A DNA stretch of 64,000 nucleotides from Acidobacteriota bacterium (GTDB lineage Bacteria > Acidobacteriota > Vicinamibacteria > Vicinamibacterales > 2-12-FULL-66-21). The stretch covers positions 1 to 64,000 of the forward strand of contig JACPDI010000010.1 in NCBI GenBank assembly GCA_016184105.1. The letters run 5' to 3'. Each line of letters starts with the position of its first letter. Position 1 is the first letter of the stretch. Both the position numbers and the translations under genes were made by a program. This document shows positions 1-64,000 of this stretch, piece after piece. Under the pieces are notes generated by a model, which did no database searches, had not been told where the DNA came from, and saw only the letters and a program-made list of their open reading frames with translations.

Positions 1-1
1 G

Positions 2-301
2 GAGCAGGTGCGCGGACCACAGGAGCGAATCCTGCGGCGATTCGACAGGAAGCCGAAACGTCTTGCATCGAGGCGGCTTTTCCTGCTGCAGGGGCTGCCA
101 GGAGTGGGACCCGCGCTTGCACACCGGCTCCTCTGCCACTTTGGTTCAATCGAGCGGATCGTCACCGTGGACGCCGCCGCACTGGCCGAGGTGCGAGGCA
201 TCGGCGCAAGAAAAGCGGCGCGTATTCGAGAGTTCGTTGGCAGTCCATCTCCGGGCGGCCCTATCCACCACCTCGAACAGGAGGACCACGCACGCGGCTG
301 A
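2..301 (+). CDS. C-terminal end of a helix-hairpin-helix protein (partial)
   Basis: The reading frame is open from the left edge of the window, so the true start lies outside it; the GTG at position 8 is probably internal. The visible part contains tandem helix-hairpin-helix motifs (LPGVGPALAHRLL, then VRGIGARKAARI) of the kind that end ERCC4/XPF-type nucleases and related DNA-binding proteins. These motifs bind DNA backbone without sequence specificity. The catalytic part is not in the window, so a nuclease role is only inferred from the resemblance of this tail to ERCC4-family C-termini. Confidence 0.6.
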   Translation, partial: EQVRGPQERILRRFDRKPKRLASRRLFLLQGLPGVGPALAHRLLCHFGSIERIVTVDAAALAEVRGIGARKAARIREFVGSPSPGGPIHHLEQEDHARG

Positions 302-334
302 CGAACGTCGAGCGGAGGCCACATAGCGATGTGA

Positions 335-545
335 AAGAAACCAGTCGGTACCAGAAGGCCAAAGCCGCTTCGCGAGCGTGTCGCGGCTTTGAGGAGGGCC
401 GGCGTGATTGCGTGGAGCGGACGGCGGCTGCGACCAGCGAAGCCCGCGGGCAAGATCCGTGGCAATAAGACTGTCGCCGACTTGCTTGTCGAGAACCGCG
501 AGTGACGGCATCTTCAACGCGAGTGCCGCTTTGGTTAGCCGTCGT
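335..545 (+). pseudogene. Remnant of a VapB/Phd-type antitoxin and the first codons of its PIN toxin
   Basis: Translation from about 335 to the TGA at 503-505 gives the C-terminal half of an antitoxin with RERVAALRRAGVIAWSGRR and TVADLLVENRE. It matches the C-terminal half of the intact antitoxin at 24304-24585 almost residue for residue (RERIEALKRAGTIAWSGRR, TVADLVVENRE). The N-terminal DNA-binding half is missing and a stop (332-334) precedes the remnant. After the stop a degraded toxin start can be read (NASAALVSR against DASALVKR in the intact toxin), with the first catalytic Asp changed to Asn and the frame broken. Confidence 0.75.
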
Positions 546-560
546 CCTGGAGGACGTCCA

Positions 561-1070
561 TCACGAGCGATCTGTCGATGTCGCATTCGCTGGTTCTGCG
601 CCTTCTCCCACGTGCGCGAGCGCTTCGCGAATCAGAGCGGGTGCGATGCGGAAGCCCGCTGCGACGAGCGCGTCAAGCACGGGCTTGAGTGCAGGGAGCA
701 ATGCCAGTTGTCGCGCTTGAACCAGGACGCCGAGTGTTCCCCGTACGGCGAGACCGCGCGCTTGTGCCACTTTCCGTCCTACCCGTTCGTCGATGAGAAG
801 GAGATCTGCCCGGAGAGATTCGGCGAGGAGGATGGCTGCCGTCTCTCCGGGATCGAGCCCCAGGTCTAACTCGAGCGACGGGTCGTCGAGGACCCGCAAC
901 CAGCGTACCTGGTGGAGTGCATCGATGCCAGGCGCGGACGGGCGCCGTTCCACGGCCTCGTGCCACACCGCTCGCGGCACGACGACTTCATCGAAGAGCG
1001 CAGAAAGCAGGTGAAGGGCCCCGACGCGCGAGAGGTAGATGAGCGGGGAACTGTCGGCGACGACCAGCAC
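561..1070 (-). CDS. DUF3368 PIN-like toxin
   Basis: A 169-residue protein of the DUF3368 family, PIN-fold nucleases that act as the toxin partner of UPF0175 antitoxins. The N-terminus has the acidic PIN start ADSSPLIYLSRVG (Asp6). Further acidic positions lie in DPGETAAI (about residue 75) and LLIDERVGR (about 92), as expected for a metal-dependent ribonuclease site. It lies 6 bp downstream of the UPF0175 gene on the same strand, so the two should be co-transcribed. Substrate and toxicity are inferred from the family only. Confidence 0.8.
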   Translation of the reverse strand: MLVVADSSPLIYLSRVGALHLLSALFDEVVVPRAVWHEAVERRPSAPGIDALHQVRWLRVLDDPSLELDLGLDPGETAAILLAESLRADLLLIDERVGRKVAQARGLAVRGTLGVLVQARQLALLPALKPVLDALVAAGFRIAPALIREALAHVGEGAEPANATSTDRS

Positions 1071-1076
1071 GCAGCC

Positions 1077-1331
1077 TCAGCGCTGGCTCTTCGGAATAGC
1101 TCCGAGCTCTTGCTTGAAATCCTCGACGTCGTGATCAATGGCATAGAGGCCGTGCCGGCCGGCCTCGATGAGGAAGTCGTCGAGCGTCACATCGAGTGCG
1201 CCTGCCGCGCCGGCACGAGTCAAGCGGCCGGCTCGAACCTCGTCGATCACGAGCAGTAGGCGCGCGCGCCTGACCAAGTCGTCAGTCGGCTGCCCAGACA
1301 GCGGTCCCGGAATCTCGACCGTGATTTCCAT
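1077..1331 (-). CDS. UPF0175 family antitoxin
   Basis: An 84-residue protein of the UPF0175 family, usually paired with a DUF3368 toxin. The central part (ARLLLVIDEVRAGRLTRAGAAGALDVTLDDFL) fits the family's helix-turn-helix in which the protein chooses its DNA site, and the C-terminus is acidic. It is the first gene of a two-gene unit with the DUF3368 gene 6 bp downstream. Family members neutralise the toxin and repress their own promoter; both are inferred here. Confidence 0.8.
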   Translation of the reverse strand: MEITVEIPGPLSGQPTDDLVRRARLLLVIDEVRAGRLTRAGAAGALDVTLDDFLIEAGRHGLYAIDHDVEDFKQELGAIPKSQR

Positions 1332-1798
1332 GGAGCCTTCTCATTTCGATTATAGCCGTACCGGCTGCGCCCGATCCATTCTGGCGCGACTCTGCACGGA
1401 GCGAGAGGGCCTGAGACACAATGAGACATTTTGTGCGTGAACACAGCAGAACGGAGCGAAACGCACCGAAGCGATAACGCCGAAAACTCGAACAAACCAG
1501 AGCGAACCGGAACGGGCCGCAACCCATTCACGGCTCTCTGGACCACGTTATCGGGGTTCGACTCCCTGCCTCCCAGCCAGCTCAACAGTAAAGCACACCA
1601 CTCCCTGCTTCGTATGAACGCAGGTTTATGGCGAAACCTGACGCGAACCGTCCGCTAGGAAATCTGTCGTCCTAGAGCCAAGTCTCAAGGCCACACGTTT
1701 CGGAGGTGAACGGCCTATGTAAAGTGCTGGCCTATATAGACTTGTAATTACTTCACATTCCACTTCACATTGAGAGCGCTTCGGCTTATCGTATCCGT
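1332..1798. other. Intergenic scar with integrase-tail-like sequence and a tRNA 3'-end-like segment
   Basis: No supportable gene. At 1411-1445 there is a GAGACA-type repeat (TGAGACACAATGAGACA) followed by a run rich in GAACGGAGCGAAAC-like words; the same arrangement recurs at 21365-21400. At 1556-1579 lies a sequence like the T-arm and 3' end of a tRNA including the terminal CCA. No matching 5' acceptor (TGGGAGG expected) is found within 90 bp upstream, so this is a fragment. The last 70 bp before the next gene are AT-rich and probably hold its promoter. Confidence 0.6.
1556..1579 (+). repeat. tRNA 3'-end-like segment, candidate attachment-site copy 1
   Basis: Contains a T-stem/loop (GGGG-TTCGACT-CCCTG) followed by CCTCCCA, a discriminator G and CCA. 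It matches 25603-25626 at 22 of 24 positions. Integrative elements using tyrosine recombinases commonly recombine within tRNA 3' ends and leave such copies at both edges. Without a 5' tRNA half here, this is an orphan attachment-like sequence, not a tRNA gene. Confidence 0.5.
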
Positions 1799-2593
1799 AT
1801 GAGCGCCACAGACAATCCGCTCGAAGCTCCGACGCCAGAGGAGGTGCCGCTCAAGAACGCACCCCTGGTGCGCGTCATCGCGCAGCTCCGGTTTCCCGAG
1901 ATTCTGTCCGTCGAGCAGCGAGAGTTCGTGGCCCCCTTTCAGGAGGCAACGCGAAGTAAATATCCCGTGCTTCGACAGGAGCAGACGCAAGGGTTTCTGC
2001 TGGGACCAGGCGGTGTGGCCCAAGCGAAACCAAAGATCGCCTGGCGTTTCAGCGATACGACTGGCGATTGGCGTGTCTCGCTGGCATCTGAATTCTTGGC
2101 GCTTGAGACCACGCGGTACGTCAGCAGGTCGGACTTCTTCGGCAGACTCAGGTTTCTCGCCGAAGCGGTCATTGAGCACATCGGACCGAGTCAGCTCGAT
2201 CGCCTTGGGGTTCGCTACATCGATCGGATTGCTGGCCCGACAGTCGACGACATCACGGCGCTTGTGCGGCCTGAGGTCCGTGGCATCGTGGGAACGAGCA
2301 TCGCGACCCAGGCAGTGCACGCGATTTCAGAATCACTGTTCAACGTGACCGGCGCACAGATGCTTGCTCGGTGGGGGTGTCTTCCCCCGGGCGCGACCGT
2401 CGATCCATCGGCGATCGAACCCGCGAAGGAGAAGAGCTGGATTCTCGATCTTGATATGTTCAGCGCGGCTCCGATGCCGTTTGAAGTTGACCAAGTCATT
2501 TCAGAAGCGCAGCGCTACGCCGAGCGGATCTACACGGTCTTTCGGTGGGCTGTCACGAATGAGTTCCTGGTTCGATTCGGAGGCGAGCCATGA
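1799..2593 (+). CDS. TIGR04255 family protein
   Basis: A 264-residue protein that fits TIGR04255, a sporadically distributed family of unknown function. The conserved N-terminal strand is present as PLVRVIAQLRFPEI (about residues 23-36), and a second typical block, QLDRLGVRYIDRI, follows near 135-147. There is no signal peptide or membrane segment, so it is cytoplasmic. The start is the first ATG after the AT-rich region; no clear Shine-Dalgarno is seen, so translation may be leaderless or weakly initiated. Its stop overlaps the ATG of the next gene, which makes it the first gene of a three-gene unit. Confidence 0.75.
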   Translation: MSATDNPLEAPTPEEVPLKNAPLVRVIAQLRFPEILSVEQREFVAPFQEATRSKYPVLRQEQTQGFLLGPGGVAQAKPKIAWRFSDTTGDWRVSLASEFLALETTRYVSRSDFFGRLRFLAEAVIEHIGPSQLDRLGVRYIDRIAGPTVDDITALVRPEVRGIVGTSIATQAVHAISESLFNVTGAQMLARWGCLPPGATVDPSAIEPAKEKSWILDLDMFSAAPMPFEVDQVISEAQRYAERIYTVFRWAVTNEFLVRFGGEP

Positions 2594-3258
2594 ATAGCAC
2601 GCCAGTCCGCTCACCGTTTGATACCACGTCGGCCGGCGGCGCAATGCTCCTCATGCGGCAGGTCCGTGAGCCGATCCTAGCCAGCGTCATCTTCGTTGGT
2701 CTTGGAACCTCCGCCGCGGTTGCGCCTCCTCCGGAAGTGCTTTCGCATCTACAGAGGCCTGTTGACCAGACGAACGCAGGGACATCCCTGCCGGCGGCCC
2801 TGTCAGCGAGCGGTGCGATCGCCGAGTTGAGGCGGCTCAGTGGCCTGACGTGGGATCAGCTCGCTCGGTTGTTCAACGTGAGTCGTCGGTCCCTCCACTT
2901 CTGGGCCAGCGGGAAGCCCATGGCGCCCAGCAACGAGGAGCATCTCCAGCGGCTGCTCGCTGTAGTCCGAAAGATTGATAGAGGGACGGCCACGGCCAAC
3001 CGCGCCCTATTGCTGGCTGCTCGGGAAGACGGAAACTTCCCGTTTGACATGTTGGCCATCGGCGCTTACGACCGAGTTTTAGCGCTCTTGGCAACCGGTG
3101 AAGTGCGACGCGTCACGCCGTCAGGCCTCAGTGAAGCAGAGCGGGCAGCGCGAACTCCGCCTCGACCCGAAGACCTTGTGGGTGCGCTCCAGGATCGCAT
3201 TCACCCTTCGAGCGGGCGCCTGCGTGCGGCAAGGTCAGTCAATCGGCATCGGAGATAG
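2590..3258 (+). CDS. HTH-domain protein of the TIGR04255 cassette
   Basis: A 222-residue protein whose ATG overlaps the upstream stop (ATGA), implying translational coupling. A Cro/XRE-like helix-turn-helix is visible at about 78-105 (LSGLTWDQLARLFNVSRR, then LHFWASG), with recognition helix VSRRSLHFWA. The stretch FPFDMLAIGAYDRVLALL (about 150-167) resembles the small helical segment found after the HTH in some Xre-type antitoxins. The N-terminal 70 residues are low-complexity with a short hydrophobic run (ILASVIFVGLG), and the C-terminal 40 are Arg-rich. It may regulate the cassette or recruit it to DNA. I do not recognise a named family beyond HTH. Confidence 0.65.
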   Translation: MNSTPVRSPFDTTSAGGAMLLMRQVREPILASVIFVGLGTSAAVAPPPEVLSHLQRPVDQTNAGTSLPAALSASGAIAELRRLSGLTWDQLARLFNVSRRSLHFWASGKPMAPSNEEHLQRLLAVVRKIDRGTATANRALLLAAREDGNFPFDMLAIGAYDRVLALLATGEVRRVTPSGLSEAERAARTPPRPEDLVGALQDRIHPSSGRLRAARSVNRHRR

Positions 3259-3261
3259 TGA

Positions 3262-4119
3262 GTGGCAACACTCAGTCCAGACTCCGATGAGGCCAAGCGC
3301 ATCGACGCTGCTCTCCAAGATTGGAGGCAGGGCGATTTGGCGCTCGAGGAATCGTGGTTCGTTCATGTAGGTGACCCGGGCGCCCCGCTTACCGATGCGG
3401 CGGCGGAGGCCGCAGATGGGGACCTGCAAGCGCTCACGTCGGAAGTTCGAGGGCTGATCGTCGTCACGCAGACTTGCGATATCGTTCGAGCCTGCGTCGA
3501 CAGACCCTATGTCGAGATCGCTCCGCTCGTGCAGGTCAGTGAGGACGACCTCCAGATGGTGAAACGTGGGCGGCGTCCAGCCTATGCAACCCTGCCGGGC
3601 CTGGAGCCGGATTGCCTCGTAGCCGATCTCGACCGAGTGATGACGGTCGAAAAGTCGATCGTCGCTTCGTGGAAAAGGACGCCGGGCTACCTCGACGATG
3701 CAGCCGGTCGAGGGTTTGCGCAGGCTCTTGCTCGGAAGCGAGTACGGTTCGCGTTTCCTGACGACTTCACGAGCTTGGTCGACAAGCTACAGCGACGGCT
3801 TGTCGAGAAGCACGATAAGGACTCAGTCGAGGGTCGCGGGCTTCGCGCTCTTCGCGATATCCGCGTCCGAGCAGCGCCTTCTTGGGATGCTGCCGAGGTG
3901 GAGATCCTTTTCTGGTTCGTGCGTGAAGAGGAAGAGATCATCTTCGAGGGGAAGAGCTGGCCTGATCTCTTGAACTCGTGGCTCAAGCTCGTTCCAGCCT
4001 CCGGACGTTTCAAGGCTGTCGATGGCCAAGTCGTCGTCTTGGAAGACATGACCGCAAGAGACTACGTCGAGAGCGATCCGCTCGATCTCGACCACCTTTC
4101 GACGAGCGCGAAGGCGTGA
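3262..4119 (+). CDS. Unrecognised protein, third gene of the TIGR04255 cassette
   Basis: A 285-residue soluble protein starting 3 bp after the HTH gene at ATG-like codon GTG (3262). The most distinctive segment is LIVVTQTCDIVR at about residues 66-77, followed by RPYVEIAPLVQV. The Thr-Cys-Asp core after a buried beta strand looks like a conserved, possibly catalytic or metal-binding site. The middle is basic and helical (ALARKRVRFAFP, LVDKLQRRLVEKH), and the end is acidic. No signal peptide, membrane segment or known nuclease motif is seen. Position and spacing say it works with the TIGR04255 and HTH proteins. No function is claimed. Confidence 0.6.
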   Translation: MATLSPDSDEAKRIDAALQDWRQGDLALEESWFVHVGDPGAPLTDAAAEAADGDLQALTSEVRGLIVVTQTCDIVRACVDRPYVEIAPLVQVSEDDLQMVKRGRRPAYATLPGLEPDCLVADLDRVMTVEKSIVASWKRTPGYLDDAAGRGFAQALARKRVRFAFPDDFTSLVDKLQRRLVEKHDKDSVEGRGLRALRDIRVRAAPSWDAAEVEILFWFVREEEEIIFEGKSWPDLLNSWLKLVPASGRFKAVDGQVVVLEDMTARDYVESDPLDLDHLSTSAKA

Positions 4120-4127
4120 CCGGCTTT

Positions 4128-4157
4128 TGTCCGAAATCTGTATACAAATTTCGGACA
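4128..4157. promoter_or_regulatory. 30-bp near-perfect palindrome
   Basis: The 30 bp are self-complementary except for one mismatched pair (C4138/A4147). The arms are TGTCCGAAAT and ATTTCGGACA around a TGTATACA core. It sits 9 bp after the stop of the third cassette gene. There is no T-run, so it is not a standard terminator. TGTATACA cores are known in GntR-type operators, so a dimeric regulator site is a reasonable guess. Confidence 0.6.
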
Positions 4158-4397
4158 GCGTACTCGTCATACCCGGAGCCGAAATACGGATACGTATCGA
4201 CTTGCGGCGCTATGAACGTCATGCGGCCGTGAGGAGCCAGTTGCGAATTCCGTCCCTAACACCCAGCCAAAGAAATCCGATCGTCGAAATTCTCCGTAAC
4301 TCGCACCAAGCCAATACCTTGCGAGTTCTAGATCGACGGCCCGTTTCTCGCACGCGGTCACAGACGATCCGCGTTCGTCAGCGGAGCTATGGAGGCG
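4158..4397. other. Region without a supportable gene
   Basis: Between the palindrome and the merA remnant only short overlapping frames exist and none resembles a known protein. The base composition is less GC-rich than the surroundings. I see no hairpin with a T-tract and no RNA gene. Confidence 0.4.
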
Positions 4398-4866
4398 ATC
4401 ACGGGTGCGGGCCAATGTGGCACCTGATTCGAGTCCGCATCAGCACTCGCGGGATCACTCGATGATCGATTGCCTTCATCGGTCCGCCAGAGAGGGCATT
4501 TCGGGCGGCGATGCCACCTTGGCGGCTGCCAATCGGAGTTGCCATCTGACTGCCGTGCTGCCGCCCGATCACGTCGCCCGCCGCGTAGATGTGTGGGACG
4601 TTTGTTCGCAGGGATGTGTCGACGACGGCTTCGCTGCGTTCGTTCACCTGCACACCAGCCCGGTCCATGGCATGTTGTCCGTGTTGGGGCGCCTTCCCGT
4701 AGCCACGAGCACTCGATCCGTTCGGTATTGTCGCTCGTGTCCCGCGACGACCGCGGTCGTGACGATCTCCGCCCCGTCCTGCCTCCACCGTCTGCGAGTC
4801 CACGAACCGCACGTGGCCTCGCTCTACACGGATGTCGCCGCCGACCAGCCCGACCTCGATGGATCG
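4398..4866 (-). pseudogene. merA: Decayed mercuric reductase (MerA) fragment
   Basis: On the minus strand three reading frames together spell a MerA segment: a strand region with GHVRFVDSQTVEA, then LVATGRRPNTDNM in another frame, then NVPHIYAAGDVIG and SQMATPIGSRQGGIAARNAL in a third (inside 4399-4812). These are the FAD/NADPH-binding landmarks of flavoprotein disulfide reductases, and DHRVIPR is typical of MerA. The N-terminal redox-active Cys pair, the dimerisation domain and the C-terminal Cys pair are missing and several frameshifts are present. It is the last gene in the direction of the mer operon, directly after merP. Confidence 0.8.
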
Positions 4867-4871
4867 ACTCC

Positions 4872-5192
4872 CTACTTCGCGACCTCGGTCTTGTAGCCAG
4901 TCTTTTGGGCGATCGCTTTGGCGATCGCGTCCGGCGATGTCTTGGCGGAATCGTAGGTGACCTCAGCCGTCCCTTTCGCGTAACTGGCCTTCGCGTCTTT
5001 GACGCCGTCGATCTGTTTCGCAGCGATCTCCACCGCCGCCTCACATCCCGAACAGGTCATGCCAGTGACTTTCATCGTGCAGACTTTCGTGGCTTCCGCC
5101 GGCTTGGTCTGCGTTGACTGCGCGCGTACCGCCGTAGCCGTTGCGACGCCGCTGACTGCGATCGCCGCTGCAAGTGCCAGAACCTTTCGCAT
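4872..5192 (-). CDS. merP: Periplasmic mercury-binding protein MerP-like
   Basis: A 106-residue protein starting at the ATG preceded by GAAGGAG at optimal distance. A signal peptide (RKVLALAAAIAVSGVATATA, cleavage near AVRAQ) exports it to the periplasm. The mature part is one HMA domain with the metal site GMTCSGCEAAVE (CxxC). MerP binds Hg(II) in the periplasm and hands it to MerT. It is 10 bp downstream of merT on the same strand. An alternative longer start 27 bp upstream is less likely because it lacks a ribosome site. Confidence 0.88.
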   Translation of the reverse strand: MRKVLALAAAIAVSGVATATAVRAQSTQTKPAEATKVCTMKVTGMTCSGCEAAVEIAAKQIDGVKDAKASYAKGTAEVTYDSAKTSPDAIAKAIAQKTGYKTEVAK

Positions 5193-5202
5193 ATGTGCTC
5201 CT

Positions 5203-5517
5203 TCAGAAGAGATATTCAACGTAGTACGGAAACGTGACCAGTGCTGTGGTGAGTGCCGCCGCTAGCCACACCGCGACGCGCGTCCGTCTCCGCGACGCGG
5301 GGGAGCACGTGCCGCAATCGGTCGTCGGGCGATAGGCGACGAAAAACGCGCCGCCCAGCAACAGCGCCGTCGCCGTGAGCAAGAATGGACGGTACAGCTC
5401 CAGCGCGGACAAGGACGCGCCGAACGTGCCGGCGCCGAGGAGTACGAACGCGACGGGGCCGATACAACAGGCCGATGCCACCCCGGCTGCCAGCACGGAC
5501 GCGAGGGCCGTCTTCAC
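5203..5517 (-). CDS. merT: Mercuric transport protein MerT-like
   Basis: An inner-membrane protein of about 104 residues with three hydrophobic segments. The first carries the vicinal Cys pair ASACCIGPVAFVLLG characteristic of MerT, and a second pair, DCGTC, lies in the cytoplasmic loop. It receives Hg(II) from MerP and passes it inward for reduction. I chose the GTG at 5517 because it overlaps the merR stop (GTGA) and gives the usual MerT N-terminus; the open frame extends to 5586 with an implausible Arg-rich leader. With merA destroyed, uptake would not be followed by reduction from this operon. Confidence 0.85.
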   Translation of the reverse strand: MKTALASVLAAGVASACCIGPVAFVLLGAGTFGASLSALELYRPFLLTATALLLGGAFFVAYRPTTDCGTCSPASRRRTRVAVWLAAALTTALVTFPYYVEYLF

Positions 5518-5933
5518 TGGCTTAACCCACCCAATTCGGCCATCACCGGGCAGACGGGTCTCTCCTGCTCGAGGGCGTGCTCGCAATCCTGGAGGTGGGT
5601 GCGGAGCGTCCGTCGAAACGCCTGCATCTCCTTGAGCCGGGCGTCCACGCCAGCAAGCCGGCTCTTCAGGAGATCACGGACCCGCCGGCATCGCTGATAC
5701 CCGCCACGTCCTTCGTTGGAAACGAGCTCTCTCACGTCCTTCAAGGTCAGCCCCATTGCCTGGGCCTGTTGAATGAACCGCACCCGTGGCAGCACGTCGT
5801 CCCCGTACGCTCGTAGCCCACCAGCCGTCCGCGGCGCGCGGGGCAACACGCCGAGCCGCTCGTAGTAACGCATGGCATCAGGCGTGATGCCCGCTTTCTC
5901 TGCCACTTCACTGATCCGATATTTGGTAGCCAT
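5514..5933 (-). CDS. merR: MerR family metal-responsive regulator
   Basis: A 139-residue MerR-family activator/repressor. The N-terminal winged helix (YRISEVAEKAGITPDAMRYY) is followed by the long dimerisation helix. Three cysteines lie where MerR binds Hg(II): QRCRRV, LQDCEHAL and ERPVCPVM. Start chosen at ATG 5933 (MATKYRIS); a 9-residue upstream extension is unlikely. The stop overlaps merT. It lies 4 bp after the end of the broken metallochaperone gene and should act on the 20-bp-spacer promoter at 6427-6458. Confidence 0.85.
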   Translation of the reverse strand: MATKYRISEVAEKAGITPDAMRYYERLGVLPRAPRTAGGLRAYGDDVLPRVRFIQQAQAMGLTLKDVRELVSNEGRGGYQRCRRVRDLLKSRLAGVDARLKEMQAFRRTLRTHLQDCEHALEQERPVCPVMAELGGLSQ

Positions 5934-5937
5934 GGGC

Positions 5938-6390
5938 TTACTTCTGAAGGACCGAGGCACACTCAGCCTCGATCCGTGCGGCGGCCTTCATCACATCGCC
6001 CAAGCAGCACGCGCCGCGCGGGTTCCGCACTTCGCAGGCGCAGCGGCCGGCCGCGATATGGTCCCGCACTCACAGCGAAGCGTCACACCGACCCGTCTGG
6101 GCGAACTCAAGTGCCATAGACGTCTCATTCTCATCGAAGCAATAACAGATCATGCGGGCACCGGCGGGCTGCTTCTGCCAGACGGGCACGCGGAGGTCCG
6201 CCGTGTTGAAGACGTGACCGTTGTCGTCGAAGTACACCACCGCGCACGCGGGGTCGGCACAGAATCGATAAGGACCCTCCCGAACGCCCCTGAGTGCGGA
6301 CTCGCAGAGCAAGGCCTTGACGGTGAGCAAATCGACGGCAAGGCCTTTCGTGCCGCTCTGAGGACATCGCGGCGCTACCGCTGCAAGCAC
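5938..6390 (-). pseudogene. CopZ-like iron-sulfur metallochaperone gene interrupted by an in-frame UGA
   Basis: The frame encodes a zinc/Cys N-terminal domain (CPQSGTKGLAVDLLTVKALL, FCADPACAVVYF) and then the beginning of a BFD-like [2Fe-2S] part (MICYCF). At 6070-6072 a TGA stops translation, but the same frame continues with [16 protein letters not shown] and GACCLGDV to the TAA at 5938. These are the remaining cluster ligands of the putative iron-sulfur metallochaperone family. A single change of an Arg codon (CGA to TGA) would explain it. The likely start is GTG 6390, downstream of the inferred transcription start; the frame is open up to 6447. First gene of the merR-merT-merP operon. Confidence 0.75.
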
Positions 6391-6426
6391 GGGGATGGGA
6401 GATCTGCAGCAGGAGCTTATTGCAGA

Positions 6427-6458
6427 AGTATCCACCCTGGAGCGCACTCCAGAGTCAA
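6427..6458 (-). promoter_or_regulatory. MerR-type promoter for the minus-strand mer operon
   Basis: On the minus strand a -35 TTGACT (6458-6453) and a -10 GATACT (6432-6427) are separated by 20 bp, the overlong spacer that MerR regulators untwist. The spacer holds the inverted repeat CTGGAG-TGCG-CTCCAG (6437-6452), similar to ZntR/CadR-type operators and different from the other two MerR operators in this region. Confidence 0.8.
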
Positions 6459-6482
6459 GCCTTATCGGTCCTAAAACACTTC

Positions 6483-6514
6483 TTGACCCTCAAGTCCCCT
6501 TGAAGGGTTGTACT
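6483..6514 (+). promoter_or_regulatory. MerR-type promoter of the P1B-ATPase operon
   Basis: -35 TTGACC (6483-6488) and -10 TGTACT (6509-6514) have a 20-bp spacer containing ACCCTCAAG-TCCC-CTTGAAGGGT. It is nearly identical to the element at 9561-9592, so the second MerR (9600-10082) probably controls both. Confidence 0.82.
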
Positions 6515-6551
6515 TGCGTCTGAACCGACGTCGGGCAATCGAGGTCTCATC

Positions 6552-9002
6552 ATGAATGTCGTCGCAAGTGTGGAAGCCGCTCCACATTTCTGGAGCGAAG
6601 AACCGTCCAAGCTACCCGGCCGCCGCAGAATTCGTGCCCGCATTGGGGGACTCCACTGTTCGCTGTGCACGGGCACGATCGAAAAGGCGCTGAGCAAGCG
6701 ACCTGGCGTCGAGAAAGTCGCCGTGAGCCTGACTCACGAACAGGCGCTCATCGAGTACGACCCGATCGTGACGCGCGCGGAGGATCTACTGCAGACGCTC
6801 ACTGACATCGGCTACACGCTCTCCGATCCGCGCAAGCTGCGTCCCTATGAGGAAGAAGAGCGCGCATTGGTGCGTGAGCGTGGACGCTTCCTGACCGCCC
6901 TGACGATGTCGATTGCGGCGATGGGATTGGTCGGTTACCCAGTCGATAGCCCTTGGTTTCCGCTCTGCGTCTTTTCCATTGCGAGCCTCGTCGCGCTCGC
7001 CTTCGTCGTCTTGCGCAGCTACGGGCTGCAATCGGCGATCGGCGGCTCAGCGCTGTTGTCGGCCTTCGGCGCCGGGATCTATTACCTTCAATTGAAGGAC
7101 GCGTTCGGTCCCGTCGTCCCCTGGATCGCCGGCGTGCTCGCGCTCGTTGTCATCTTCGACGTGGGCGGCCACATCGTGCGCATGGCCTTCATGGCGCTGC
7201 GGCGTGGCATCCTGAACCAGCACGTGCTCGTGGAGTTCGGCGCCTTTGCGGGGTTGGCCGGCGGCGCGATCGGCCTCGCCTTCAACCCGGTCGGGTATCC
7301 GACCGTGGCATTTTTCTCGGTGGCGGTGATGGTGATCAGCTATCACATCTTTTCCGAGTGGCTGTCGCTGATCGTCAAAACGCGCAGTTCGCAAGCGGTC
7401 AAGAAGTTGCTCGACCTTGAGCCTGACGTCGCGTACGTGGTGAAGAACGGCAAGGAAGAGGTCGTGCCGCTCGAACAGGTCCGTGTTGGCGACTTGGTCC
7501 GGATCCGCCCAGGTTCTCGGGTGGCCATTGACGGAGTGGTCGAATCTGGGGACTCGGACGTGGACGAATCGCTAGTCACCGGCGAACCGGCGCTCGTCCA
7601 GAAGCGTCCTGGCGATCGGACGTTGAGTGGTTCGTTAAACGGGCATGGCACGTTGCTCGTGCGTGCGACCGTCGTGGGTGAGGAGAGTTTTCTGAGGCAG
7701 GTCATCCGCAGCGTGGAGGACGCCCGGGCGCTCAAACCCGGTCTACTTCATCTGGTCGATCGCGTCCTGCAGGTCTACACGCCGTTCGTGCTGGTCATGG
7801 CGGCCGGGTCGACGCTCTTCTGGCTGCTCGGTCCACTGGTAATCGGAGGGTCTCCCGACCTCCAGCGGGCCATGTTTGCGGGGTTGAGCGTTCTGGTGAT
7901 GGGCTATCCCTGCGCGGTGGGAATCTCGGCGCCGCTCTCGATTGTCCGCGGGGCCGGCGAAGCTGCCGAACGAGGCGTGCTCATGCGCACGGGCGAGGCC
8001 TTTCAAGCGCTGCGTCGTGTGCAGCGGGTCGTGTTCGACAAGACAGGGACGTTGACGGAGGGCAAGCCTGCGTTGCGCCAGATCGTCGCCGTCTCGGGCA
8101 CCGAAGAGGAGGTGCTCACCCTCGCTGCGGCCGTCGAAGCGTCATCCGAGCACCCGCTGGCGCGCGCGATCGTCGAAGAGGCGTTTCGACGTGGTCTGCC
8201 GCTGTCGGAGGTCGAGGGATTCGAGGCGGTCACGGGTCGGGGCGTCCGGGCCCGTCTCAATGGCAATCGGCTCACGGTCGGCAGCCCGGCGTTTCTCGCG
8301 GCAGACGGGGTGGACCTCCCCCAAGACACACGGATCAACGAGCTCGAAGCAGGCGGGCTCACCGTGATCGGCGTCGCGCGGGACGGCGTGCTGCGTGGTC
8401 TCGTGGCACTCGGGGACGCGGTGAGGCCTGACGCCGTCGAGACCGTCCGCCGTCTGCACGCGCTGGGTATCCGCACCGCTCTCATCACGGGTGACAATGA
8501 GCAGGCGGCCCGGCATTTCGCTGGTGCCGCTGGCATTGAAGAGGTCCATGCTCGCGTACTGCCCGCCGAAAAGGCCGTGTTGATCCGGAAACTGCAAGAG
8601 CGTGAGCGAGTCGCCATGGTCGGCGACGGCATCAACGACGCGCCGGCGCTGATGCAGGCAGACGTCGGAATCGCGTTTGGCAGTGGCGCGGATATCGCGA
8701 TCGAGTCCGCGGACGTCATCATCCTCAGTCAACGACTCGGGGCGGTGCTCGACGCGTACGGCGTGAGCCGAGAGAGTTATCGAAAGATCGTGCAGAACGT
8801 GTCGCTGGCGTTCCTCTTCAACGGCATCGGCATCCCCGCCGCGGCCACGGGGCTGGTGTACCCGGTGTGGGGCATGGTCGCGATGGCCGCCAGCGTCACG
8901 ACGATCTTCATCAATTCGCTGTGGGGGCGCGGCACGTATTTCTTCGAGGCCATTAGAACGGTTGGCCAGCCGCCGCCGGCCGCCGCTACTGGAAACCCAT
9001 AG
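6552..9002 (+). CDS. Heavy-metal translocating P1B-type ATPase with an unusual YPC transmembrane motif
   Basis: An 816-residue inner-membrane metal efflux ATPase. An N-terminal HMA domain binds metal at GLHCSLC (Cys36, Cys39). The actuator loop carries TGEP at 343-346 (usually TGES), the phosphorylation site is DKTGTLTEG (Asp496), followed by the SEHPLA motif and GDGINDAPAL near 691. The membrane metal motif, normally CPC, CPH, SPC or TPC, reads Tyr452-Pro-Cys454 here. One membrane thiol is therefore lost and metal specificity cannot be assigned with confidence; Cu(I) or Hg/Zn-type ions are possible. It opens an operon with two HMA proteins 26 bp downstream and is under a MerR promoter. Confidence 0.9.
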   Translation: MNVVASVEAAPHFWSEEPSKLPGRRRIRARIGGLHCSLCTGTIEKALSKRPGVEKVAVSLTHEQALIEYDPIVTRAEDLLQTLTDIGYTLSDPRKLRPYEEEERALVRERGRFLTALTMSIAAMGLVGYPVDSPWFPLCVFSIASLVALAFVVLRSYGLQSAIGGSALLSAFGAGIYYLQLKDAFGPVVPWIAGVLALVVIFDVGGHIVRMAFMALRRGILNQHVLVEFGAFAGLAGGAIGLAFNPVGYPTVAFFSVAVMVISYHIFSEWLSLIVKTRSSQAVKKLLDLEPDVAYVVKNGKEEVVPLEQVRVGDLVRIRPGSRVAIDGVVESGDSDVDESLVTGEPALVQKRPGDRTLSGSLNGHGTLLVRATVVGEESFLRQVIRSVEDARALKPGLLHLVDRVLQVYTPFVLVMAAGSTLFWLLGPLVIGGSPDLQRAMFAGLSVLVMGYPCAVGISAPLSIVRGAGEAAERGVLMRTGEAFQALRRVQRVVFDKTGTLTEGKPALRQIVAVSGTEEEVLTLAAAVEASSEHPLARAIVEEAFRRGLPLSEVEGFEAVTGRGVRARLNGNRLTVGSPAFLAADGVDLPQDTRINELEAGGLTVIGVARDGVLRGLVALGDAVRPDAVETVRRLHALGIRTALITGDNEQAARHFAGAAGIEEVHARVLPAEKAVLIRKLQERERVAMVGDGINDAPALMQADVGIAFGSGADIAIESADVIILSQRLGAVLDAYGVSRESYRKIVQNVSLAFLFNGIGIPAAATGLVYPVWGMVAMAASVTTIFINSLWGRGTYFFEAIRTVGQPPPAAATGNP

Positions 9003-9028
9003 GCAATCGAAAGAGGACGCGAGTCGCT

Positions 9029-9259
9029 ATGTTGAAATCAGTCACGTTCGAAGTCACCGGCGAACAGCAGCTTCATTGTGCAGCCTGCGAGCAGCGCGTC
9101 GCGCGGCTGCTCAACACGGTGGAGGGTGTCGGGCAGGTCCGCGCGCAAGCGGATCGCCAGCGGATCGACGTGCTCTTTGACACAGCGGTCGTCGAGCCCC
9201 GGTCGATCGCGGAGCGCCTCAGTGAGGCCGGGTACGAAACAGAGGTGGCCGCACCATGA
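9029..9259 (+). CDS. Small HMA-domain metallochaperone
   Basis: A 76-residue protein consisting of a single HMA ferredoxin-like fold with the metal site HCAACEQRV (CxxC, about residues 16-19). There is no signal peptide, so it should act in the cytoplasm and deliver metal to the ATPase or to the neighbouring HMA protein. It lies 26 bp after the ATPase gene and its stop overlaps the next start (ATGA), a tight operon arrangement. Confidence 0.82.
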   Translation: MLKSVTFEVTGEQQLHCAACEQRVARLLNTVEGVGQVRAQADRQRIDVLFDTAVVEPRSIAERLSEAGYETEVAAP

Positions 9260-9564
9260 GCATCTTCGCGAACTTTCTGAACACCATCGGCGTCCGTCGC
9301 GTCGAGCTCGGCCGCGAAGAAGTGACCGCAACGGCGCCGTTGGCAGATCGAGAGTTCCTGGTTCCGACCATGGTCTGCGAAGGGTGTGCCGAAAAGATTG
9401 CGGGAGCGCTGACCTCCATCCCTGGCGTCCGAGACGTCACGTCGAAGGTGACGAAAAAGCGTATCCGGGTGAGGTATGAGCCTGAGCACGTTCGCGAGCA
9501 GCAGCTCAAGGATGCCCTCACCAAGATCGGATTCGAGGTTCTCGACGCCGGAGAAAATACTTGA
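9256..9564 (+). CDS. HMA-domain protein with N-terminal extension
   Basis: A 102-residue cytoplasmic protein: about 30 N-terminal residues of unknown role followed by an HMA domain with site MVCEGCAEKI (CxxC). The C-terminal half is basic (SKVTKKRIRVRY). It overlaps the upstream HMA gene by 4 bp, and its stop lies directly against the next MerR promoter. Likely a second metal relay of the same operon; whether it feeds the ATPase or the regulator is not visible. Confidence 0.8.
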   Translation: MSIFANFLNTIGVRRVELGREEVTATAPLADREFLVPTMVCEGCAEKIAGALTSIPGVRDVTSKVTKKRIRVRYEPEHVREQQLKDALTKIGFEVLDAGENT

Positions 9565-9592
9565 CCCTCAAGTCCCCTTGAGGGTGTGTACT
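9561..9592 (+). promoter_or_regulatory. MerR-type promoter of the second merR operon
   Basis: -35 TTGACC (9561-9566), -10 TGTACT (9587-9592), 20-bp spacer. The spacer carries a perfect inverted repeat, ACCCTCAAG-TCCC-CTTGAGGGT (9564-9585). The predicted transcription start, 6-7 bp after the -10, falls at or beside the ATG at 9600, so the merR message should be leaderless. Confidence 0.85.
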
Positions 9593-9599
9593 GGTCGAG

Positions 9600-10082
9600 A
9601 TGGCAGGTTTGCTCATTGGGGACGTGGCCGAGCGCACCGGCCTGACGGCGCCGACCATTCGGTATTACGAGAGCATCGGGTTGCTGGCGCCCGCACCGCG
9701 CTCGGCGACAGGGTACCGGCGATATTCCGAGACCACGGTCGAGGAACTGCGCTTCATCCGAAAAGCCCAGTCCCTAGGCTTTTCGCTCGAAGAAATCGGT
9801 GAGATTCTCAAGTTGAGTCGCGCCGGCGACACGCCGTGCTCCCACGTGCTGGATCTGTCGCGACGGCACCTCACAGCGGTCGAGGAGCGAATCCAGCAAC
9901 TCGCATGCTTTCGTGATCAACTGGCGGCCGAACTTGCCAAGTGGGACGGCAAGAAAGAACCAACGTGTCGAGGACTGTGTCAGATTATCTCGGGGGCGGA
10001 AGAGCCGGAGACGGATGCGCCGAGGCTCGATTTGCACGCGCAGGGCGCGCCTGCGGCGGCGCGGCGAAAATCGCGAAAGTAA
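9600..10082 (+). CDS. MerR family regulator of the P1B-ATPase regulon
   Basis: A 160-residue MerR protein with winged helix LIGDVAERTGLTAPTIRYY and dimerisation helix around 85-115. Metal-site cysteines are in GDTPCSHVL, QLACFRD and PTCRGLCQ, resembling MerR/CadR-like arrangements more than CueR. The tail of about 25 residues is Ala/Arg-rich. Its own promoter holds the same operator as the ATPase promoter, so it probably autoregulates and activates both units when the metal binds. Confidence 0.87.
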   Translation: MAGLLIGDVAERTGLTAPTIRYYESIGLLAPAPRSATGYRRYSETTVEELRFIRKAQSLGFSLEEIGEILKLSRAGDTPCSHVLDLSRRHLTAVEERIQQLACFRDQLAAELAKWDGKKEPTCRGLCQIISGAEEPETDAPRLDLHAQGAPAAARRKSRK

Positions 10083-10104
10083 GCGACACCGAGAGAGGCC
10101 AACG

Positions 10105-10473
10105 CTGAGACCACCGAGAAATCGCCACCGAGCCGCGTTGTGGGGGCTTGCGGCGCTCGTGCTGAGCATCGCGGTCTTGTCAACCGCCTGCCAACGTGAG
10201 GCGACCCCGACGGCCCAGGACTCACCCTCAAACCGAGCAGAGGTACGGACCGTCACCGTTCCTGTCAACGGCATGATCTGCATGGTCTGCGCTGGTAGCG
10301 TCAAGAACACGCTGCAAGCTGTCCAGGGCGTCCGGAAAGCCGAGGTCGATTTGGCAAAGCACAACGTGACCGTCCAATACGAACATGGCCAAGTCAGCGT
10401 CGATGCCTTGACCCGCGCGATCAACGAACTTGGGTACAAGGCTGGAGTGCCGACGCCCGCCCAATCGCAGTGA
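10105..10473 (+). CDS. HMA-domain lipoprotein
   Basis: The frame is open from 9913, but the first 60 residues overlap merR and are Arg-rich nonsense. A CTG at 10105, 5 bp after GAGAGAGG, gives a clean lipoprotein signal: RPPRNRHR, a hydrophobic stretch and lipobox LSTAC. After a short linker comes one HMA domain with NGMICMVCAGSVK (CxxC). It should be anchored in the envelope and bind metal in the periplasm, comparable in role to MerP. The non-ATG start is inferred; a TTG at about 10138 is an alternative. The stop overlaps the next gene (GTGA). Confidence 0.7.
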   Translation: MRPPRNRHRAALWGLAALVLSIAVLSTACQREATPTAQDSPSNRAEVRTVTVPVNGMICMVCAGSVKNTLQAVQGVRKAEVDLAKHNVTVQYEHGQVSVDALTRAINELGYKAGVPTPAQSQ

Positions 10474-11156
10474 TTCTCGAAGACTTTCTGCAGAGGTTTG
10501 GTGCGTGGCTGCCTGACGCGAGTGGAGCCGCAGTACTCGTGGCCATTGTCGCCGGTGTGCTCGCGAGTGCCGTCTGTCCGTGCACGCTCCCTGTGGGAAT
10601 AGGCGTAGCGGCGGTAACCGGGGGGACCGAGAGCCAGGAGCGACGCAGTGGCCTCCTGGTTGCGCTCGCGTTCTTCCTCGGGATTGTCGTCAATCTCACA
10701 TTGCTTGGTGCCGTCGCTGGTCGGCTCGGCGCGATTCTCACCGAATCGTTCGGCCGGTATTGGGCGCTCGGCATGGCGGTGTTCTCCCTCGTTGCGGCGG
10801 TGGTCGCATTCCGGGGTCCCCGGCTGAAGGTTCAACGACTCGCCGACTTACGACGTCCAGGAATCAGCGGCGCGTTCCTCTACGGATTCATATTTAGTCT
10901 GGGGACCTCAGCAGCCCCGCTCCTCGTTCTGCTGACGGTTTCCGCGGCGCAAGCCCGCGCTGAATACGGTCTACTGCTCGCGTTCGCCTTTGGAGTCGGC
11001 CGAGGATTGCCGTTTCTGATCGTCGGTCTCTTCGCGGGTCTGATCATGCGGTTCGTGTCGCTGGCCCGCTGGCGCCGTCCGTTGCAGATTGTCAGTGGAT
11101 GCGCGCTCCTCACGGTGGCGGTGTACTACGTGCGGGCGTTCGCAACACTGCTCTGA
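10470..11156 (+). CDS. CcdA/DsbD-like membrane protein
   Basis: A 228-residue protein with six predicted transmembrane segments. The first carries VCPCTLPVGIG (Cys36, Cys38), as in CcdA/DsbD and related two-Cys membrane proteins. CcdA-type proteins shuttle electrons or thiol equivalents across the inner membrane. Next to a periplasmic HMA lipoprotein, it may keep the CxxC sites reduced or move the metal itself. It starts at a GTG that overlaps the lipoprotein stop. A UreH/SafE-like label is also possible. Confidence 0.75.
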   Translation: MILEDFLQRFGAWLPDASGAAVLVAIVAGVLASAVCPCTLPVGIGVAAVTGGTESQERRSGLLVALAFFLGIVVNLTLLGAVAGRLGAILTESFGRYWALGMAVFSLVAAVVAFRGPRLKVQRLADLRRPGISGAFLYGFIFSLGTSAAPLLVLLTVSAAQARAEYGLLLAFAFGVGRGLPFLIVGLFAGLIMRFVSLARWRRPLQIVSGCALLTVAVYYVRAFATLL

Positions 11157-11207
11157 TGGTCGCGACGCGCCGATCTCCGGCAGAAAAGCCTGGCTCTCGG
11201 CTGAGGA

Positions 11208-11540
11208 CTACTCGCCCTTCAACTCGTCCGGCGTCGGCCGTCGCCTGGCGCCACGCCTCACGTGCACCACGCGAACGACCTGCGCGTTGTGGTCGACGGT
11301 GAAGAAGTCGCGGTACACGTGAGGCTTTCGACCGTAGCTGAGCACCCGAACCGGGCGGTCCGGTTCGATACTCGCAGCCGCAACCGGACAGCGCTCCGGG
11401 TGTTGGTCGAGCGAGAGAACGGCCCGCTCGAGACCGTTGAACCACGCGGCACCCTGCTGCGGAGCGCGCTCAACGACCCACAGGTACAGCGCCTCGAGTT
11501 CAGCTTCCGCACTCCGCGCAATGTCAACGCGGTATGCCAT
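11208..11540 (-). CDS. ParE/RelE family toxin
   Basis: A 110-residue protein with the RelE/ParE fold: an N-terminal helical hairpin (IARSAEAELEALYLWV), the R-V-L-SYGRKPHVYRDFFTVD block, and a C-terminal strand with VVRVVHVRRGAR. These positions fit the ParE/RelE superfamily, which targets gyrase or ribosomes; which of the two is not clear. It overlaps the upstream antitoxin by 17 bp. Confidence 0.85.
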   Translation of the reverse strand: MAYRVDIARSAEAELEALYLWVVERAPQQGAAWFNGLERAVLSLDQHPERCPVAAASIEPDRPVRVLSYGRKPHVYRDFFTVDHNAQVVRVVHVRRGARRRPTPDELKGE

Positions 11541-11805
11541 GCTTGCGACGCAGCCGATCGAACGCCTGCCGCGCGGGCTTTGTGCGACCGGCCTTCACAT
11601 CGGCCAGCCCGCGTTGAATGCCCTCGATGGCCTCCACGCGGTCGAGGAGCGTTTGGTAAGCCTCCGCGTTCTGCACGACCAGCGCCGCCTTTCCGTTAAT
11701 GGTCAGAACCAGGGGATGACCTGTCTTTCTGAGGCGATTCAGCAGGTCGAGCGTGTTGCGCTTGAAGTCACTGAGCGAGCGGATGTCGTTGGCGAGATCG
11801 AGCAT
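11524..11805 (-). CDS. Phd/YefM family antitoxin
   Basis: A 93-residue antitoxin; the first part, NDIRSLSDFKRNTLDLLNRL, is the Phd/YefM DNA-binding fold, followed by GHPLVLTINGKAALVV. The C-terminal half is helical and basic and should wrap the toxin. Start taken at the internal ATG (MLDLAND) rather than the ATG 15 bp upstream, because the operator lies immediately before it; this choice is uncertain. Confidence 0.83.
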   Translation of the reverse strand: MLDLANDIRSLSDFKRNTLDLLNRLRKTGHPLVLTINGKAALVVQNAEAYQTLLDRVEAIEGIQRGLADVKAGRTKPARQAFDRLRRKHGIPR

Positions 11806-11813
11806 GTGTGGCC

Positions 11814-11839
11814 TCATCAAATTCGCATCAAATTTGATG
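11814..11839 (-). promoter_or_regulatory. Operator palindrome of the ParE/Phd pair
   Basis: A perfect 14-bp palindrome, CATCAAATTTGATG (11826-11839), is next to a partial copy, TCATCAAATT (11814-11823). Both lie just upstream of the antitoxin start on the minus strand, where toxin-antitoxin complexes normally repress. Confidence 0.65.
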
Positions 11840-11935
11840 ATTCCACGGTGCCGGTCGTTCAGTCAAGCCGCGCCACGCCTGTCCCTGAAATTGTCCCTGC
11901 GAGGCGCCACAACAGGGCCTCTGGCGCCGGCTCGC

Positions 11936-12201
11936 AAGGTTCTTGCGGAACACCGTGATATCGATGTCCTCGAAAAAGCGGTTGATCAGGCCGAACGACT
12001 TCGACAGTGACGTGCCGCCCTTGAAGAGGAGGCGCGGGTGATCTTCAGGGAGCCCGTTGAAGAGCACGTCGAGCGTCCAGCAGACCCTGAAGTCTTTCTC
12101 GACATTCTCGACGGCTGTGTCCAATCGACGAGCCGTCGTCAGAACACGTCGCGGCGCTCGTCGTCACTCGCGGCGAGCAGACGTCCGAACGCCTCGTTCA
12201 T
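11936..12201 (-). pseudogene. Broken AbiEii/AbiGii-type nucleotidyltransferase toxin
   Basis: Reading from ATG 12201 gives [20 protein letters not shown], then a stop. A one-base shift restores [16 protein letters not shown] and continues with [24 protein letters not shown] and [10 protein letters not shown]. This is the N-terminal third of the AbiEii family, including the GGTSL motif and the DID metal-binding acid pair of the nucleotidyltransferase fold. The remaining two thirds are missing; at about 11940 the sequence runs into the operator region of the neighbouring toxin-antitoxin pair. Confidence 0.75.
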
Positions 12202-12437
12202 GATGCGCGCGATGCCACGACTCTTCTGGGAGTCGGCTTCGCTCGCGCTCGGTCGCGTCGCCTGCGAATCGGGGGGACCGGGCGATCATGATCTCTGCTG
12301 AGCAGCTCGCGCACGAGGTCTTGCATCCATGCCGGCAACGTCCGAGTCCGCGCGCCGGCCGCATGACACTGACGGCCGGCGGCGATCAATGCCAAATGTC
12401 ATCGTCACTTGACACCGACCTAAATCAGCGCCACATT

Positions 12438-12453
12438 GTGAATTGACGTTCTT
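12438..12453. promoter_or_regulatory. TetR-type operator copy 1
   Basis: GTGAA-N6-TTCTT immediately before the tetR start. It shares half-site and spacing with the sites at 12748 and 14092. Confidence 0.45.
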
Positions 12454-12454
12454 A

Positions 12455-12720
12455 ATGGCACTGAAACTGGATACTGAAATTCGTCAGGAGCAGATCGCGC
12501 AAGCGGCACTCGCCGTGGTGGCCCGGCATGGCATCAGACGACTAAGTATTGCGTCGGTGGCACGCCGGGTCGGCATCGTCCCGTCCGCGCCGTACCGGCA
12601 TTTCGAGAACAAGGACGACCTGCGGCGATCCTCTGCCACATGAGTGATGGCGAGTTCGATATCACGCAGCACGCCGAGCGTGCTTGGAAGATATTCGCCG
12701 GAGCAATTCGGGCGGATTGA
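12455..12720 (+). pseudogene. Truncated TetR family repressor
   Basis: From ATG 12455 a normal TetR DNA-binding domain is read (EQIAQAALAVVARHGIRRLS, VARRVGIVPSAPYRHFENKD). It then runs into a stop at about 12643. About 60 bp further, in another frame, the usual C-terminal end of such a repressor is found (QHAERAWKIFAGAIRAD, then TGA). Roughly 110-120 residues between are deleted, so the ligand-binding and dimerisation domain is gone. The DUF6448 gene and the efflux operon downstream were probably its targets. Confidence 0.75.
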
Positions 12721-12747
12721 ACGAAGTCCCCTTTTTTTGCGTCTGAT

Positions 12748-12763
12748 GTGAATGGAGCGTCAC
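12748..12763. promoter_or_regulatory. TetR-type operator copy 2
   Basis: GTGAA-N6-GTCAC upstream of the DUF6448 gene, with the same spacing as the sites before tetR and before the efflux operon. Confidence 0.5.
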
Positions 12764-12818
12764 GTCAGACGGCCAGCTTCGAAACGATTGGCGTCGCAGG
12801 AGAACGAGAGGAGAACGA

Positions 12819-13430
12819 ATGCCTAGAACAGTTGCTGCGGTGGTGATGGTGGTCGCAAGCCTTGTTCTGTACCCCGCGTCCGCGTCTGCGCATTGCGATG
12901 CGTTGGACGGCCCTGTGGTGCAGGCGGCTCGCACGGCCCTCGAGAAGGACGATGTGGGCCTGGTGCTTCGGTGGGTGGCGCCCGAGCGCGAAGCTGACGT
13001 GCGCGCCGCCTTCACGCGGACGCTCACGGTTCGCGCACTCGGCGCGGACGCCCGTGCTCTCGCTGATACGTGGTTCTTTGAAACGCTCGTGCGCATCCAC
13101 CGGGCCGGAGAGGGCGCGCCGTACGACGGACTGAAGCCGGCCGGTCACATCGAGCCGTTTGTCGCTGCGGTCGACCGCTCGCTCGCCACCGGTTCGGTGG
13201 AAACCGTGGTGGGCGACGTGACCGCCCATGTGAGTCGCAGCGTTCGGGAGCGCTTCGCAAGGGCGCGTGAAACAGGGGCGCGTGCCGACAGCAATGTGGA
13301 CGCGGGCCGGGCGTACGTCGCGGCGTACGTGGACTACCTGCACTACGTCGAGGCGCTGTACAAGGCTGGTGCGACGGGTGCGGCCGAGCACCAGGAGACC
13401 GCCGTCCATGGGCACCGGGATGACCGGTGA
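12819..13430 (+). CDS. DUF6448 family secreted protein
   Basis: A 203-residue protein with a signal peptide (AAVVMVVASLVLYPASASA) and the family signature AHCDALDGPVV at the mature N-terminus. DUF6448 proteins have no known activity. The conserved His-Cys-Asp start and a second His-rich end (HQETAVHGH) could bind metal; that is inference. It lies between the tetR remnant and the efflux operon, preceded by a matching operator, and so was probably co-regulated. Confidence 0.75.
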   Translation: MPRTVAAVVMVVASLVLYPASASAHCDALDGPVVQAARTALEKDDVGLVLRWVAPEREADVRAAFTRTLTVRALGADARALADTWFFETLVRIHRAGEGAPYDGLKPAGHIEPFVAAVDRSLATGSVETVVGDVTAHVSRSVRERFARARETGARADSNVDAGRAYVAAYVDYLHYVEALYKAGATGAAEHQETAVHGHRDDR

Positions 13431-13437
13431 GGTGGTG

Positions 13438-13704
13438 ATGGCAGGCGACGACCCACGGGCACCGGATTGCCCTCGGTGGCCGGAGGGGAGACCCACGATC
13501 GACGCGTCGCCCTGCCGTCGCGTGCGCGGCGAGTATCGGGAGATGCCGGGTCTGCTCCTCACCGAGGCACAGGCGGCGCGGCTCTTTGGCCTGGAGTCCG
13601 ACGTCTGCCGCCACGTGCTGGCGACGCTTGTCGCAGAGGGGTTCCTGGTGCGGACTCGGGACGGGCGGTATGCGAGACAAGGCGCGTGTCCACGATGTCA
13701 ATGA
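13438..13704 (+). CDS. Small winged-helix-like protein
   Basis: A basic 88-residue protein. The C-terminal half (MPGLLLTEAQAARLFGLE, VLATLVAEGFLVRTRDG) reads as a small winged helix of the kind found in short conserved hypothetical proteins next to efflux genes. Two Cys at each end (DCPRWP, ACPRCQ) could hold a metal. Start taken at the ATG after GAGGTG, 7 bp downstream of the DUF6448 stop. DNA binding is likely but unproven. Confidence 0.55.
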   Translation: MAGDDPRAPDCPRWPEGRPTIDASPCRRVRGEYREMPGLLLTEAQAARLFGLESDVCRHVLATLVAEGFLVRTRDGRYARQGACPRCQ

Positions 13705-14083
13705 AGGGTGACGTGAACGTCATGCAGCAGGATCTGCGGAGGCCGACGCCATCATTGTCTGGACGGCACACCGGACCTTGGGTGCTCGCCGTCCTTGTGA
13801 CTCTGGCCGGCGGTGGCATGACCGGGACGTCGGCGCAATCGCCCGGGACACCGACTCTTTCAGGGTCGTGGACGCTCCAGGAAAGCACGGGTGACTTGCC
13901 CGACCAGGCGGGTCGCGCGTTCGATGGCTCGGCCGTCTCTACCGCCACGATCGAGATCAAGGAGGCGGGCGGCTCCGTTGGGGGTGAAACGCCGAACTCA
14001 GGTCTTCGTCCGAGAGGAATCGCACGGTCTCAACGGCGGCCGGGCCGCGTCGGACGCGACGGTTGGAGGCTCAAAAAAATTTA
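13695..14083 (+). pseudogene. Secreted hypothetical protein, probably frameshifted
   Basis: From ATG 13695 there is a signal peptide (WVLAVLVTLAGGGMTGTSAQ) and the start of a beta-rich secreted domain (LSGSWTLQESTG, STATIEIKEAGGSV). At about 13980 the frame becomes Arg/Pro-rich and stops. The next frame gives a more natural continuation (VKRRTQVFVREESHGLNGG). A one-base change in the GGGG run there would join them. If not frameshifted, it is a 129-residue protein with an odd tail. Confidence 0.45.
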
Positions 14084-14091
14084 GCGCTGAA

Positions 14092-14107
14092 GTGAATAAT
14101 CGTTCAC
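14092..14107. promoter_or_regulatory. TetR-type operator copy 3, before the efflux operon
   Basis: Perfect half-sites, GTGAA-N6-TTCAC, 38 bp before the hlyD-type start. Confidence 0.55.
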
Positions 14108-14144
14108 ATTCGACGCGGAGAGACGACGGCATCGGGGAATCGAT

Positions 14145-15149
14145 ATGAAGAAACGACTCATGGTACTCGTCGCGGTGGTGGTGCTCGGCGGCTCCGGCTT
14201 GTTCTATGCCCGGCGGCAGCCGGCGGACCCGACCGACCGCCTTCTCGTGTCAGGGAACATCGAAATCACGGAGGCGCAGGCCAGCTTCAAAGCCGCGGGC
14301 CGCATGGACGCGAGGCTGGTGTCGGAAGGCGACGTGGTCTCCGCGGGCCAGATCATCGCCCGTCTCGATCGCGTCGAACTTGCGCAGCAGGTCGCCCTAC
14401 AGCAGGCGGAGGTCCAGGCGGCTGCGGCCGACCTCGCGGAGCTCGAGGCCGGCTCGCGGCCCGAGGAGATCGCGCAGGGCGAAGCGGTCTTGGGGCGCGC
14501 GCGTGCCGAAAAAGAGCGTTGGCGCGCCGAGGCCGCGCGCCAGTCGGACCTCTACGCGCAGGACATCGTCTCCGCGCGCGAGCGGGAAGCGGCCGACGCG
14601 ACGCTCGCCGTCGCACGCGCGCAGCTTCGCGACGCCGAGGAACGTCTGGCGTTGCTTCGAAAAGGGCCGCGTCACGAACGGATTGCCCAGGCCCGTGCCC
14701 GCCTCGAGCGCGCCAGACAGGCGCGAGGCCTCTCGCAGACCCGCCTCGACGACGCGCTGCTCGTCGCGCCCATCTCCGGCATCGTGCTCGCCGAGAATAT
14801 CGAACCCGGTGAATACATCAGTCCCGGCACCCCGGTGGTGACGATTGGCGTCCTCGGCGACGTTTGGCTCCGCGCCTACATCGCCGAGACCGACCTCGGT
14901 CGGGTGAAGCTCGGCCAGCGCGCACGTGTCACGGCCGACACCTACTCGGACAAGGCGTACGACGGCGTGGTGTCCTTCATCGCGTCGGAGGCGGAGTTTA
15001 CGCCGAAGAACGTGCAAACCGAGAAGGAGCGCGTAAAGCTCGTCTACCGCATCAAGATCGACGTGCCGAACCCGTCCTTCGAGCTGAAACCGGGCATGCC
15101 GGCGGATGCCGCCATCCTGCTCGCCGAGGTGCCCCGTGCAAGCCGATAG
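14145..15149 (+). CDS. HlyD/YbhG-type membrane fusion protein
   Basis: A 334-residue periplasmic adaptor with an N-terminal membrane anchor (LMVLVAVVVLGGSGLFYA). The order is first barrel-lipoyl half (VSEGDVVSAGQIIARLD), a long Ala/Arg/Glu coiled coil (about 75-200), second lipoyl half (LVAPISGIVLAENIEPGEYI), then beta-barrel. It would connect the ABC transporter to TolC and thus span the periplasm for drug or toxic-compound efflux. First gene of the operon; the next gene overlaps its end. Confidence 0.88.
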   Translation: MKKRLMVLVAVVVLGGSGLFYARRQPADPTDRLLVSGNIEITEAQASFKAAGRMDARLVSEGDVVSAGQIIARLDRVELAQQVALQQAEVQAAAADLAELEAGSRPEEIAQGEAVLGRARAEKERWRAEAARQSDLYAQDIVSAREREAADATLAVARAQLRDAEERLALLRKGPRHERIAQARARLERARQARGLSQTRLDDALLVAPISGIVLAENIEPGEYISPGTPVVTIGVLGDVWLRAYIAETDLGRVKLGQRARVTADTYSDKAYDGVVSFIASEAEFTPKNVQTEKERVKLVYRIKIDVPNPSFELKPGMPADAAILLAEVPRASR

Positions 15150-16125
15150 ACGCCTCGCGGGCGGTACGCAGCCGACGTCCAACGCCGCGATTCGCGCCGA
15201 CGGCCTCACGCGATCGTTTGGGTCCGTCGCAGCGGTTGAGCACCTCACGTTCAGCGTGTCGCCGGGAGAGATCTTCGGGCTCGTCGGCCCGGACGGCGCT
15301 GGGAAGACCACGACCATGCGGCTGCTGGCCGCGATCCTCCCCCCGACGGCAGGCAACGCCTGGGTGGCCGGCCACGACGTGGTGCGGGATGCGGAGGCGG
15401 TCAAGGACGACATCGGCTACATGAGCCAGCGCTTCGGCCTCTACCCGGACCTGACGGTCACCGAGAACATCCATTTTTACGCCGACATCCATGGCGTGCC
15501 GCGCCGTGGGCGCGAGGAGAAGGTCGAGCGCCTGCTGGCCTTCAGTAACTTGACGCCGTTCACCAGGCGCCTGGCCGGCAATCTCTCGGGCGGCATGAAG
15601 CAGAAGCTCGGGCTCGCCTGCGCCCTGATTCACACGCCGAAAGTCCTGCTGCTCGACGAGCCGACCAACGGCGTCGATCCGGTTTCCCGTCGCGACTTCT
15701 GGCGGATCTTGTACCAGCTCCTGCGCGAGAACGTGACGATCTTCGTGGCAACCGCATATCTGGATGAAGCCGAGCGCTGCAATCGCGTCGGCCTGCTGCA
15801 CCAGGGGAGGCTGCTCGCGATCGATACGCCTGCCGGCGTCAAGCGGCTGATGCGCGGCGTGCTGCTGGAAGTCCGCGGACAGGAGCCGCGGCGGATCGCG
15901 GCGACGCTACGGGGATCGCTGCCCGCCGGAGCCGTCACGATGTTCGGCGACCGGGTGCACGTCTTGACCGCAGATGCCGAGGGCGTCCAGCACGTCGAGA
16001 CGATGCTGGCCGGCCGCGGTCATCACATCGAGCGCATCCTGCCCATCGAGCCGGCGCTCGAAGACGTGTTCGTGTCGGTGCTTACAAACGCTCGCCCGGA
16101 CGCGGAGGCTCGCCATGAACGGTGA
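15136..16125 (+). CDS. ABC transporter ATPase, YbhF-like (first)
   Basis: A 329-residue ATPase starting at a GTG that overlaps the hlyD stop. Walker A reads GPDGAGKTTT (Asp where Asn is usual), signature LSGGMKQKLGLA, Walker B VLLLDEPTNGVD. The switch His that normally ends the H-loop is replaced: VATAYLDEAERC has Ala-Tyr instead of Thr-His. Loss of the H-loop His usually lowers hydrolysis, so this may be the degenerate half of a heterodimer. In YbhF both halves are fused; here they are separate genes. Confidence 0.88.
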   Translation: MQADRRLAGGTQPTSNAAIRADGLTRSFGSVAAVEHLTFSVSPGEIFGLVGPDGAGKTTTMRLLAAILPPTAGNAWVAGHDVVRDAEAVKDDIGYMSQRFGLYPDLTVTENIHFYADIHGVPRRGREEKVERLLAFSNLTPFTRRLAGNLSGGMKQKLGLACALIHTPKVLLLDEPTNGVDPVSRRDFWRILYQLLRENVTIFVATAYLDEAERCNRVGLLHQGRLLAIDTPAGVKRLMRGVLLEVRGQEPRRIAATLRGSLPAGAVTMFGDRVHVLTADAEGVQHVETMLAGRGHHIERILPIEPALEDVFVSVLTNARPDAEARHER

Positions 16126-17086
16126 TGTGCGCGGGCTGGCCGTCACCGTGGACGGTCTCGAACGCCGCTTTGGCAGCTTTGTCGCCGTCAACAAAGTCAG
16201 CTTCGACGTGCGGCGCGGAGAGATCTTCGGATTTCTCGGCCCCAACGGGGCTGGCAAGAGCACGACCATCCGGATGTTGACCGGCATTCTCGCCCCCACC
16301 GGTGGCCGCGGCGCGGTGGCCGGCTTCGACATCCGCACCCAGGCTGAACAGATCAAGACCCAGGTCGGGTACATGAGCCAGAAGTTTTCGCTCTACGAAG
16401 ACCTGACCGTGGAGGAGAACATCAATTTCTATAGCGGCATTTACCGCGTCGATCCCGGCAAGCGCGCCGCCCGCAAGGCGTGGGTGCTCGAGATGGCGGG
16501 CCTTGAGGATCATCGCCGTACGCGAACAGGCGTCCTCTCCGGCGGATGGAAACAACGGCTGTCCCTCGGGTGCGCGATCCTGCACGAGCCGCCCATCGTC
16601 TTCCTGGACGAGCCGACGTCGGGAGTCGATCCGATCAGCCGTCGCCGGTTCTGGGACCTGATCTACGACTTGTCGGCGCAGGGCACGACCGTGTTCGTCA
16701 CGACCCACTATATGGACGAGGCGGAATACTGCGATCGCCTGGCACTCATCTACCGGGGTGAGCTGATCGCGAGCGGCACCCCGAACACGCTGAAGACAGA
16801 GGTCATGCGTGAGACCGTCCTGGACGTGATCACCGACCGTCCACACGAGGCGATGAGTGAGGTCGAGACACTCGCCGGTGTGTCCGAAGTGGCGCTGTTC
16901 GGGGCGGGTTTTCATGCGGTCGTATCCGATCCGGCGCTCAGCGGCCCCATCCGCCACGGTCTGGAGGAGCGCGGCTATCGTGTGGAGCGCGTCGAGCAGA
17001 TCCTGCCGTCGCTCGAGGATGTGTTCGTGTCACTGATCGAGGCGCGCGACCGCCGCGACGCGAAACAGTCCGAGGTGCGGCAGTGA
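16115..17086 (+). CDS. ABC transporter ATPase, YbhF-like (second)
   Basis: A 323-residue ATPase overlapping the first by 11 bp. Walker A GPNGAGKST, signature LSGGWKQRLSLG, Walker B IVFLDEPTSGVD and a proper H-loop (FVTTHYMDEAEYCD). It keeps all catalytic elements that the first subunit partly lacks, so the pair is asymmetric. The upstream open frame to 15974 is a shadow; the ATG at 16115 gives the family's usual N-terminus. Confidence 0.9.
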   Translation: MNGDVRGLAVTVDGLERRFGSFVAVNKVSFDVRRGEIFGFLGPNGAGKSTTIRMLTGILAPTGGRGAVAGFDIRTQAEQIKTQVGYMSQKFSLYEDLTVEENINFYSGIYRVDPGKRAARKAWVLEMAGLEDHRRTRTGVLSGGWKQRLSLGCAILHEPPIVFLDEPTSGVDPISRRRFWDLIYDLSAQGTTVFVTTHYMDEAEYCDRLALIYRGELIASGTPNTLKTEVMRETVLDVITDRPHEAMSEVETLAGVSEVALFGAGFHAVVSDPALSGPIRHGLEERGYRVERVEQILPSLEDVFVSLIEARDRRDAKQSEVRQ

Positions 17087-17666
17087 AGGCGCGGCGGACG
17101 TGGGCCGTCGCGCGAAAAGAAGTACTGCACATCGTGCGGGATCCCCGGAGCCTTGGAAAGAGATCGGGACGATGGAACAGATCATCGTCACGCCGATCAC
17201 GTCGATCGAGTTCATCCTCGGCAAGACCGTGCCCTTCGCGCTGATCGGCTTCGCAGATGTCCTGCTCATTACGACGATTGGCGTGGGCTGGTTCGACGTG
17301 CCCATCCGGGGCAGCCTGCTCGTGCTCTTCGGCGCGACGGCGCTCTACCTCCTGACGACGCTGGGCGTCGGACTCCTGATCTCGACGGTGAGCCAGACGC
17401 AGCAGCAGGCGATGATGAGCAGCTTCTTCTTCTACTTTCCGGCGGTCCTGCTCTCCGGCTTCATGTTCCCGATTGCGAACATGCCCGCGGCGGTGCAGTG
17501 GCTGACCTACCTCAATCCGCTCCGATATTTCCTGGTCATCGTGCGAGGCGTGTTTCTCAAGGGCGTGGGGCCCGACATTCTCTGGCCGCAGATGCTGAGC
17601 CTGGCGGTGATGGGAACGGCAACGCTGTGGCTCGCGTCGCGCCGATTTCGCAAGACGCTGGCCTGA
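17083..17666 (+). pseudogene. ABC-2 type permease with a large internal deletion
   Basis: The gene begins normally with GTG 17083 (KARRTWAVARKEVLHIVRDPRS), overlapping the ATPase stop. After 23 codons it jumps, out of frame, into the C-terminal half: KEIGTMEQIIVTPITS, then five hydrophobic segments with SSFFFYFPAVLLSGFMFPI, to the TGA at 17666. In YbhS/YbhR-type permeases about 170-180 residues with the first membrane helix and the periplasmic loop lie between these parts. The transporter is therefore probably dead. Only one permease gene is present where two are usual. Confidence 0.8.
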
Positions 17667-17688
17667 CAAGCAAGGACGAAGACAAGCC

Positions 17689-19071
17689 ATGGACTCGACA
17701 CTGAGCGCGCTCACCCGTGACAGCCACATCGTCGTCATTCTTCTGGTGCTGGGAGTCCTGACGGTCCCGGCGCCCCTCGTCGCGCAGGCGCCGCCGCCGG
17801 CCCCCTTGACGGTGGACGCGGCCGTGCGAATCGCGCTCGACCGCAACCCGCGCGCGCGAGCGGCGGCCGAGGGCGTGCGTGTGGCGGAAGAGGCGGTGGG
17901 GGAGGCGCGTGCGCCGTACTATCCCACCCTCAGCGTGACCGCCGGGTATACGCGATGGGAAACGCACGCCTTCCTCCCGGGAGGCCTGTTGGGGTCGGAC
18001 ATTCCGAGCACGATCGGGCCGACCAACGACTGGACCGCGGGCCTCTCCGGCCGCTACACGCTCTACGACAGCGGTAAGCGGGCAGCCGACTTGCGCGTCG
18101 CGATGGCCCATCGTGCCGCCGCGGACCACGAGGCGGCGCGGGTGCGCCAGGATCTTTCGCTGGAGGTGCGGCGCGCGTTCTATGCGCTGGTCGCCGCGCG
18201 CGACGGCGAGGAGGTGGCCGCAACCAACCTGGCGCGCGCCGAGGAGCACTTCAGACTGGCCTCGGAGCGGCGCGCGGCTGGAGCGGTGTCCGGAGGCGAT
18301 GTCATCCAGGCGCAAGTCCAGGTGGCGGAAGCGCGCCTCGCGCGGGTGCGTATCGAGAGTCTGGTACGGCAGGCACGCGGCGCGCTGAATACGGCGATGG
18401 GACTGCCGGTTGATACGCTCGTCGAGGCAGCGCCGCAGGGCGACTCGCTCATGCCGGCGGATGCGATCGACGTGACCCGTGCGCTCGCGCAGGCGGTGGC
18501 CGGCCGGCCGACCATCCGCGCCGCCATCGAGCGGGCGACGGCCGCGACGGAAGCGGTCGCGGGTGCACGGAGCGCGTTCGGGCCTCGCATCGGGGCCGAA
18601 TGGACGGCCGGGGTGCGGGATAACCGCTTCTTCCCGTCGGACCGCGACTGGCGCCTTGGCGTCAGCGTGAGCTGGTCGTTGTTCGACGGATTTGCGAAAC
18701 AGCACCGGCTCGCCGGGGCCAGGGCCGCCCGCGCGCGCGACGAGGCGGAGGTGGAGCGAACGAAGCAGACGGTGCAGGCGGAGGTGTGGTCCGCGCATGC
18801 GAAACTCCGCGAGACGCATGAGGCCATCGGCGCAGCCGAGGTGCTGATCCGTGACGCGGACGAAAACGTCCGCATCGCGCGGGAACGGTATCGCGTCGGT
18901 GCAGGCACCGTGAACGAGCTGCTGGACGCGCAGGCCGCCCTGGCGCGCGCCGATGCGGTCCGCGCCCAGGCGGAATGGGACTATCGATCCGCCCGTGCTA
19001 CGTACGAGTGGACGATCGGTCGTGCCCTGCCCGCCGGGGCACCGGCGGGCGCCGCAGGCGGCGGCTTGTGA
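17689..19071 (+). CDS. TolC-type outer membrane efflux protein
   Basis: A 460-residue outer-membrane factor with signal peptide (LLVLGVLTVPAPLVAQA). It has two OEP repeats of long Ala/Arg/Glu helices (17-220 and 240-440) with beta segments such as PTLSVTAGYT. It would form the trimeric exit duct for the HlyD/ABC system. It lies 22 bp after the permease remnant. The kinase gene begins at its stop codon. Confidence 0.9.
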   Translation: MDSTLSALTRDSHIVVILLVLGVLTVPAPLVAQAPPPAPLTVDAAVRIALDRNPRARAAAEGVRVAEEAVGEARAPYYPTLSVTAGYTRWETHAFLPGGLLGSDIPSTIGPTNDWTAGLSGRYTLYDSGKRAADLRVAMAHRAAADHEAARVRQDLSLEVRRAFYALVAARDGEEVAATNLARAEEHFRLASERRAAGAVSGGDVIQAQVQVAEARLARVRIESLVRQARGALNTAMGLPVDTLVEAAPQGDSLMPADAIDVTRALAQAVAGRPTIRAAIERATAATEAVAGARSAFGPRIGAEWTAGVRDNRFFPSDRDWRLGVSVSWSLFDGFAKQHRLAGARAARARDEAEVERTKQTVQAEVWSAHAKLRETHEAIGAAEVLIRDADENVRIARERYRVGAGTVNELLDAQAALARADAVRAQAEWDYRSARATYEWTIGRALPAGAPAGAAGGGL

Positions 19072-21362
19072 TGATCGGCTGTACCGTGCTGCACTATCGC
19101 GTGGAGGAACGCCTCGGTGTCGGCGGCATGGGCGAGGTGTACCGCGCGCGCGATCTGCGCCTGGATCGGAACGTCGCGTTGAAGTTCCTGCCCGCGTCGC
19201 GACAGGCCGATCCCGAGAGTCGGGCGCGTCTCCTGGGAGAGGCGCGGGCGGCTGCCGCGCTCCGTTCGCCGCACGTCGCCGCCATCTTCGACATCGAGGA
19301 GTACGAAGGCGCGCTGTTCATCGTGATGGAATGCGTGCGCGGGGAACCGCTGTCCCGCCGGACGGCGCGCGGCCCGGTGCCGCCGCTGGAGGGCATCGCC
19401 ATCGCGATCCAGGTGGCCGCGGCCCTGGAGGAGGCGCATGGTCGCGGGCTGGTCCATCGGGATATCAAAAGCAGCAACATCATGATCGACGACCGCGGGG
19501 TCGCGAAGGTCCTCGACTTCGGGTTGGCGAAGTACCGGCCTGACGTCACCCTCACGACCAGCCACACACCGGCGCCGGTGACGGCCGCGGACGTCGTCCT
19601 GGGCACGTTGGCCTACATGTCGCCCGAACAGGCGCGAAACCTCCCGATCGATGGCCGCTCCGACCTGTTCTCGCTCGGCGTGGTGCTCCATGAAATGCTC
19701 GCCGGTCAACTGCCGTTCGACACGAGCAGTGCCGCAGACCTGCTCGAGGGCATCCTCCACGGCTCCCCCGCGCCCCTTCCCGTGGGATCTCCCGACCTCG
19801 AACGCGTTGTGACCCGGGCGCTGGCAAAAGATCCGGCCGGCCGATACCAGAGCGCGGCAGAATTTCGCGAGGCGCTCGAGGACGCACGACGTGGTCTCAC
19901 CATGACAGGTGAAAGTCCCAGCCAGCGTGGAGCGAGCTCCGCGGGCGCGACGCTGACACACGGAGGCGGCTCAGAAGGTCGATCGGGACATCGAGTCGCG
20001 GTGCTGCGCTTCACCAATATCACCGGGCAGCCCGCCGACGATTGGATCGCGGCCGGCCTGGCCGAGACGGTCACGTCCGACCTAAAGCACCTGCATGCCG
20101 TGACCGTCATCGGCACGGAGCAGGTTGCCGATACGCTTCAGCGGCTGGACGGGGATGACACCCGCGGTCGCAACGGCGAGCGCGATCTCGCAATCCGGCT
20201 TGGGCGTCAGTTGGGCGCCACCTGCATTGTCACCGGAGGGTACCAGCGGCAGGGCAATGCCCTGCGTGTCACCGCCCGCTTCGTTGACGTGCCGACCGGC
20301 ACGGTCACGAACACCGTCAGGCTCGATGGCGACATGACCCAGATCTTCGCGTTGCAGGACCAGATCGTTCACGAACTCACACACGACCTCGATCTCCGGC
20401 TGCACGCGTCCGAGGTGCTGGCGATCGAAGAGCCCGAGACGCAGTCAATACAAGCGTATGAGTACTACTCCCGCGGCCTGGTCGAACTGCGACGCGCTGA
20501 GCAGTCATCTCTCGAGCGCGCGATCGAGCTGTTCGAGAGCGCTATCGAGCACGACCCGCGGTATGCCTCCGCATGGGCCGCACTCGGCGCTGCGTACGAC
20601 CTGAAAGCGTTCTTCTCCGGGACGCCGCAATTTTCCGAGAAGGCCGTGGAGCTGGAACGGCGAGCACTGGCGATCAATCCGCGGTTGTCCGTCGCCCACC
20701 ACTGGCTTGGCGTGGCCTATTTGAACACGGGACGATTTGACGAGGCGATCGCCGCGTCTGGTGAGGCTATTCGTCTCGATCCGGGCAACGCGCTTGCCCA
20801 CGCGGCGCGTGGCCGAGGACTCGCCTTCGGGCGCGGTCGCCTGGACGACGCGATCAAGGAGCTGACCGAAGCCGTCCGCCTGGACGCGACGCTCGGCTAC
20901 GCGCACCTCCTCCTGGCGCGCCTCTGTCTCCTGCGTGGCGGTTACGCACGAGCGGAAGCGTCCGCGCGCCAGGCGGTGCAGGTTCAGGAGACCGGATCGA
21001 GCCTGCGTGGGCCCAATGTGGTCGGCGCCCGTCTGGAACTGGAGGAGCGGTTCGCCGCGGTGTTCTGGAGGCTGGGCAGAGGAGAGGAGTCAGACCGTCA
21101 CTTTCGGCAGGCGTCGGGCATGTTCGCACGTGAGGACGAGGGTCACGCTCTGGGGGCGCTGGAGAGGTACGGGCTGGCGGCGCTGCTGGCACGCAGGGGC
21201 GAGACAGACCGCGCGTTGGCCTACCTGTCTGAGGCCGTCGCGGCGCTTCCCTCGTTCATCGCCCTTGTACTCAACGTTGACCCGGATTGGCAACATCTTC
21301 GAAACGATGTGCGCGTCCGCGAGCGCCTGCCCGAGAATCCCATGACCGCACCGGAAGGCTGA
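19071..21362 (+). CDS. Ser/Thr protein kinase with TolB-like and TPR regions
   Basis: A 763-residue PknB-like kinase; its ATG overlaps the tolC stop. Kinase domain about 1-280: GVGGMGEVYRA glycine loop, VALKFLP Lys, HRDIKSSNIM catalytic loop, DFGLAKY and GTLAYMSPEQARN. Residues about 330-470 form a TolB/FlgO-like nucleotide-binding-type domain (VAVLRFTNITGQPADDWIAAGL). From about 490 a series of TPRs follows (YASAWAALGAAYDLKAF, SVAHHWLGVAYLNTG, NALAHAARGRGLAFGRG). No transmembrane helix separates the kinase from the rest, so it is probably cytoplasmic. This architecture is common in Acidobacteriota. Confidence 0.88.
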   Translation: MIGCTVLHYRVEERLGVGGMGEVYRARDLRLDRNVALKFLPASRQADPESRARLLGEARAAAALRSPHVAAIFDIEEYEGALFIVMECVRGEPLSRRTARGPVPPLEGIAIAIQVAAALEEAHGRGLVHRDIKSSNIMIDDRGVAKVLDFGLAKYRPDVTLTTSHTPAPVTAADVVLGTLAYMSPEQARNLPIDGRSDLFSLGVVLHEMLAGQLPFDTSSAADLLEGILHGSPAPLPVGSPDLERVVTRALAKDPAGRYQSAAEFREALEDARRGLTMTGESPSQRGASSAGATLTHGGGSEGRSGHRVAVLRFTNITGQPADDWIAAGLAETVTSDLKHLHAVTVIGTEQVADTLQRLDGDDTRGRNGERDLAIRLGRQLGATCIVTGGYQRQGNALRVTARFVDVPTGTVTNTVRLDGDMTQIFALQDQIVHELTHDLDLRLHASEVLAIEEPETQSIQAYEYYSRGLVELRRAEQSSLERAIELFESAIEHDPRYASAWAALGAAYDLKAFFSGTPQFSEKAVELERRALAINPRLSVAHHWLGVAYLNTGRFDEAIAASGEAIRLDPGNALAHAARGRGLAFGRGRLDDAIKELTEAVRLDATLGYAHLLLARLCLLRGGYARAEASARQAVQVQETGSSLRGPNVVGARLELEERFAAVFWRLGRGEESDRHFRQASGMFAREDEGHALGALERYGLAALLARRGETDRALAYLSEAVAALPSFIALVLNVDPDWQHLRNDVRVRERLPENPMTAPEG

Positions 21363-21791
21363 GTTGCCTGAGACAAATTGAGACAACTTGCACGGGAACG
21401 GAGCGAAACCAGGCAGCAGCGGATCGAAATGCCGTCGCGAAAAACCGCAGGAAACGACACGGATCGAAGCGGACCGAAACGAAGTCCGCAGAACTCGATA
21501 GAACGCCAATGTTTTCACGCAGTTGGCCGCAGTGACCGCGGCATCGTTCGCGGGCCGCGCAACTTCTCAGCCTATTTCTCACTCTTGAACGTCTTTCCTG
21601 AACGAATGCGGCAGTTCTCGGACCAACTTTCCCGAAGGGACATTTTGAAGTGACATCTCCGCGCGCAAGTGGACGGCCGCTGCAGCCACCGGGCGGCGCT
21701 TGCATCTCGAGCGGTTCGTTCACTCCCGGCTGGGGAGTTCCAAGAGCACGCGTTTGATCGGGAATGCCGGGGCCGCCGGTCACAGCGTCGA
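21363..21791. other. Scar region with GAGACA repeat and no gene
   Basis: Directly after the kinase stop comes CCTGAGACAAATTGAGACAA followed by words such as GAACGGAGCGAAAC and GGATCGAAGCGGACC. This is the same arrangement as at 1411-1500. No tRNA end is recognisable here and no reading frame resembles a protein. It looks like the left-over edge of an inserted element. Confidence 0.5.
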
Positions 21792-22350
21792 CTACCCGGT
21801 GTACCCGCAGATGCCCATCCTCGGGGAGTTGACCACCGGCAGGAACATCGCGTCCGAGCAGGGATGGGCCCTCGGACCGCCTGCCGATGCGGCCATCCCG
21901 GACGCCAGTGCGCTCAATGGTCAGCCGGGTCGTCGATCCGAAATCGTAGTCGTAGGTCCCCTTCTGGCCGGTGAAGTTGAACACCTCGCCGATCTTCGCG
22001 CGCAGGCTGCGTTCAGTATTGGCCCGCCCGAGCAAGCCCGATATGCCGCTCGGCGAGGATGAGTAACGAAACGGTGGCACTGAAAACAGGCTCAGGTGTC
22101 CACAGCACTCCACCCAGATGTTGCGAAGAAAAGTGTCCAGCGTCGACAGCGCCGCGCCAGCATCCGCTTCAGCGTCCAGCCAATACTCGGGAGCGCCCAC
22201 CGCGGTGATACGGAATGTGACGAGGTCGGCCCCGCGCGAGGCGACGACGTCATGAGCGGCTGCGCAGCTGCTGTGATGAGCGGCGCTGCGACGTCTGTCG
22301 ACGCTGGCCCCGCACAGTGCGCAGGTCCCTTTGAAGGTGCGCTGGCGCAT
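21792..22350 (-). pseudogene. pRiA4b ORF-3-like protein, internally deleted
   Basis: The minus strand reads CALCGASVDRR, then WVECCGHLSLFSVPPFRY, TERSLRAKIGEVFNFTGQ and TYDYDFGSTTRL, hallmarks of the plasmid pRiA4b ORF-3-like family. After RDGRIGRR the frame shifts, and in another frame the family's C-terminus appears (DAMFLPVVNSPRMGICGYTG, stop at 21792). A Cys-rich middle part is missing. The zinc-like CxxC at the N-terminus is kept. Confidence 0.7.
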
Positions 22351-22416
22351 GCGCCATGATAGCCCGAGGCGCCGCGCACCGAATGACGTTGCGAGGCTTT
22401 CGGTGAGGAGGCAGAC

Positions 22417-22872
22417 ATGGGCCAGGACAGCAAATGCGGCGCGTGCGGTAGAGCCTTGGGGACGGCGTTCCGCATACCTTCCAGATCAGGTCGGTGCTCG
22501 TGGCGACCGGCCATGAGATGGAGGCGGTGGAGATCACGAGCGACGGTCAACTCGGTTACAGCTTCCGCGTGCTTGGAGACCTCGAGGCCGACGCCTGGGA
22601 GCTCTTTCGACATCTGTACGCCAACATGCGCCGCGAGATGGCGCGGCGTTACGTCGAGCGCACCCAGTTCGGCTGGCAGCTGACGTCGGACCAGCGTCTT
22701 GTCGGACGCATCGAATGGGACTCGGATACGAACGGCGACCTGCCGCTGGTCGTCATCGACGGCAAAGCCCTTCACCTGGGAACAGGTCGGTCGCGTGCTG
22801 ATGACGTTCGCGGGATTCACGCTCGACGCACGCGTCGAGGACACGATCCAAGGCGTGGGTGATCCGGCCTGA
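22417..22872 (+). pseudogene. Conserved hypothetical protein with two frameshifts
   Basis: Three frames in succession read MGQDSKCGACG, then FQIRSVLVATGHEMEAVEI through RREMARRYVERTQFGWQL and PLVVIDGK, then FTWEQVGRVLMTFAGFTLDA to a TGA at 22872. The second shift is explained by one extra C at about 22770. The intact family is a conserved protein with a small Cys motif and an alpha/beta domain, seen beside pRiA4b-like genes; I cannot name its function. Confidence 0.6.
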
Positions 22873-22976
22873 ACACCCCAGGGCAATCTCGGCCTTGTGA
22901 AGGCGCCGAACCGTCAGGTCAATTCGCGAACCGGGAGGTGGGGAACGAGACTACCGCTGACCGGAAAGCGGTCTCG

Positions 22977-23150
22977 TCACGCCGCGATGTATTCGCGAAC
23001 CTCGACCTGTACGCCGCCCTCGGCCGCAACGGCCAACTCGCAGACCTGCGCCGGTACACCGCGTACGACCAGGACCGTCGAGCCGCGTTCAACCGCCATC
23101 CGCGTCGTGCCCGGCGCGGTCGTCCCGTGCTTACAAATCACGCACGTCAT
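22977..23150 (-). CDS. YgiT-type zinc-finger antitoxin lacking its second knuckle
   Basis: A 57-residue protein. The first zinc knuckle (MTCVICKHGTT) and the following strand (STVLVVRGVPAQVCE) are typical of YgiT/MqsA-like N-terminal domains. The second CxxC (CENCGEYY-type) that normally completes the site is absent: VCE is followed directly by LAVAAEGG and the usual EVREY tail. An in-frame deletion of about 15-20 residues would explain this. Its ATG overlaps the DUF4258 stop. Confidence 0.65.
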   Translation of the reverse strand: MTCVICKHGTTAPGTTRMAVERGSTVLVVRGVPAQVCELAVAAEGGVQVEVREYIAA

Positions 23151-23434
23151 GTTCGCCTCCGGCGAAAGGTATTGTCCCACTCCTCGGGGTTCGGCTCATA
23201 GACCGTAATGATCACAATCCGGTCTGTGCTGGCCGCGGTGGCCCATACCACGTGCACCGGCCGTTGCCCGACCCAGCCAAGCGTTAATCGGCTTGGAAAC
23301 GGCGTGTCTTCAGGATAGTCCTCAATAGTCGCGCCGCTGTTCAGAACGACCAGTACGTCGGCCACCGAAATGTTCCGCTCCAACATCCGCTGCGCGGCAT
23401 GCTGGCGGATGTCCAGTTGATCGCGTGAAATCAT
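23147..23434 (-). CDS. DUF4258 toxin-like protein
   Basis: A 95-residue protein of the DUF4258 family, the usual partner of YgiT zinc-finger proteins. The landmarks are ISRDQLDIRQHAAQRMLERNI (helical, with the conserved His and Arg), ATIEDYPEDTPFPS and RPVHVVWA. It precedes the antitoxin and overlaps it (ATGA). The frame is open to 23527, but the ATG at 23434 matches the family start. A ribonuclease role like MqsR is an inference. Confidence 0.75.
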   Translation of the reverse strand: MISRDQLDIRQHAAQRMLERNISVADVLVVLNSGATIEDYPEDTPFPSRLTLGWVGQRPVHVVWATAASTDRIVIITVYEPNPEEWDNTFRRRRT

Positions 23435-23463
23435 CGAGAAGACATCAAGAACCGGGGAGTTCA

Positions 23464-24137
<674 letters not shown>

Positions 24138-24277
24138 CCGATCCGCTCCAAGGCTCGCCGCAGCGAGGAAGCCGAAGAAACGAGCCGCCAGGCCAAAGCT
24201 CGTGTACCAGTTCCTGGTGGTTCTTTCAGGGACGAACCCGCTCGTCTATCCGATCGACAGTTTTCGGCTGCGCTCGT

Positions 24278-24301
24278 GGCTACATCTTATACAATGTAGC
24301 C
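24278..24301. promoter_or_regulatory. Operator-like inverted repeat of the VapBC pair
   Basis: GGCTACAT-N8-ATGTAGCC ends 2 bp before the antitoxin ATG. The spacer CTTATACA also contains a -10-like TATACA. This is the position where antitoxins repress their own promoter. Confidence 0.65.
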
Positions 24302-24303
24302 TC

Positions 24304-24585
24304 ATGGGAACCCGCGAAAAGCGAATCGGCATCCGGGAACTCAAATCGACGTTGAGCGAGTGCGTTCGCGAAGTACGGGCCGGAAGGACGATTGTCGTCA
24401 CTGACCATGGCCAACCCGTTGCTCGCATCATTCCCGAGGGGGTGTCGCTGCGGGAGCGCATCGAGGCTCTCAAGAGAGCCGGCACGATTGCGTGGAGTGG
24501 CCGGCGTCTCAGGCCGGCGAAGCCCGCCGGGAAGGTCCGCGGCGCGAAAACGGTCGCCGATTTGGTCGTCGAAAATCGCGAGTGA
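24304..24585 (+). CDS. VapB/YefM-type antitoxin
   Basis: A 93-residue antitoxin. The Phd/YefM-type DNA-binding half (GIRELKSTLSECVREVRAG, TIVVTDHGQPVARIIP) is followed by a toxin-wrapping tail (RRLRPAKPAGKVRG, TVADLVVENRE). Start at ATG 24304, right behind the operator. Its stop overlaps the toxin GTG (GTGA). The dead remnant at 335-505 is a close paralogue. Confidence 0.85.
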   Translation: MGTREKRIGIRELKSTLSECVREVRAGRTIVVTDHGQPVARIIPEGVSLRERIEALKRAGTIAWSGRRLRPAKPAGKVRGAKTVADLVVENRE

Positions 24586-25070
24586 TTGCGTATCTCGACG
24601 CGAGCGCACTGGTGAAGCGCTACATCGTCGAACGCGGGTCAAGGGAGACGATCGCGCTCACCGGCGAATCCGAGATGACGGCAACGTCGATCGTCAGCCG
24701 CGCTGAAGTGGTTGCGGCACTCGCCAAAGCCGCTCGCACCGGTGTCGTCACGCAGGAGCTTGCACGGAACGCTCGACGACTGTTCATCGGAGATTGGCCG
24801 GACCTTGTGCGCGTCCCGATGACGGAGGCACTGGTCGAGCGAGCCGAGGGGCTGGCGTGGGAGCACGGCTTGCGCGGCTACGATTCAGTGCAACTCGCGT
24901 CCGCTTTGACCTGGCAAGAATCCGTCGCCGCCGAAATCGTCCTGGCGACGTTCGATCAGCAGCTGTGGGACGCGGCGAAACGAGCAGGACTCAAAGCGTG
25001 GCCGGCAGAACGCCCAGGCGGGACAGCGGCGCTCGAACAGCCTCCAGATGAAACGGACGACACCGACTGA
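24582..25070 (+). CDS. vapC: PIN-domain toxin (VapC type)
   Basis: A 162-residue PIN ribonuclease starting with GTG 24582. Acidic residues are placed as in VapC: AYLDASALVKR (first Asp), SRAEVVAAL (Glu), LRGYDSVQLASAL (Asp) and LATFDQQLWDAAKR (last Asp). All four catalytic positions are intact, in contrast to the remnant near 520. VapC toxins cut tRNA or rRNA; the target is unknown here. The last 15 residues are an acidic, probably disordered tail. Confidence 0.87.
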   Translation: MIAYLDASALVKRYIVERGSRETIALTGESEMTATSIVSRAEVVAALAKAARTGVVTQELARNARRLFIGDWPDLVRVPMTEALVERAEGLAWEHGLRGYDSVQLASALTWQESVAAEIVLATFDQQLWDAAKRAGLKAWPAERPGGTAALEQPPDETDDTD

Positions 25071-25132
25071 GATTGGCTAAGCCGGGACCGCCGACGCGCT
25101 GCGCTGGCCTCCCTGGTTCATTCATCGAAGCG

Positions 25133-25307
25133 TCATTTCGTCGGCAGCCACGTCTTGTTCAGCCGGCGATCCTGCCGGGACGTCGCCTTCGCGTACCGAG
25201 AGTAGCGCCGCTCGCGCTTGCCGCCGGCGGACTTCCGGTCGCCGCCGTCGACGGACTCGAGCTACGTCTTTTCGTCCGAATCAAGCTTCATCGTTGGCTT
25301 CTTCATG
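25133..25307 (-). pseudogene. CopG-type antitoxin gene with an in-frame stop
   Basis: Reading from ATG 25307: KKPTMKLDSDEKT, then TAG, then LESVDGGD, AGGKRERRYSRYAKAT and DRRLNKTWLPTK, TGA. This is the N-terminal half of a CopG/BrnA-like antitoxin. The expected ribbon-helix-helix part after DRRLN is cut short. The upstream frame (25545-25311) ends with GHEHTAFLKNDHAELDGEQG and may be the tail of its toxin partner. Confidence 0.55.
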
Positions 25308-25733
25308 AGTATCCTTGCTCGCCGTCCAGCTCGGCGTGATCGTTCTTCAGGAACGCCGTGTGCTCGTGCCCAACCAACGAGAGGAGGCCGCGAGGCGCGC
25401 GCTCCGCACTGCCAAAAGTCGATCGGTGGGGTGGAGAGTACGCGGCGGCCCGTCTCCAAAATATCTCCACGACGGCGGTAGATTCACGAGGATTCGGGTG
25501 GACGGCAGTGAACGAAAAGGAGCGACGTAACCGCCTGTGATTCAAGCGCTTGGAATCAGAAGTCGCGCGCCATCACCGCGTTAGAAACAGGCCCCGCTCC
25601 GAGTTCGAATCCCTGTCTCCCAGCCACACAGCCTAAGTCGTTTAATCAGAAGGCTTTGCGCTATTGGCTGTCTTTCGATTGCGGCCCACGAGCATCGCGC
25701 AAATTCGCCTCTAACGCTCACGTCCGGAAAGAC
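25308..25733. other. Scar region with a second tRNA 3'-end-like segment
   Basis: No intact gene. It holds a possible toxin tail (minus, 25311-25430), a stretch with GGACGGCAGTGAACG-like words, the tRNA-like sequence at 25603-25626 and a shorter TTCGAATCCC word around 25760. The last one lies inside the end of the DUF1259 reading frame. Confidence 0.5.
25603..25626 (+). repeat. tRNA 3'-end-like segment, candidate attachment-site copy 2
   Basis: GTTCGAATCCC, then TGTCTCCCAGCCA; 22 of 24 positions agree with 1556-1579. The sequence 5' of it (CCGCTCCGA) does not complete the T-stem, so it is a recombined tRNA end and not a functional tRNA. Confidence 0.5.
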
Positions 25734-26729
25734 TTAACGTCCACCTCCGAGCGCTCTCGCGAGTTCGAATCCCAAACACCCGCCGCCGTCAAGGCCAAGC
25801 GTCGACGACCACTGACGACTCGCTGCCGCCTTCCCTAGCAAGTCAACCGCGGCGCGGACGCCCTGCGCGAGCTTTGCCGCGGGTCCGGTGCCGTAGTAGT
25901 GGAGGAAGATCACCACCGGCTGCACGTCGGTCATGTGGTGGTGAATCGCGACGACGTCGAGTCCGTTGCCGCGTAGCGCCTTCAGCACCGGCGTGACCTC
26001 ATGTTCGAGCATCGCGACATCGCCGGCCACCATGGCCTCCGCATCAGTCCCCGTGAAGGCCGCCCATGTGTTCAGTCCCATCCGCGAGTTGATCGCGGCG
26101 CCGTGCTCCCGCACGTTGATATCGGGCCGGCCAATCGTGATTTTGTAGACCGGTCCGTTCTGCTCGCCCTCGTGGCCGACGATCTTCGCGAGCGCGGCGC
26201 TGTTCAGCGTCGGTGCTGATGCCACCGGCGCGGCCGGTGGGGTCGACGCGCGCCTCGCGGATTGGTCGATGAGATCGATGGCGGGCTTGACGCGACGGGT
26301 CAGATCCGCCGCGCTCCCCATACCGTGCACGTGCATGTAGAAGACCCGCGGCTGTTCCCAGAAGAAGTGATTGTGCAGCGCGGTGACATCGAGGCCGTTG
26401 TCGAGGATGGCCGACATCACGGGATTCACTTCGTCCTCGGTGAGCACGAGGTCACCCATCATGACTTCGTGTCCTCCCTCGCCCTTCGTGAGGGCGATCC
26501 AGCCGCCGAAGCCGAACGGCGTCGGTGCCGGCCTTTGTTTGATCGTGACACGCAGATCGTTTCGGGGGATGTTCACCTTCAGCACGCCCTCTTTGAAATC
26601 GCCGCCCTTCCCCAGCGTCGTGAGGACCGTCTTGTACTCGCTCGGCGTCTCCTGTGCGCTCACCACGCCGGACCACAGAAGGCCCCCAGCTACCGTCATG
26701 CACATCGCAGCGCGTCTCAACAAGACCAT
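25734..26729 (-). CDS. DUF1259 protein with two repeats
   Basis: A 331-residue secreted protein: signal peptide (GGLLWSGVVSAQE), then two DUF1259 repeats of about 125 residues. Each has a His cluster: VTALHNHFFWEQPRVFYMHVHGMG in the first and VVAIHHHMTDVQPVVIFLHYYG in the second. The repeats resemble LpqO; their activity is unknown, but metal or oxyanion binding by the His residues is plausible. The C-terminal 25 residues (WSSTLGLDGGGCLGFELA) come from the tRNA-like scar, so the original end was replaced. It diverges from chrB. Confidence 0.78.
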   Translation of the reverse strand: MVLLRRAAMCMTVAGGLLWSGVVSAQETPSEYKTVLTTLGKGGDFKEGVLKVNIPRNDLRVTIKQRPAPTPFGFGGWIALTKGEGGHEVMMGDLVLTEDEVNPVMSAILDNGLDVTALHNHFFWEQPRVFYMHVHGMGSAADLTRRVKPAIDLIDQSARRASTPPAAPVASAPTLNSAALAKIVGHEGEQNGPVYKITIGRPDINVREHGAAINSRMGLNTWAAFTGTDAEAMVAGDVAMLEHEVTPVLKALRGNGLDVVAIHHHMTDVQPVVIFLHYYGTGPAAKLAQGVRAAVDLLGKAAASRQWSSTLGLDGGGCLGFELARALGGGR

Positions 26730-26749
26730 GACCCATCTCCCGTATTGGA

Positions 26750-26794
26750 TTGACTGCCGTAACGCTTCATCTATACTGTGAAACGAACGTTACA
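26750..26794 (+). promoter_or_regulatory. Promoter and inverted repeat of the chrB unit
   Basis: -35 TTGACT (26750-26755) and -10 TATACT (26772-26777) with a 16-bp spacer. GTAACG (26759-26764) and CGTTAC (26789-26794) form an inverted repeat around the -10, 30 bp apart, suiting a dimeric regulator on one DNA face. ChrB proteins are thought to sense chromate and repress their operon, so this is a candidate ChrB site. Confidence 0.55.
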
Positions 26795-26819
26795 ACGTCA
26801 AGTCTAAAGTCACTCAGGC

Positions 26820-27932
26820 ATGACTGGTACGGTCAAAGCTCAACCGCAATCCCGCGCTACCCCTCGGCCGTTCCAGTCTGGGCGCCGTTGGCTGCTATTT
26901 GTGCACCAGCTGCCCTCCACCGCCTCGAACTTGCGCGTCCGCACATGGCGACGGCTGCAACAGCTCGGTGCCCTCCCGGTCAAGCAGGCGGTGTACGTCC
27001 TGCCCGACACGCCCAGTGCGCGCGAAGACTTCGAGTGGCTCAAGACGGAAATCAAGTCCGCTGGCGGGGACGCGACCGTCTTTGCCGCTGACAACGTCGA
27101 TTCGTGGTCGGACGATGCGCTGGTGGAGGAGTTCAGACGTGCGCGGCAGGAGGCGTACGCCACCCTCGCACGCGACATCGAGCAAGTACTCGGACGGCTC
27201 GCGGCCACACGCCGGCCCCGCGGGACGCGCGCGCCAGCCCTGGGGCGCCTCGTCGAGGTATTCAGGGAACGCTTGAGCGCGATCGAGCACATCGACTTCT
27301 TCGGAAGCGCCGGTCGCGATCGCGTCACCACGGTGCTGCAGCAGCTCCAACACAAAGCCCTCGCCACACATCGCCCGGCTGAACCATCGCGGACGGCTGG
27401 CAGCGCCGATCCGCGGGACTATGGGAATCGTCTGTGGGTGACGCGTCCACGTCCGGGAGTGGACCGCATGGCCTCGGCATGGCTGATCAAGCGCTTCGTG
27501 GACCCTAATGGACGGTTCGCGTTCGTGGCCGACCGCGAATCAGTGCCGCACGACGGGGTGCCGTTCGACATGTTCGGCGTGGAGTTCAGCCACCAGGGCG
27601 AGGGATGCACGTTTGAAACACTCTGCGCCGTCTTCGCGATTCAGGAGCCGGCGGTCGCTCGCATTGCCGGCATCGTGCACGACCTCGATCTGAAGGATGG
27701 CCGCTTCGGCGCACAGGAGGCACCGACCGTCGGGACTGTGATCGAAGGCATGCAGCTCTCAATTTCTAAAGACGACGAGCTGCTCGACCGGGGCATGGCT
27801 CTGTTCGAATCGCTATACCGTGCCTTCGAACAGTCTGCACGATCCACGGGTCCCCGGCCCGTGGCGCGGTCGCGCACCGGTGCCCCAACGCGCCGAGCGA
27901 AGGACGCCACTCGCCGGCGACGCACCGATTAA
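26820..27932 (+). CDS. chrB: Chromate resistance protein ChrB
   Basis: A 370-residue protein with the two ChrB domains: N-terminal (about 20-170; WLLFVHQLPSTASNLRVRTW, LGALPVKQAVYVLPD) and C-terminal (about 195-345; LWVTRPRPGVDRMASAWLIKRF, DMFGVEFSHQGEGCTFET). ChrB is needed for chromate-induced expression of the chr operon and may act as regulator or sensor. The chromate pump ChrA is not in the window; an MFS carrier follows 11 bp downstream. The tail after residue 345 is Arg-rich. Confidence 0.88.
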   Translation: MTGTVKAQPQSRATPRPFQSGRRWLLFVHQLPSTASNLRVRTWRRLQQLGALPVKQAVYVLPDTPSAREDFEWLKTEIKSAGGDATVFAADNVDSWSDDALVEEFRRARQEAYATLARDIEQVLGRLAATRRPRGTRAPALGRLVEVFRERLSAIEHIDFFGSAGRDRVTTVLQQLQHKALATHRPAEPSRTAGSADPRDYGNRLWVTRPRPGVDRMASAWLIKRFVDPNGRFAFVADRESVPHDGVPFDMFGVEFSHQGEGCTFETLCAVFAIQEPAVARIAGIVHDLDLKDGRFGAQEAPTVGTVIEGMQLSISKDDELLDRGMALFESLYRAFEQSARSTGPRPVARSRTGAPTRRAKDATRRRRTD

Positions 27933-27943
27933 CGAGGTTGCCG

Positions 27944-29206
27944 ATGCCATCAGTCCTGCCGCGGCGGCCGGATGTCAGCTCGGACGATTATGTGCTCCCG
28001 GAGCGGCACTTCGGCGCAGAGCTCGCTGCAAGCGGGCTCGTTCGCTTGTGTGCAGCAGGCTTCGTGGCGTACTGCAGCTACGCGATCTGCCGGACGCCTT
28101 TGCTGCCGCTCTTCGCACGCGATCTCGGAGCGGCGCCGGCGTTGATCGGCTTGGTGATGGGCGCATCGACGCTGACCGGGATCGTCCTCAAGCTCCCGGC
28201 TGGCGCGTGGTCTGACATTCTGGGTCGACGTCCCTTGCTGGTGTGTGGCGCGTTGGTCTTCGCGACCCTGCCGTTCACGTACCTTGGCGTCTCCACGTTG
28301 GCGGCGCTCATCACGCTCCGGTTCATGCACGGCAGTGCAACGGCCATCTTCGGGCCCGTCGCGTCCGCCAGTCTCTCGGACATCGCGCCACCCTTGAAGC
28401 GCGGAACGTGGCTGAGTGCGTATTCCACTGCGCAAGGTGCCGGGCAGGCGCTGGGACCGGTTCTGGCCGGGTATCTGATTGCCGCAGGCCGTTTTGATCT
28501 CGCATTTCTCGCGGCCGGTGTTATCGGCCTCGCGGCCCCCTTGATCGTGATGGGGTGGCGAAGCGGTTCCACCGCGCCTCCGAGCACGGATCGCTGGCAG
28601 GGATTCAAGGCCGGTATCGGCGAAGTGGCTCAGAATCGCCTGGTCCTCGTCGCAAGTGGTGCGCAAGCGGCCCAGTTCGTCCTGAACGGGGCGCTCAACG
28701 CGTTTCTGCCTCTCTACGGCCGCGACGTGGTGGGGCTCACCACGCCACAGCTCGGATGGCTGTTCGGCATCCAGACGGTCACGACACTCGCGATTCGGCC
28801 GCTCATTGGATTCCTCTCGGATCGGGCCGGTCGTCAGTGGGTGATTGTCGCTGGCTTGACCGTATGCAGCGTCGCGGTGCTGGCGATGTCCAGGGCCACG
28901 GACCTTTCGGCACTGTTCGGAGCGGTGCTCGCGTACGCCGCCGGCGTGGCCACCACGACCGCCGCAACGAGCGCGTACATCACGGATGTCACCCGTCGAG
29001 CGCGCTATGGGGCCGCCCACGGCGTATTCGGCACTGTTTATGACGTCGGAGACGCGCTTGGCCCAATCGCTGCCGGCCTGTTGGTGGCCACTGTGGGGTA
29101 CGCACGCATGTTTCAGATCCTGGCGGTCGTCGGCTTCGCGATGGCACTGGTGTTTTCACTGGCGTCGCGAAGCCGACCGACGACGGACCTCCCGCAGGCG
29201 AAGTGA
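27944..29206 (+). CDS. MFS transporter of the chromate cluster
   Basis: A 420-residue carrier with 12 hydrophobic segments. The MFS loop 2-3 motif is present as GAWSDILGRRPLL, and its repeat as GFLSDRAGRQWVI. The first 35 residues are a hydrophilic cytoplasmic lead. ATG chosen after GAGG; a TTG 6 bp upstream is possible. Because it follows chrB so closely it may replace ChrA as the exporter, but other substrates are equally possible from sequence alone. Confidence 0.85.
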   Translation: MPSVLPRRPDVSSDDYVLPERHFGAELAASGLVRLCAAGFVAYCSYAICRTPLLPLFARDLGAAPALIGLVMGASTLTGIVLKLPAGAWSDILGRRPLLVCGALVFATLPFTYLGVSTLAALITLRFMHGSATAIFGPVASASLSDIAPPLKRGTWLSAYSTAQGAGQALGPVLAGYLIAAGRFDLAFLAAGVIGLAAPLIVMGWRSGSTAPPSTDRWQGFKAGIGEVAQNRLVLVASGAQAAQFVLNGALNAFLPLYGRDVVGLTTPQLGWLFGIQTVTTLAIRPLIGFLSDRAGRQWVIVAGLTVCSVAVLAMSRATDLSALFGAVLAYAAGVATTTAATSAYITDVTRRARYGAAHGVFGTVYDVGDALGPIAAGLLVATVGYARMFQILAVVGFAMALVFSLASRSRPTTDLPQAK

Positions 29207-29239
29207 TGCGACCCACGACTTTCGGAACTCAGAAAGGAG

Positions 29240-30112
29240 CGCCGAACCGGCGTTCGGGTCAACGCGGTGTACGACACCGAAGAGACCAAGTCGACGGGCC
29301 TCGCCAATCGTCTGATCGCCGAGAAGCCACGCCCTCAGGCCGATGTCTTCTGGTCGAACGAGCCGGTCCGCACGCTCGTGCTCAAGTCTCGGGACATGCT
29401 GGCACCCTACCGGTCACCAAGCGCTGAAGGCATTCCGGCGACACTCGTCGACCCCGAGGGCTTTTGGACGGGATTTTCGGCTCGTATGCGGGTGATTGCG
29501 TACAACACGACGCTGGTGACGTCGGAAGACGCACCGCAATCGGTCTTCGATTTGGCGGATCCAAAGTGGCGCGGGCAGGCGGCCATCGCCGATCCGCGAT
29601 TCGGCTCCACGTCTTTCCACGTCGCCGCCCTTTACGCCCTCGCAGGTGACGAAAAGATGGACGACTTCTTCCGTCGGCTGAAAGCCAACGACGTCAAAGT
29701 GGTCGACGGCAACTCCGTCGTGCGTGATCTGGTCGCGCGCGGCGAGGTCAAGATCGGGTTGACCGATACAGACGATGTCAACGTCGCACTCGAAGACGGG
29801 CAACCCGTCGCGATGGTGTTGCCGGACGCGGCTGGCCTGGGCGTGCCCATGATGCCGAACATGGTGTCGCTGATCGCCAATGCGCCCAACGCGGACGAGG
29901 GGCGCAAGCTCATTGACTATCTGCTCTCGCCGGACGTCGAGCGGCAACTCGCACAGTCCGAGGCGGTGCAGATTCCGCTTCACGCCGGCGTAGAGGGTCC
30001 AAAGAACATTCCTGCGATCGACACCTTCAAGCCCATGACGCTCGATTACTCAAAGGCCGCGAATCGCGTCGAGGACGTGACGAATCGCCTCGCCGGAATT
30101 CTGGGTCTCTGA
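29240..30112 (+). pseudogene. Iron(III) ABC transporter solute-binding protein lacking its N-terminus
   Basis: The frame enters at TGVRVNAVYDTEETKSTGLA and reads to the end of an FbpA/FutA-type binding protein (DVFWSNEPVRTLVL, ARMRVIAYNTT, FDLADPKWRGQAAIADPRFG). The signal peptide and first strand (about 40 residues) are missing; the MFS gene ends 34 bp upstream. Without export signal it cannot serve a periplasmic role. The GTG at 29267 could start a cytosolic remnant. Confidence 0.75.
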
Positions 30113-30137
30113 AGCGGCCGAGGACAACGAGCACAGC

Positions 30138-30724
30138 ATGTGGCGACGGTCGTCCAGTCGAACCATCGTGGTGGGCAGCGCCTCGGTGCTGTTCGTCGTG
30201 TGCTGCCTGCTTCCGATCGGCTATCTGCTCTTGATGGTGCCGGCCGGCCCAGACGCCGGGTACGCGGTTTGGCTCGATGCGCGGCAGCGAGGGCTGCTCG
30301 CCAACACGGCGCTTCTCGGTGTGGGCACTGCGCTTCTCGCCACCGCGATTGGTGCCCCTTTGGGTCTTTCGCTGGCCCGGATTGCCCTGCCTCAGAAAGG
30401 CCTTCTACGGCTCGCGCTCGCCGCGCCCGTGCTGCTGCCTCCGGACATCGTGGCTCTCGCCTGGACGTATCTCGGGAGCAGCCGTGGGCTCGTCGCCACA
30501 CTCGCCGGCCGCGACCTGCTCTCGAAGTGGACCTACATGACCCCGAGTTGCGGACCACATTGCGCGCGGAACTCACCCGACTCCAGCGTGACCTGGGCGT
30601 CACGATGGTGTATGTCACCCACGACAGAGACGACGCCGCGGCGCTCGCGGATGACGTGGTCGAGATGCGCGCAGGTCGCATCGTGTCCATCAATAAGCTC
30701 ACGAGAAATGAGGAACGTGCGTGA
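30138..30724 (+). pseudogene. Fusion of an iron ABC permease N-terminus to an ABC ATPase C-terminus
   Basis: From ATG 30138 the first 130 residues are an FbpB-type permease start with three hydrophobic segments (SASVLFVVCCLLPIGYLLLM, TALLGVGTALLATAIGAPLG, LALAAPVLLPPDIVALAW). At about 30535 the sequence changes, in another frame, to an ATPase tail (RTTLRAELTRLQRDLGVTMV, YVTHDRDDAAALADD) ending at 30724. The rest of the permease and the ATPase Walker A, signature and Walker B are gone. A single deletion of about 2 kb explains it. Confidence 0.75.
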
Positions 30725-31362
30725 GGGCACCAGTACTCGCCGTCGGAATACTTCTGCTCGGCGCACCCGCAGCGCTGGCACAGGCGCCACCGCCGTGTCG
30801 TGTCCTGTGTCCGCCTGAGTTCAAGATCGAACCCACGATCACGTTCACAAACGTCTTTGGTTCACCGCGTATCGTTCACGACGACGGCACCGTCACCAGG
30901 GAGCGCCGAGAGACTGAGTTCGAGGTGATTCTCTCGCTGGGTGTGCCGACGCGCGTGTCATGGCTCGAGTTCACGATCGAAGCGATCTTCCTGCCCTTCG
31001 ATCGAGACAGCACGCCCGAGCTCGAGTTCGAGACCAATTTTTTGTGGCTGCCGGCGGAACGTACGAAAGGCTGGCTTGGCTCGCATTTCGATGTCGTCGA
31101 CAAGTTCAGTCCCGCAGAGCGACCAACTGACCGTCGCGCGTACACACATAAGCTGAATCTGGAGCTCGACACGAGCGTGTCCGTCTTCAACTGGCTCCCT
31201 GAAGGGCGTTGGCTACGTGGAGTCGAACTGGAGGGCTCCCTGGACTACGTCGCGACCGGGCTGGCGAAAAGCGGTGGCCTCGTCGATGGCGTCCGCTTCG
31301 TCGATCGCGCCAGCCCCTGGTCCTTCTCCCTCGTCTTCGTCTTTCCGATCGCGCCGTTCTAG
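30721..31362 (+). CDS. Secreted hypothetical protein, possibly outer-membrane
   Basis: A 213-residue protein starting at a GTG overlapping the ATPase remnant stop. Signal peptide (LAVGILLLGAPAALAQA) followed by CRVLCPPEF and a beta-rich body with alternating patterns (FEVILSLGVP, WLEFTIEAIFLPF, WSFSLVFVFPIAPF). The final strand ending in Phe is typical of outer-membrane beta barrels. I do not recognise a family. Its coupling to an iron-transporter remnant says it belonged to that operon. Confidence 0.6.
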   Translation: MRAPVLAVGILLLGAPAALAQAPPPCRVLCPPEFKIEPTITFTNVFGSPRIVHDDGTVTRERRETEFEVILSLGVPTRVSWLEFTIEAIFLPFDRDSTPELEFETNFLWLPAERTKGWLGSHFDVVDKFSPAERPTDRRAYTHKLNLELDTSVSVFNWLPEGRWLRGVELEGSLDYVATGLAKSGGLVDGVRFVDRASPWSFSLVFVFPIAPF

Positions 31363-31395
31363 TTCAGGCAGTGCCGCGGGGAGCGGTGATCCCTA

Positions 31396-31853
31396 TTGGG
31401 CCGCTTCGAACCAAACCTCGATCGCTTCGTCGGCCCCGCCGCGTTCAGGCACCGCACGGATGAGTTGGTGCCGAAAATCACTCACGTGGTGCCCGCGTAC
31501 GTCGAGCCGGCCGTTCTCCCCGCCATTGCGCTGCACCGGACGCTGGGTGCGGCCCGGAAGGCAGCGCGGCTCCGTTATCTGACTGCGTACTGGCGGGCCC
31601 AAGCTGCCGCGGTTCTCCCGGATGCGCGCTTCTACACGTCGGCGGCTCCGGAGGCGAGCGTCGGCCTGTGCACGATCGAAGTGCCGGGCGTCGACGCAGA
31701 CGGACTACAGCGACGGCTTCGAACCAGGCACGGCGTCCTCGTGCAGTCGATGGCCGGCAATGCCCGTGCGCCCGAAATCCGGGGCATCCGCGTGACCCCA
31801 AACGTCTTCACGAGTCTGAGAGAACTCGACCGCTTCGTCGTCGCTCTGACCGC
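31396..31853 (+). pseudogene. C-terminal fragment of a PLP aminotransferase class V-like protein
   Basis: The frame gives AIALHRTLGAARKAARLRYL, then ARFYTSAAPEASVGLCTIEV and LRTRHGVLVQSMAG, with RGIRVTPNVFTSLRELDRF: the small C-terminal domain of class V aminotransferases (isopenicillin-N-epimerase-like). The PLP-lysine domain is missing. At about 31853 it runs out of frame into a methyltransferase fragment. Confidence 0.6.
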
Positions 31854-32255
31854 GTGTCTTTCCAGCCGGCGGACGCACAGGATCTGCCATTCGAGGATGA
31901 GCGCTTCGACCTCGTCGTGTGCCAGTTCGGCGTGATGTTTTTCCCCGACAAGGTCCGCGCGCATCAGGAATCGCGGCGCGTTCTTCGTCTCAACGGCCAC
32001 TACTTGCTCGTCAGCTTCGACCGCCTCGAACTTAACCCCGTCCCGAACGCGGCGGGGAACGCCGTCGCCGCGCTGTTTCCCGACGATCCCCCCGCGTGCA
32101 TGGAACGTGGCCCATTCAGCTATGCCGATCCGGCGCTCACTGAGCGTGACCTGCTGGCGGCCGGCTTTACGCGCATCCAGCTGGAGGTGACGGGAACGGA
32201 TACGTCTCCAATCTACAGTGTGCGGCGCAGGATGGCGACGCGCCCAGGATCGCTC
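31853..32255 (+). pseudogene. C-terminal fragment of a SAM methyltransferase
   Basis: Reading VSFQPADAQDLPFEDERFDLV, then CQFGVMFFPDKVRAHQES and RRVLRLNGHYLLVSFDRLEL: motifs post-I to post-II of a UbiE-like Rossmann methyltransferase, followed by the substrate cap (FSYADPALTERDLLAAGF). The GxGxG motif is lost at the junction with the aminotransferase fragment. The family's catalytic activity is not expected from this fragment. Confidence 0.65.
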
Positions 32256-32278
32256 GCCGCCATGTCCTGCTTCTGCGT

Positions 32279-33430
32279 TCAGTACCACACTTCCGGCACG
32301 GCTCGCAGCGCTCGATCCAGATCGGTCCAAAGATCCTCGACGGCCTCGATCCCCACGCTCAGCCGCAACAGCGTCGGAGGCAGGTGCTCCTGCCCAGGAA
32401 TGCTGGCCCGCCGTTCGATGGTGGATTCGACTGCGCCAAGGCTCGTGGCGTGTTGAATGAGCTGCAGTCCGGCGCACACGGCGTCGGCGGCGGGAGTATC
32501 GCCACGCACGTCGAACGAGATGATCGTGCCGAAGCCCTTGAGTTGGCGTCGCGCGGCCTCGTGAGTCGGGTGGCTCGCCAAACCCGGATAGCGCGTCAGC
32601 GTGACGCTGGGATGGCGCGCGAGGCGCTCGGCCAGTGTCATGGCGTTGTGCTGCGCCCGCTCCAGGCGCAGTGCCAGCGTTCTCGCTCCACGCACCGCGA
32701 GAAACGCCTCGAGGGTGCCGGGTGTTCCGCCCGTGAGCTCCCGGGACTGACGCAGCGCCGCCAGCAAGTTGGCGTCGCGCACGGTGACAACGCCGCCGAG
32801 CAGGTCCGAGTGTCCGCCGATGAACTTCGTCACCGATTGCACGGCCACGTCGGCTCCAAGCGTCAGTGGACGCTGATTGAGCGGCGTCGCGAAGGTGTTG
32901 TCCACGCCGAGAATCGCGCCACGCTTCCGCGGTGCAGCGCAGATGGTGTCCAGGTCGCCCACAGTCAGCAGCGGGTTCGAAGGCGACTCCAGCCAAATCA
33001 AGTCGGCCACTCCGCACATCTCGACCCAGCCCGCGGTGTCGGCCACGGCCACGCGATGCACGGTCCACCGGCCGCGCCGTTGGCCAGCTTGCGCGAGTCC
33101 CACGACACCTTGGTAGCAGTCGTCCGGCAGGGCCACAACCGAGCCCGCGGGGAGTTGATCGAAGATTGCCGCGATTCCCGCCATGCCGGAGGCGAAGGCG
33201 ACCGAGGAGCCGCCTTCAAGGCCGCCGACGATCTCTTCCAAGGCCTCCCAACCCGGCGTGCCGTCGTCGCGCGAGTACGCACGAGGTTCGCCCAGCACGA
33301 AGTTCGACGCCGGCATCGGCGGCACATTCAGCGGCGAACCCGGGCGCCGATCCCGTCCTGCCGAGACCAGCCACGATTCGACCGAGCCTGGATCACCCGC
33401 GTTGTGCCCTGTCGTATCCCTCGATGTCAT
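32279..33430 (-). CDS. Trans-sulfuration-type PLP enzyme
   Basis: A 383-residue Cys/Met metabolism PLP-dependent enzyme (cystathionine gamma-synthase/lyase type). PLP-lysine in SVTKFIGGHSDLLGG, phosphate/ring contacts in FASGMAGIAAIF, and WLESPSNPLL and DNTFATP as in the family. Substrate (O-acyl-homoserine, cystathionine or methionine) cannot be told. ATG 33430 is preceded by GGAGG at good distance; the frame extends 5 codons upstream. It stands alone, on the strand of the cus operon and behind that operon's terminator. Confidence 0.87.
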   Translation of the reverse strand: MTSRDTTGHNAGDPGSVESWLVSAGRDRRPGSPLNVPPMPASNFVLGEPRAYSRDDGTPGWEALEEIVGGLEGGSSVAFASGMAGIAAIFDQLPAGSVVALPDDCYQGVVGLAQAGQRRGRWTVHRVAVADTAGWVEMCGVADLIWLESPSNPLLTVGDLDTICAAPRKRGAILGVDNTFATPLNQRPLTLGADVAVQSVTKFIGGHSDLLGGVVTVRDANLLAALRQSRELTGGTPGTLEAFLAVRGARTLALRLERAQHNAMTLAERLARHPSVTLTRYPGLASHPTHEAARRQLKGFGTIISFDVRGDTPAADAVCAGLQLIQHATSLGAVESTIERRASIPGQEHLPPTLLRLSVGIEAVEDLWTDLDRALRAVPEVWY

Positions 33431-33485
33431 TGCTCGATCCTCCATATCGCAACTTTGGGGCGAAACCTTACGTGCCTCGGCGCGG

Positions 33486-33520
33486 CCTTGAAGAAAAAAT
33501 AGGCCGATTTTTTCTTAAGG
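33486..33520 (-). terminator. AT-rich hairpin behind the RND operon
   Basis: AAGAAAAAAT and ATTTTTTCTT pair perfectly around an AGGCCG loop, extended by CCTT/AAGG. It lies 80 bp beyond the cusA-like stop in its direction and upstream of the PLP enzyme gene, so it should end cus transcription. Confidence 0.55.
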
Positions 33521-33599
33521 TGTCACGCTGTTTCTGCAGGATCGTTCGACGCGAACACCAGTGCTGATCAAGGCGCTCAGCCACAGAGCGACGCAGCAT

Positions 33600-36500
33600 T
33601 CATGCCGGTGCCGCCGATGCGGCAGGACGGCCAAACCGTTCGTAAAGGATTGGGACGACGATCATGTTCAGCGCCGTCGAACTGAGGAGTCCGAACATGA
33701 TGACCATCGCCATCGGCGCTTGAATCTCGCTGCCGGGCTCCCCGGCGGACAGCGCGATCGGAACCAGCGCCAGTCCCGCCGCGAGTGCCGTCATCAGAAT
33801 CGGCACGAGGCGTTCGGTCGCGCCACGAACAACGGCCGTTCGAAAGTCCGTGACGCCTTCCTGCTCCTGAATATGCCGGATGTGTGACACGAGCATGATG
33901 CCGTTCCGCGTCGCAATCCCGAAGAGCGTGATGAATCCAACGATTGAGGCGACGGACAGGACCCCGCCCGACAAGTACACGCCCAGCACGCCGCCGATCA
34001 ACGCGAGCGGGAGGTTCAGCATGATCAAGAGCCCGTCTCGCGACGATCCGAATGCTGCGGACAGAATGAAGAAGATCGCGATCACGACACCCAGCGAGAG
34101 CCAGAGCAGCTGACGCGAGGCCTGCGCCTCGCTCTCGAATTGCCCGCCATATTCGATGCGGAAGCCCTCCGGCAGCCGAACGTTCTGTCCGACGCGCGCC
34201 TGGATGTCGTTGACCACGCTGCGGAGGTCTCGTCCGGACACGTTGCTGTGCACCACGATTCGGCGCTGGACGTTTTCGCGCATCACGAAATTCGGTCCGC
34301 GGTCTTCCTGAACTGACGCGACCGAGGACAGCGAAATCTGCCTGCGGTCCGGCGTCTGAATTTGCGTGGTGCCGATGGACTCGAGCGCGGCTGAGTTATC
34401 GACGGCGTAGCGGACCACGAGGGGAAAAGCGATTTGCCCCTCGAGGATTTGACCGACGGCGCGCCCCACTCGCGCCGTTTGCAGAGCGTCGGCGACAGTG
34501 CCGGTCGCGAGTCCCTGTCGTGCAGCTGCCGCCGGATCGACCCGGACCTTCAGCGTCGGGATGTCGGTCTGCTGCTCCGTCGCAAGGTCGACGACTCCGG
34601 CGACGCGCGACATCTCGCGTTGTACCTGGCCGGCCAGCTGTCGCAGGGTCGGCAGATCGTCGCCAAAGATCTTCACGGCGATATTGGCACGGGTCCCGGA
34701 CAGCATGTGGTCGATGCGATGCGAGATCGGCTGGCCAATCGTGACGTTCGTGCCCGGGAGCAGCGACACCTTTTGCCGCATCTCCTCGAGAACGGCTTCG
34801 CGCGAACGTTCCTTCATCTCGAGGCGGACGTCTATTTCGGCGGACTCCACGCCCTGCACGTGTTCATCCAGCTCCGCGCGTCCGGTTCGACGGGCCGTGG
34901 ACGTGACCTCCGGAACGCTCAGCAGCAAGCGTTCGAGCCCATTGCCCAGCGCATTCGAGTCTGCCAGGCTCGTCCCCGGGATGGTGACGGCGCTGACTGT
35001 CAACGCGCCTTCGTTGAATCCGGGCAGAAAGGACCGTCCTGCTGCCAAGATGCCGGCGAGCGCAGCAACCAGCAGCGCTGCAGCAGTGGCCAATACTGTT
35101 CGCCGATATCTGAACGCGTGACCCAACCATCGCTCGTACGCGGCTTTGAGCCGCTGCGTCAGTCGTGGCTCCGTCCCTGACGCAACCAAGCGGGAGTTGG
35201 GCAACAGCCACGAGCACAACGCCGGCGTGACCGTGAGCGCCACGAGGAGGGATGCCGTCAACGCGACGACATACCCAAATCCAAGCGGCCGCAGCAGGCG
35301 CCCTTCGACACTGCTCAGCATGAACAGCGGGAGAAAGACGAGCGCGACGATGACGGTGGCGAATACGACAGAGTTCCGGATCTCCGTGCTGGCGCGATAC
35401 ACGATCTCGAGCACCGGCAAACGCTCTGCTTCTGGTCTGGCGGCATTCTCACGTAGCCGCCGGACGACGTTCTCAACGTCGATGATCGCATCGTCCACCA
35501 GTTCGCCAATGGCGATCGCGAGGCCACCCAGGCTCATGCTGTTGATCGTGAGACCAAAGCGGTCCATCGCAATGACCGCGGCAACGAGCGACAACGGCAG
35601 TGCCAGCAGTGTAATGACCGCGGCTCGCACGTCTATCAGAAACACAACGACTACGAGGATGACGAGGGCGGCACCCTCGATGAACGCCGTGAACAGGTTA
35701 TCCAGCGATTGCTCGATGAAGTCCGCCTGCCTGAACAGATCGCGGTGGATCTGCATCCCTTGTGGTAGGGCACGTTGAACGTCTTCCAGGGTGGTGTCGA
35801 TTCGCCCGGTCAATTCCAGCGTGTTCACGCCGGGCTGTTTCTGGATCCCTACGATCACGGCCGGCTTGGCGTTGTGCGAGCCCTCACCCCGCCTGATTGC
35901 GGCCCCTTCACGAACGATTGCGATGTCGCGGATGAGTACGGGGGCTGCATCCGCTGTCTTCACGCTGACCGACGCAATCGCATCGATGTCGCCCAGACGT
36001 CCGACGCCGCGTACGAGGTATTCCTGCCCCTGCGCCACCTGAAAGCCCGCGGTCGCGTTCCTGTTCGCGGCGGTCAACGCTTCTTCAACTTCCCCCAAGG
36101 TGACCTGGTGAGCTGCCAGGCGCGCCGGATCGACCACGACCTCGTATTGTTTCTGCTCGCCGCCAGTGGCGATCACCTGCGACACCCCCGGCACCGCGAG
36201 GAGACGACGGCGGACGACAGTTTCCGCGACGGTGCGGAGCTCCAGCGGCGAGTGCCGGTCCGATTCGAGGTCAATGAACAGCACCTCGCCCATGATCGAA
36301 GAAACCGGGGCGAGGAATGGCGGCTCGACGTTCGGCGGCAAGGAACCCGAGACGAGCGTCAGCTTCTCCGTGACGGTCTGACGGGCACGGTTGATGTCCC
36401 GACCCCAATCGAACTCGACCCACACCACGGCCACGCCCACCGCGGTGGCGGAACGGACGCGCCGCACGCCCGCCGCACCGTTCAGCGCGGATTCGATGGG

Positions 36501-36701
36501 GAAGGTGACGAGCGATTCAATCTCCAACGGATCCATCCCGGGCGCCTCCGCGAGGATGGTCACCGTGGGAGCGGTGAGATCCGGGAGCACGTCCAAAGGG
36601 ATCCGCGTTGCCGTCCAACCGCCCCACACAAGGAAAGCAGCGGCAAGGGCCACGACGATCGTGCGGTGGCTGAGCGACCAGCGAATGAGTCCGTCAATCA
36701 T
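33600..36701 (-). CDS. CusA/CzcA-type RND heavy-metal efflux pump
   Basis: A 1033-residue inner-membrane proton-driven pump with 12 transmembrane segments and two large periplasmic loops. N-terminus ALAAAFLVWGGWTATRIPLDV and the HME-type PDLTAPTVTILAEAPGMDPLE are typical. TM4 carries GGLAIAIGELVDDAIIDVEN, with the proton-relay acids. A full Met set as in CusA is not obvious, so the cation (Cu, Ag, Zn, Co) is open. Last gene of the unit; 24 bp after the adaptor. Confidence 0.9.
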   Translation of the reverse strand: MIDGLIRWSLSHRTIVVALAAAFLVWGGWTATRIPLDVLPDLTAPTVTILAEAPGMDPLEIESLVTFPIESALNGAAGVRRVRSATAVGVAVVWVEFDWGRDINRARQTVTEKLTLVSGSLPPNVEPPFLAPVSSIMGEVLFIDLESDRHSPLELRTVAETVVRRRLLAVPGVSQVIATGGEQKQYEVVVDPARLAAHQVTLGEVEEALTAANRNATAGFQVAQGQEYLVRGVGRLGDIDAIASVSVKTADAAPVLIRDIAIVREGAAIRRGEGSHNAKPAVIVGIQKQPGVNTLELTGRIDTTLEDVQRALPQGMQIHRDLFRQADFIEQSLDNLFTAFIEGAALVILVVVVFLIDVRAAVITLLALPLSLVAAVIAMDRFGLTINSMSLGGLAIAIGELVDDAIIDVENVVRRLRENAARPEAERLPVLEIVYRASTEIRNSVVFATVIVALVFLPLFMLSSVEGRLLRPLGFGYVVALTASLLVALTVTPALCSWLLPNSRLVASGTEPRLTQRLKAAYERWLGHAFRYRRTVLATAAALLVAALAGILAAGRSFLPGFNEGALTVSAVTIPGTSLADSNALGNGLERLLLSVPEVTSTARRTGRAELDEHVQGVESAEIDVRLEMKERSREAVLEEMRQKVSLLPGTNVTIGQPISHRIDHMLSGTRANIAVKIFGDDLPTLRQLAGQVQREMSRVAGVVDLATEQQTDIPTLKVRVDPAAAARQGLATGTVADALQTARVGRAVGQILEGQIAFPLVVRYAVDNSAALESIGTTQIQTPDRRQISLSSVASVQEDRGPNFVMRENVQRRIVVHSNVSGRDLRSVVNDIQARVGQNVRLPEGFRIEYGGQFESEAQASRQLLWLSLGVVIAIFFILSAAFGSSRDGLLIMLNLPLALIGGVLGVYLSGGVLSVASIVGFITLFGIATRNGIMLVSHIRHIQEQEGVTDFRTAVVRGATERLVPILMTALAAGLALVPIALSAGEPGSEIQAPMAMVIMFGLLSSTALNMIVVPILYERFGRPAASAAPA

Positions 36702-36725
36702 CTTCAGCCTCGCCCCCAGCGAGTA

Positions 36726-38261
36726 CTAGTGCACATGCCCGTGCGCGGGCACCGACGTTGACAACGACGCGAGCCGCACGAGATAGGCACCTTTCGTGAC
36801 GACTCGATCGCCCGGCTTCACGCCTTCCGTGATCTGCACCACGTCGCCGCTTCGCGGTCCCAGCCTCACCGCACGGCGCTCGAACGTCTCGCCCTCGCGC
36901 TGCACGAACACGATCGGACGTCCGGCATCGTCCACGACTGCCGCCACCGGAACGACAGGCCGCAGCGGTGTGGTGTCCATCAACAGGTGCAGGAAGACGG
37001 CTTGACCGACAGGGATCCCAAGTGTCCGGTTATCGAGGGCGAAGGTCATCGGCAGCGTGCGGGTTGGAGACTCAAGCACCTTCCCAATGCTGATGAGACG
37101 ACCGGCCGGTAAGCGGTCGGGCTGCCCGGCGATCCCGATCTCGGCCGCGCGCGCGAGCCGGGCGCGCGCCGCCTCCGCTTCGGGAACCTGCCCCACCACG
37201 TGGACCTGCGACGCATCGACCACCCGAAACAAGACCGTTCCCGCGGAGATGTTGGCACCCGTCGTCGCGTCGCGCCGGGCGATCACGCCGCTGACCGGGG
37301 CCCGAACGACGAACGTTCCCTCCGCGTCCGCCGCGCCGCCAGCCCGCGCGGCGTTGTACTGCGCCAGGCTGGCTTCAGCCGCAGCAAAACGGGCCTTCGC
37401 CTGTTCCTCGGCGGACCGAGCCTCGTCCAGTCGCTTCTCGGGGGCTGCACCGGCAGTCGTCAGACGTTCGGCCCGTTCGCGATCGCGTCTCGCAAGCGCC
37501 AGGGCACTTTGCGCTTCCGCGCGCGCTCGCTGGAGCTGCGGAAGGTCCCCCGGCAGAGACGGCGGAGGCAGCATTCGCGCGAGCTCCTGGCCGCGTGACA
37601 CGCTCGCTCCAAGCGGCACTTCCACGACCCGCGTCAGGCGACCATCAATGGGCGCGACCACGTCTGCCGCGCCGCCGGGCCTCGCCTCGAGTCGCGCAGA
37701 GACACGAATGGATTCACGGACCGCCTGTTCCTTCACCACTGCGGTCCCGAAGTCCAGGCTCCACTGCTGCTCCTTGAGGAAGCTGATGCCCGGTGCGTTC
37801 TCGCCGCCGCCTCCGGCCGCGGCGTGTGCAGCTTCAACGTCTGGGTGCACATCGACTTCGCCGGCGCGGTGCTCATCGCTGAGCCCCTTGGCCTTCAGCA
37901 CGATGACGAGCTCGCGCTTTCCAGCCTGTGCGGGCTTCACGTCCACTCCGAAGATCCCCGGACGAGAAGGCGCATCCGCGCGGAATACCTCCGGCTGGCC
38001 AGCGCCGCCTCGCAGGCGCACTTCGACGTTTCCCTCGGCGAGCGCCTTGAAGGAGTCGAGCCGCGTGAGGTGAATCGCGAAACGCGATGTGCCACCGACC
38101 ACAAGCGGCGGATACTCGGCAAACAGCTCCGTCTTGTCGGTCCACCGCGTCACACTGAGCGCCTCGGGTTCCTCTGGGGCGGCTGCCGGCGTGGCGGAAC
38201 GACCGCAGCCCGCCGCGGCAATGCTGATCACGAACACCGAGCACAGACGTTTCAGGGCCAC
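36726..38261 (-). CDS. CusB-type RND periplasmic adaptor lipoprotein
   Basis: A 511-residue lipoprotein (lipobox IAAAGCGRS). The first 170 residues are an added domain with many acidic and His residues (DEHRAGEVDVHPDVEAAHA). Then follow the lipoyl halves (VVAPIDGRLTRVVEVPLGASV, VVRAPVSGVIARRDATTGA) around an Ala/Arg/Glu hairpin (260-320), the barrel, and a C-terminal HGHVH. The His-containing ends may collect metal. It overlaps the outer-membrane gene upstream by 10 bp. Confidence 0.88.
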   Translation of the reverse strand: MALKRLCSVFVISIAAAGCGRSATPAAAPEEPEALSVTRWTDKTELFAEYPPLVVGGTSRFAIHLTRLDSFKALAEGNVEVRLRGGAGQPEVFRADAPSRPGIFGVDVKPAQAGKRELVIVLKAKGLSDEHRAGEVDVHPDVEAAHAAAGGGGENAPGISFLKEQQWSLDFGTAVVKEQAVRESIRVSARLEARPGGAADVVAPIDGRLTRVVEVPLGASVSRGQELARMLPPPSLPGDLPQLQRARAEAQSALALARRDRERAERLTTAGAAPEKRLDEARSAEEQAKARFAAAEASLAQYNAARAGGAADAEGTFVVRAPVSGVIARRDATTGANISAGTVLFRVVDASQVHVVGQVPEAEAARARLARAAEIGIAGQPDRLPAGRLISIGKVLESPTRTLPMTFALDNRTLGIPVGQAVFLHLLMDTTPLRPVVPVAAVVDDAGRPIVFVQREGETFERRAVRLGPRSGDVVQITEGVKPGDRVVTKGAYLVRLASLSTSVPAHGHVH

Positions 38262-39466
38262 AATGCGTCTCCTACTGCGCGTTCCAGGGCGATCTGTGCC
38301 ATGCGCGCCTCACGTCGTAAATCGATACTGCGAATCCGCGCTCGTGATGCCGTTCGAACCGCGTCGAGCAATTCGAGGATCCCGACTTCGCCTTCGCGGT
38401 AGGCGACCTCGGCGATCTGCACGAGCTCGTCGGCGGCGCCTTGCTGTTCCCGGGCGAGCGCCGCCTGGCGCAGCGAGAGCACCTCTGAAGCACCGATGAT
38501 CTCGCTGCGGATGCGGTATTCGATGGACGCCCGTTCCGCGTCGACACGCGCACGTTCGGCCGCCCATCTGGCGGATTCGCGTCCGCCCGCATCGAACAGC
38601 GGAACCGACACGCTCAGGCCGAAGACAGCGCCGGTCTCACGTCCCGACCCGTCGTCTGCTCGCTTCATGCCCCCGAACACGTTCGGCGAGGGAAGTCTCG
38701 CGCGGCGAGCCGCCTCGGCTTCGTGCGTTGCGCGCTCGCTCAATTGCCGAAGGGCCCGAAGTTCTGCCCGCGTCGAGGTCGCCCTTGCGATCAGCGCGCC
38801 TGCGGTCGCGGGTGTCCGCTGTGGGTCGAAGCCGCCGGCGATTCTCGTCAGCGCGATGTCGCGCGGCAGTAAGGCGGAAAGCGCCGCGCGCGCTTCGACG
38901 ACTGAGACCGCTGCCGTCGTGGCGATCTGGCGCGCGTCACGGAGCTCCTGCTCCGCGCGCAGGCGATCGAAGCGAGAGCCCTCCCCTTCACGCTCGCGCG
39001 TGCGGAGGATCTCGATCAGCCGTTCCACTTCGCGCACGTGTCCCTGAGCCAATTCGAGCCGCGCCTGTTCGGCGACGAGCTGGGCGGCGGCGGTCGCGGC
39101 TTCCGAACGAAGGACCCAGAGCCGCGCATCCCGCTCTGCCTCGGCGGCCGCCGTGGCCGCAACACCGGCTCGGGACAGGGCCGCGCGAGCACCGAAGATC
39201 GGGAGCGACTGCTCGGCCTGAAGGAACTCTGTGAAGCCGGCGCCCTCTCGGCTGTACGTCACCGCGGGATTCGGGTACGAGAGCCGCGCACGTTGCTCGC
39301 GCCGGGTGACCTCCGAATCCGCGCGGATCGCCCGCGCCCGGGGCCCATCGCGCACGATCAACTCCACAACTTCGCGCTCGGTTCGATCCTGGGCCTGCGC
39401 CAACGACGGCACGACGACCAGGCCGAATCCAGCGATCCAGGTACAGACCTGGGCTCGGGTCGGCAT
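38252..39466 (-). CDS. CusC/TolC-type outer membrane protein
   Basis: A 404-residue outer-membrane factor, signal peptide IAGFGLVVVPSLAQAQ, two OEP helical repeats, and beta segments with LSYPNPAVTYSREG. It should provide the exit channel for the RND pump. It is 58 bp downstream of the His-rich gene and overlaps the adaptor gene. Confidence 0.88.
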   Translation of the reverse strand: MPTRAQVCTWIAGFGLVVVPSLAQAQDRTEREVVELIVRDGPRARAIRADSEVTRREQRARLSYPNPAVTYSREGAGFTEFLQAEQSLPIFGARAALSRAGVAATAAAEAERDARLWVLRSEAATAAAQLVAEQARLELAQGHVREVERLIEILRTREREGEGSRFDRLRAEQELRDARQIATTAAVSVVEARAALSALLPRDIALTRIAGGFDPQRTPATAGALIARATSTRAELRALRQLSERATHEAEAARRARLPSPNVFGGMKRADDGSGRETGAVFGLSVSVPLFDAGGRESARWAAERARVDAERASIEYRIRSEIIGASEVLSLRQAALAREQQGAADELVQIAEVAYREGEVGILELLDAVRTASRARIRSIDLRREARMAQIALERAVGDALWP

Positions 39467-39524
39467 AAGACGGTCCTCGATTTACTCGAACTGACGGACG
39501 ACCGGCGGCATGCCGGTCAAGTGA

Positions 39525-39926
39525 TCAGGCGCGGAAGGCGAGAGGCGGGGCGCGAGGGGGGGCGCCTGTGCGAGGCGGCGGACCGTGGGCCCGAACATCC
39601 GTGAAGGGTTCGACGGAGCGAAGCGGAACCAGCGGCTCGACAACACCGGGGTTGGCGCACTGCGCGTCTAGCGAATCGACGTGCGGTAATGGGGCACAGC
39701 CCATTGCGATCGACACCGCATGCAGGCCGGGGCCGCAGGATTCAAGGTGCGCCACTCCATCGCTCTCCTCGTGATGAGGTGCCGAAAGATGATGCTCGTG
39801 CGCGGCGAGCCCGTGGTGGTGCTCGGGATGATCGTGATCGGTGTACACGTGGACGTGCAGCGCAGAGACGTGGCCAGAGGTCGAGGCCAGGACCAATCCG
39901 AGCAGGATTGTCGCTACGCGATGCAC
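39525..39926 (-). CDS. His-rich secreted protein heading the RND operon
   Basis: A protein of about 133 residues from GTG 39926 (VHRVATILLGLVLASTSGHVSA signal peptide; the open frame extends to 39989). The mature N-terminus is extremely His-rich: HVHVYTDHDHPEHHHGLAAH and then EHHLSAPHHEESD, with three Cys further on. It looks like a periplasmic metal-binding protein, and the position ahead of cusCBA suggests it feeds that pump. No family name is known to me. The C-terminal 40 residues are Pro/Arg-rich. Confidence 0.65.
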   Translation of the reverse strand: MHRVATILLGLVLASTSGHVSALHVHVYTDHDHPEHHHGLAAHEHHLSAPHHEESDGVAHLESCGPGLHAVSIAMGCAPLPHVDSLDAQCANPGVVEPLVPLRSVEPFTDVRAHGPPPRTGAPPRAPPLAFRA

Positions 39927-40094
39927 AAGCGCGAGTGTATGAGACCGAGGAGAGCCCGTCAAACACCCGCTGTGCCGGCAGGCCAGCACAGTTCGAGGTT
40001 TTCTGAAAGCGGAAGCCGGCTACCGTCGAAGTCGCACCACCACCCAGCGGACTCCGTCCTTGACACCCAGCCATTCGCCACCGCGTTCGGCGCA

Positions 40095-41315
40095 TCACTT
40101 GCGGGCTGGGCTTCTCGCCTGTTCCGCGAAGGCCTGCGCGATGCTCAACGCAAGAGACGAGGTGTTGGCGAACGAGATGTTCGACGTCACGGCCACGACG
40201 ATTCCACGTTCGGGAAACGTCATGAAAGACGCCACCATCCCGCCCATCAACTCCCCGTCGTGGCCGGTCAGGCGCGTGTGTTCGCCCGCGAGCGCGACGG
40301 TTTCGAGGTCCCAGCCAAGACCGTAACCCGTCTCCTGCCCCGAGGCCAGTCGCTGCGGCGCCTGGAGCAATCGGACCGTGGCGGGTTGCAGCAGCTTGCC
40401 GCTGTTGATCGCCATGCCGAAGCGCACCAGGTCGGCCGGGGTGGACAGGAACGCGCCGGATCCCGCGAAGCAGGAATAGTCGACCTCGCGCGGCGCCTGC
40501 GGGCCGTAGCGGGGATCCGCCGCGAACCTCGGGAAGTAGAAAGTGGCCCGATCCAGGAGCGGCTCGGTCGCCGAGTCGGCACTCGTGTCGTCCATGCCCA
40601 GCGGCTCGAAGATCTGCTTCCGCATGAACGAGAAGAACGGCTTGTCCGCGGCGGCCTCGACGGCCGCGCTCACCAGGATCCAGCCGTAGCTCGAATAGCG
40701 GTATTGGGTCCCCGGCTCGAACAGCAACCGGCGCTCCGCAAAGCGCTGCAGCCCTTCGACCGTCCGCTCGCAGCGCACCGACAGCGGCTCCTCGTCACCG
40801 GCGTCGTTCCTGACGCCGGCCAGATGCCCCATCAACTGGCGCAGTGTGACGGGCCACTGTTTCTCCGGGAACGCACGCACGTACGTCTGAATCACCTCGT
40901 CGAGCTTCAGCCGGTCCTTCTCCAGCAGCAGTCCGACCGCGGCCGACGTGAGCGCCTTGGAGGCGGTGCCGATCCTGAACCGAAGATTCGGCGTGACAGG
41001 CACCCGGTTCTCGAGATCCGCCCAGCCGAAGCCTTCCGCCCACACGATGTCGCCATCTGCACCGACCGCCACCGAAAGCCCCGGCAGGTTCTGCTCGGTG
41101 AGGCCCGCGCGCATGATTTGTCGCCCGCGTTCCACCGCGTCGGCCCATTTCCGCGATGGGGCCGAATGGGTAACGGATGGCACGCTCTGCGGGTCCGGGT
41201 GCAGGGGCGTCGCAGTGACGCTCATGTACGCAAAAAGCCCCAGAATCGCCGCGAGCAGCAGGCCGACGGCCACGACGATCAGCGCGAGCAAGGTGTGGGT
41301 CCGACTCTTCGACAC
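40095..41315 (-). CDS. Serine hydrolase of the class C beta-lactamase family
   Basis: A 406-residue protein with an N-terminal membrane anchor (ALIVVAVGLLLAAILGLFAYM) and a periplasmic beta-lactamase-type domain. Active-site elements are SxxK in RIGTASKALTS, YxS/N in YRYSSYGW, and TGHDGE in place of KTG. These fit penicillin-binding-like esterases and peptidases of family S12; true beta-lactamase activity is not implied. A small membrane-protein frame precedes it by 11 bp. Confidence 0.87.
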   Translation of the reverse strand: MSKSRTHTLLALIVVAVGLLLAAILGLFAYMSVTATPLHPDPQSVPSVTHSAPSRKWADAVERGRQIMRAGLTEQNLPGLSVAVGADGDIVWAEGFGWADLENRVPVTPNLRFRIGTASKALTSAAVGLLLEKDRLKLDEVIQTYVRAFPEKQWPVTLRQLMGHLAGVRNDAGDEEPLSVRCERTVEGLQRFAERRLLFEPGTQYRYSSYGWILVSAAVEAAADKPFFSFMRKQIFEPLGMDDTSADSATEPLLDRATFYFPRFAADPRYGPQAPREVDYSCFAGSGAFLSTPADLVRFGMAINSGKLLQPATVRLLQAPQRLASGQETGYGLGWDLETVALAGEHTRLTGHDGELMGGMVASFMTFPERGIVVAVTSNISFANTSSLALSIAQAFAEQARSPARK

Positions 41316-41326
41316 GGGTCCTCCGG

Positions 41327-41503
41327 TTATGCGCTCTCAGCTCTTAACCTTACCGTGCGGACGAACGCCCTGAAACCGATCTGCGCAACCGGCACCGCCA
41401 TCAGCGTCAGTGCGACGAGAAACACCGGCCAGTTGAACGCCGCCGGCAGCACGGACCTGGCGGCGTCCGCTCCCTGATGCGCCACACGCAGCGGATCCGT
41501 CAT
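41327..41503 (-). CDS. Small membrane-protein frame, perhaps a fragment
   Basis: Reads MTDPLRVAHQGADAARSVLP, a hydrophobic run (FNWPVFLVALTLMAVPVAQI) and a basic end. The 58 residues make one transmembrane segment. It lies between a palindrome at 41643-41677 and the serine hydrolase, in the same direction. It may be a small companion of that gene or a truncated protein. No family recognised. Confidence 0.35.
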   Translation of the reverse strand: MTDPLRVAHQGADAARSVLPAAFNWPVFLVALTLMAVPVAQIGFRAFVRTVRLRAESA

Positions 41504-41839
41504 AAATGCGTAGAGCGAACAGCGACGTCGGCCACCTGCACATGATTCGCAGCGCGACCAGACACCAGCGCCTCCGGCCCGGTGCCCGGCGGTTCATCGG
41601 TCCTTCCCTGCCATCGCCGCCGCCCGGCACGTGTCCGCCATGACTTGGTATACACAAATACTTTCTAATACCAAGTAAAGGACCACAACAGAGCCTTCGC
41701 TGTCAACGGATCCCGGGGGCCGAGCTCGAGCTGCCTCCGTCCAAGCGTTCCCGCGCGTGAACCTATCGAGCTTCGGCCGTGCCCGGAATCCCCGTCGTGC
41801 GCGGACGGTCGCTCCGCGGCGGAGGACCTTGCCGCGCGA
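41504..41839. other. Intergenic region with an operator-like inverted repeat
   Basis: Around 41643-41677 ACTTGGTAT and ATACCAAGT flank a 16-bp AT-rich spacer containing TAGAAAGTATTTG (minus). It is placed like a promoter/operator for the minus-strand genes below. No other gene is visible. Confidence 0.4.
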
Positions 41840-41983
41840 ATGTGGGAGCAGACGATCGACGGCATCAATCGCGGCTTGACACCTGATCAATTTGTCGAGG
41901 CCGTGAAGCTGAGCTCGTTGCCGCTCGCTTGCGAATCTGCCGACGTCGGTGGCCGCGCGCGGAAAAATTCTCTCGCACCGTGA
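41840..41983 (+). pseudogene. Fragment, possibly of a metallo-beta-lactamase-fold hydrolase
   Basis: Reads MWEQTIDGINRGLTPDQFVE, then AVKLSSLPLA, and ends at a TGA. The stretch resembles the helical region after the metallo-beta-lactamase domain in alkylsulfatase-like proteins. Only 47 residues remain, so the family is a guess. Confidence 0.3.
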
Positions 41984-42076
41984 TCGGTATGAGGTCGATA
42001 ATCTCGTCTATCGTGAGTTCCTGTGCGCGCCAAGACCTAGCGGAGATTTGGTGAAACAGCTCTCTGTGGCTGGCCG

Positions 42077-44596
42077 GTGATCGGGCGACGCATCCATCGG
42101 GACATCGCCGTGTGGAGCGCGCTTGGCGCGGTGTATTTTGCCGCGGGCAAGCTGGGTTTGAAGCTGGCGTTTGTCCACGCGAGCGCGACGGCCGTGTGGC
42201 CTCCGACCGGCATTGCGCTCGCCGCATTGCTCCTGCTGGGTCTGCGTGCCTGGCCAGGGATCTTGCTCGGGGCGTTCTTGGTGAACGTCACCACGGCGGG
42301 CACGGTGGCCACCTCGGGCGCCATTGCCGTGGGGAACACTTTAGAAGCGCTGATCGGCGCAGCGCTCGTGAACAGGTTCGCCAATGGCCGCCACGCCTTC
42401 AGGCGAGCCGAGGGTGTTCTGAGGTTCTGCCTGTTTGCGGCGCTGGCCAGCACGGTCGTGAGTGCCACGCTCGGTCCGGCCAGCCTGTCGGTGAGCGGGG
42501 CGGCAGATTGGCGCGACTACCGCGGGATCTGGCTCACATGGTGGGTCGGTGATGCCGTTGCGGCGGTGGTCGTGACGCCCGTCCTGGTTCTCTGGAGCAC
42601 CCCTCCTTGGCTTGCGGGGGGTCGTCGCCAGGCGCTCGAAGCGGCGGCCGTGCTGGCGACGCTGATATTCGGCGCCTTGGTCGTCTTTGCCGGCTGGTCG
42701 CCTTTCACGACGAAGAATTATCCGCTGGAATTCCTCTGCATTCCTCCGCTGATCTGGGCGGCCGTTCGCTTTGGCCCGCGGGAGGCCGCGACCGGCACGC
42801 TTGCGCTGTCGGCGATCGCGATCTGGGGCACGCTGCATGGTTTCGGACCCTTCGCGAGGGCGTCCCATAACGAATCGCTGCTCCTCCTGCAGGCGTTCAT
42901 GGGCGCCGTGGGCATGATGGCGCTGGCCATTGGCGCAGTCGTGTCGGAGCGCCGAGACGCGGAGCATCTTCTGCATGGACTGAACGACACCCTTGAGCAG
43001 CGCGTGCGCGAGCGCACGGCGGAACTGGGCGTCGCCAATGCAGCGCTGCGGGCCTCCGAGGGGCGGCTGAGCGGCATCGTTGAGATTGCGCAGGACGCCA
43101 TTATCACCGTTGACGAGCGGCAGCACATCACGCTGTTTAATCAGGGTGCCGAGCGCATATTCGGCTACACCGCTCCGGAAGCGCTGGGGCAGCCGCTGCA
43201 TCTGTTGTTGCCGGCTCGAGTCGTGGCCGCGCACGCCGAGCACGTCAAGCACTTCGCCCAGTCGCCGGACACGGCCCGCCTCATGGGGGAGCGGCGGGAG
43301 ATTCTCGGCCGACGCAAGGATGGGAGCGAGTTCCCGGCCGAGGCCTCGATATCCAGGCTCGTCCACGACAAGCAGACCGTTTTCACGGCGATTCTGCGCG
43401 ACGTGACCGAGCGCAAGCGGCTCGAAGAGCAGCTGCGGCAGGCACAGAAGCTGGAAGGTATCGGGCGACTGGCAGGCGGCATCGCGCACGATTTCAACAA
43501 CCTGCTGACGGCCATCTTCGGCTATACCGACCTGTTGCTCGCAGGCCTGAGCGAGGACGACCCGCGTGCGTCCGACATGCGTGAAATCCGACGGGCGGCG
43601 GCGAGCGGTGCCGCGCTGACTCGCCAGCTGCTGGCGTTCAGCCGCAAACAAATCCTGCAACCGGCGCTCCTGGACCTGAACCTCGCGGTGCTGAACCAGG
43701 AGCGCCTGTTACGGCGGCTGATCGGCGAGAACATCGCCGTCGTCCTGCAGCTCGAGCCTGCGTTAGGACGTGTGCACGCCGACCCAACGCAGATCGACCA
43801 GGTCATCGTGAACCTGGCGGTCAACGCGCGTGACGCGATGCCCCACGGCGGCACGCTGACGATCGCGACGGCCCACGTCGATGTGGGTGAGGCCGCGGCG
43901 CGTGCCAACAGTTGGGTCGTGCCCGGACGCTACGTGCGTCTGCGGATCAACGATACCGGGCACGGGATGACGCCCGAGGTCCAGGCGCACCTCTTCGAAC
44001 CCTTCTACACGACGAAGGCCTCGGGCCAGGGTACCGGCCTGGGACTGTCGACGGTGTACGGGATCGTCAAGCAAAGCGGCGGGTTTATCTCCGTGGAGAG
44101 CACGCCTGGGACAGGCACGACGTTTCTCATCGATCTGCCGCGCGTGGAAGCGCTCGCGCCCGCGACCGAAGCGCCCCGACGCGAGCTCGTCTCAACGGCG
44201 GGCGCCGAGACGATCTTGCTCGTGGAGGACGACGACCATGTACGCGATCTGGCTCGGCGAGCACTGGAGCAGCAAGGCTACACCGTCATCGTTGCCAGAA
44301 ACCCCCGCGAGGCCCTCCTCACCTACACCGACCACGGCCGGCGCATCGCGCTCGTGCTCACCGATGTCGTGATGCCAGGTATGAGCGGCGCCGCACTCGC
44401 GGAGCGGCTGACGCGCGTCCGTCCGGACCTCAAGGTGCTCTATATGTCGGGCTACACTGAAGACGCCATTGTCCATCACGGCGTCTTGCGCACCGGCGTA
44501 GCCTTCCTTCCGAAACCGTTCACGCCCGAAACCCTGGCGCGGAAGGTCCGTGACTTCTTGGATACGGAAACGTGGAGCCAGCCGCCACCCGAGTGA
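42077..44596 (+). CDS. Hybrid sensor histidine kinase, MASE1-PAS-HK-REC
   Basis: An 839-residue protein starting with GTG. Residues 1-300 form a MASE1 membrane sensor of 8 or so helices (VYFAAGKLGLKLAFVHASATAVWPP). A coiled coil (about 300-335) leads to a PAS domain (VEIAQDAIITVDE, YTAPEALGQPLHLLLP). Histidine-kinase domain: GRLAGGIAHDFNNLLTAI with the phospho-His, N-box VNLAVNARDAM, and G-boxes NDTGHGM and GQGTGLGLST. C-terminal receiver: LVEDDDHVRDLA, VLTDVVMPGMSG with the acceptor Asp, FLPKPF Lys. No separate response regulator lies beside it. Signal unknown. Confidence 0.9.
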   Translation: MIGRRIHRDIAVWSALGAVYFAAGKLGLKLAFVHASATAVWPPTGIALAALLLLGLRAWPGILLGAFLVNVTTAGTVATSGAIAVGNTLEALIGAALVNRFANGRHAFRRAEGVLRFCLFAALASTVVSATLGPASLSVSGAADWRDYRGIWLTWWVGDAVAAVVVTPVLVLWSTPPWLAGGRRQALEAAAVLATLIFGALVVFAGWSPFTTKNYPLEFLCIPPLIWAAVRFGPREAATGTLALSAIAIWGTLHGFGPFARASHNESLLLLQAFMGAVGMMALAIGAVVSERRDAEHLLHGLNDTLEQRVRERTAELGVANAALRASEGRLSGIVEIAQDAIITVDERQHITLFNQGAERIFGYTAPEALGQPLHLLLPARVVAAHAEHVKHFAQSPDTARLMGERREILGRRKDGSEFPAEASISRLVHDKQTVFTAILRDVTERKRLEEQLRQAQKLEGIGRLAGGIAHDFNNLLTAIFGYTDLLLAGLSEDDPRASDMREIRRAAASGAALTRQLLAFSRKQILQPALLDLNLAVLNQERLLRRLIGENIAVVLQLEPALGRVHADPTQIDQVIVNLAVNARDAMPHGGTLTIATAHVDVGEAAARANSWVVPGRYVRLRINDTGHGMTPEVQAHLFEPFYTTKASGQGTGLGLSTVYGIVKQSGGFISVESTPGTGTTFLIDLPRVEALAPATEAPRRELVSTAGAETILLVEDDDHVRDLARRALEQQGYTVIVARNPREALLTYTDHGRRIALVLTDVVMPGMSGAALAERLTRVRPDLKVLYMSGYTEDAIVHHGVLRTGVAFLPKPFTPETLARKVRDFLDTETWSQPPPE

Positions 44597-44634
44597 AGGA
44601 TCTCACTGGATGCAGTTCAAGTAAGCAGGAATCC

Positions 44635-47079
44635 CTATTCCCGGCGCAGCGCCTCCACGGGATCTGCGCGCGTCGCGCGGCGCGCCGGCACGTAACAGGC
44701 CAGCGCCGCGACGGCGGCGAGGGCCGTGATCGTGACGGCAAAGGTCGGGGGATCGGTCGGCGTGACGCCGAAGAGCAGGCTCTCGAGCGTTCGGGTCAGG
44801 CCGAGGGCCCCCAGGAGACCGGCCGCGACGCCGGCCGCCGTCGTCGCCAGGCCCTGCCCGAGGATCATCCGGCGCACGTCGCCGGGGCTGGCGCCCAGCG
44901 CGACCCGCACGCCAATCTCCCGCCGGCGCCGCGTGACGCTGTAAGCCATCACGCCGTAGATGCCGGCCACCGCGAGAGCCAGCGCCGTTCCCGCAAACGC
45001 GGCGACGAGCGTCAGGTTGAAGTACCGCGCGCCGAGCGCCGCCGAATAGATCTGCGCGAAGGTGCGGAAGCGCGGCGGGACGTCAGGCGCCACCTCCCTC
45101 AGGACGCCGCGCGCCGCGGCGATGGTCGCGCGCAGATCGGCGCCCGATCGGATCACCACCGTCGCCGAGAACCCCGGCCGCTGCAGCAGATCGACGTACA
45201 CCGTCGGGCGTGGCGGCTGCTCGGGGCCGTACTCATGCGTATCACCCACGACGCCCACGATCGTGAGCGGCCGCAGGTCGCCGTCCATGTTGCCGAACTC
45301 GATCGTGCGGCCGATCGGATCGGCGCCCGGCCACCGGGACCGGGCGAGCGACTCGCTGATCACGGCCACGTGCGGCGCGGCCGGCGCGTCGCGATCGTCG
45401 AACACACGGCCGCGAACGAGGGGAATCCCGAGCGCGCGAAAATACGCCTGCGACACGGCACAGTAGTCGGCCGTGCCAAGCCTGTCTTTCCGCTGGAAGA
45501 GGACCCGGAGCTCGTCCATCGCCCTTGGTGCGTCCTCCGGCGAAATCACCGCGAAGAGACCGTCGGGCAGGCCGCCGTCCATGGGCACCGCGCTGGCCGC
45601 GGCCACGTCCTCGACGCCCGGAATCGCGAGCAGCCGGTCGAGGACGTCGGCATAGAACGGGGACAGCCGTGTCCTGGCCGACGGATCGTCCGAATGGGGC
45701 ACCGCCAGATCCATCGCGACGAGTCCCTGGGTCTGGAATCCCGGATCCACCGCCAGCACGCGCATGAAGCTGCGGCCGAGGAGGGCTGCGCCGATGAGCA
45801 GCACGAGGGTGATCGCCACCTGTGCTGCCACGATGATCCGTCCGGCGCGCGGACTCGCGCCGCCCGCCTGGCCTCGCGCGTCGACAAGGATCGCGCGGGG
45901 TTCGCGCCGGGCCGCCCGCGCGGCCGTGACGAGGCCGAGCGCGACGGCGACCAGCGCCGAGAGGCCCATCGCGAAGGCCAGCACCGCTCGGTTCATCGAC
46001 ACGTCGTCCAGCCGCGGCAGGTTGGCTGGGGCGAGCGAGATTAAGGCGCTCGTCCCAAGCGAGGCAATCACGAGGCCCATCAGGCTGCTCGCCGTTAGGA
46101 GCACCAGGGCCTCGGCGACGAACTGGCGGACCAGCCGCCCGGGTCCCGCGCCGAGCGCGTGGCGAATGGCGATCTCGCGCTGACGCGCGGCGGCCTGCGC
46201 GAGGAGAAGGTTCGTCACGTTCGCGCAGGCGACGAGCAGGAGGAAGAAGACGGCGCTGAGGAGGATATACAACGTCGAGCTGACGCGACCCGTGAGCGAG
46301 GTCTGCAGGGGCACGGTCGCCGCGTCGGTCAGAAGATAGCTCCCTTGCTCAGGAGATTGGCGCACGATGTCCCTGGCGATCGCGCTGAGGTCGGCGGTCG
46401 CCTGCGCAACGCTCATGCCCTCCCGGAGCCGGCCAATGGCGAGGTAGTTGTGCGACGTCCGGCTCGTATTCTCCGCGTCGAGTTCGGCCGGTACCCACAG
46501 GTCAGCGCGGGCGGGAAACTGGAAGCCGGCGGGCATGACGCCCACCACCTGATACACGAGACCTTGGATGCGGAGGCGGAAGGCCGACAGGGATGCCGCC
46601 GACCCGAGCGACTGCGCCCAGTACTGGTGGCTTACGATGACGGCCGGCGCGGCGCCGAGGCGGGCATCGTCTGCACTGAAGGAGCGGCCGAGCGAGGGCT
46701 GGACCCCCAGGATCTTGAAGAAGTCCCTGGTCACCTGCGCGATCGTCTCGCGCGTCGGCTCGCCCGCACCGACAACCGACACCATCCCGGCGGCGTACTT
46801 CGCCATCGCGCCGAACGTCCGATTGCGATCGCGGAAGTCGTTGAAATTCGGGTCGGCGAGGCGCGAGTACGTGCCGCGGTCGTTGACTTCCCAGATGGCC
46901 ATCAGCCGATCCGGTGCGGGGTAGGGCAGCGGACGCAGCAGCACACCATGGACGACGCTGAAGACGGCCGTCGTGGCGCCGATGCCCAGCGCCAGCGTGA
47001 AGATCGCGACGAGGGTGACGCCGGGGTTCCTGACGAGCACCCGGACGGCGTGGCGGAGATCGAGGAGCAAGGAGGCCAT
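44635..47079 (-). CDS. ADOP-type FtsX/MacB family ABC permease
   Basis: An 814-residue membrane protein of the Acidobacterial duplicated orphan permease type. Start LLLDLRHAVRVLVRNPGVTL, then FTLALGIGATTAVFSVVHGVLLRPLPY, the MacB-like periplasmic domain (FFKILGVQPSLGRSFSADDA, PAVIVSHQYWAQ), an FtsX block with LLLVACANVTNLLLAQAAAR, a second periplasmic domain and a second FtsX block (SVTRRRREIGVRVALGASPG). No ATPase gene is adjacent, as usual for this class. Its physiological substrate is unknown. Confidence 0.9.
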   Translation of the reverse strand: MASLLLDLRHAVRVLVRNPGVTLVAIFTLALGIGATTAVFSVVHGVLLRPLPYPAPDRLMAIWEVNDRGTYSRLADPNFNDFRDRNRTFGAMAKYAAGMVSVVGAGEPTRETIAQVTRDFFKILGVQPSLGRSFSADDARLGAAPAVIVSHQYWAQSLGSAASLSAFRLRIQGLVYQVVGVMPAGFQFPARADLWVPAELDAENTSRTSHNYLAIGRLREGMSVAQATADLSAIARDIVRQSPEQGSYLLTDAATVPLQTSLTGRVSSTLYILLSAVFFLLLVACANVTNLLLAQAAARQREIAIRHALGAGPGRLVRQFVAEALVLLTASSLMGLVIASLGTSALISLAPANLPRLDDVSMNRAVLAFAMGLSALVAVALGLVTAARAARREPRAILVDARGQAGGASPRAGRIIVAAQVAITLVLLIGAALLGRSFMRVLAVDPGFQTQGLVAMDLAVPHSDDPSARTRLSPFYADVLDRLLAIPGVEDVAAASAVPMDGGLPDGLFAVISPEDAPRAMDELRVLFQRKDRLGTADYCAVSQAYFRALGIPLVRGRVFDDRDAPAAPHVAVISESLARSRWPGADPIGRTIEFGNMDGDLRPLTIVGVVGDTHEYGPEQPPRPTVYVDLLQRPGFSATVVIRSGADLRATIAAARGVLREVAPDVPPRFRTFAQIYSAALGARYFNLTLVAAFAGTALALAVAGIYGVMAYSVTRRRREIGVRVALGASPGDVRRMILGQGLATTAAGVAAGLLGALGLTRTLESLLFGVTPTDPPTFAVTITALAAVAALACYVPARRATRADPVEALRRE

Positions 47080-47168
47080 GTCGGTGTTCTCCGATCCTGA
47101 TTGGACGGAGCGAACGTCCGGTATGTTGCCTGGTCACTCGGGCCGCGATCGTGGCTCCTTCTTCACAT

Positions 47169-47213
47169 CAAGGATGGCCGTTGAGAATGCGAGTCCACCG
47201 TCAGCCATCCTTG
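47169..47213. repeat. Inverted repeat between the AraC and ADOP genes
   Basis: CAAGGATGGC and GCCATCCTTG, perfect 10-bp arms around a 25-bp loop. It could be a hairpin terminator behind araC or a regulatory site before the permease gene; no T-run is seen. Confidence 0.45.
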
Positions 47214-47251
47214 TTGTACGTGTGAACGCTCTGAGACATCGGCCGCTCCCT

Positions 47252-48352
47252 CTAGCCGGCGCGAGTGCTCCGGGCTGACACCGTCCGGCAGGGCTCCACC
47301 CGTTGTTCGATCGCGGAGGCCTGCCTGCGACCGCCAAGAGGCAACGCACGCGTCGATCGACTGCGCTGCCCGTCGCGCCAGCGACCGGGTGACACGCCCT
47401 CCCATCGACGAAACGCGCGGAAGAACGAATTCGCGTCCTCGTAGCCGAGAAGATAGGCGATATCCGACAGTTCGAGCGCGGGTTGCATCAGATACTGGGT
47501 CGCCATGTCGCGGCGGGCCTCTTCGAGTACCTGCTGGTAGCTGACGCCGAGGTGGCCAAGCCGCCGCTGCAACGTGCGGGCGCTCGACCCGAGCTCGCGG
47601 GCGACGCTCCGGAGCCCCGGCCGCCCGCTGGCGAGCAGTCGCCGGAGCGCGCCCCTCACCTGCTCGTGGGCGTCCTGCCTCGCATTCCGATCGGCCAGCT
47701 CGGCATCCAGCTGCGGCGCGAGAATACCGAGCAGGTCGGCGTTGTGCGTCAGGAACGGACGATCGAGATCCGAGGCCCGAAAGATCAGCGCGTTGTCGGG
47801 AGCGTTGAACCGCACGCGGCAGCCGAAATGCGACTCGTACAGTTGGCGATTCCGCGCGGCGCGCTTCAGCTCCACACGATGCGGCCGAACGGCGCCACCG
47901 GTTCCCCTGGCCGCCAACGTGGCGATCCACGCAAAACACAGGTCGGTCAGCGCCCAGGGCTCGACATCTTCCGCGAGCAACCAGCGAAAGCGTACGGCGC
48001 ACTCGCCGCCCCGGATCTTCACGTGAATCTCTTCCGGGCAGCACAGCTGCTTGTAGCGCGCCGCGCGCGCCACCGCATCGCGAAACGACGAGGCGGAGAG
48101 CGCAGCCAGCGCGACGAGGTCGAGCCGCTCAACGCGATCCTCGCTCCCGAGCGCGAGCCCGATCGCGGGATCGCCGCTGAGGTCGGCGACCGCGCGCCAG
48201 AACGCAAACAACTGCTCGGTCGTGAGGAAGCACTTCTCTTCCAGGAAGAGCGCCGGCGGCAGTCCGGCGCGTCGCAGTACCGCCTCCGGCGACACGGATC
48301 GCTCCTGCAGCCGAGCCGCGGTGAGCCGTGAGAGCCGGAAGCGAGTCACCAT
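47252..48352 (-). CDS. AraC family transcriptional regulator
   Basis: A 366-residue regulator with the Arabinose_bd-type N-terminal half (SPEAVLRRAGLPPALFLEEK, DPAIGLALG) and a C-terminal AraC HTH pair (LRSVARELGSSARTLQRRL and LSDIAYLLGYEDANSFFRAF, followed by GVSPGRWR). It resembles OruR/ArgR-like and OxyR-independent catabolic regulators with this architecture. The last 35 residues are Arg-rich and unusual. It follows the alcohol dehydrogenase gene by 46 bp and precedes the permease gene, so either may be a target. Confidence 0.86.
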   Translation of the reverse strand: MVTRFRLSRLTAARLQERSVSPEAVLRRAGLPPALFLEEKCFLTTEQLFAFWRAVADLSGDPAIGLALGSEDRVERLDLVALAALSASSFRDAVARAARYKQLCCPEEIHVKIRGGECAVRFRWLLAEDVEPWALTDLCFAWIATLAARGTGGAVRPHRVELKRAARNRQLYESHFGCRVRFNAPDNALIFRASDLDRPFLTHNADLLGILAPQLDAELADRNARQDAHEQVRGALRRLLASGRPGLRSVARELGSSARTLQRRLGHLGVSYQQVLEEARRDMATQYLMQPALELSDIAYLLGYEDANSFFRAFRRWEGVSPGRWRDGQRSRSTRALPLGGRRQASAIEQRVEPCRTVSARSTRAG

Positions 48353-48398
48353 TCGTCGGATGTCCCCTCGATCAGGACAATGCTAGCACCGCGCGCGC

Positions 48399-49526
48399 CT
48401 ACGCCGTCGAGGCAAGCGAGGCCATGTCGATGACGAAGCGGTACTTCACATCGCTCTTCTGGAGCCGGTCGAAGGCGTCGTTGATCTGCTGAATCGCGAT
48501 CGTCTCCACATCGGCGGTGATGCCGTGCTCGCCGCAGAAGTCGAGCATCTCCTGCGTTTCGCGGATGCCGCCGATCAGCGAGCCCGCAAACCGCCTTCGC
48601 TTGAACAGCAGCCCGGCGATCGCCGTCGGCAGCGGCGCCTCCGGCGCGCCGACCATCGTGAGGACGCCGTCGCGCTTCAGCAACCCGATATACGCGTTCA
48701 CGTCGTGAGGCGCCGACACCGTGTCGAGAATGAAGTCGAAGCTGTTGGCGTGCGCCGCGAGGCCATCGGCGCTCCTGGACAGGACGACCTCGTCCGCTCC
48801 AAGGCGGAGGCCGTCCGGGCGCTTGCCGGGCGACGACGTGAACAGGATGACGCGCGCGCCAAAGGCATGGGCGAACTTCACGCCCATGTGTCCGAGCCCG
48901 CCGAGCCCGACGATGCCGACCTTCTGCCCTGGGCCGACGCGCCAGTGGCGCAGCGGCGAGTACGTCGTGATGCCGGCGCAGAGCAGCGGCGCCGTCGCCG
49001 CCAGATCGAGTCGGTTGGGAACGCGCAGCGCGAACGCCTCGTCGACGACGATCGTCTCGGAGTACCCGCCGTACGTGACGCCGCCGGTATGCGGGTCCGG
49101 GCTGTTATACGTGAGGGTCATCGTGTTCTCGCAGTACTGCTCCAGGCCCTCGCGACAACTCGGGCACGCTCCGCACGAGCCCACGAGGCAGCCGACCCCC
49201 CCGAGGTCCCCTTCACGGAAGCGCGTGACATCCCGGCCCACCGCTTCGACCCGGCCGACGATTTCATGCCCGGGCACGCAGGGGTATTGCGTCGGCATCG
49301 TGTTCTGCCACTCGTTGCGCACCTGATGCAGGTCGGAGTGACACACGCCGCAGTAGAGGATCCGGATCTTGACGTCGGTCGGACCGACGGCGCGACGGTC
49401 GACCGAGAAGGGCGCGAGCCCGGCCGATGGAGACGACGCGGCATACGCCCGCGACGTGTGGCTGTGAGGATCGCTGGAGGACGTCTGGCTGACGGCCCCG
49501 GTCGGGAGATGTGGGTGTGTGGCCAT
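48399..49526 (-). CDS. Zinc-dependent alcohol/aldehyde dehydrogenase (YahK/AdhC-like)
   Basis: A 375-residue cinnamyl-alcohol-type NAD(P)-dependent dehydrogenase. Catalytic zinc site: YCGVCHSDLHQV, PGHEIVGRVEAVG and later Cys; structural zinc: CLVGSCGACPSCREGLEQYC. NAD(P) site: VGIVGLGGLGHMGVKFA, followed by FTSSPGKRPDG. The first 25 residues are an extra Ser/His-rich lead. Reduces aldehydes with NADPH in related enzymes. The gene diverges from the GNAT gene across a 102-bp gap. Confidence 0.88.
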   Translation of the reverse strand: MATHPHLPTGAVSQTSSSDPHSHTSRAYAASSPSAGLAPFSVDRRAVGPTDVKIRILYCGVCHSDLHQVRNEWQNTMPTQYPCVPGHEIVGRVEAVGRDVTRFREGDLGGVGCLVGSCGACPSCREGLEQYCENTMTLTYNSPDPHTGGVTYGGYSETIVVDEAFALRVPNRLDLAATAPLLCAGITTYSPLRHWRVGPGQKVGIVGLGGLGHMGVKFAHAFGARVILFTSSPGKRPDGLRLGADEVVLSRSADGLAAHANSFDFILDTVSAPHDVNAYIGLLKRDGVLTMVGAPEAPLPTAIAGLLFKRRRFAGSLIGGIRETQEMLDFCGEHGITADVETIAIQQINDAFDRLQKSDVKYRFVIDMASLASTA

Positions 49527-49628
49527 GAGTCAAGTGTAGGTGGCGCGGAACGGGCGGTCACTAGCACGGCGCGCCATCATATATGCCGGACACGCCACGC
49601 CGGCGGAAGTCGCATAGTATCTGGCGTC

Positions 49629-50456
49629 ATGTTCGCCGACGCGGCGCTCGCCGCCCGGATCGATCGCGCCGAGGCGCGCATGTGCGCGCACATCGCGGGG
49701 TCGATCGGCGCCGGCAGACCGGAGCCGGCGCCGCTCGTTCTGCCGATCAGCGGCGGGCACGCCGTCTATGTCGCCCCCTTGTCGCCGGTGAACAAAGTGA
49801 TCGGCCTCGGGCTCGACGCCGACCTGGACCTTGCGGCGCTCGCGCGGATCGAGCGCGAATGGCGCGATCGCGGCGAGCCGCTCCGCATCGAGATGTCCGT
49901 CCTCGCGGATCCCTCGCTCGGGTCGGCGCTGACGGATCGCGGCTACCGGCTGCACGGCTTCGAGAACGTGCTGGGCCTGCCCCTCGATCGCACGCTGCCT
50001 GGCCCGGACATCAGCGCCGTCGCGGTCGAAATCGTCACGGCCGGCGAGTGCCCCACGTGGATCGATATCGCCGTGGACGCGTTCATGAATCTCGACGGCA
50101 CTGGCAGCGTGCCACCGGACGCCCTGCCGCGCGAGCGCTTGAGGGCAGTCCTCGAGCAGATGATGGGCGTGCCCGGCTTCATCCGCTACCTCGCGCGGAT
50201 GGAGGGGGAGGCGGTCGGCCAAGCGGCGATGCGGATCGACGGGGATCTCGCACAGATCGCCGGGGCGGGCACGCTGCCCCGTGCAAGAGGCCGCGGCGTC
50301 CAGAAGGCGCTCCTGCACCGCCGTCTCGCCGACGCGCGCGCCGCGGGCTGCACGCTCGCCGTCGTCACCACGGCGCCGGGCACGCGGTCTCAAGACAACG
50401 TGATGCGCCGCGGCTTCGAGCTGCTCTACGCGCGCGCGATTCTCGTCAAGCCGTAG
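49629..50456 (+). CDS. GNAT family acetyltransferase
   Basis: A 275-residue protein. The C-terminal part (about 150-275) has the GNAT fold with the acetyl-CoA motif LPRARGRGVQKALLHRRLADA (R/Q-x-x-G-x-G/A) and TAPGTRSQDNVMRRGFELLY. The N-terminal half (about 1-140) is a second, degenerate GNAT-like domain (LSPVNKVIGLGLDADLDLAAL). Substrate unknown. The start is the ATG at 49629; the longer open frame upstream is a shadow of the dehydrogenase gene. Confidence 0.8.
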   Translation: MFADAALAARIDRAEARMCAHIAGSIGAGRPEPAPLVLPISGGHAVYVAPLSPVNKVIGLGLDADLDLAALARIEREWRDRGEPLRIEMSVLADPSLGSALTDRGYRLHGFENVLGLPLDRTLPGPDISAVAVEIVTAGECPTWIDIAVDAFMNLDGTGSVPPDALPRERLRAVLEQMMGVPGFIRYLARMEGEAVGQAAMRIDGDLAQIAGAGTLPRARGRGVQKALLHRRLADARAAGCTLAVVTTAPGTRSQDNVMRRGFELLYARAILVKP

Positions 50457-50650
50457 ACAACCCGCGGGCGGAGCACCACCGCGCTGCGAACGAGGACGCC
50501 ACGTTCGACGAGCTGCTGGATGTCCCGCAGCGCCGTATCCTGCGAGCTGCCCGTCAGCGCCGCGCACTTCGACGTCGTCAGGTTGCCTTCGGAGCCCTCG
50601 AGCAGTCTGTTGATCACCAGCCGCTGGCGATCGTCCGCGCAATACGGCCA
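50430..50650 (-). pseudogene. C-terminal fragment of a Fic/DUF4172-type protein
   Basis: The minus strand reads DDRQRLVINRLLEGSEGNLT, then TSKCAALTGSSQDTALRDIQ and LVERGVLVRS, the winged-helix end of Fic proteins with an N-terminal DUF4172. The catalytic HPFxxGNGR part is missing. It overlaps the GNAT stop by a few codons. Confidence 0.6.
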
Positions 50651-50697
50651 TTGGCGTGTCGCGCTTCGGTTGTTGACGCCGAGCGCATCGCGGTGCT

Positions 50698-50720
50698 ATC
50701 GTTAATCGTCGATAAACGAT
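50698..50720. promoter_or_regulatory. ArsR operator over the arsR start
   Basis: ATCGTTAATCG-T-CGATAAACGAT, a 23-bp palindrome with one mismatched pair; the last bases are the ATG of arsR. A -35 TTGACG at about 50673 fits a promoter whose start lies within the operator. Confidence 0.7.
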
Positions 50721-51096
50721 GACACCGAAAACGGTCCCCGGCAACCCTGCCCGCCCCGCCGCCGACGCTTGCTGCCCGCCGGAGGATCTCCGGGCAGTCG
50801 ATCTGCTCCCGGCTGCGCTGGAGGGCCCCGCCGCCGATGAGGAACTGGCCGCGTTCGCCAAGGCGATCGCGCATCCCACGCGCGTGCGAATCCTCCGGAT
50901 GCTCTCGAAGAAGGAAGCCCGGATGTGCAGCCACATCGTCGATGAGCTGCCGCTCGCGCAATCCACGGTGTCGGAGCATCTCCGCATCCTCCGAAGCGTC
51001 GGCCTGATCCGGGCCAACGAGAGCGGCCCGCGCGTCAGCTACTGCATCGTCCCGTCCGCGTTGAAACGGCTCAAGGCACTGCTCAAGGCGGTGTGA
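50719..51096 (+). CDS. arsR: ArsR family arsenic-responsive repressor
   Basis: A 125-residue ArsR/SmtB winged helix: AFAKAIAHPTRVRILRML, then LPLAQSTVSEHLRILRSVGL as recognition element. Cysteines at DACCPPED (18, 19), RMCSHI and SYCIVP could bind As(III); the vicinal pair at the N-terminus is not the ELCVCDL site of plasmid ArsR, so the sensor site is of another type. First gene of arsR-arsD-arsA. Confidence 0.86.
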   Translation: MTPKTVPGNPARPAADACCPPEDLRAVDLLPAALEGPAADEELAAFAKAIAHPTRVRILRMLSKKEARMCSHIVDELPLAQSTVSEHLRILRSVGLIRANESGPRVSYCIVPSALKRLKALLKAV

Positions 51097-51107
51097 GGAA
51101 TTCAGAG

Positions 51108-51488
51108 ATGACCCGGATCGATGTTTTTGACCCTCCGATGTGTTGCTCGAGCGGCGTCTGTGGACCCGAGGTCGATCCGCTGCTCGCTGCGTTTGCCGCG
51201 GACGTGGACTGGCTGACGTCTCAAGGCGTGAGCGTGACGCGCCACAACCTCGCCCAGGAGCCGCAGGCGTTCGTAACCAATCCCCTCGTGCAGCAGGCGC
51301 TGCAACGCGACGGGGACGCGTGTCTCCCGCTCGTGCTCGTCAATGGCGAAATCGTCGGACGCGGGACCTATCCACGCAGAGACGAACTGGCACGCTTGTC
51401 TGGACTGACGCCGTCGGCCTCACGCACGAAGCCGCTGGTTCGAGTGTCGTCGGGCGGATGCTGCACACCCGGCTCCGGCTGCTGCTGA
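51108..51488 (+). CDS. arsD: ArsD arsenic metallochaperone
   Basis: A 126-residue ArsD. DPPMCCSSGVCG carries Cys12, Cys13 and Cys18, the As(III) triad passed to ArsA; GGCC and SGCC at the end are extra Cys pairs. The thioredoxin-like body is normal. ATG 51108 is preceded by GAGG; a GTG overlapping the arsR stop is an alternative. The stop overlaps arsA (TGATG). Confidence 0.88.
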   Translation: MTRIDVFDPPMCCSSGVCGPEVDPLLAAFAADVDWLTSQGVSVTRHNLAQEPQAFVTNPLVQQALQRDGDACLPLVLVNGEIVGRGTYPRRDELARLSGLTPSASRTKPLVRVSSGGCCTPGSGCC

Positions 51489-53290
51489 TGGCGCTCCTCC
51501 CGTTCACTGCGACGCGCGTGATGTTTTTCACCGGGAAGGGTGGCGTCGGCAAGACGTCGCTTGCCTGCGCGACGGCCGTGGCGCTTGCCGACGGCGGCCG
51601 GCGCGTGCTCCTGGTCTCCACCGATCCCGCTTCAAACCTGGATGAAGTGCTTGGGGTCCGGCTCTCGACCCGTCCGACGGAGGTGCCGGGCGTGGCACGG
51701 CTCTCGGCGCTCAATATCGACCCCGAAACGGCCGCGCACGACTATCGCGAGCGCGTCGTGGGCCCGTACCGCGCCCTCCTGCCCGCCTCTGCCGTCGCGC
51801 GAATCGACGAGCAGCTCTCGGGCGCGTGCACCGTGGAGATCGCCGCGTTCGACGAGTTCACCACGTTGCTCGCCGACGCGAAGACCACCGCGGATTTCCA
51901 CCACGTCATCTTCGACACGGCGCCAACGGGTCACACGCTGCGCCTGCTGAAGCTGCCGGCCGCCTGGACGGGATTCATCGACACGAATACCACCGGCACG
52001 TCGTGCCTTGGGCCGCTGGCGGGCCTTCAGGGAAGGATCACCCTTTACCGTGAAAGCCTCGCGGCCCTGTCGAACCCCGACGTCACGACCATCGTTCTGG
52101 TGACCCGGCCGGAGGCGTCGGCTCTGGCCGAAGCGATGCGAACGAGCGGCGAGCTGAAGGACCTCGGCGTCGCTCACCAGCGCCTTGTCGTCAATGGCGT
52201 CTTCACGGCCCACGACCCTGACGATTTTGTCGCTCGGGCGCTGGAGGCTCGTGGCCGGGGCGCGCTGCTCGAACTCCCGGAACGGCTTGCCGCGCTGCCC
52301 AGGACGGACGTGCCCCTGTTGTCATGGGCGCCCATCGGCCTCGACGGACTGCGGCGCGTGTTCAGGGCGCCTGTCGACGGAGCCGCAGGCATCGGCTCGC
52401 CGGAGGTGCCGGTGGACCTCCCGGGTCCGATCAGCGTCCTGGTTGACGACATCGAGCGTGACGGGCGCGGCGTGGTGCTCACGATGGGCAAGGGGGGTGT
52501 CGGGAAGACGACGACGGCCGCGGCGATCGCCGTGGAGCTGGCCGCGCGAGGTCACGAGGTCCTGCTGAGCACGACCGATCCCGCCGCCCACGTGGCGGAC
52601 ACGATCGGTGACGCTCTTCCCGGCCTTCGCGTGTCTCGCATCGATCCGGCCGCGGAGACGAAGGCGTATTCCGACGAAGTGATCGCTGCCGCGGCCCCTC
52701 GCCTTGATGCGCGTGGGCGCGATCTGCTCGAGGAAGATCTCCGCTCGCCCTGCACCGAGGAAATCGCCGTGTTTCGTGCGTTCGCCAGATCCGTTGGTGA
52801 GGGGGAACACGGCTTCGTGGTTCTGGATACCGCCCCCACGGGACATACGCTCCTGCTGCTCGACGCCGCCGAAGCCTACCACCGCGAGGTGTCCCGCACG
52901 CACGCCGCCGTGCCCGATGCGGTGCGCCACCTGCTCCCGCGCCTGCGCGATCCGCAGTTCACCAGGGTGCTCCTCGTCACCTTGCCCGAGGCGACCCCGG
53001 TCCACGAGGCGGCCCAGTTGCAGGAGGACCTCCGGAGAGCCGGCATCGAGCCATTTGCGTGGGTCGTCAATCAGAGTTTCGCCGGCGGAGCGATCAGCGA
53101 TCCGGTCCTTCGTGAGCGCGGCGTTCGTGAAGCGCCGTATCTGGCGGAAGTCCGCGAGCGCCTCGCCCGGCGGGTTGCGTGGGTGCCGTGGTATCCCGAG
53201 CCGCCGGTCGGATCCGCGTGCCTGCGTCGCTTCGCGCGTCGCGTCGCCGAACCGATGCCCGCCCCGGCGATTGCCCAGCCTTGTCCTTGA
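51488..53290 (+). CDS. arsA: ArsA arsenite-stimulated ATPase
   Basis: A 600-residue protein with two fused ATPase halves. Each has a deviant Walker A (FFTGKGGVGKTSLACATAVA at the N-terminus, TMGKGGVGKTTTAAAIAVEL at about residue 336) and DTAPTGHTLRLL / DTAPTGHTLLLL signal-transduction motifs. CTVEIAAFDEF and CTEEIAVF supply metal-site Cys. ArsA normally drives the ArsB permease, which is absent here. The open frame reaches back to 51140 but is a shadow of arsD. Confidence 0.9.
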   Translation: MALLPFTATRVMFFTGKGGVGKTSLACATAVALADGGRRVLLVSTDPASNLDEVLGVRLSTRPTEVPGVARLSALNIDPETAAHDYRERVVGPYRALLPASAVARIDEQLSGACTVEIAAFDEFTTLLADAKTTADFHHVIFDTAPTGHTLRLLKLPAAWTGFIDTNTTGTSCLGPLAGLQGRITLYRESLAALSNPDVTTIVLVTRPEASALAEAMRTSGELKDLGVAHQRLVVNGVFTAHDPDDFVARALEARGRGALLELPERLAALPRTDVPLLSWAPIGLDGLRRVFRAPVDGAAGIGSPEVPVDLPGPISVLVDDIERDGRGVVLTMGKGGVGKTTTAAAIAVELAARGHEVLLSTTDPAAHVADTIGDALPGLRVSRIDPAAETKAYSDEVIAAAAPRLDARGRDLLEEDLRSPCTEEIAVFRAFARSVGEGEHGFVVLDTAPTGHTLLLLDAAEAYHREVSRTHAAVPDAVRHLLPRLRDPQFTRVLLVTLPEATPVHEAAQLQEDLRRAGIEPFAWVVNQSFAGGAISDPVLRERGVREAPYLAEVRERLARRVAWVPWYPEPPVGSACLRRFARRVAEPMPAPAIAQPCP

Positions 53291-53317
53291 GAGGACCGGC
53301 CGGCGCCGGCGCGGCGC

Positions 53318-53822
53318 GTGAGGCGGGACCGGCGCCCTTACAATATTCCGCTCCCTCGTTCGTCTACGCATATAGATGAAGGACGCGCCCGGCACGGACC
53401 CCGCGACCGTCTCGACGAGCTCGAGGCGGCGCTGGAGGAACTGCCAGGAGAGCAGCGCGACGTGTTCGTGGCGCACGAGCTGGAAGGACGCAGCTTCAAA
53501 CAGCATCGCCCCGCTGGCGATCCTGGGTTTCCTGGCGTTCATCGCCGTCGGCACTGAAATCGTGCGGCAGCTCTGGAACTGGCTGCTGCCGGCGCTCTTC
53601 GGCTTTCCGCAGATCACCTTCTGGCAGGCGCTCGGGCTCCTGGCGCTGTGCCGGATCCTCTTCGGCGGGTTTGGACTTCGCGGCGGATCCGGGTCGCACT
53701 ACCGCCGTCGATGGGAAGCCATGACGCCCGAGGAACGGGAACGAATCCGGGAACGCATGCTGGCGCGCATGCGCGAACGCTGGGGCGTGCGCCCGACCAC
53801 CAGCGAGAGCCCGGGGCGATGA
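53318..53822 (+). pseudogene. Sigma-factor region 4 fragment run into a small membrane protein
   Basis: The frame from 53318 reads RLDELEAALEELPGEQRDVF and VAHELEGRSFK, the start of sigma-70 region 4 of an ECF factor. It stops within 55 bp. The frame from 53376 carries on as a small membrane protein: PLAILGFLAFIAVGTEIVRQ, then LGLLALCRILFGGFG and a basic helix (MTPEERERIRERMLARM). In intact clusters these are two genes (ECF sigma and a PspC/Spy-like membrane regulator). A deletion has joined them. The second part may still be made from an internal start. Confidence 0.5.
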
Positions 53823-53900
53823 ACTATGTCGCTCTGGACGCATTGACACGCTCCGGCAGCAGGCACTACGGTTGTGCAACCCAACCCGAGTGACGCGACG

Positions 53901-55211
53901 ATGATCGACACAAAAATCACGCTGCCGGAATCAGACATTCCCACGCACTTCTACAACATCGTCCCGGATCTGCCGACGCCGCTGCCGCCGCCGCTCAATC
54001 CCGGCACGCGCGAGCCGATCGGTCCGGAGATGCTGGCGCCGATCTTCCCGATGGAGCTGATCGCGCAGGAGGTCTCGCAGTCGCCGACGATTGAGATCCC
54101 CGATGAGGTGCGGGAGATCTATCGGTTGTACCGCCCCAGCCCGCTGTTTCGCGCGAAGGCGTTCGAGGCGGCGCTCGATACGCCGGCTCACATTTACTAC
54201 AAGTCGGAACATGTCAGCCCGGTCGGCAGCCACAAGCTGAACACCGCGCTGGTGCAGGCGTACGCGAACAAGAAGGAACGGGTGAAGCGGCTCGCGACGG
54301 AGACCGGCGCGGGCCAGTGGGGCAGCGCGCTTGCCTGCGCGTGCCGTCTGATGGGGCTCGAGTGCATGGTCTACATGGTGAAGATCAGCTACGAGCAGAA
54401 GCCGTACCGGCGCATCATGATGAAGACCTACGGCGCCGACGTCGTCGCGAGCCCCTCGCGCCTGACGGAGGCGGGGCGCAGGATTCTGGCCGAGTCTCCG
54501 GACTCACCCGGCAGTCTCGGGATCGCGATCTCCGAGGCGATCGAGGACGCGGTCAAACGCGAGGACACCAAGTACTCCCTGGGTTCGGTCCTCAACCACG
54601 TGCTCCTTCATCAGACGGTCATCGGCCAGGAAGCGAAGAAGCAGATGGAGCTGGCCGGCGAGTATCCGGACCTCGTGATCGCCTGCCACGGCGGCGGCAG
54701 CAATTTCGCGGGGCTCGTGTTTCCGTTTCTGAAGGACAAGTTGATTGGCTCGCGGAAGCGGCTGCGGGCGATCGCGGCCGAGCCCGCCGCGTGTCCGACG
54801 CTCACGGCAGGGAAGCGGGAGTACGACTTCGGAGACACCGCGGGAACGACCCCGCTCATGATGATGCACACGCTCGGGCACGGCTTCGTCCCGACGCCGG
54901 TGCACGCCGGGGGTCTGCGCTACCACGGGTCGGCGCCGCTCGTCAGCCATCTGCTCGCGGCGGGGCTGATCGAGGCGGAGGCGTACGAGCAGGGAGAAGT
55001 GTTCGAAAGCGCGATGACCTTCGCGCGGTGCGAGGGAACGATTCCGGCACCCGAGTCGGCGCACGCCATCCACAGCGTCGTGCGGCACGCGTGCCGCGCG
55101 CGTGAATCCGGCGAGCGGACGGTCATTCTGTTCAACCTGTCAGGACATGGCATCTTCGATCTGGCGGCCTACGACTCGTTGCTCTCCGGCACGATGAAGA
55201 TGACGGGGTAG
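53901..55211 (+). CDS. trpB: TrpB2-type tryptophan synthase beta chain
   Basis: A 436-residue PLP enzyme of the TrpB2 (TrpB-like) class, longer at the N-terminus than TrpB1. PLP-Lys in [16 protein letters not shown], phosphate loop [25 protein letters not shown] and [13 protein letters not shown]. TrpB2 condenses indole with serine and acts without TrpA in many genomes. No other trp genes are adjacent. ATG 53901 chosen; an upstream GTG at 53874 is possible. Confidence 0.9.
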
Positions 55212-55213
55212 CG

Positions 55214-55275
55214 GATAAGTGGGACAGTCACACTTTTCCGCGAAACAGGGGAAAAGTGTGACTGTCCCACTTATC
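55214..55275. repeat. REP-like hairpin with 26-bp perfect arms
   Basis: Arms GATAAGTGGGACAGTCACAC+TTTTCC (55214-55239) and its perfect complement (55250-55275) around a 10-nt loop. The GGGACAGTCACA word is the hallmark of widespread REP-type elements mobilised by RAYT (Y1) transposases. It lies 3 bp after the trpB stop and could also end its transcript. Confidence 0.75.
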
Positions 55276-55509
55276 TGTCACCTGACGCCCCACGCGAGTT
55301 AACTCAACCGTGCGCGCGTTTCCGCCCTTGAACTGGTGCGCACATGTTGTTACTCTCGCGAAAGGTCTTCCGGCCCTCACCGCCACGGGGACGCCTCGCC
55401 AGAGGCTGCGCGGTGATTGTCCCTCGCGGGCTGTGAGCCATTCGGATTTCCATCACGTTCCCACCGCGACCTGTGTCCGCGTGTCCTGGACGTCGCAGAG
55501 GTGTTCCGC

Positions 55510-56457
55510 ATGGGTGAGAGTTTCGGCGCTCGCTTGCGCCAGCAGCGTGAAGCGCACAACATCGCGCTCGCCACGATCGCCGAGCAGACCAAGATAAAGG
55601 TTGCGTTGCTTGAAGCCCTGGAGCGCGACGACCTGTCGCATTGGCCCTCAGGCATCTTTCGCCGTGCGTATCTTCGCGCGTACGCGCAGGCGATCGGCGT
55701 GGATCCCGATGTCGCGCTGCGCGAGTTCGTGGAGGTTCACCCTGAGCCGGCGGAAGCCGCCGACATCTCCGCGGCGCTGGCCACCACGACCGATACCGCG
55801 GGACGAAATGCCGGTCCCCCGACCCGGCTCCATTACATCGTCGGCACGGCGATCGGCTCCCTGGCCCGGCTTCGACGCGCTCCGGCTGCCGCGCATCCAG
55901 CTCCGGAGCCAGCCCCGGCCGGGACAACGGGTGTGATGGACGCCCAGGAATCCCCGTCGGCCGACCTCGATCTGCTGGCGGTCGCGCATCTGTGTACCCA
56001 ACTTGGCCGAGTTGAACACGCCAGCGAGGTCCAGCCGCTGCTGCAGGAGGCCGGCACAATTCTCGAAGCCACCGGCCTCATCGTCTGGGTGTGGGATGCG
56101 GGCGCCGGGGAGCTGAGACCCGCGCTCGCACACGGCTACTCGCCCAAGGTGCTCGCGCACTTACCCGGCGTCGGGCGCGAGGCGGACAATGCGACGGCCG
56201 CAGCGTTCCGGTCGGCTCAGACCTGCTCGATTGACGGCGGCGAGCACGCGAGCGGCGCGCTGGTCGTGCCCTTGATGGCGCCGGGCGGCTGCGCGGGTGT
56301 ACTCGCCATCGAGTTGCCGCACGGCCGCGAAAACAGGGCATCCGTGCGCGCGGTCGCGACAATCGTCGCCGCCCTCCTGGCGCAGCTCGTCGGCGGCGTG
56401 GCGGCCATGCCGGAGGCGCTCGACGAACGCGCCGCGCCGGACGCCAGGCTTGCCTAG
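55510..56457 (+). CDS. RodZ-like HTH and GAF domain protein
   Basis: A 315-residue cytoplasmic protein: N-terminal HTH_25 as in RodZ (GARLRQQREAHNIALATIAE, then LEALERDDLSHWPSGIF and RRAYLRAYAQAIGVDP), a Pro/Ala linker with no transmembrane helix, and a GAF domain (about 150-300; LLQEAGTILEATGLIVWVWD, GALVVPLMAPGGCAGVLAI). It joins a presumed DNA- or protein-binding head to a ligand-sensing domain. The usual RodZ membrane span is missing. Target unknown. Confidence 0.72.
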   Translation: MGESFGARLRQQREAHNIALATIAEQTKIKVALLEALERDDLSHWPSGIFRRAYLRAYAQAIGVDPDVALREFVEVHPEPAEAADISAALATTTDTAGRNAGPPTRLHYIVGTAIGSLARLRRAPAAAHPAPEPAPAGTTGVMDAQESPSADLDLLAVAHLCTQLGRVEHASEVQPLLQEAGTILEATGLIVWVWDAGAGELRPALAHGYSPKVLAHLPGVGREADNATAAAFRSAQTCSIDGGEHASGALVVPLMAPGGCAGVLAIELPHGRENRASVRAVATIVAALLAQLVGGVAAMPEALDERAAPDARLA

Positions 56458-56521
56458 CTGCGAGTGAGCCGGTCGCTCACGCCAATCCCGCAAGTGGTGT
56501 ACGGTATCGCTCGGAGGACCT

Positions 56522-57907
56522 GTGGCGGACTCGCCAGACCCCGGCCCCGCGACGACGGTTCGATGGCGCATCGTCGCGCTGCTGGCCGCGTTCAGCCTCG
56601 TCAGCTATGCGCTGCGCACGAACATCTCGATCGCCGCCGCGTTCATGCGGGCCGACCTGCACCTGAGCCAGATCGAGCTGGGCCACATCTTCAGCGCCTT
56701 CATGATCGGCTACGCGATCTTCCAGGTACCGGCTGGCGCGCTGGGCGATCGGTTCGGCCCGCGCCTCGTCCTCACCGCGGCGGCCGCCCTGTGGGGGCTG
56801 ACGACGCTCATGACGGGGGCGTTGCCTGGTGTCGTTGGAGGGGCGGCGGCCACGCTGGCCGTGCTTCTCGGCGTTCGGTTTCTCCTCGGTGTCGCCGAGG
56901 CGGCGACCTACCCGGTGGCCGCCTCCGCCATCGGGGTTTGGGTGCCCCCGTCGGAGCGCGCGTTCTCGAACGCGCTCGTCATTGCGGGTATGGCGCTGGG
57001 ATCGGCATTCATTCCTCCGCTCATCTCGCGGTTGATGGTCGCGAGCGGCTGGAGGGCGTCCTTCTACGTCACGTCGGTGTTCGGATTCCTGATCGCGACG
57101 CTCTGGTGGTGGTACGCGAGAGATGACCCGGCGCATCATTCGTCGGTGAACGAGCGGGAACGGCGCGCCATCTCGGCGGGCCGGGAGCTGCCGGCCGGCG
57201 GCAGCGTCGCGCGTGGCGGCCCCCGGCGCCACGTGATCCACTGGCCGCTGTTCCGCAACCGGAACATGCTGCTCATCTCGGCGAGCTATTTCCTCGACAG
57301 CTACGTGCTGTTCATCTTCGTCTTCTGGTTCTATCTGTATCTTGTCGACGAACGGCAGCTCAGCATCCTGAGGAGCGGCGTCTATTCGAGCCTTCCCTGG
57401 ATCACCGCGCTCGTCGTTGTGCCTGTCGCCGGCCGCGTGTGTGACGTGTTGTCCTCGAGGCGTGGGCCGCGCGTCGGGCGTCGCGTCGTGGCGATCAACG
57501 GGCTCGTCGTCTCGTCGCTCCTCCTGGCGTGGGGAGCCCGCACGCAGAATGCGGGGCTCGCCATCGCGTCGCTCTCCCTCAGCGTCGCGTTTCTGATGTC
57601 CACCGAGGGCCCGTTCTGGTCGGGCGCCATCGACATCTCCGGGGCTCACGCGGGTACGGCGGGCGGCATCATGAATACCGCGGGCAACCTCGGGGGTGTG
57701 GTCTCGACCTTCATCGTACCGGTTCTCGTGGAGCGATTCGGATGGATGGTCGCATTGGCGACCGGCTCGATCCTGGGGCTCGCCAGCGCGTTGTTGTGGC
57801 TGCTGATCCGTGTGGATGAAGCCGACCGCGGCTCGCGGGATGCCGCCGCGGCGCGCGCGGCCGCCCCGCACGCCCGGACGCTCGAACCGCGTCCTCCCGT
57901 GATGTAG
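56522..57907 (+). CDS. MFS transporter (ACS family-like)
   Basis: A 461-residue carrier starting with GTG, 12 transmembrane segments. Motifs: NISIAAAFMRADLHLSQIEL, FQVPAGALGDRFGPRLVLT (loop 2-3), GVAEAATYPVAASAIGVWV and PSERAFSNALV. These fit anion:cation symporters (hexuronate, tartrate, nicotinate). It is 50 bp from the FAD oxidoreductase gene, so the pair might import and oxidise the same acid. Confidence 0.85.
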   Translation: MADSPDPGPATTVRWRIVALLAAFSLVSYALRTNISIAAAFMRADLHLSQIELGHIFSAFMIGYAIFQVPAGALGDRFGPRLVLTAAAALWGLTTLMTGALPGVVGGAAATLAVLLGVRFLLGVAEAATYPVAASAIGVWVPPSERAFSNALVIAGMALGSAFIPPLISRLMVASGWRASFYVTSVFGFLIATLWWWYARDDPAHHSSVNERERRAISAGRELPAGGSVARGGPRRHVIHWPLFRNRNMLLISASYFLDSYVLFIFVFWFYLYLVDERQLSILRSGVYSSLPWITALVVVPVAGRVCDVLSSRRGPRVGRRVVAINGLVVSSLLLAWGARTQNAGLAIASLSLSVAFLMSTEGPFWSGAIDISGAHAGTAGGIMNTAGNLGGVVSTFIVPVLVERFGWMVALATGSILGLASALLWLLIRVDEADRGSRDAAAARAAAPHARTLEPRPPVM

Positions 57908-57957
57908 GATCTGCTGACATCCGGCGGTACGGTCGCTCGAGGAAGGTGGAGGCGCGC

Positions 57958-59130
57958 ATGGCCAAGACAGCCGAAGTTGTCGTCGTGGGTGGCGGGGTCA
58001 ACGGGTGCAGCATCGCCTTTCACCTGGCGCGCCGCGGCACCCGGAACGTCGTCCTGGTCGAGAAAGGACACGTCGCGTCGGGGCCGACCGGCGTGTCGAG
58101 CGGCGTGGTCAGGCAGCACTACACGCACGAGACCCTTGCGGCGATGGCGCGCGACAGCGTCCGCGTGTTCGAGCACTTTCGCGAGGAGACCGGCGGGGAC
58201 GCCGGCTTCGTCCAGTGCGGCGTGGTCTTCCTGTCGGGACCTGAGAACGCAACCGTCCTGGCCTCCACCGTCGAGATGCACCGTCGCATCGGGATCCAGG
58301 AGTCGCTGCTCTCGGTTGGCGAACTCAAGGCGCTCGACCCGCAGCTCTTCGACGAGGACGTCGCCTGCGGCGCCTACGATCCCGACGGCGGCTACGCGGA
58401 TCCGACGCTGGCGGCCAACAGCTTCGCCGACGCGGCGAAGCGCCTGGGCGTGGAGATCCTGAAGCGCACGACGGTCACCGGCCTCCGCCTTGACGGCGGA
58501 AAGGTGGCGGGTGTCGCGACCGACAAGGGGGACATCGCCACCGGAACGGTCATCAATGCGGCGGGAGCGTGGGGCGCCAGGATTGCGGCACTGGCGGGCG
58601 TCGAGATTCCGATCACCGTCACGCGGCACGCGGTGGTCGTGACCGAACGGCCGGCGTCGTGGCGCAACCCGACGCCGGTCTGGGGGGATCTCATCGGCGG
58701 CTGGTACTTCAAGCCCGACGGCCGGGCCGGCATGATGGTGGGCTCCGTTCAGGACGACCACCGCGCCGTGGACGCGGACAACTACGTCGACGTTGCCACG
58801 CACGACGAAGTCGTCGCCGCCGCCGCCGCCCTCCTCCGCCGCTTTCCGATTATGGAAGAGGGCACGGCACGAAGCGGATGGGCGGGGCTGTACGACGTCA
58901 CGCCCGATTCACAGCCGGTCATCGATCGGATCCCGAGCGTGCCGGGGTTTTTCTGCGCCGTCGGCTTCAGCGGCCACGGGTTCAAGATCTCGCCGGCCGT
59001 CGGCCGAATCGTGTCCGAGCTGGTGCTGGACGGACAGTGCCGCAGCTACGACATCGGCATCTTCCGCCACGATCGGTTTCACGCCGGAGATCTGCACCCG
59101 AGCGCGTACACGTACGGCATCCTCGGCTGA
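57958..59130 (+). CDS. FAD-dependent oxidoreductase, sarcosine oxidase beta-like
   Basis: A 390-residue DAO-family flavoenzyme. FAD motif EVVVVGGGVNGCSIAFHLARR, then GPTGVSSGVVRQHY, FAD GTVINAAGAWG, and the end VGFSGHGFKISPAVGRIVSEL. It should oxidise an N-methyl- or alpha-amino acid, releasing H2O2 or passing electrons. ATG 57958 chosen (MAKTAE); a GTG 12 bp upstream is possible. It follows the MFS gene. Confidence 0.87.
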   Translation: MAKTAEVVVVGGGVNGCSIAFHLARRGTRNVVLVEKGHVASGPTGVSSGVVRQHYTHETLAAMARDSVRVFEHFREETGGDAGFVQCGVVFLSGPENATVLASTVEMHRRIGIQESLLSVGELKALDPQLFDEDVACGAYDPDGGYADPTLAANSFADAAKRLGVEILKRTTVTGLRLDGGKVAGVATDKGDIATGTVINAAGAWGARIAALAGVEIPITVTRHAVVVTERPASWRNPTPVWGDLIGGWYFKPDGRAGMMVGSVQDDHRAVDADNYVDVATHDEVVAAAAALLRRFPIMEEGTARSGWAGLYDVTPDSQPVIDRIPSVPGFFCAVGFSGHGFKISPAVGRIVSELVLDGQCRSYDIGIFRHDRFHAGDLHPSAYTYGILG

Positions 59131-59149
59131 TCCGGCCGTCGCTTTGGGT

Positions 59150-59497
59150 TCACGGTTTCCCCTCCACGAAGGCGCGCAGCCGGTCGATCGCGGCGTCCCA
59201 CTGGGTGGAGATTTGATCGAGGCAGCGTCGCGCGTTCTCGAGGCGCTTCGGCTCGAGCTGCCAGATCCGTTCGCGTCCCGAGCGCGTGCCGTGCACGAGG
59301 CCGGCTTCCGCCAGGGTGTGCAGGTGCTTCGTGACCGCCTGGCGGGTGACGCCGGCTCCCTCGCTCAACCGCGCGATCGAGAGCGGGCCCTCGTGGCACA
59401 ACCGGGCGACGAGTCTCAACCGCGTCGTCTCACCAAGCGCCGCAAAGACCGGTGCGGCATCCTTCAGCGCCGTGGCGGCGTTACGGCCTCGTGACAT
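59150..59497 (-). CDS. ArsR family regulator of the SRPBCC pair
   Basis: A 115-residue winged helix, FAALGETTRLRLVARLCHEG, LSIARLSEGAGVTRQAVTKHL and ERIWQLEPKRLENA. No Cys metal site is visible. This is the ArsR subgroup that is co-transcribed with AHSA1-like proteins. It overlaps the SRPBCC gene by 17 bp and is downstream of it. Confidence 0.83.
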   Translation of the reverse strand: MSRGRNAATALKDAAPVFAALGETTRLRLVARLCHEGPLSIARLSEGAGVTRQAVTKHLHTLAEAGLVHGTRSGRERIWQLEPKRLENARRCLDQISTQWDAAIDRLRAFVEGKP

Positions 59498-59939
59498 GGC
59501 GTTCGATGTTCCGGGCCTGCTCCGTCCAGCCTCCCTCGTTCATCCGGAACGCGTCGGCGCGGCGGGCGAGCGGGATGCGGTCGAAGCCGGACTCGACAAT
59601 CGTGAGCACGGTGCCCTCGGCGGTCTCGTCGAGCGTGAACTCGACGAGCGTCGTGGGCTCGTGTGAGTAGTCGGCGCTCGGATCCACGGCGGCGGGATGC
59701 CAGCGATAGGCCAAGTACCGCTGAGGTTCGATTCGTTCGACCAGCACTTCCATGGTCAGGTGCTCGTAGCCCGGATGCGTGACGTTCCCGCGGACCGTCG
59801 CCCCTTCCACGAACGGCGCTTCGAGCGTGACCCGGAACCACTCGCCGAACTCCTTGGCGTCGGTGAGCGCGCGCCAGACACGCGAGCGCGCCGCTCGCAG
59901 CACGACGCGTTTCTCGATGCGATCCGTGACCGTTTCCAT
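59481..59939 (-). CDS. SRPBCC (AHSA1-like) domain protein
   Basis: A 152-residue START/Bet v1-like protein: RIEKRVVLRAARSRVWRALT, then FGEWFRVTLEAPFVEG and LTIVESGFDRIPLARRADAF, the common AHSA1 layout. It binds hydrophobic ligands in its cavity; the ligand is not known. ATG 59939 is preceded by GGAGG inside the operator. First gene of a two-gene unit with the ArsR gene. Confidence 0.85.
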   Translation of the reverse strand: METVTDRIEKRVVLRAARSRVWRALTDAKEFGEWFRVTLEAPFVEGATVRGNVTHPGYEHLTMEVLVERIEPQRYLAYRWHPAAVDPSADYSHEPTTLVEFTLDETAEGTVLTIVESGFDRIPLARRADAFRMNEGGWTEQARNIERHVTRP

Positions 59940-59961
59940 ATACAACCTCCAGGTTGCATAT
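59938..59961. promoter_or_regulatory. Operator palindrome covering the SRPBCC ribosome site
   Basis: ATATACAACCT-CC-AGGTTGCATAT, 24 bp with one mismatch. It spans the Shine-Dalgarno and touches the start codon; the ArsR protein of the pair is the likely ligand. Confidence 0.6.
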
Positions 59962-60040
59962 TGTGGACGAGGCGTCGCTCCAAATGCAACCGTGTAGTTG
60001 CTGAATGAATCGGCCTGACGGACCGCTCGGAAGTGAGCAA

Positions 60041-60130
60041 GGCCTTGGTCTCGTCGACGCTGCCGTCGTCGCGCTGGCCGAAACCCTCGGCCTCTCGCGG
60101 ATCGCGACGACGGACCGGCGGCCGTATAGA
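60041..60130 (+). pseudogene. C-terminal fragment of a PIN-domain toxin
   Basis: Reads LGLVDAAVVALAETLGLSRI and ATTDRR, the last helix and strand of a PIN protein with its third and fourth acidic residues. The first two thirds are missing. It lies between the SRPBCC operator and the M16 gene. Confidence 0.5.
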
Positions 60131-60165
60131 ATCTCGTCTTGTCCAATCGCTGGAGGGAGTGATTC

Positions 60166-62937
60166 ATGGCACGACTGCGTTCTGTGCCGGCCGCGCTCGC
60201 GCTGGTGCTCCTGGCAGGCCCCGTGGGGCTGATGAGCCAGGCGCCGGAGCGGGCGCCGATGCCGAAGCTCGAATTCGAGGCGTTCACGCTGCCGAACGGC
60301 CTGCAGGTCATCCTGCACGTCGATCGCAAGCTGCCGATTGTCCACGTGAACCAGTGGTTCCACGTGGGTTCGAAAAACGAGCGGGCGGGGCGCACCGGCT
60401 TCGCGCACCTGTTCGAGCACATGATGTTCCAGGGGTCCAAGAACGTTCCCGGCGAGTACTTCACGCACGTGGAACGGGCCGGCGCGAACGTCAGGGAAGG
60501 GGGCGTCAACGGCACCACCAGCCAGGACCGCACGAACTACTTCGCCACCGTGCCGTCCGCGAACCTCGAGGCGCTTCTGTGGCTGGAGTCCGATCGCCTG
60601 GCGACGCTCCTCGACGTGACGGACCAGAAGAAACTGGACAACCAGCGCGACGTCGTGAAGAACGAGCGCAGGCAGAGCTACGAGAACCAGCCGTACGGAC
60701 GGTGGTATCCGATGCTGACGGAGGCGGTATTCCCGGAGGGCCATCCTTATTCATGGCCCGTCATCGGAAGCCAGGAGGACCTCTCCGCCGCGGCGCTGGA
60801 CGACGTGAAGGACTTTTTCCGGCGGTACTACGCCCCGAACAACCTGTCGCTCGCCATCGCGGGGGATTTCGATCCGGCCGAAGCGAAGGCGCTCGTGCAG
60901 AAGTATTTCGGCGATCTGCCTCCGGGTCCGGCGCTCGATCGTCCCGCGCGCTGGGTCCCCCGGCTCGAGAGCCCCAGGGTCTTCGAGGTGAAGGACCGCG
61001 TCTCGCTCGAGCGCGTGTATGTCGGGTGGCCGACGCCGGAGTACTTCGGAAAAGACGAAGCGGAGATGGATCTGGCGGCCCGCGTGCTCGCCGACGGTCT
61101 CTCGTCGCGCCTGAACAAGTCGCTCGTGTACGATCGGCAGCTCGCGTCCGGCGTCAGCGCCTTCAACATCAGCGGCGAGATCGCCGGGCTCTTTGTCGTG
61201 TTTGCCACCGCGCGGCCCGGCGCATCGCTCGCTGAAATCGAGCAGATCATCGAGCAGGAGGTCGCGCGGCTCGCGAAGGAAGGGCCGGCCGCGGCGGAGC
61301 TCGATCGCGCCAGGACGAAGCAGGAGTCTGAGTTCATCTCCGGCCTCGAGCGCATCGGCGGCTTCGGCGGCAAGGCCGACGTGCTCAACCAATATCAGAC
61401 GTTCCTCGGCGATCCGGGCAAGATCGAGGCGGACATCACCCGGTATCGGAACGTCACGGCGGATTCGCTGCGGCTGGCGGTCGCGCGCTGGATCGACACG
61501 CCGAACCGCGCGGTCGTGCGGTTCCATCCCGAGCAGTCGCAGCGGCCGGCGACCTCCGCGGTGGATCGGTCCAAGATGCCGCCGCTCGGGACCGACCGGC
61601 CCTTCACGGCACCTGTCGTGCAGACCACGACGCTGCCCAACGGCCTCGAGATCCTCGTCGTCGAGCGCCGCGATTTGCCAAAGGTCACCTTCTCGCTGGT
61701 CACGCGCGCGGGGGCCGTGGCCGACCCCGCCGGCAAGGCGGGCACCGCGCAGCTCACGCTCACGAACATCGACATGGGGACGAAGACGCGCAAGGCGCTG
61801 GAGATTGAGGACGCGCTCGGCGCGCTCGGCACGACGCTGACCGGATCGGTGGGACGCGAGAGCGCGCGGCTCGGCATCGACGTGCTGTCGCGCAACCTCG
61901 CGCCTGCCCTCGCGATCGTCGCCGACGCGGTGCAGAACCCGACATTTCCCGAAGCGGAGGTCGCGCGCGAGAAGAAGCGGCTGCTCGACGCCCTTGCCCA
62001 GCAGGACCGCAACCCCAACGCGGTTGCGGGACGCCTCGCGCCGATGCTGGCGTTCGGTGCCGATCATCCGTACGGCCGACCGGTCCAGGGGCTGAAGCGC
62101 ACGATCGAGCCGTTGACGCGCGCCGACCTCGCCGCCTTCCACGCGGCGCGCTGGAAGCCGGGCTCGACCGCGCTGATTTTTGCCGGCGATGTGACGCTTG
62201 CGCAGGCGACCGAGCTGGCCAGGCAGCATTTCGGGAGCTGGGCCGGCGGCGCCGCGCCCGCCATTCGCATTCCCGCACCCGCGCCGGCGCAGAGCGGCCG
62301 GATGTATTTCGTCGACCGCCCCGAATCTGCCCAGACCGTCGTCGCGCAGTGGCTGCCGGGCATCCCGCGCAGGTCGCCCGACTACGACGCGCTGTCGCTG
62401 GTGGACGCGGTCTGGGGCGGCGGCGGTTTCGGGACGCGCCTCAACCTGAACCTGCGCGAGGACAAGGGGTACTCGTACGGCGTGTTCTCGAACTTCAGCC
62501 CGCTCTCGAGCGGTGGCAGCTGGACGGCGAGCGGCGGGGTGCAGACGGACAAGACCGCCCCCTCGGTGGTGGAGTTCCAGAAAGAGCTGAAGGACCTCGC
62601 CGGCAACCGCCCGATCACGGCCGAGGAACTCGCGCATGCGAAGACGCGTCGCGTGCGTGGCTACGCGCAGCAGTTCGAATCGCTGTCGCGCGTCGCCGGC
62701 CAGATCGCCACGCTGTGGACGCTGGGGCTGCCGATGACCGAACTGCAGCGCGAGTACGACGCCACCAACGCCGTGACGCCCGCGCAGATCGAGGCGGCCA
62801 CGAAGCAATACGTCCGGCCGGACGCGTCCGCGATGCTGCTGGTCGGCGACCGGGCGAAGGTCGACGGGCCGCTTCGCGAGCTGAAGCTCGGGGACATCGT
62901 GCTGCTGGATGTCGACGGCAATCCGGTGTCGAAGTAA
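60166..62937 (+). CDS. Secreted M16 family zinc metallopeptidase (double domain)
   Basis: A 923-residue protein with signal peptide (AALALVLLAGPVGLMSQ). The first M16 unit has the inverted zinc motif HLFEHMMFQG (HxxEH) near residues 84-88 with the downstream Glu in VKNERRQSYEN. The second unit (about 480-920) lacks HxxEH, as in the inactive half of M16 pairs; it has the RTLDRPES-like FVDRPESAQTVVAQWLPGIP. It should degrade oligopeptides in the periplasm. Preceded by GGAGGG. The next gene starts 3 bp downstream. Confidence 0.9.
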   Translation: MARLRSVPAALALVLLAGPVGLMSQAPERAPMPKLEFEAFTLPNGLQVILHVDRKLPIVHVNQWFHVGSKNERAGRTGFAHLFEHMMFQGSKNVPGEYFTHVERAGANVREGGVNGTTSQDRTNYFATVPSANLEALLWLESDRLATLLDVTDQKKLDNQRDVVKNERRQSYENQPYGRWYPMLTEAVFPEGHPYSWPVIGSQEDLSAAALDDVKDFFRRYYAPNNLSLAIAGDFDPAEAKALVQKYFGDLPPGPALDRPARWVPRLESPRVFEVKDRVSLERVYVGWPTPEYFGKDEAEMDLAARVLADGLSSRLNKSLVYDRQLASGVSAFNISGEIAGLFVVFATARPGASLAEIEQIIEQEVARLAKEGPAAAELDRARTKQESEFISGLERIGGFGGKADVLNQYQTFLGDPGKIEADITRYRNVTADSLRLAVARWIDTPNRAVVRFHPEQSQRPATSAVDRSKMPPLGTDRPFTAPVVQTTTLPNGLEILVVERRDLPKVTFSLVTRAGAVADPAGKAGTAQLTLTNIDMGTKTRKALEIEDALGALGTTLTGSVGRESARLGIDVLSRNLAPALAIVADAVQNPTFPEAEVAREKKRLLDALAQQDRNPNAVAGRLAPMLAFGADHPYGRPVQGLKRTIEPLTRADLAAFHAARWKPGSTALIFAGDVTLAQATELARQHFGSWAGGAAPAIRIPAPAPAQSGRMYFVDRPESAQTVVAQWLPGIPRRSPDYDALSLVDAVWGGGGFGTRLNLNLREDKGYSYGVFSNFSPLSSGGSWTASGGVQTDKTAPSVVEFQKELKDLAGNRPITAEELAHAKTRRVRGYAQQFESLSRVAGQIATLWTLGLPMTELQREYDATNAVTPAQIEAATKQYVRPDASAMLLVGDRAKVDGPLRELKLGDIVLLDVDGNPVSK

Positions 62938-62940
62938 TCG

Positions 62941-63564
62941 ATGCGCGTGGCGATCGTCGGCGGACCGGGAATCGGCAAGAGCACCCTCGTGCGGCAGCTC
63001 GGCGACCTGTATCACAACGGGTCGTACGGCGAGGGAGAAAAAGGGGTCTGGGAGCCGCGCGTGCTCGCCGACATCGGGGCGGGCCTGAATGCGGTGGGCG
63101 TCACCGCCTACTTCGCGAGGTTGTACGACGCGAACTACCGCGACGCGGCGACGCACGACGCGCCGGACAGGGTGATCTTCTTCGAAGGGGCGCGCATCAC
63201 GCTCGAGGCGCACATCGCGGAGTACCCGCCGGAGCACCACGCGGAGCTGCGCAAGGTGCTCGCCATCGGCGAGGCGTGGCGCCCCGACCGGACCATCGTG
63301 CTCACGTCGAGCACGGACACGATCGACAAGCACATCCGCCAGCGGAACCGTCCACATGAAGCCGCCGACAACATGGTCCGGCGGTTCCGCTTGATCGACG
63401 GCGAGTTCCGCCGGCTCGCGCCGTTATACCCCGACACCGTCATCATCAACCGCGACGGCATGGAGTTCCACGATCGACAAGGCCTCATGACCATTATCAA
63501 GGCGGCGGGGCTGCCGCCGTTTCGCGAGATTCCCTACGAGCAGATTGATCGCTACCGGGGCTGA
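62941..63564 (+). CDS. Small P-loop NTPase, deoxynucleoside kinase-like
   Basis: A 207-residue cytoplasmic NTPase. Walker A GGPGIGKSTLVRQLG (7-21), followed by VIFFEGARITLEAH like the DRS/DRY-type region, and LID-like RQRNRPHEAADNMVRRFRLI with Arg residues for phosphate. The lay-out is that of nucleoside or nucleotide kinases. The substrate is not evident. It is 3 bp from the M16 gene and so probably in the same operon. Confidence 0.65.
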   Translation: MRVAIVGGPGIGKSTLVRQLGDLYHNGSYGEGEKGVWEPRVLADIGAGLNAVGVTAYFARLYDANYRDAATHDAPDRVIFFEGARITLEAHIAEYPPEHHAELRKVLAIGEAWRPDRTIVLTSSTDTIDKHIRQRNRPHEAADNMVRRFRLIDGEFRRLAPLYPDTVIINRDGMEFHDRQGLMTIIKAAGLPPFREIPYEQIDRYRG

Positions 63565-63590
63565 TCGCGGAGCAGGTATACTTGCGCGCC

Positions 63591-64000
63591 ATGAAGCCCT
63601 TCGCCACCCGCGTCATCCCCGCCATGGCCACCGCCGCGGCAGTCGCCTGCCTCGCGCTTCCCGCCCGAGCGCAGCAGACCGCGCTGACCGACGCGCAGCT
63701 GAAGTCCGCAGAGATCGAGGTTCCGCGGCTCGTGGAGCTGCTGGAATTGAAGCCGGGCGTGACCGTCGCGGACGTGGGCGCGGGCTTCGGCGCATGGACG
63801 GCGCGGCTGTCGACGGTCGCCGGCCCGGGCGGGCGCGTGTACGCCACCGAAGTGGGTGCCGCCCAGCTCGCGGCGCTGCGCGAGATGGTGCAACGTGAGC
63901 GGCTGACGAACGTGACTGTCGTGGAGGCGTCGGAAGACGCCGCGAATCTGCCGGCCGCCTGCTGCGACGCCATCCTGATCCGCGACGTGTATCACCACCT
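63591..64000 (+). CDS. Secreted class I SAM-dependent methyltransferase (partial)
   Basis: The gene runs off the end of the window. N-terminal signal peptide (VIPAMATAAAVACLALPARA), then a helical lead (LKSAEIEVPRLVELLELKPG), motif I VADVGAGFGAWTARL, motif II GGRVYATEVG and post-II CCDAILIRDVYHH. A signal peptide on a Rossmann methyltransferase is unusual but is seen in this family in Acidobacteriota. Substrate unknown. Confidence 0.78.
   Translation, partial: MKPFATRVIPAMATAAAVACLALPARAQQTALTDAQLKSAEIEVPRLVELLELKPGVTVADVGAGFGAWTARLSTVAGPGGRVYATEVGAAQLAALREMVQRERLTNVTVVEASEDAANLPAACCDAILIRDVYHH

Follow-up and report, generated by a model that had tools for sequence, protein, structure and literature searches.

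A TIGR04255-HTH-TCD gene cassette of plasmids, predicted viral contigs and chromosomes resembles a three-part toxin–antitoxin module

Introduction

Among the described systems that come closest to the locus presented here are the TAC systems (HigBA-SecB(TA), MqsRAC and CmdTAC; PMC5105189, PMC9519451, PMC11618068), which consist of three genes. In these toxin–antitoxin–chaperone systems, a SecB-like chaperone protects an antitoxin that bears an added, destabilising extension (PMC5105189), and in CmdTAC the chaperone can be diverted by a phage capsid protein (PMC11618068). The extension, ChAD, is located at the C-terminus of the antitoxin, and its N-terminal grafting worked on reporter proteins (PMC5105189). 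A second point of comparison is provided by Panacea and other hyperpromiscuous antitoxin domains, where one conserved protein is found with many toxin families (PMC8832971). Lastly, the type II systems include the toxins MazF/PemK (PF02452) and CcdB, and in MazF the residues Arg25 and Thr48 are both required for RNA cleavage (PMC7354611).

Here, we describe a cassette of three genes, A (a TIGR04255 protein), B (an HTH protein) and C (a protein with a TCD motif), that shares features with each of these. Like the TAC systems, it has three genes, belongs to operons that combine a constant third component with varying toxin-type families, carries an extra, variable extension on its putative antitoxin, and occurs in mobile and prophage settings. 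It differs in that gene A stands first, the extension of B is N-terminal rather than C-terminal, and A has no SecB-like match among those found here; it is for this last reason that we place the cassette outside the TAC systems. The likeness of A to the Panacea domains is one of pattern; there, the conserved part is the antitoxin domain itself. C resembles MazF/PemK and CcdB in the predicted fold of its residues 17-164 and in a collinear profile, yet it goes undetected by the Pfam PemK model, lacks the catalytic Arg and Thr of MazF, has an invariant Cys-Asp and Arg of its own, and extends about 120 residues further at its C-terminus. In addition, where MazF operons have a MazE-type antitoxin, this cassette has the HTH and TIGR04255 genes.

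The cassette and its surroundings

The cassette lies in a 64,000-nucleotide stretch of Acidobacteriota DNA, which we refer to as the window, and consists of the following features:

1750-1771, plus strand: tandem direct repeat, two copies of ACTTCACATT with period 12; likely operator of B, a putative function
1799-2593, plus strand: gene A, TIGR04255 protein of 264 aa
2590-3258, plus strand: gene B, HTH protein of 222 aa, overlapping A by 4 bp (ATGA)
about 2590-2817, plus strand: N-terminal extension of B, hydrophobic around residues 29-47; the extension is also seen in B homologues
about 2818-2931, plus strand: HTH of B (HTH_3 match)
3262-4119, plus strand: gene C, TCD-motif protein of 285 aa with a GTG start, 3 bp past the stop of B
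3310-3753, plus strand: predicted MazF/Kid/CcdB-like domain of C, residues 17-164, with W21-x-Q23-G24-D25, T69-Q-T-C72-D73 and R162
3754-4116, plus strand: C-terminal part of C, residues 165-285, without an assigned fold; the model shows structure up to about residue 270

The first-pass annotation of the window had described three same-strand genes with a 4-bp overlap and a 3-bp gap, and the open reading frames bear this out, with A, B and C all on the plus strand; judging from this spacing, the three would be translationally coupled. Both A and C are present in a single copy in the source genome. The flanks are likewise as the annotation had them, with a toxin–antitoxin pair on one side and metal genes on the other. 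The former is a DUF3368 (PIN-like)/UPF0175 pair on the minus strand (561-1331), directly upstream of the cassette, which is probably a VapBC-type pair. On the other side, the open reading frames read as a possible remnant of a mercuric-reductase-type gene (4399-4812), followed by metal-resistance genes (4872-9002) for a protein with a heavy-metal-associated domain, a MerT-like protein, a MerR-type regulator and a large P-type ATPase.

Conservation and distribution

Genome contigs, plasmids, viral contigs and whole genomes were all searched for relatives of C; for the viral contigs, this was done with a closer alignment of C instead of the broad one. For the 38 loci that encode a long C and have at least two readable upstream genes, A and B were sought with profile HMMs. 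In 34 of these 38 loci the genes follow the order A-B-C on one strand, so the arrangement is not due to chance. The annotation had considered that the homologues might normally be scattered; they instead stand together across five or more phyla, on plasmids, predicted viral contigs and chromosomes.

The plasmid copies come from Cyanobacteria, Deinococcota, Actinomycetota and alpha-, beta- and gammaproteobacteria (Chroococcidiopsis, Gloeocapsa, Gloeocapsopsis, Sinorhizobium, Rhizobium, Mesorhizobium, Sphingomonas, Kocuria, Paenarthrobacter, Klebsiella, Acinetobacter, Pseudomonas, Robbsia, Vibrio and Meiothermus), and the copies on chromosomal contigs from Acidobacteriota (the phylum of the window), Chloroflexota and Pseudomonadota. 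The cassette is also found on viral contigs (L141-L144), and in L144 it is flanked by a tail-hub gene and a CI-like repressor. Searched against phage records, A of the window gave three matches, two of them to Acinetobacter phage contigs, and C of the window gave none; a DNA-level search of the Klebsiella cassette against E. coli was also without a match.

The exceptions to the A-B-C order differ in what they have lost. L014 has C in pieces, and neither A nor B was found; in L054, A is gone and both B and C are shortened; in L004, A is gone together with most of the extension of B, while C is whole; and L062 has a whole B and C without A. The last pair (6262-7781) adjoins, as read by eye, a ZapE/AFG1-like ATPase gene. 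C is broken not only in L014 and L054, but also in L007 and in L037 (8048-9025, genome G024), where a single in-frame TGA splits it and A and B are intact.

Protein C: a predicted MazF/Kid/CcdB fold with its own conserved residues

The annotation had called the third protein unrecognised, and C is indeed without a usable match in Pfam, NCBIfam, PADLOC and PHROGs. Pfam returned nothing up to E 1, and the cut-off of PF02452 (PemK_toxin) was not reached. A known nuclease or hydrolase was set aside, as neither a family match in these libraries nor a PDB sequence match was found. A likeness to MazF/PemK had been noted from the sequence pattern of C ahead of any structural result. Structure prediction, which the annotation had named as a way to place this protein, returned a MazF/Kid/CcdB fold. 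The AlphaFold model, computed from an alignment that left out the rows from plasmid records, has a mean pLDDT of 82. The 14 best Foldseek matches of this model are all MazF (probability up to 1.00, E 1.2e-3), and the 50 best VIA-align rows are all MazF/Kid/CcdB, the best being 5hk0_A (Z 9.7, rmsd 3.0, 106 residues aligned, model residues 17-162). For models without a clear VIA-align match, Z values of 7-8 are typical, and the value for C is higher.

A second line of evidence comes from hhalign, in which a profile built from 31 C proteins was aligned with one built from 31 genome-derived PemK domains. This resulted in a score of 31.0 (P 2e-4) with a probability of only 46%. The alignment is collinear, covers residues 23-156 of the window's C (profile columns 23-145) and nearly the whole PemK profile, and takes in the 'GD' start, the 'vvlS' strand, 'v.vaPl' and 'D....TV.K'. 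As controls, 60 column-shuffled PemK profiles scored at most 17.6, and the reversed profile 13.7; when PemK was aligned with the A family, the score was 14.2. Neither the model nor the profile is proof alone, but together they make a convincing case that residues 17-164 of C adopt the predicted MazF/Kid/CcdB fold. The annotation had also allowed for C being a known housekeeping enzyme; what the searches returned is a predicted toxin fold.

The conserved core of C has W-x-Q-G-D near the start of the protein, followed by T/S-Q-x-C-D behind a hydrophobic strand and by a 'v.iaPL' strand, and continues with 'lvaDld..mTVeK', R162-x-A-x-P and a C-terminal 'SDplDlD.lS'. Several of these residues are (nearly) invariant: Gln23 and Gly24 in 28/28 sequences, Cys72 in 30/30, Asp73 in 27/30 and Arg162 in 31 sequences but one (30/31). 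At the columns of the catalytic Arg25 and Thr48 of MazF, C has Arg in 5/31 sequences and Val, Gly or Ala at the Thr position. Since these residues are not kept, RNase activity is not implied. By its predicted fold C is thus a member of the superfamily, and by its catalytic residues it is not a MazF; both a new active site and a CcdB-like poison are compatible with it.

Protein B and a tandem repeat upstream of the cassette

The HTH_3 domain of B spans residues 77-114 (E 1.1e-5, above the Pfam cut-off). In B homologues this domain is preceded by an N-terminal extension of about 70-120 residues that is poorly conserved in sequence and contains, in about half of them, a hydrophobic stretch rich in Ala, Gly and Ser. 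Hydrophobic residues cluster weakly in the extension, with a Fisher combined P of 0.0014 against 0.99 for a C-terminal control; of 28 single tests, only 5 fall below 0.05. A membrane-anchored regulator was dropped as a candidate, because the stretch is missing in about half of the homologues.

Within the 150 bases upstream of A, nearly all cassette loci have a tandem direct repeat with the core TTCACA, reading TGTGAA, TGTAAA or TGTGTAA in the other orientation (core TGTRAA), with a period of 12 and sometimes 11. In the window, its copies are found at 1750-1759 and 1762-1771. When scored as 8-mers that recur at a fixed lag inside 120 bases with 7 or more matching positions, a repeat at lag 12 was detected in 24/29 cassette loci against 1/28 TIGR04255 operons without the HTH/long-C pair, and lags other than 12 gave 0 to 3 of the 29. 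In a held-out set, 5/9 loci had the repeat at lag 11 or 12 (L141, L143, L144, L152 and L162, the last with the copy TGTTCAAG); a sixth match, in L153, is a different sequence, and the remaining held-out loci show looser copies by eye. Eleven further control operons had nothing at lag 11 or 12 save runs of N. The repeat therefore tracks the HTH version of B and not TIGR04255 as such, which supports B as its reader. With copies about one helical turn apart, it is likely a tandem operator of B, and we propose that B acts as both antitoxin and autorepressor.

Protein A and the operons headed by TIGR04255

A is a full member of TIGR04255 by sequence, matching the NCBIfam profile over positions 2-252 of 252 (146.3 bits with a cut-off of 30, E 1.3e-42). 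Its AlphaFold model (pLDDT 93.8, pTM 0.90) has two beta-alpha-beta-beta(-beta)-alpha repeats. The best full-length PDB matches are guanido kinases with Z 8.0, and weak Foldseek rows include AdoMetDC and the type VII chaperone EspG5; as all of these are at background level, no function is drawn from them. A SecB-like identity was set aside because SecB is absent among the fold matches listed for A, although this is no proof of absence and an unlisted family could still match. Among 5.39 million searched open-access papers, none names TIGR04255, and a survey of HicA (PMC10865869) mentions no TIGR0 family. From the operon company of A, we propose that it is a third component, either chaperone-like or a co-antitoxin, and perhaps, by analogy with the TAC systems, a chaperone.

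This company was read from 56 TIGR04255 genes drawn from 149 Acidobacteriota, 200 Pseudomonadota and 201 Chloroflexota genomes, of which 15, 19 and 15, respectively, carry the family (about 1 in 10-13); each draw includes one genome picked for carrying the cassette. The last gene of each operon was assigned by reading the downstream genes, with Pfam for some. A long C with an HTH gene was found in 11/56 operons, three of them from the genomes around which the draws were made, and a short C without HTH in 6/56. Another 15/56 end in a gene of an uncharacterised family that is marked by 'DNPAHA' or 'FLF...GRAD' motifs. Toxin-type last genes are HEPN-like (5), PIN (2), HicA-like (2), PemK (1) and HNH (1), and the rest consist of one DUF7689 gene and 12 that were unreadable or unassigned. 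The PIN (L040, L047), PemK (L086) and HNH (L052) genes score above the Pfam cut-offs; the HEPN and HicA examples are below them (E 0.017 and 0.038), and these calls rest partly on motif reading. In L047, the PIN gene overlaps the A-type gene directly, with nothing between them. Thus, A is constant and comes first, the last gene is swapped among toxin-type families, and the middle gene co-varies with it, which fits a common helper or sensor alongside cognate antitoxin–toxin pairs. TIGR04255 thus seems to be the component shared across a modular toxin–antitoxin-like family.

Proposed mechanism and alternative explanations

The cassette is very probably a three-part toxin–antitoxin-like module, and we consider it fairly probable that C is its toxin, B its antitoxin and repressor, and A a component that B needs. 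C would be a toxin with a MazF/CcdB fold, its own residue set (Gln23-Gly24, Cys72-Asp73 and Arg162) and an extra C-terminal part. B would be a DNA-binding antitoxin that represses the operon via the tandem TGTRAA repeat before A. A would be a third component dedicated to the module, which B requires to keep C under control; its simplest role would be that of a chaperone for the long N-terminal extension of B. Loss or distraction of A, for instance by plasmid loss or a phage protein, would then free C. The analysis shows the kept synteny, the predicted fold of C, the kept repeat and the recurrence of TIGR04255 in toxin-type operons, and the toxicity of C and its neutralisation, DNA binding by B, the chaperone role of A and the trigger are inferences. 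The exceptional loci also bear on the role of A. In L004, where C is intact, both A and most of the extension of B are absent, as would be expected if the extension makes B depend on A, and we regard this joint absence as suggestive. The losses of A and the N-terminus of B in L004 and L054 may each have come about by one deletion and are thus not independent evidence. L062 does not fit an explanation by loss of the extension alone and shows that A-free B-C pairs can exist.

The main rival to the chaperone reading holds that A itself is the antitoxin, binding and blocking the toxin directly, and that B is only a transcriptional repressor. The PIN gene of L047, which has no second gene between it and TIGR04255, speaks for such a role, as does the retention of A in operons where both B and C vary. 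However, a single family would then need to fit MazF-, PIN-, HEPN- and HNH-type partners, B co-varies with C as a cognate antitoxin would, and L062 and L004 retain B and an intact C without A; we consider a direct antitoxin unlikely. More improbable still is that C is no toxin, its MazF-like barrel being the binding domain of a regulatory or repair protein and A-B-C a regulatory cassette. The loss of the MazF catalytic residues, the strict conservation of Cys72-Asp73 and Arg162 in their stead and the far greater length of C compared with MazF would suit such a protein. Yet bona fide PemK, PIN and HNH genes occupy the same place in sister operons, the context is one of mobile elements, and C is broken in four loci (L014, L037, L054 and L007), as toxin genes often are.

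A further alternative concerns the biological use of the module and is compatible with a toxin–antitoxin mechanism: dedicated abortive infection, where A senses a phage component and C acts as the effector, with no plasmid addiction. This is consistent with the predicted viral contigs (L141-L145), the prophage-like setting of L104, the HsdM-type methyltransferases beside two plasmid copies and last genes that are swappable, as in defence systems. Against it, A, B and C match no family of PADLOC-DB 2.0.0 up to E 1, and among the 68 genes that flank the plasmid copies, only a few belong to defence families (SoFic, type I methyltransferases and a small number of others), a count made without a control set, so that we claim no defence-island enrichment. 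Moreover, the architecture fits an addiction module equally well. We regard a dedicated anti-phage role as rather doubtful. The annotation had read the cassette as a defence or addiction module, and the two halves of this reading fare differently: addiction, or toxin–antitoxin function, is well supported by the predicted structure of C, the synteny, the mobile context and the kept repeat, while anti-phage defence stays a possible use that the database and flanking-gene searches did not back.

Implications

TIGR04255, a curated family so far without a role, now has recurrent genomic company and a testable function, and a predicted toxin fold has been found in a protein that none of the libraries searched recognises. 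This predicts that plasmids and prophages, among them those of Klebsiella, Acinetobacter, Pseudomonas and Vibrio, carry many unlisted toxin–antitoxin or defence modules. Should A prove to be a chaperone, chaperone addiction would have been invented a second time, independently. Tentatively, and as a reading that may well not hold in full, we suggest that TIGR04255 is the common chaperone or sensor, with a fold unrelated to SecB, of a large, modular three-gene class of toxin–antitoxin or abortive-infection systems with at least six exchangeable effector types. The TCD protein would be one of these, a new toxin of the MazF/CcdB fold in which a Cys-containing active site takes the place of that of MazF.

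Further TIGR04255 operons

The commonest other last gene in the TIGR04255 operons belongs to the 'GRADi'/'DNPAHA' family (loci L041, L043, L050, L083, L090-L092, L098, L099, L156, L157, L161, L163, L165 and L168), the scanned members of which are without a Pfam match. It is usually preceded by a gene with a 'WDGYGA' motif, and the two form a candidate new effector-partner pair. A plasmid search with the divergent TIGR04255 protein of one of these loci (L099) gave no match. The short version of C (about 170-230 aa, with LSNTCDMS or MTQ(A/S)CDL) is located behind a small gene without HTH in six loci (L085, L088, L093, L049, L158 and L166), and the short-C operons that were tested are without the tandem repeat. 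Lastly, on a Rhizobium plasmid, a TIGR04255 operon (L103, 2183-6525) adjoins a cluster encoding multiubiquitin, a ThiF adenylyltransferase and DUF6527.
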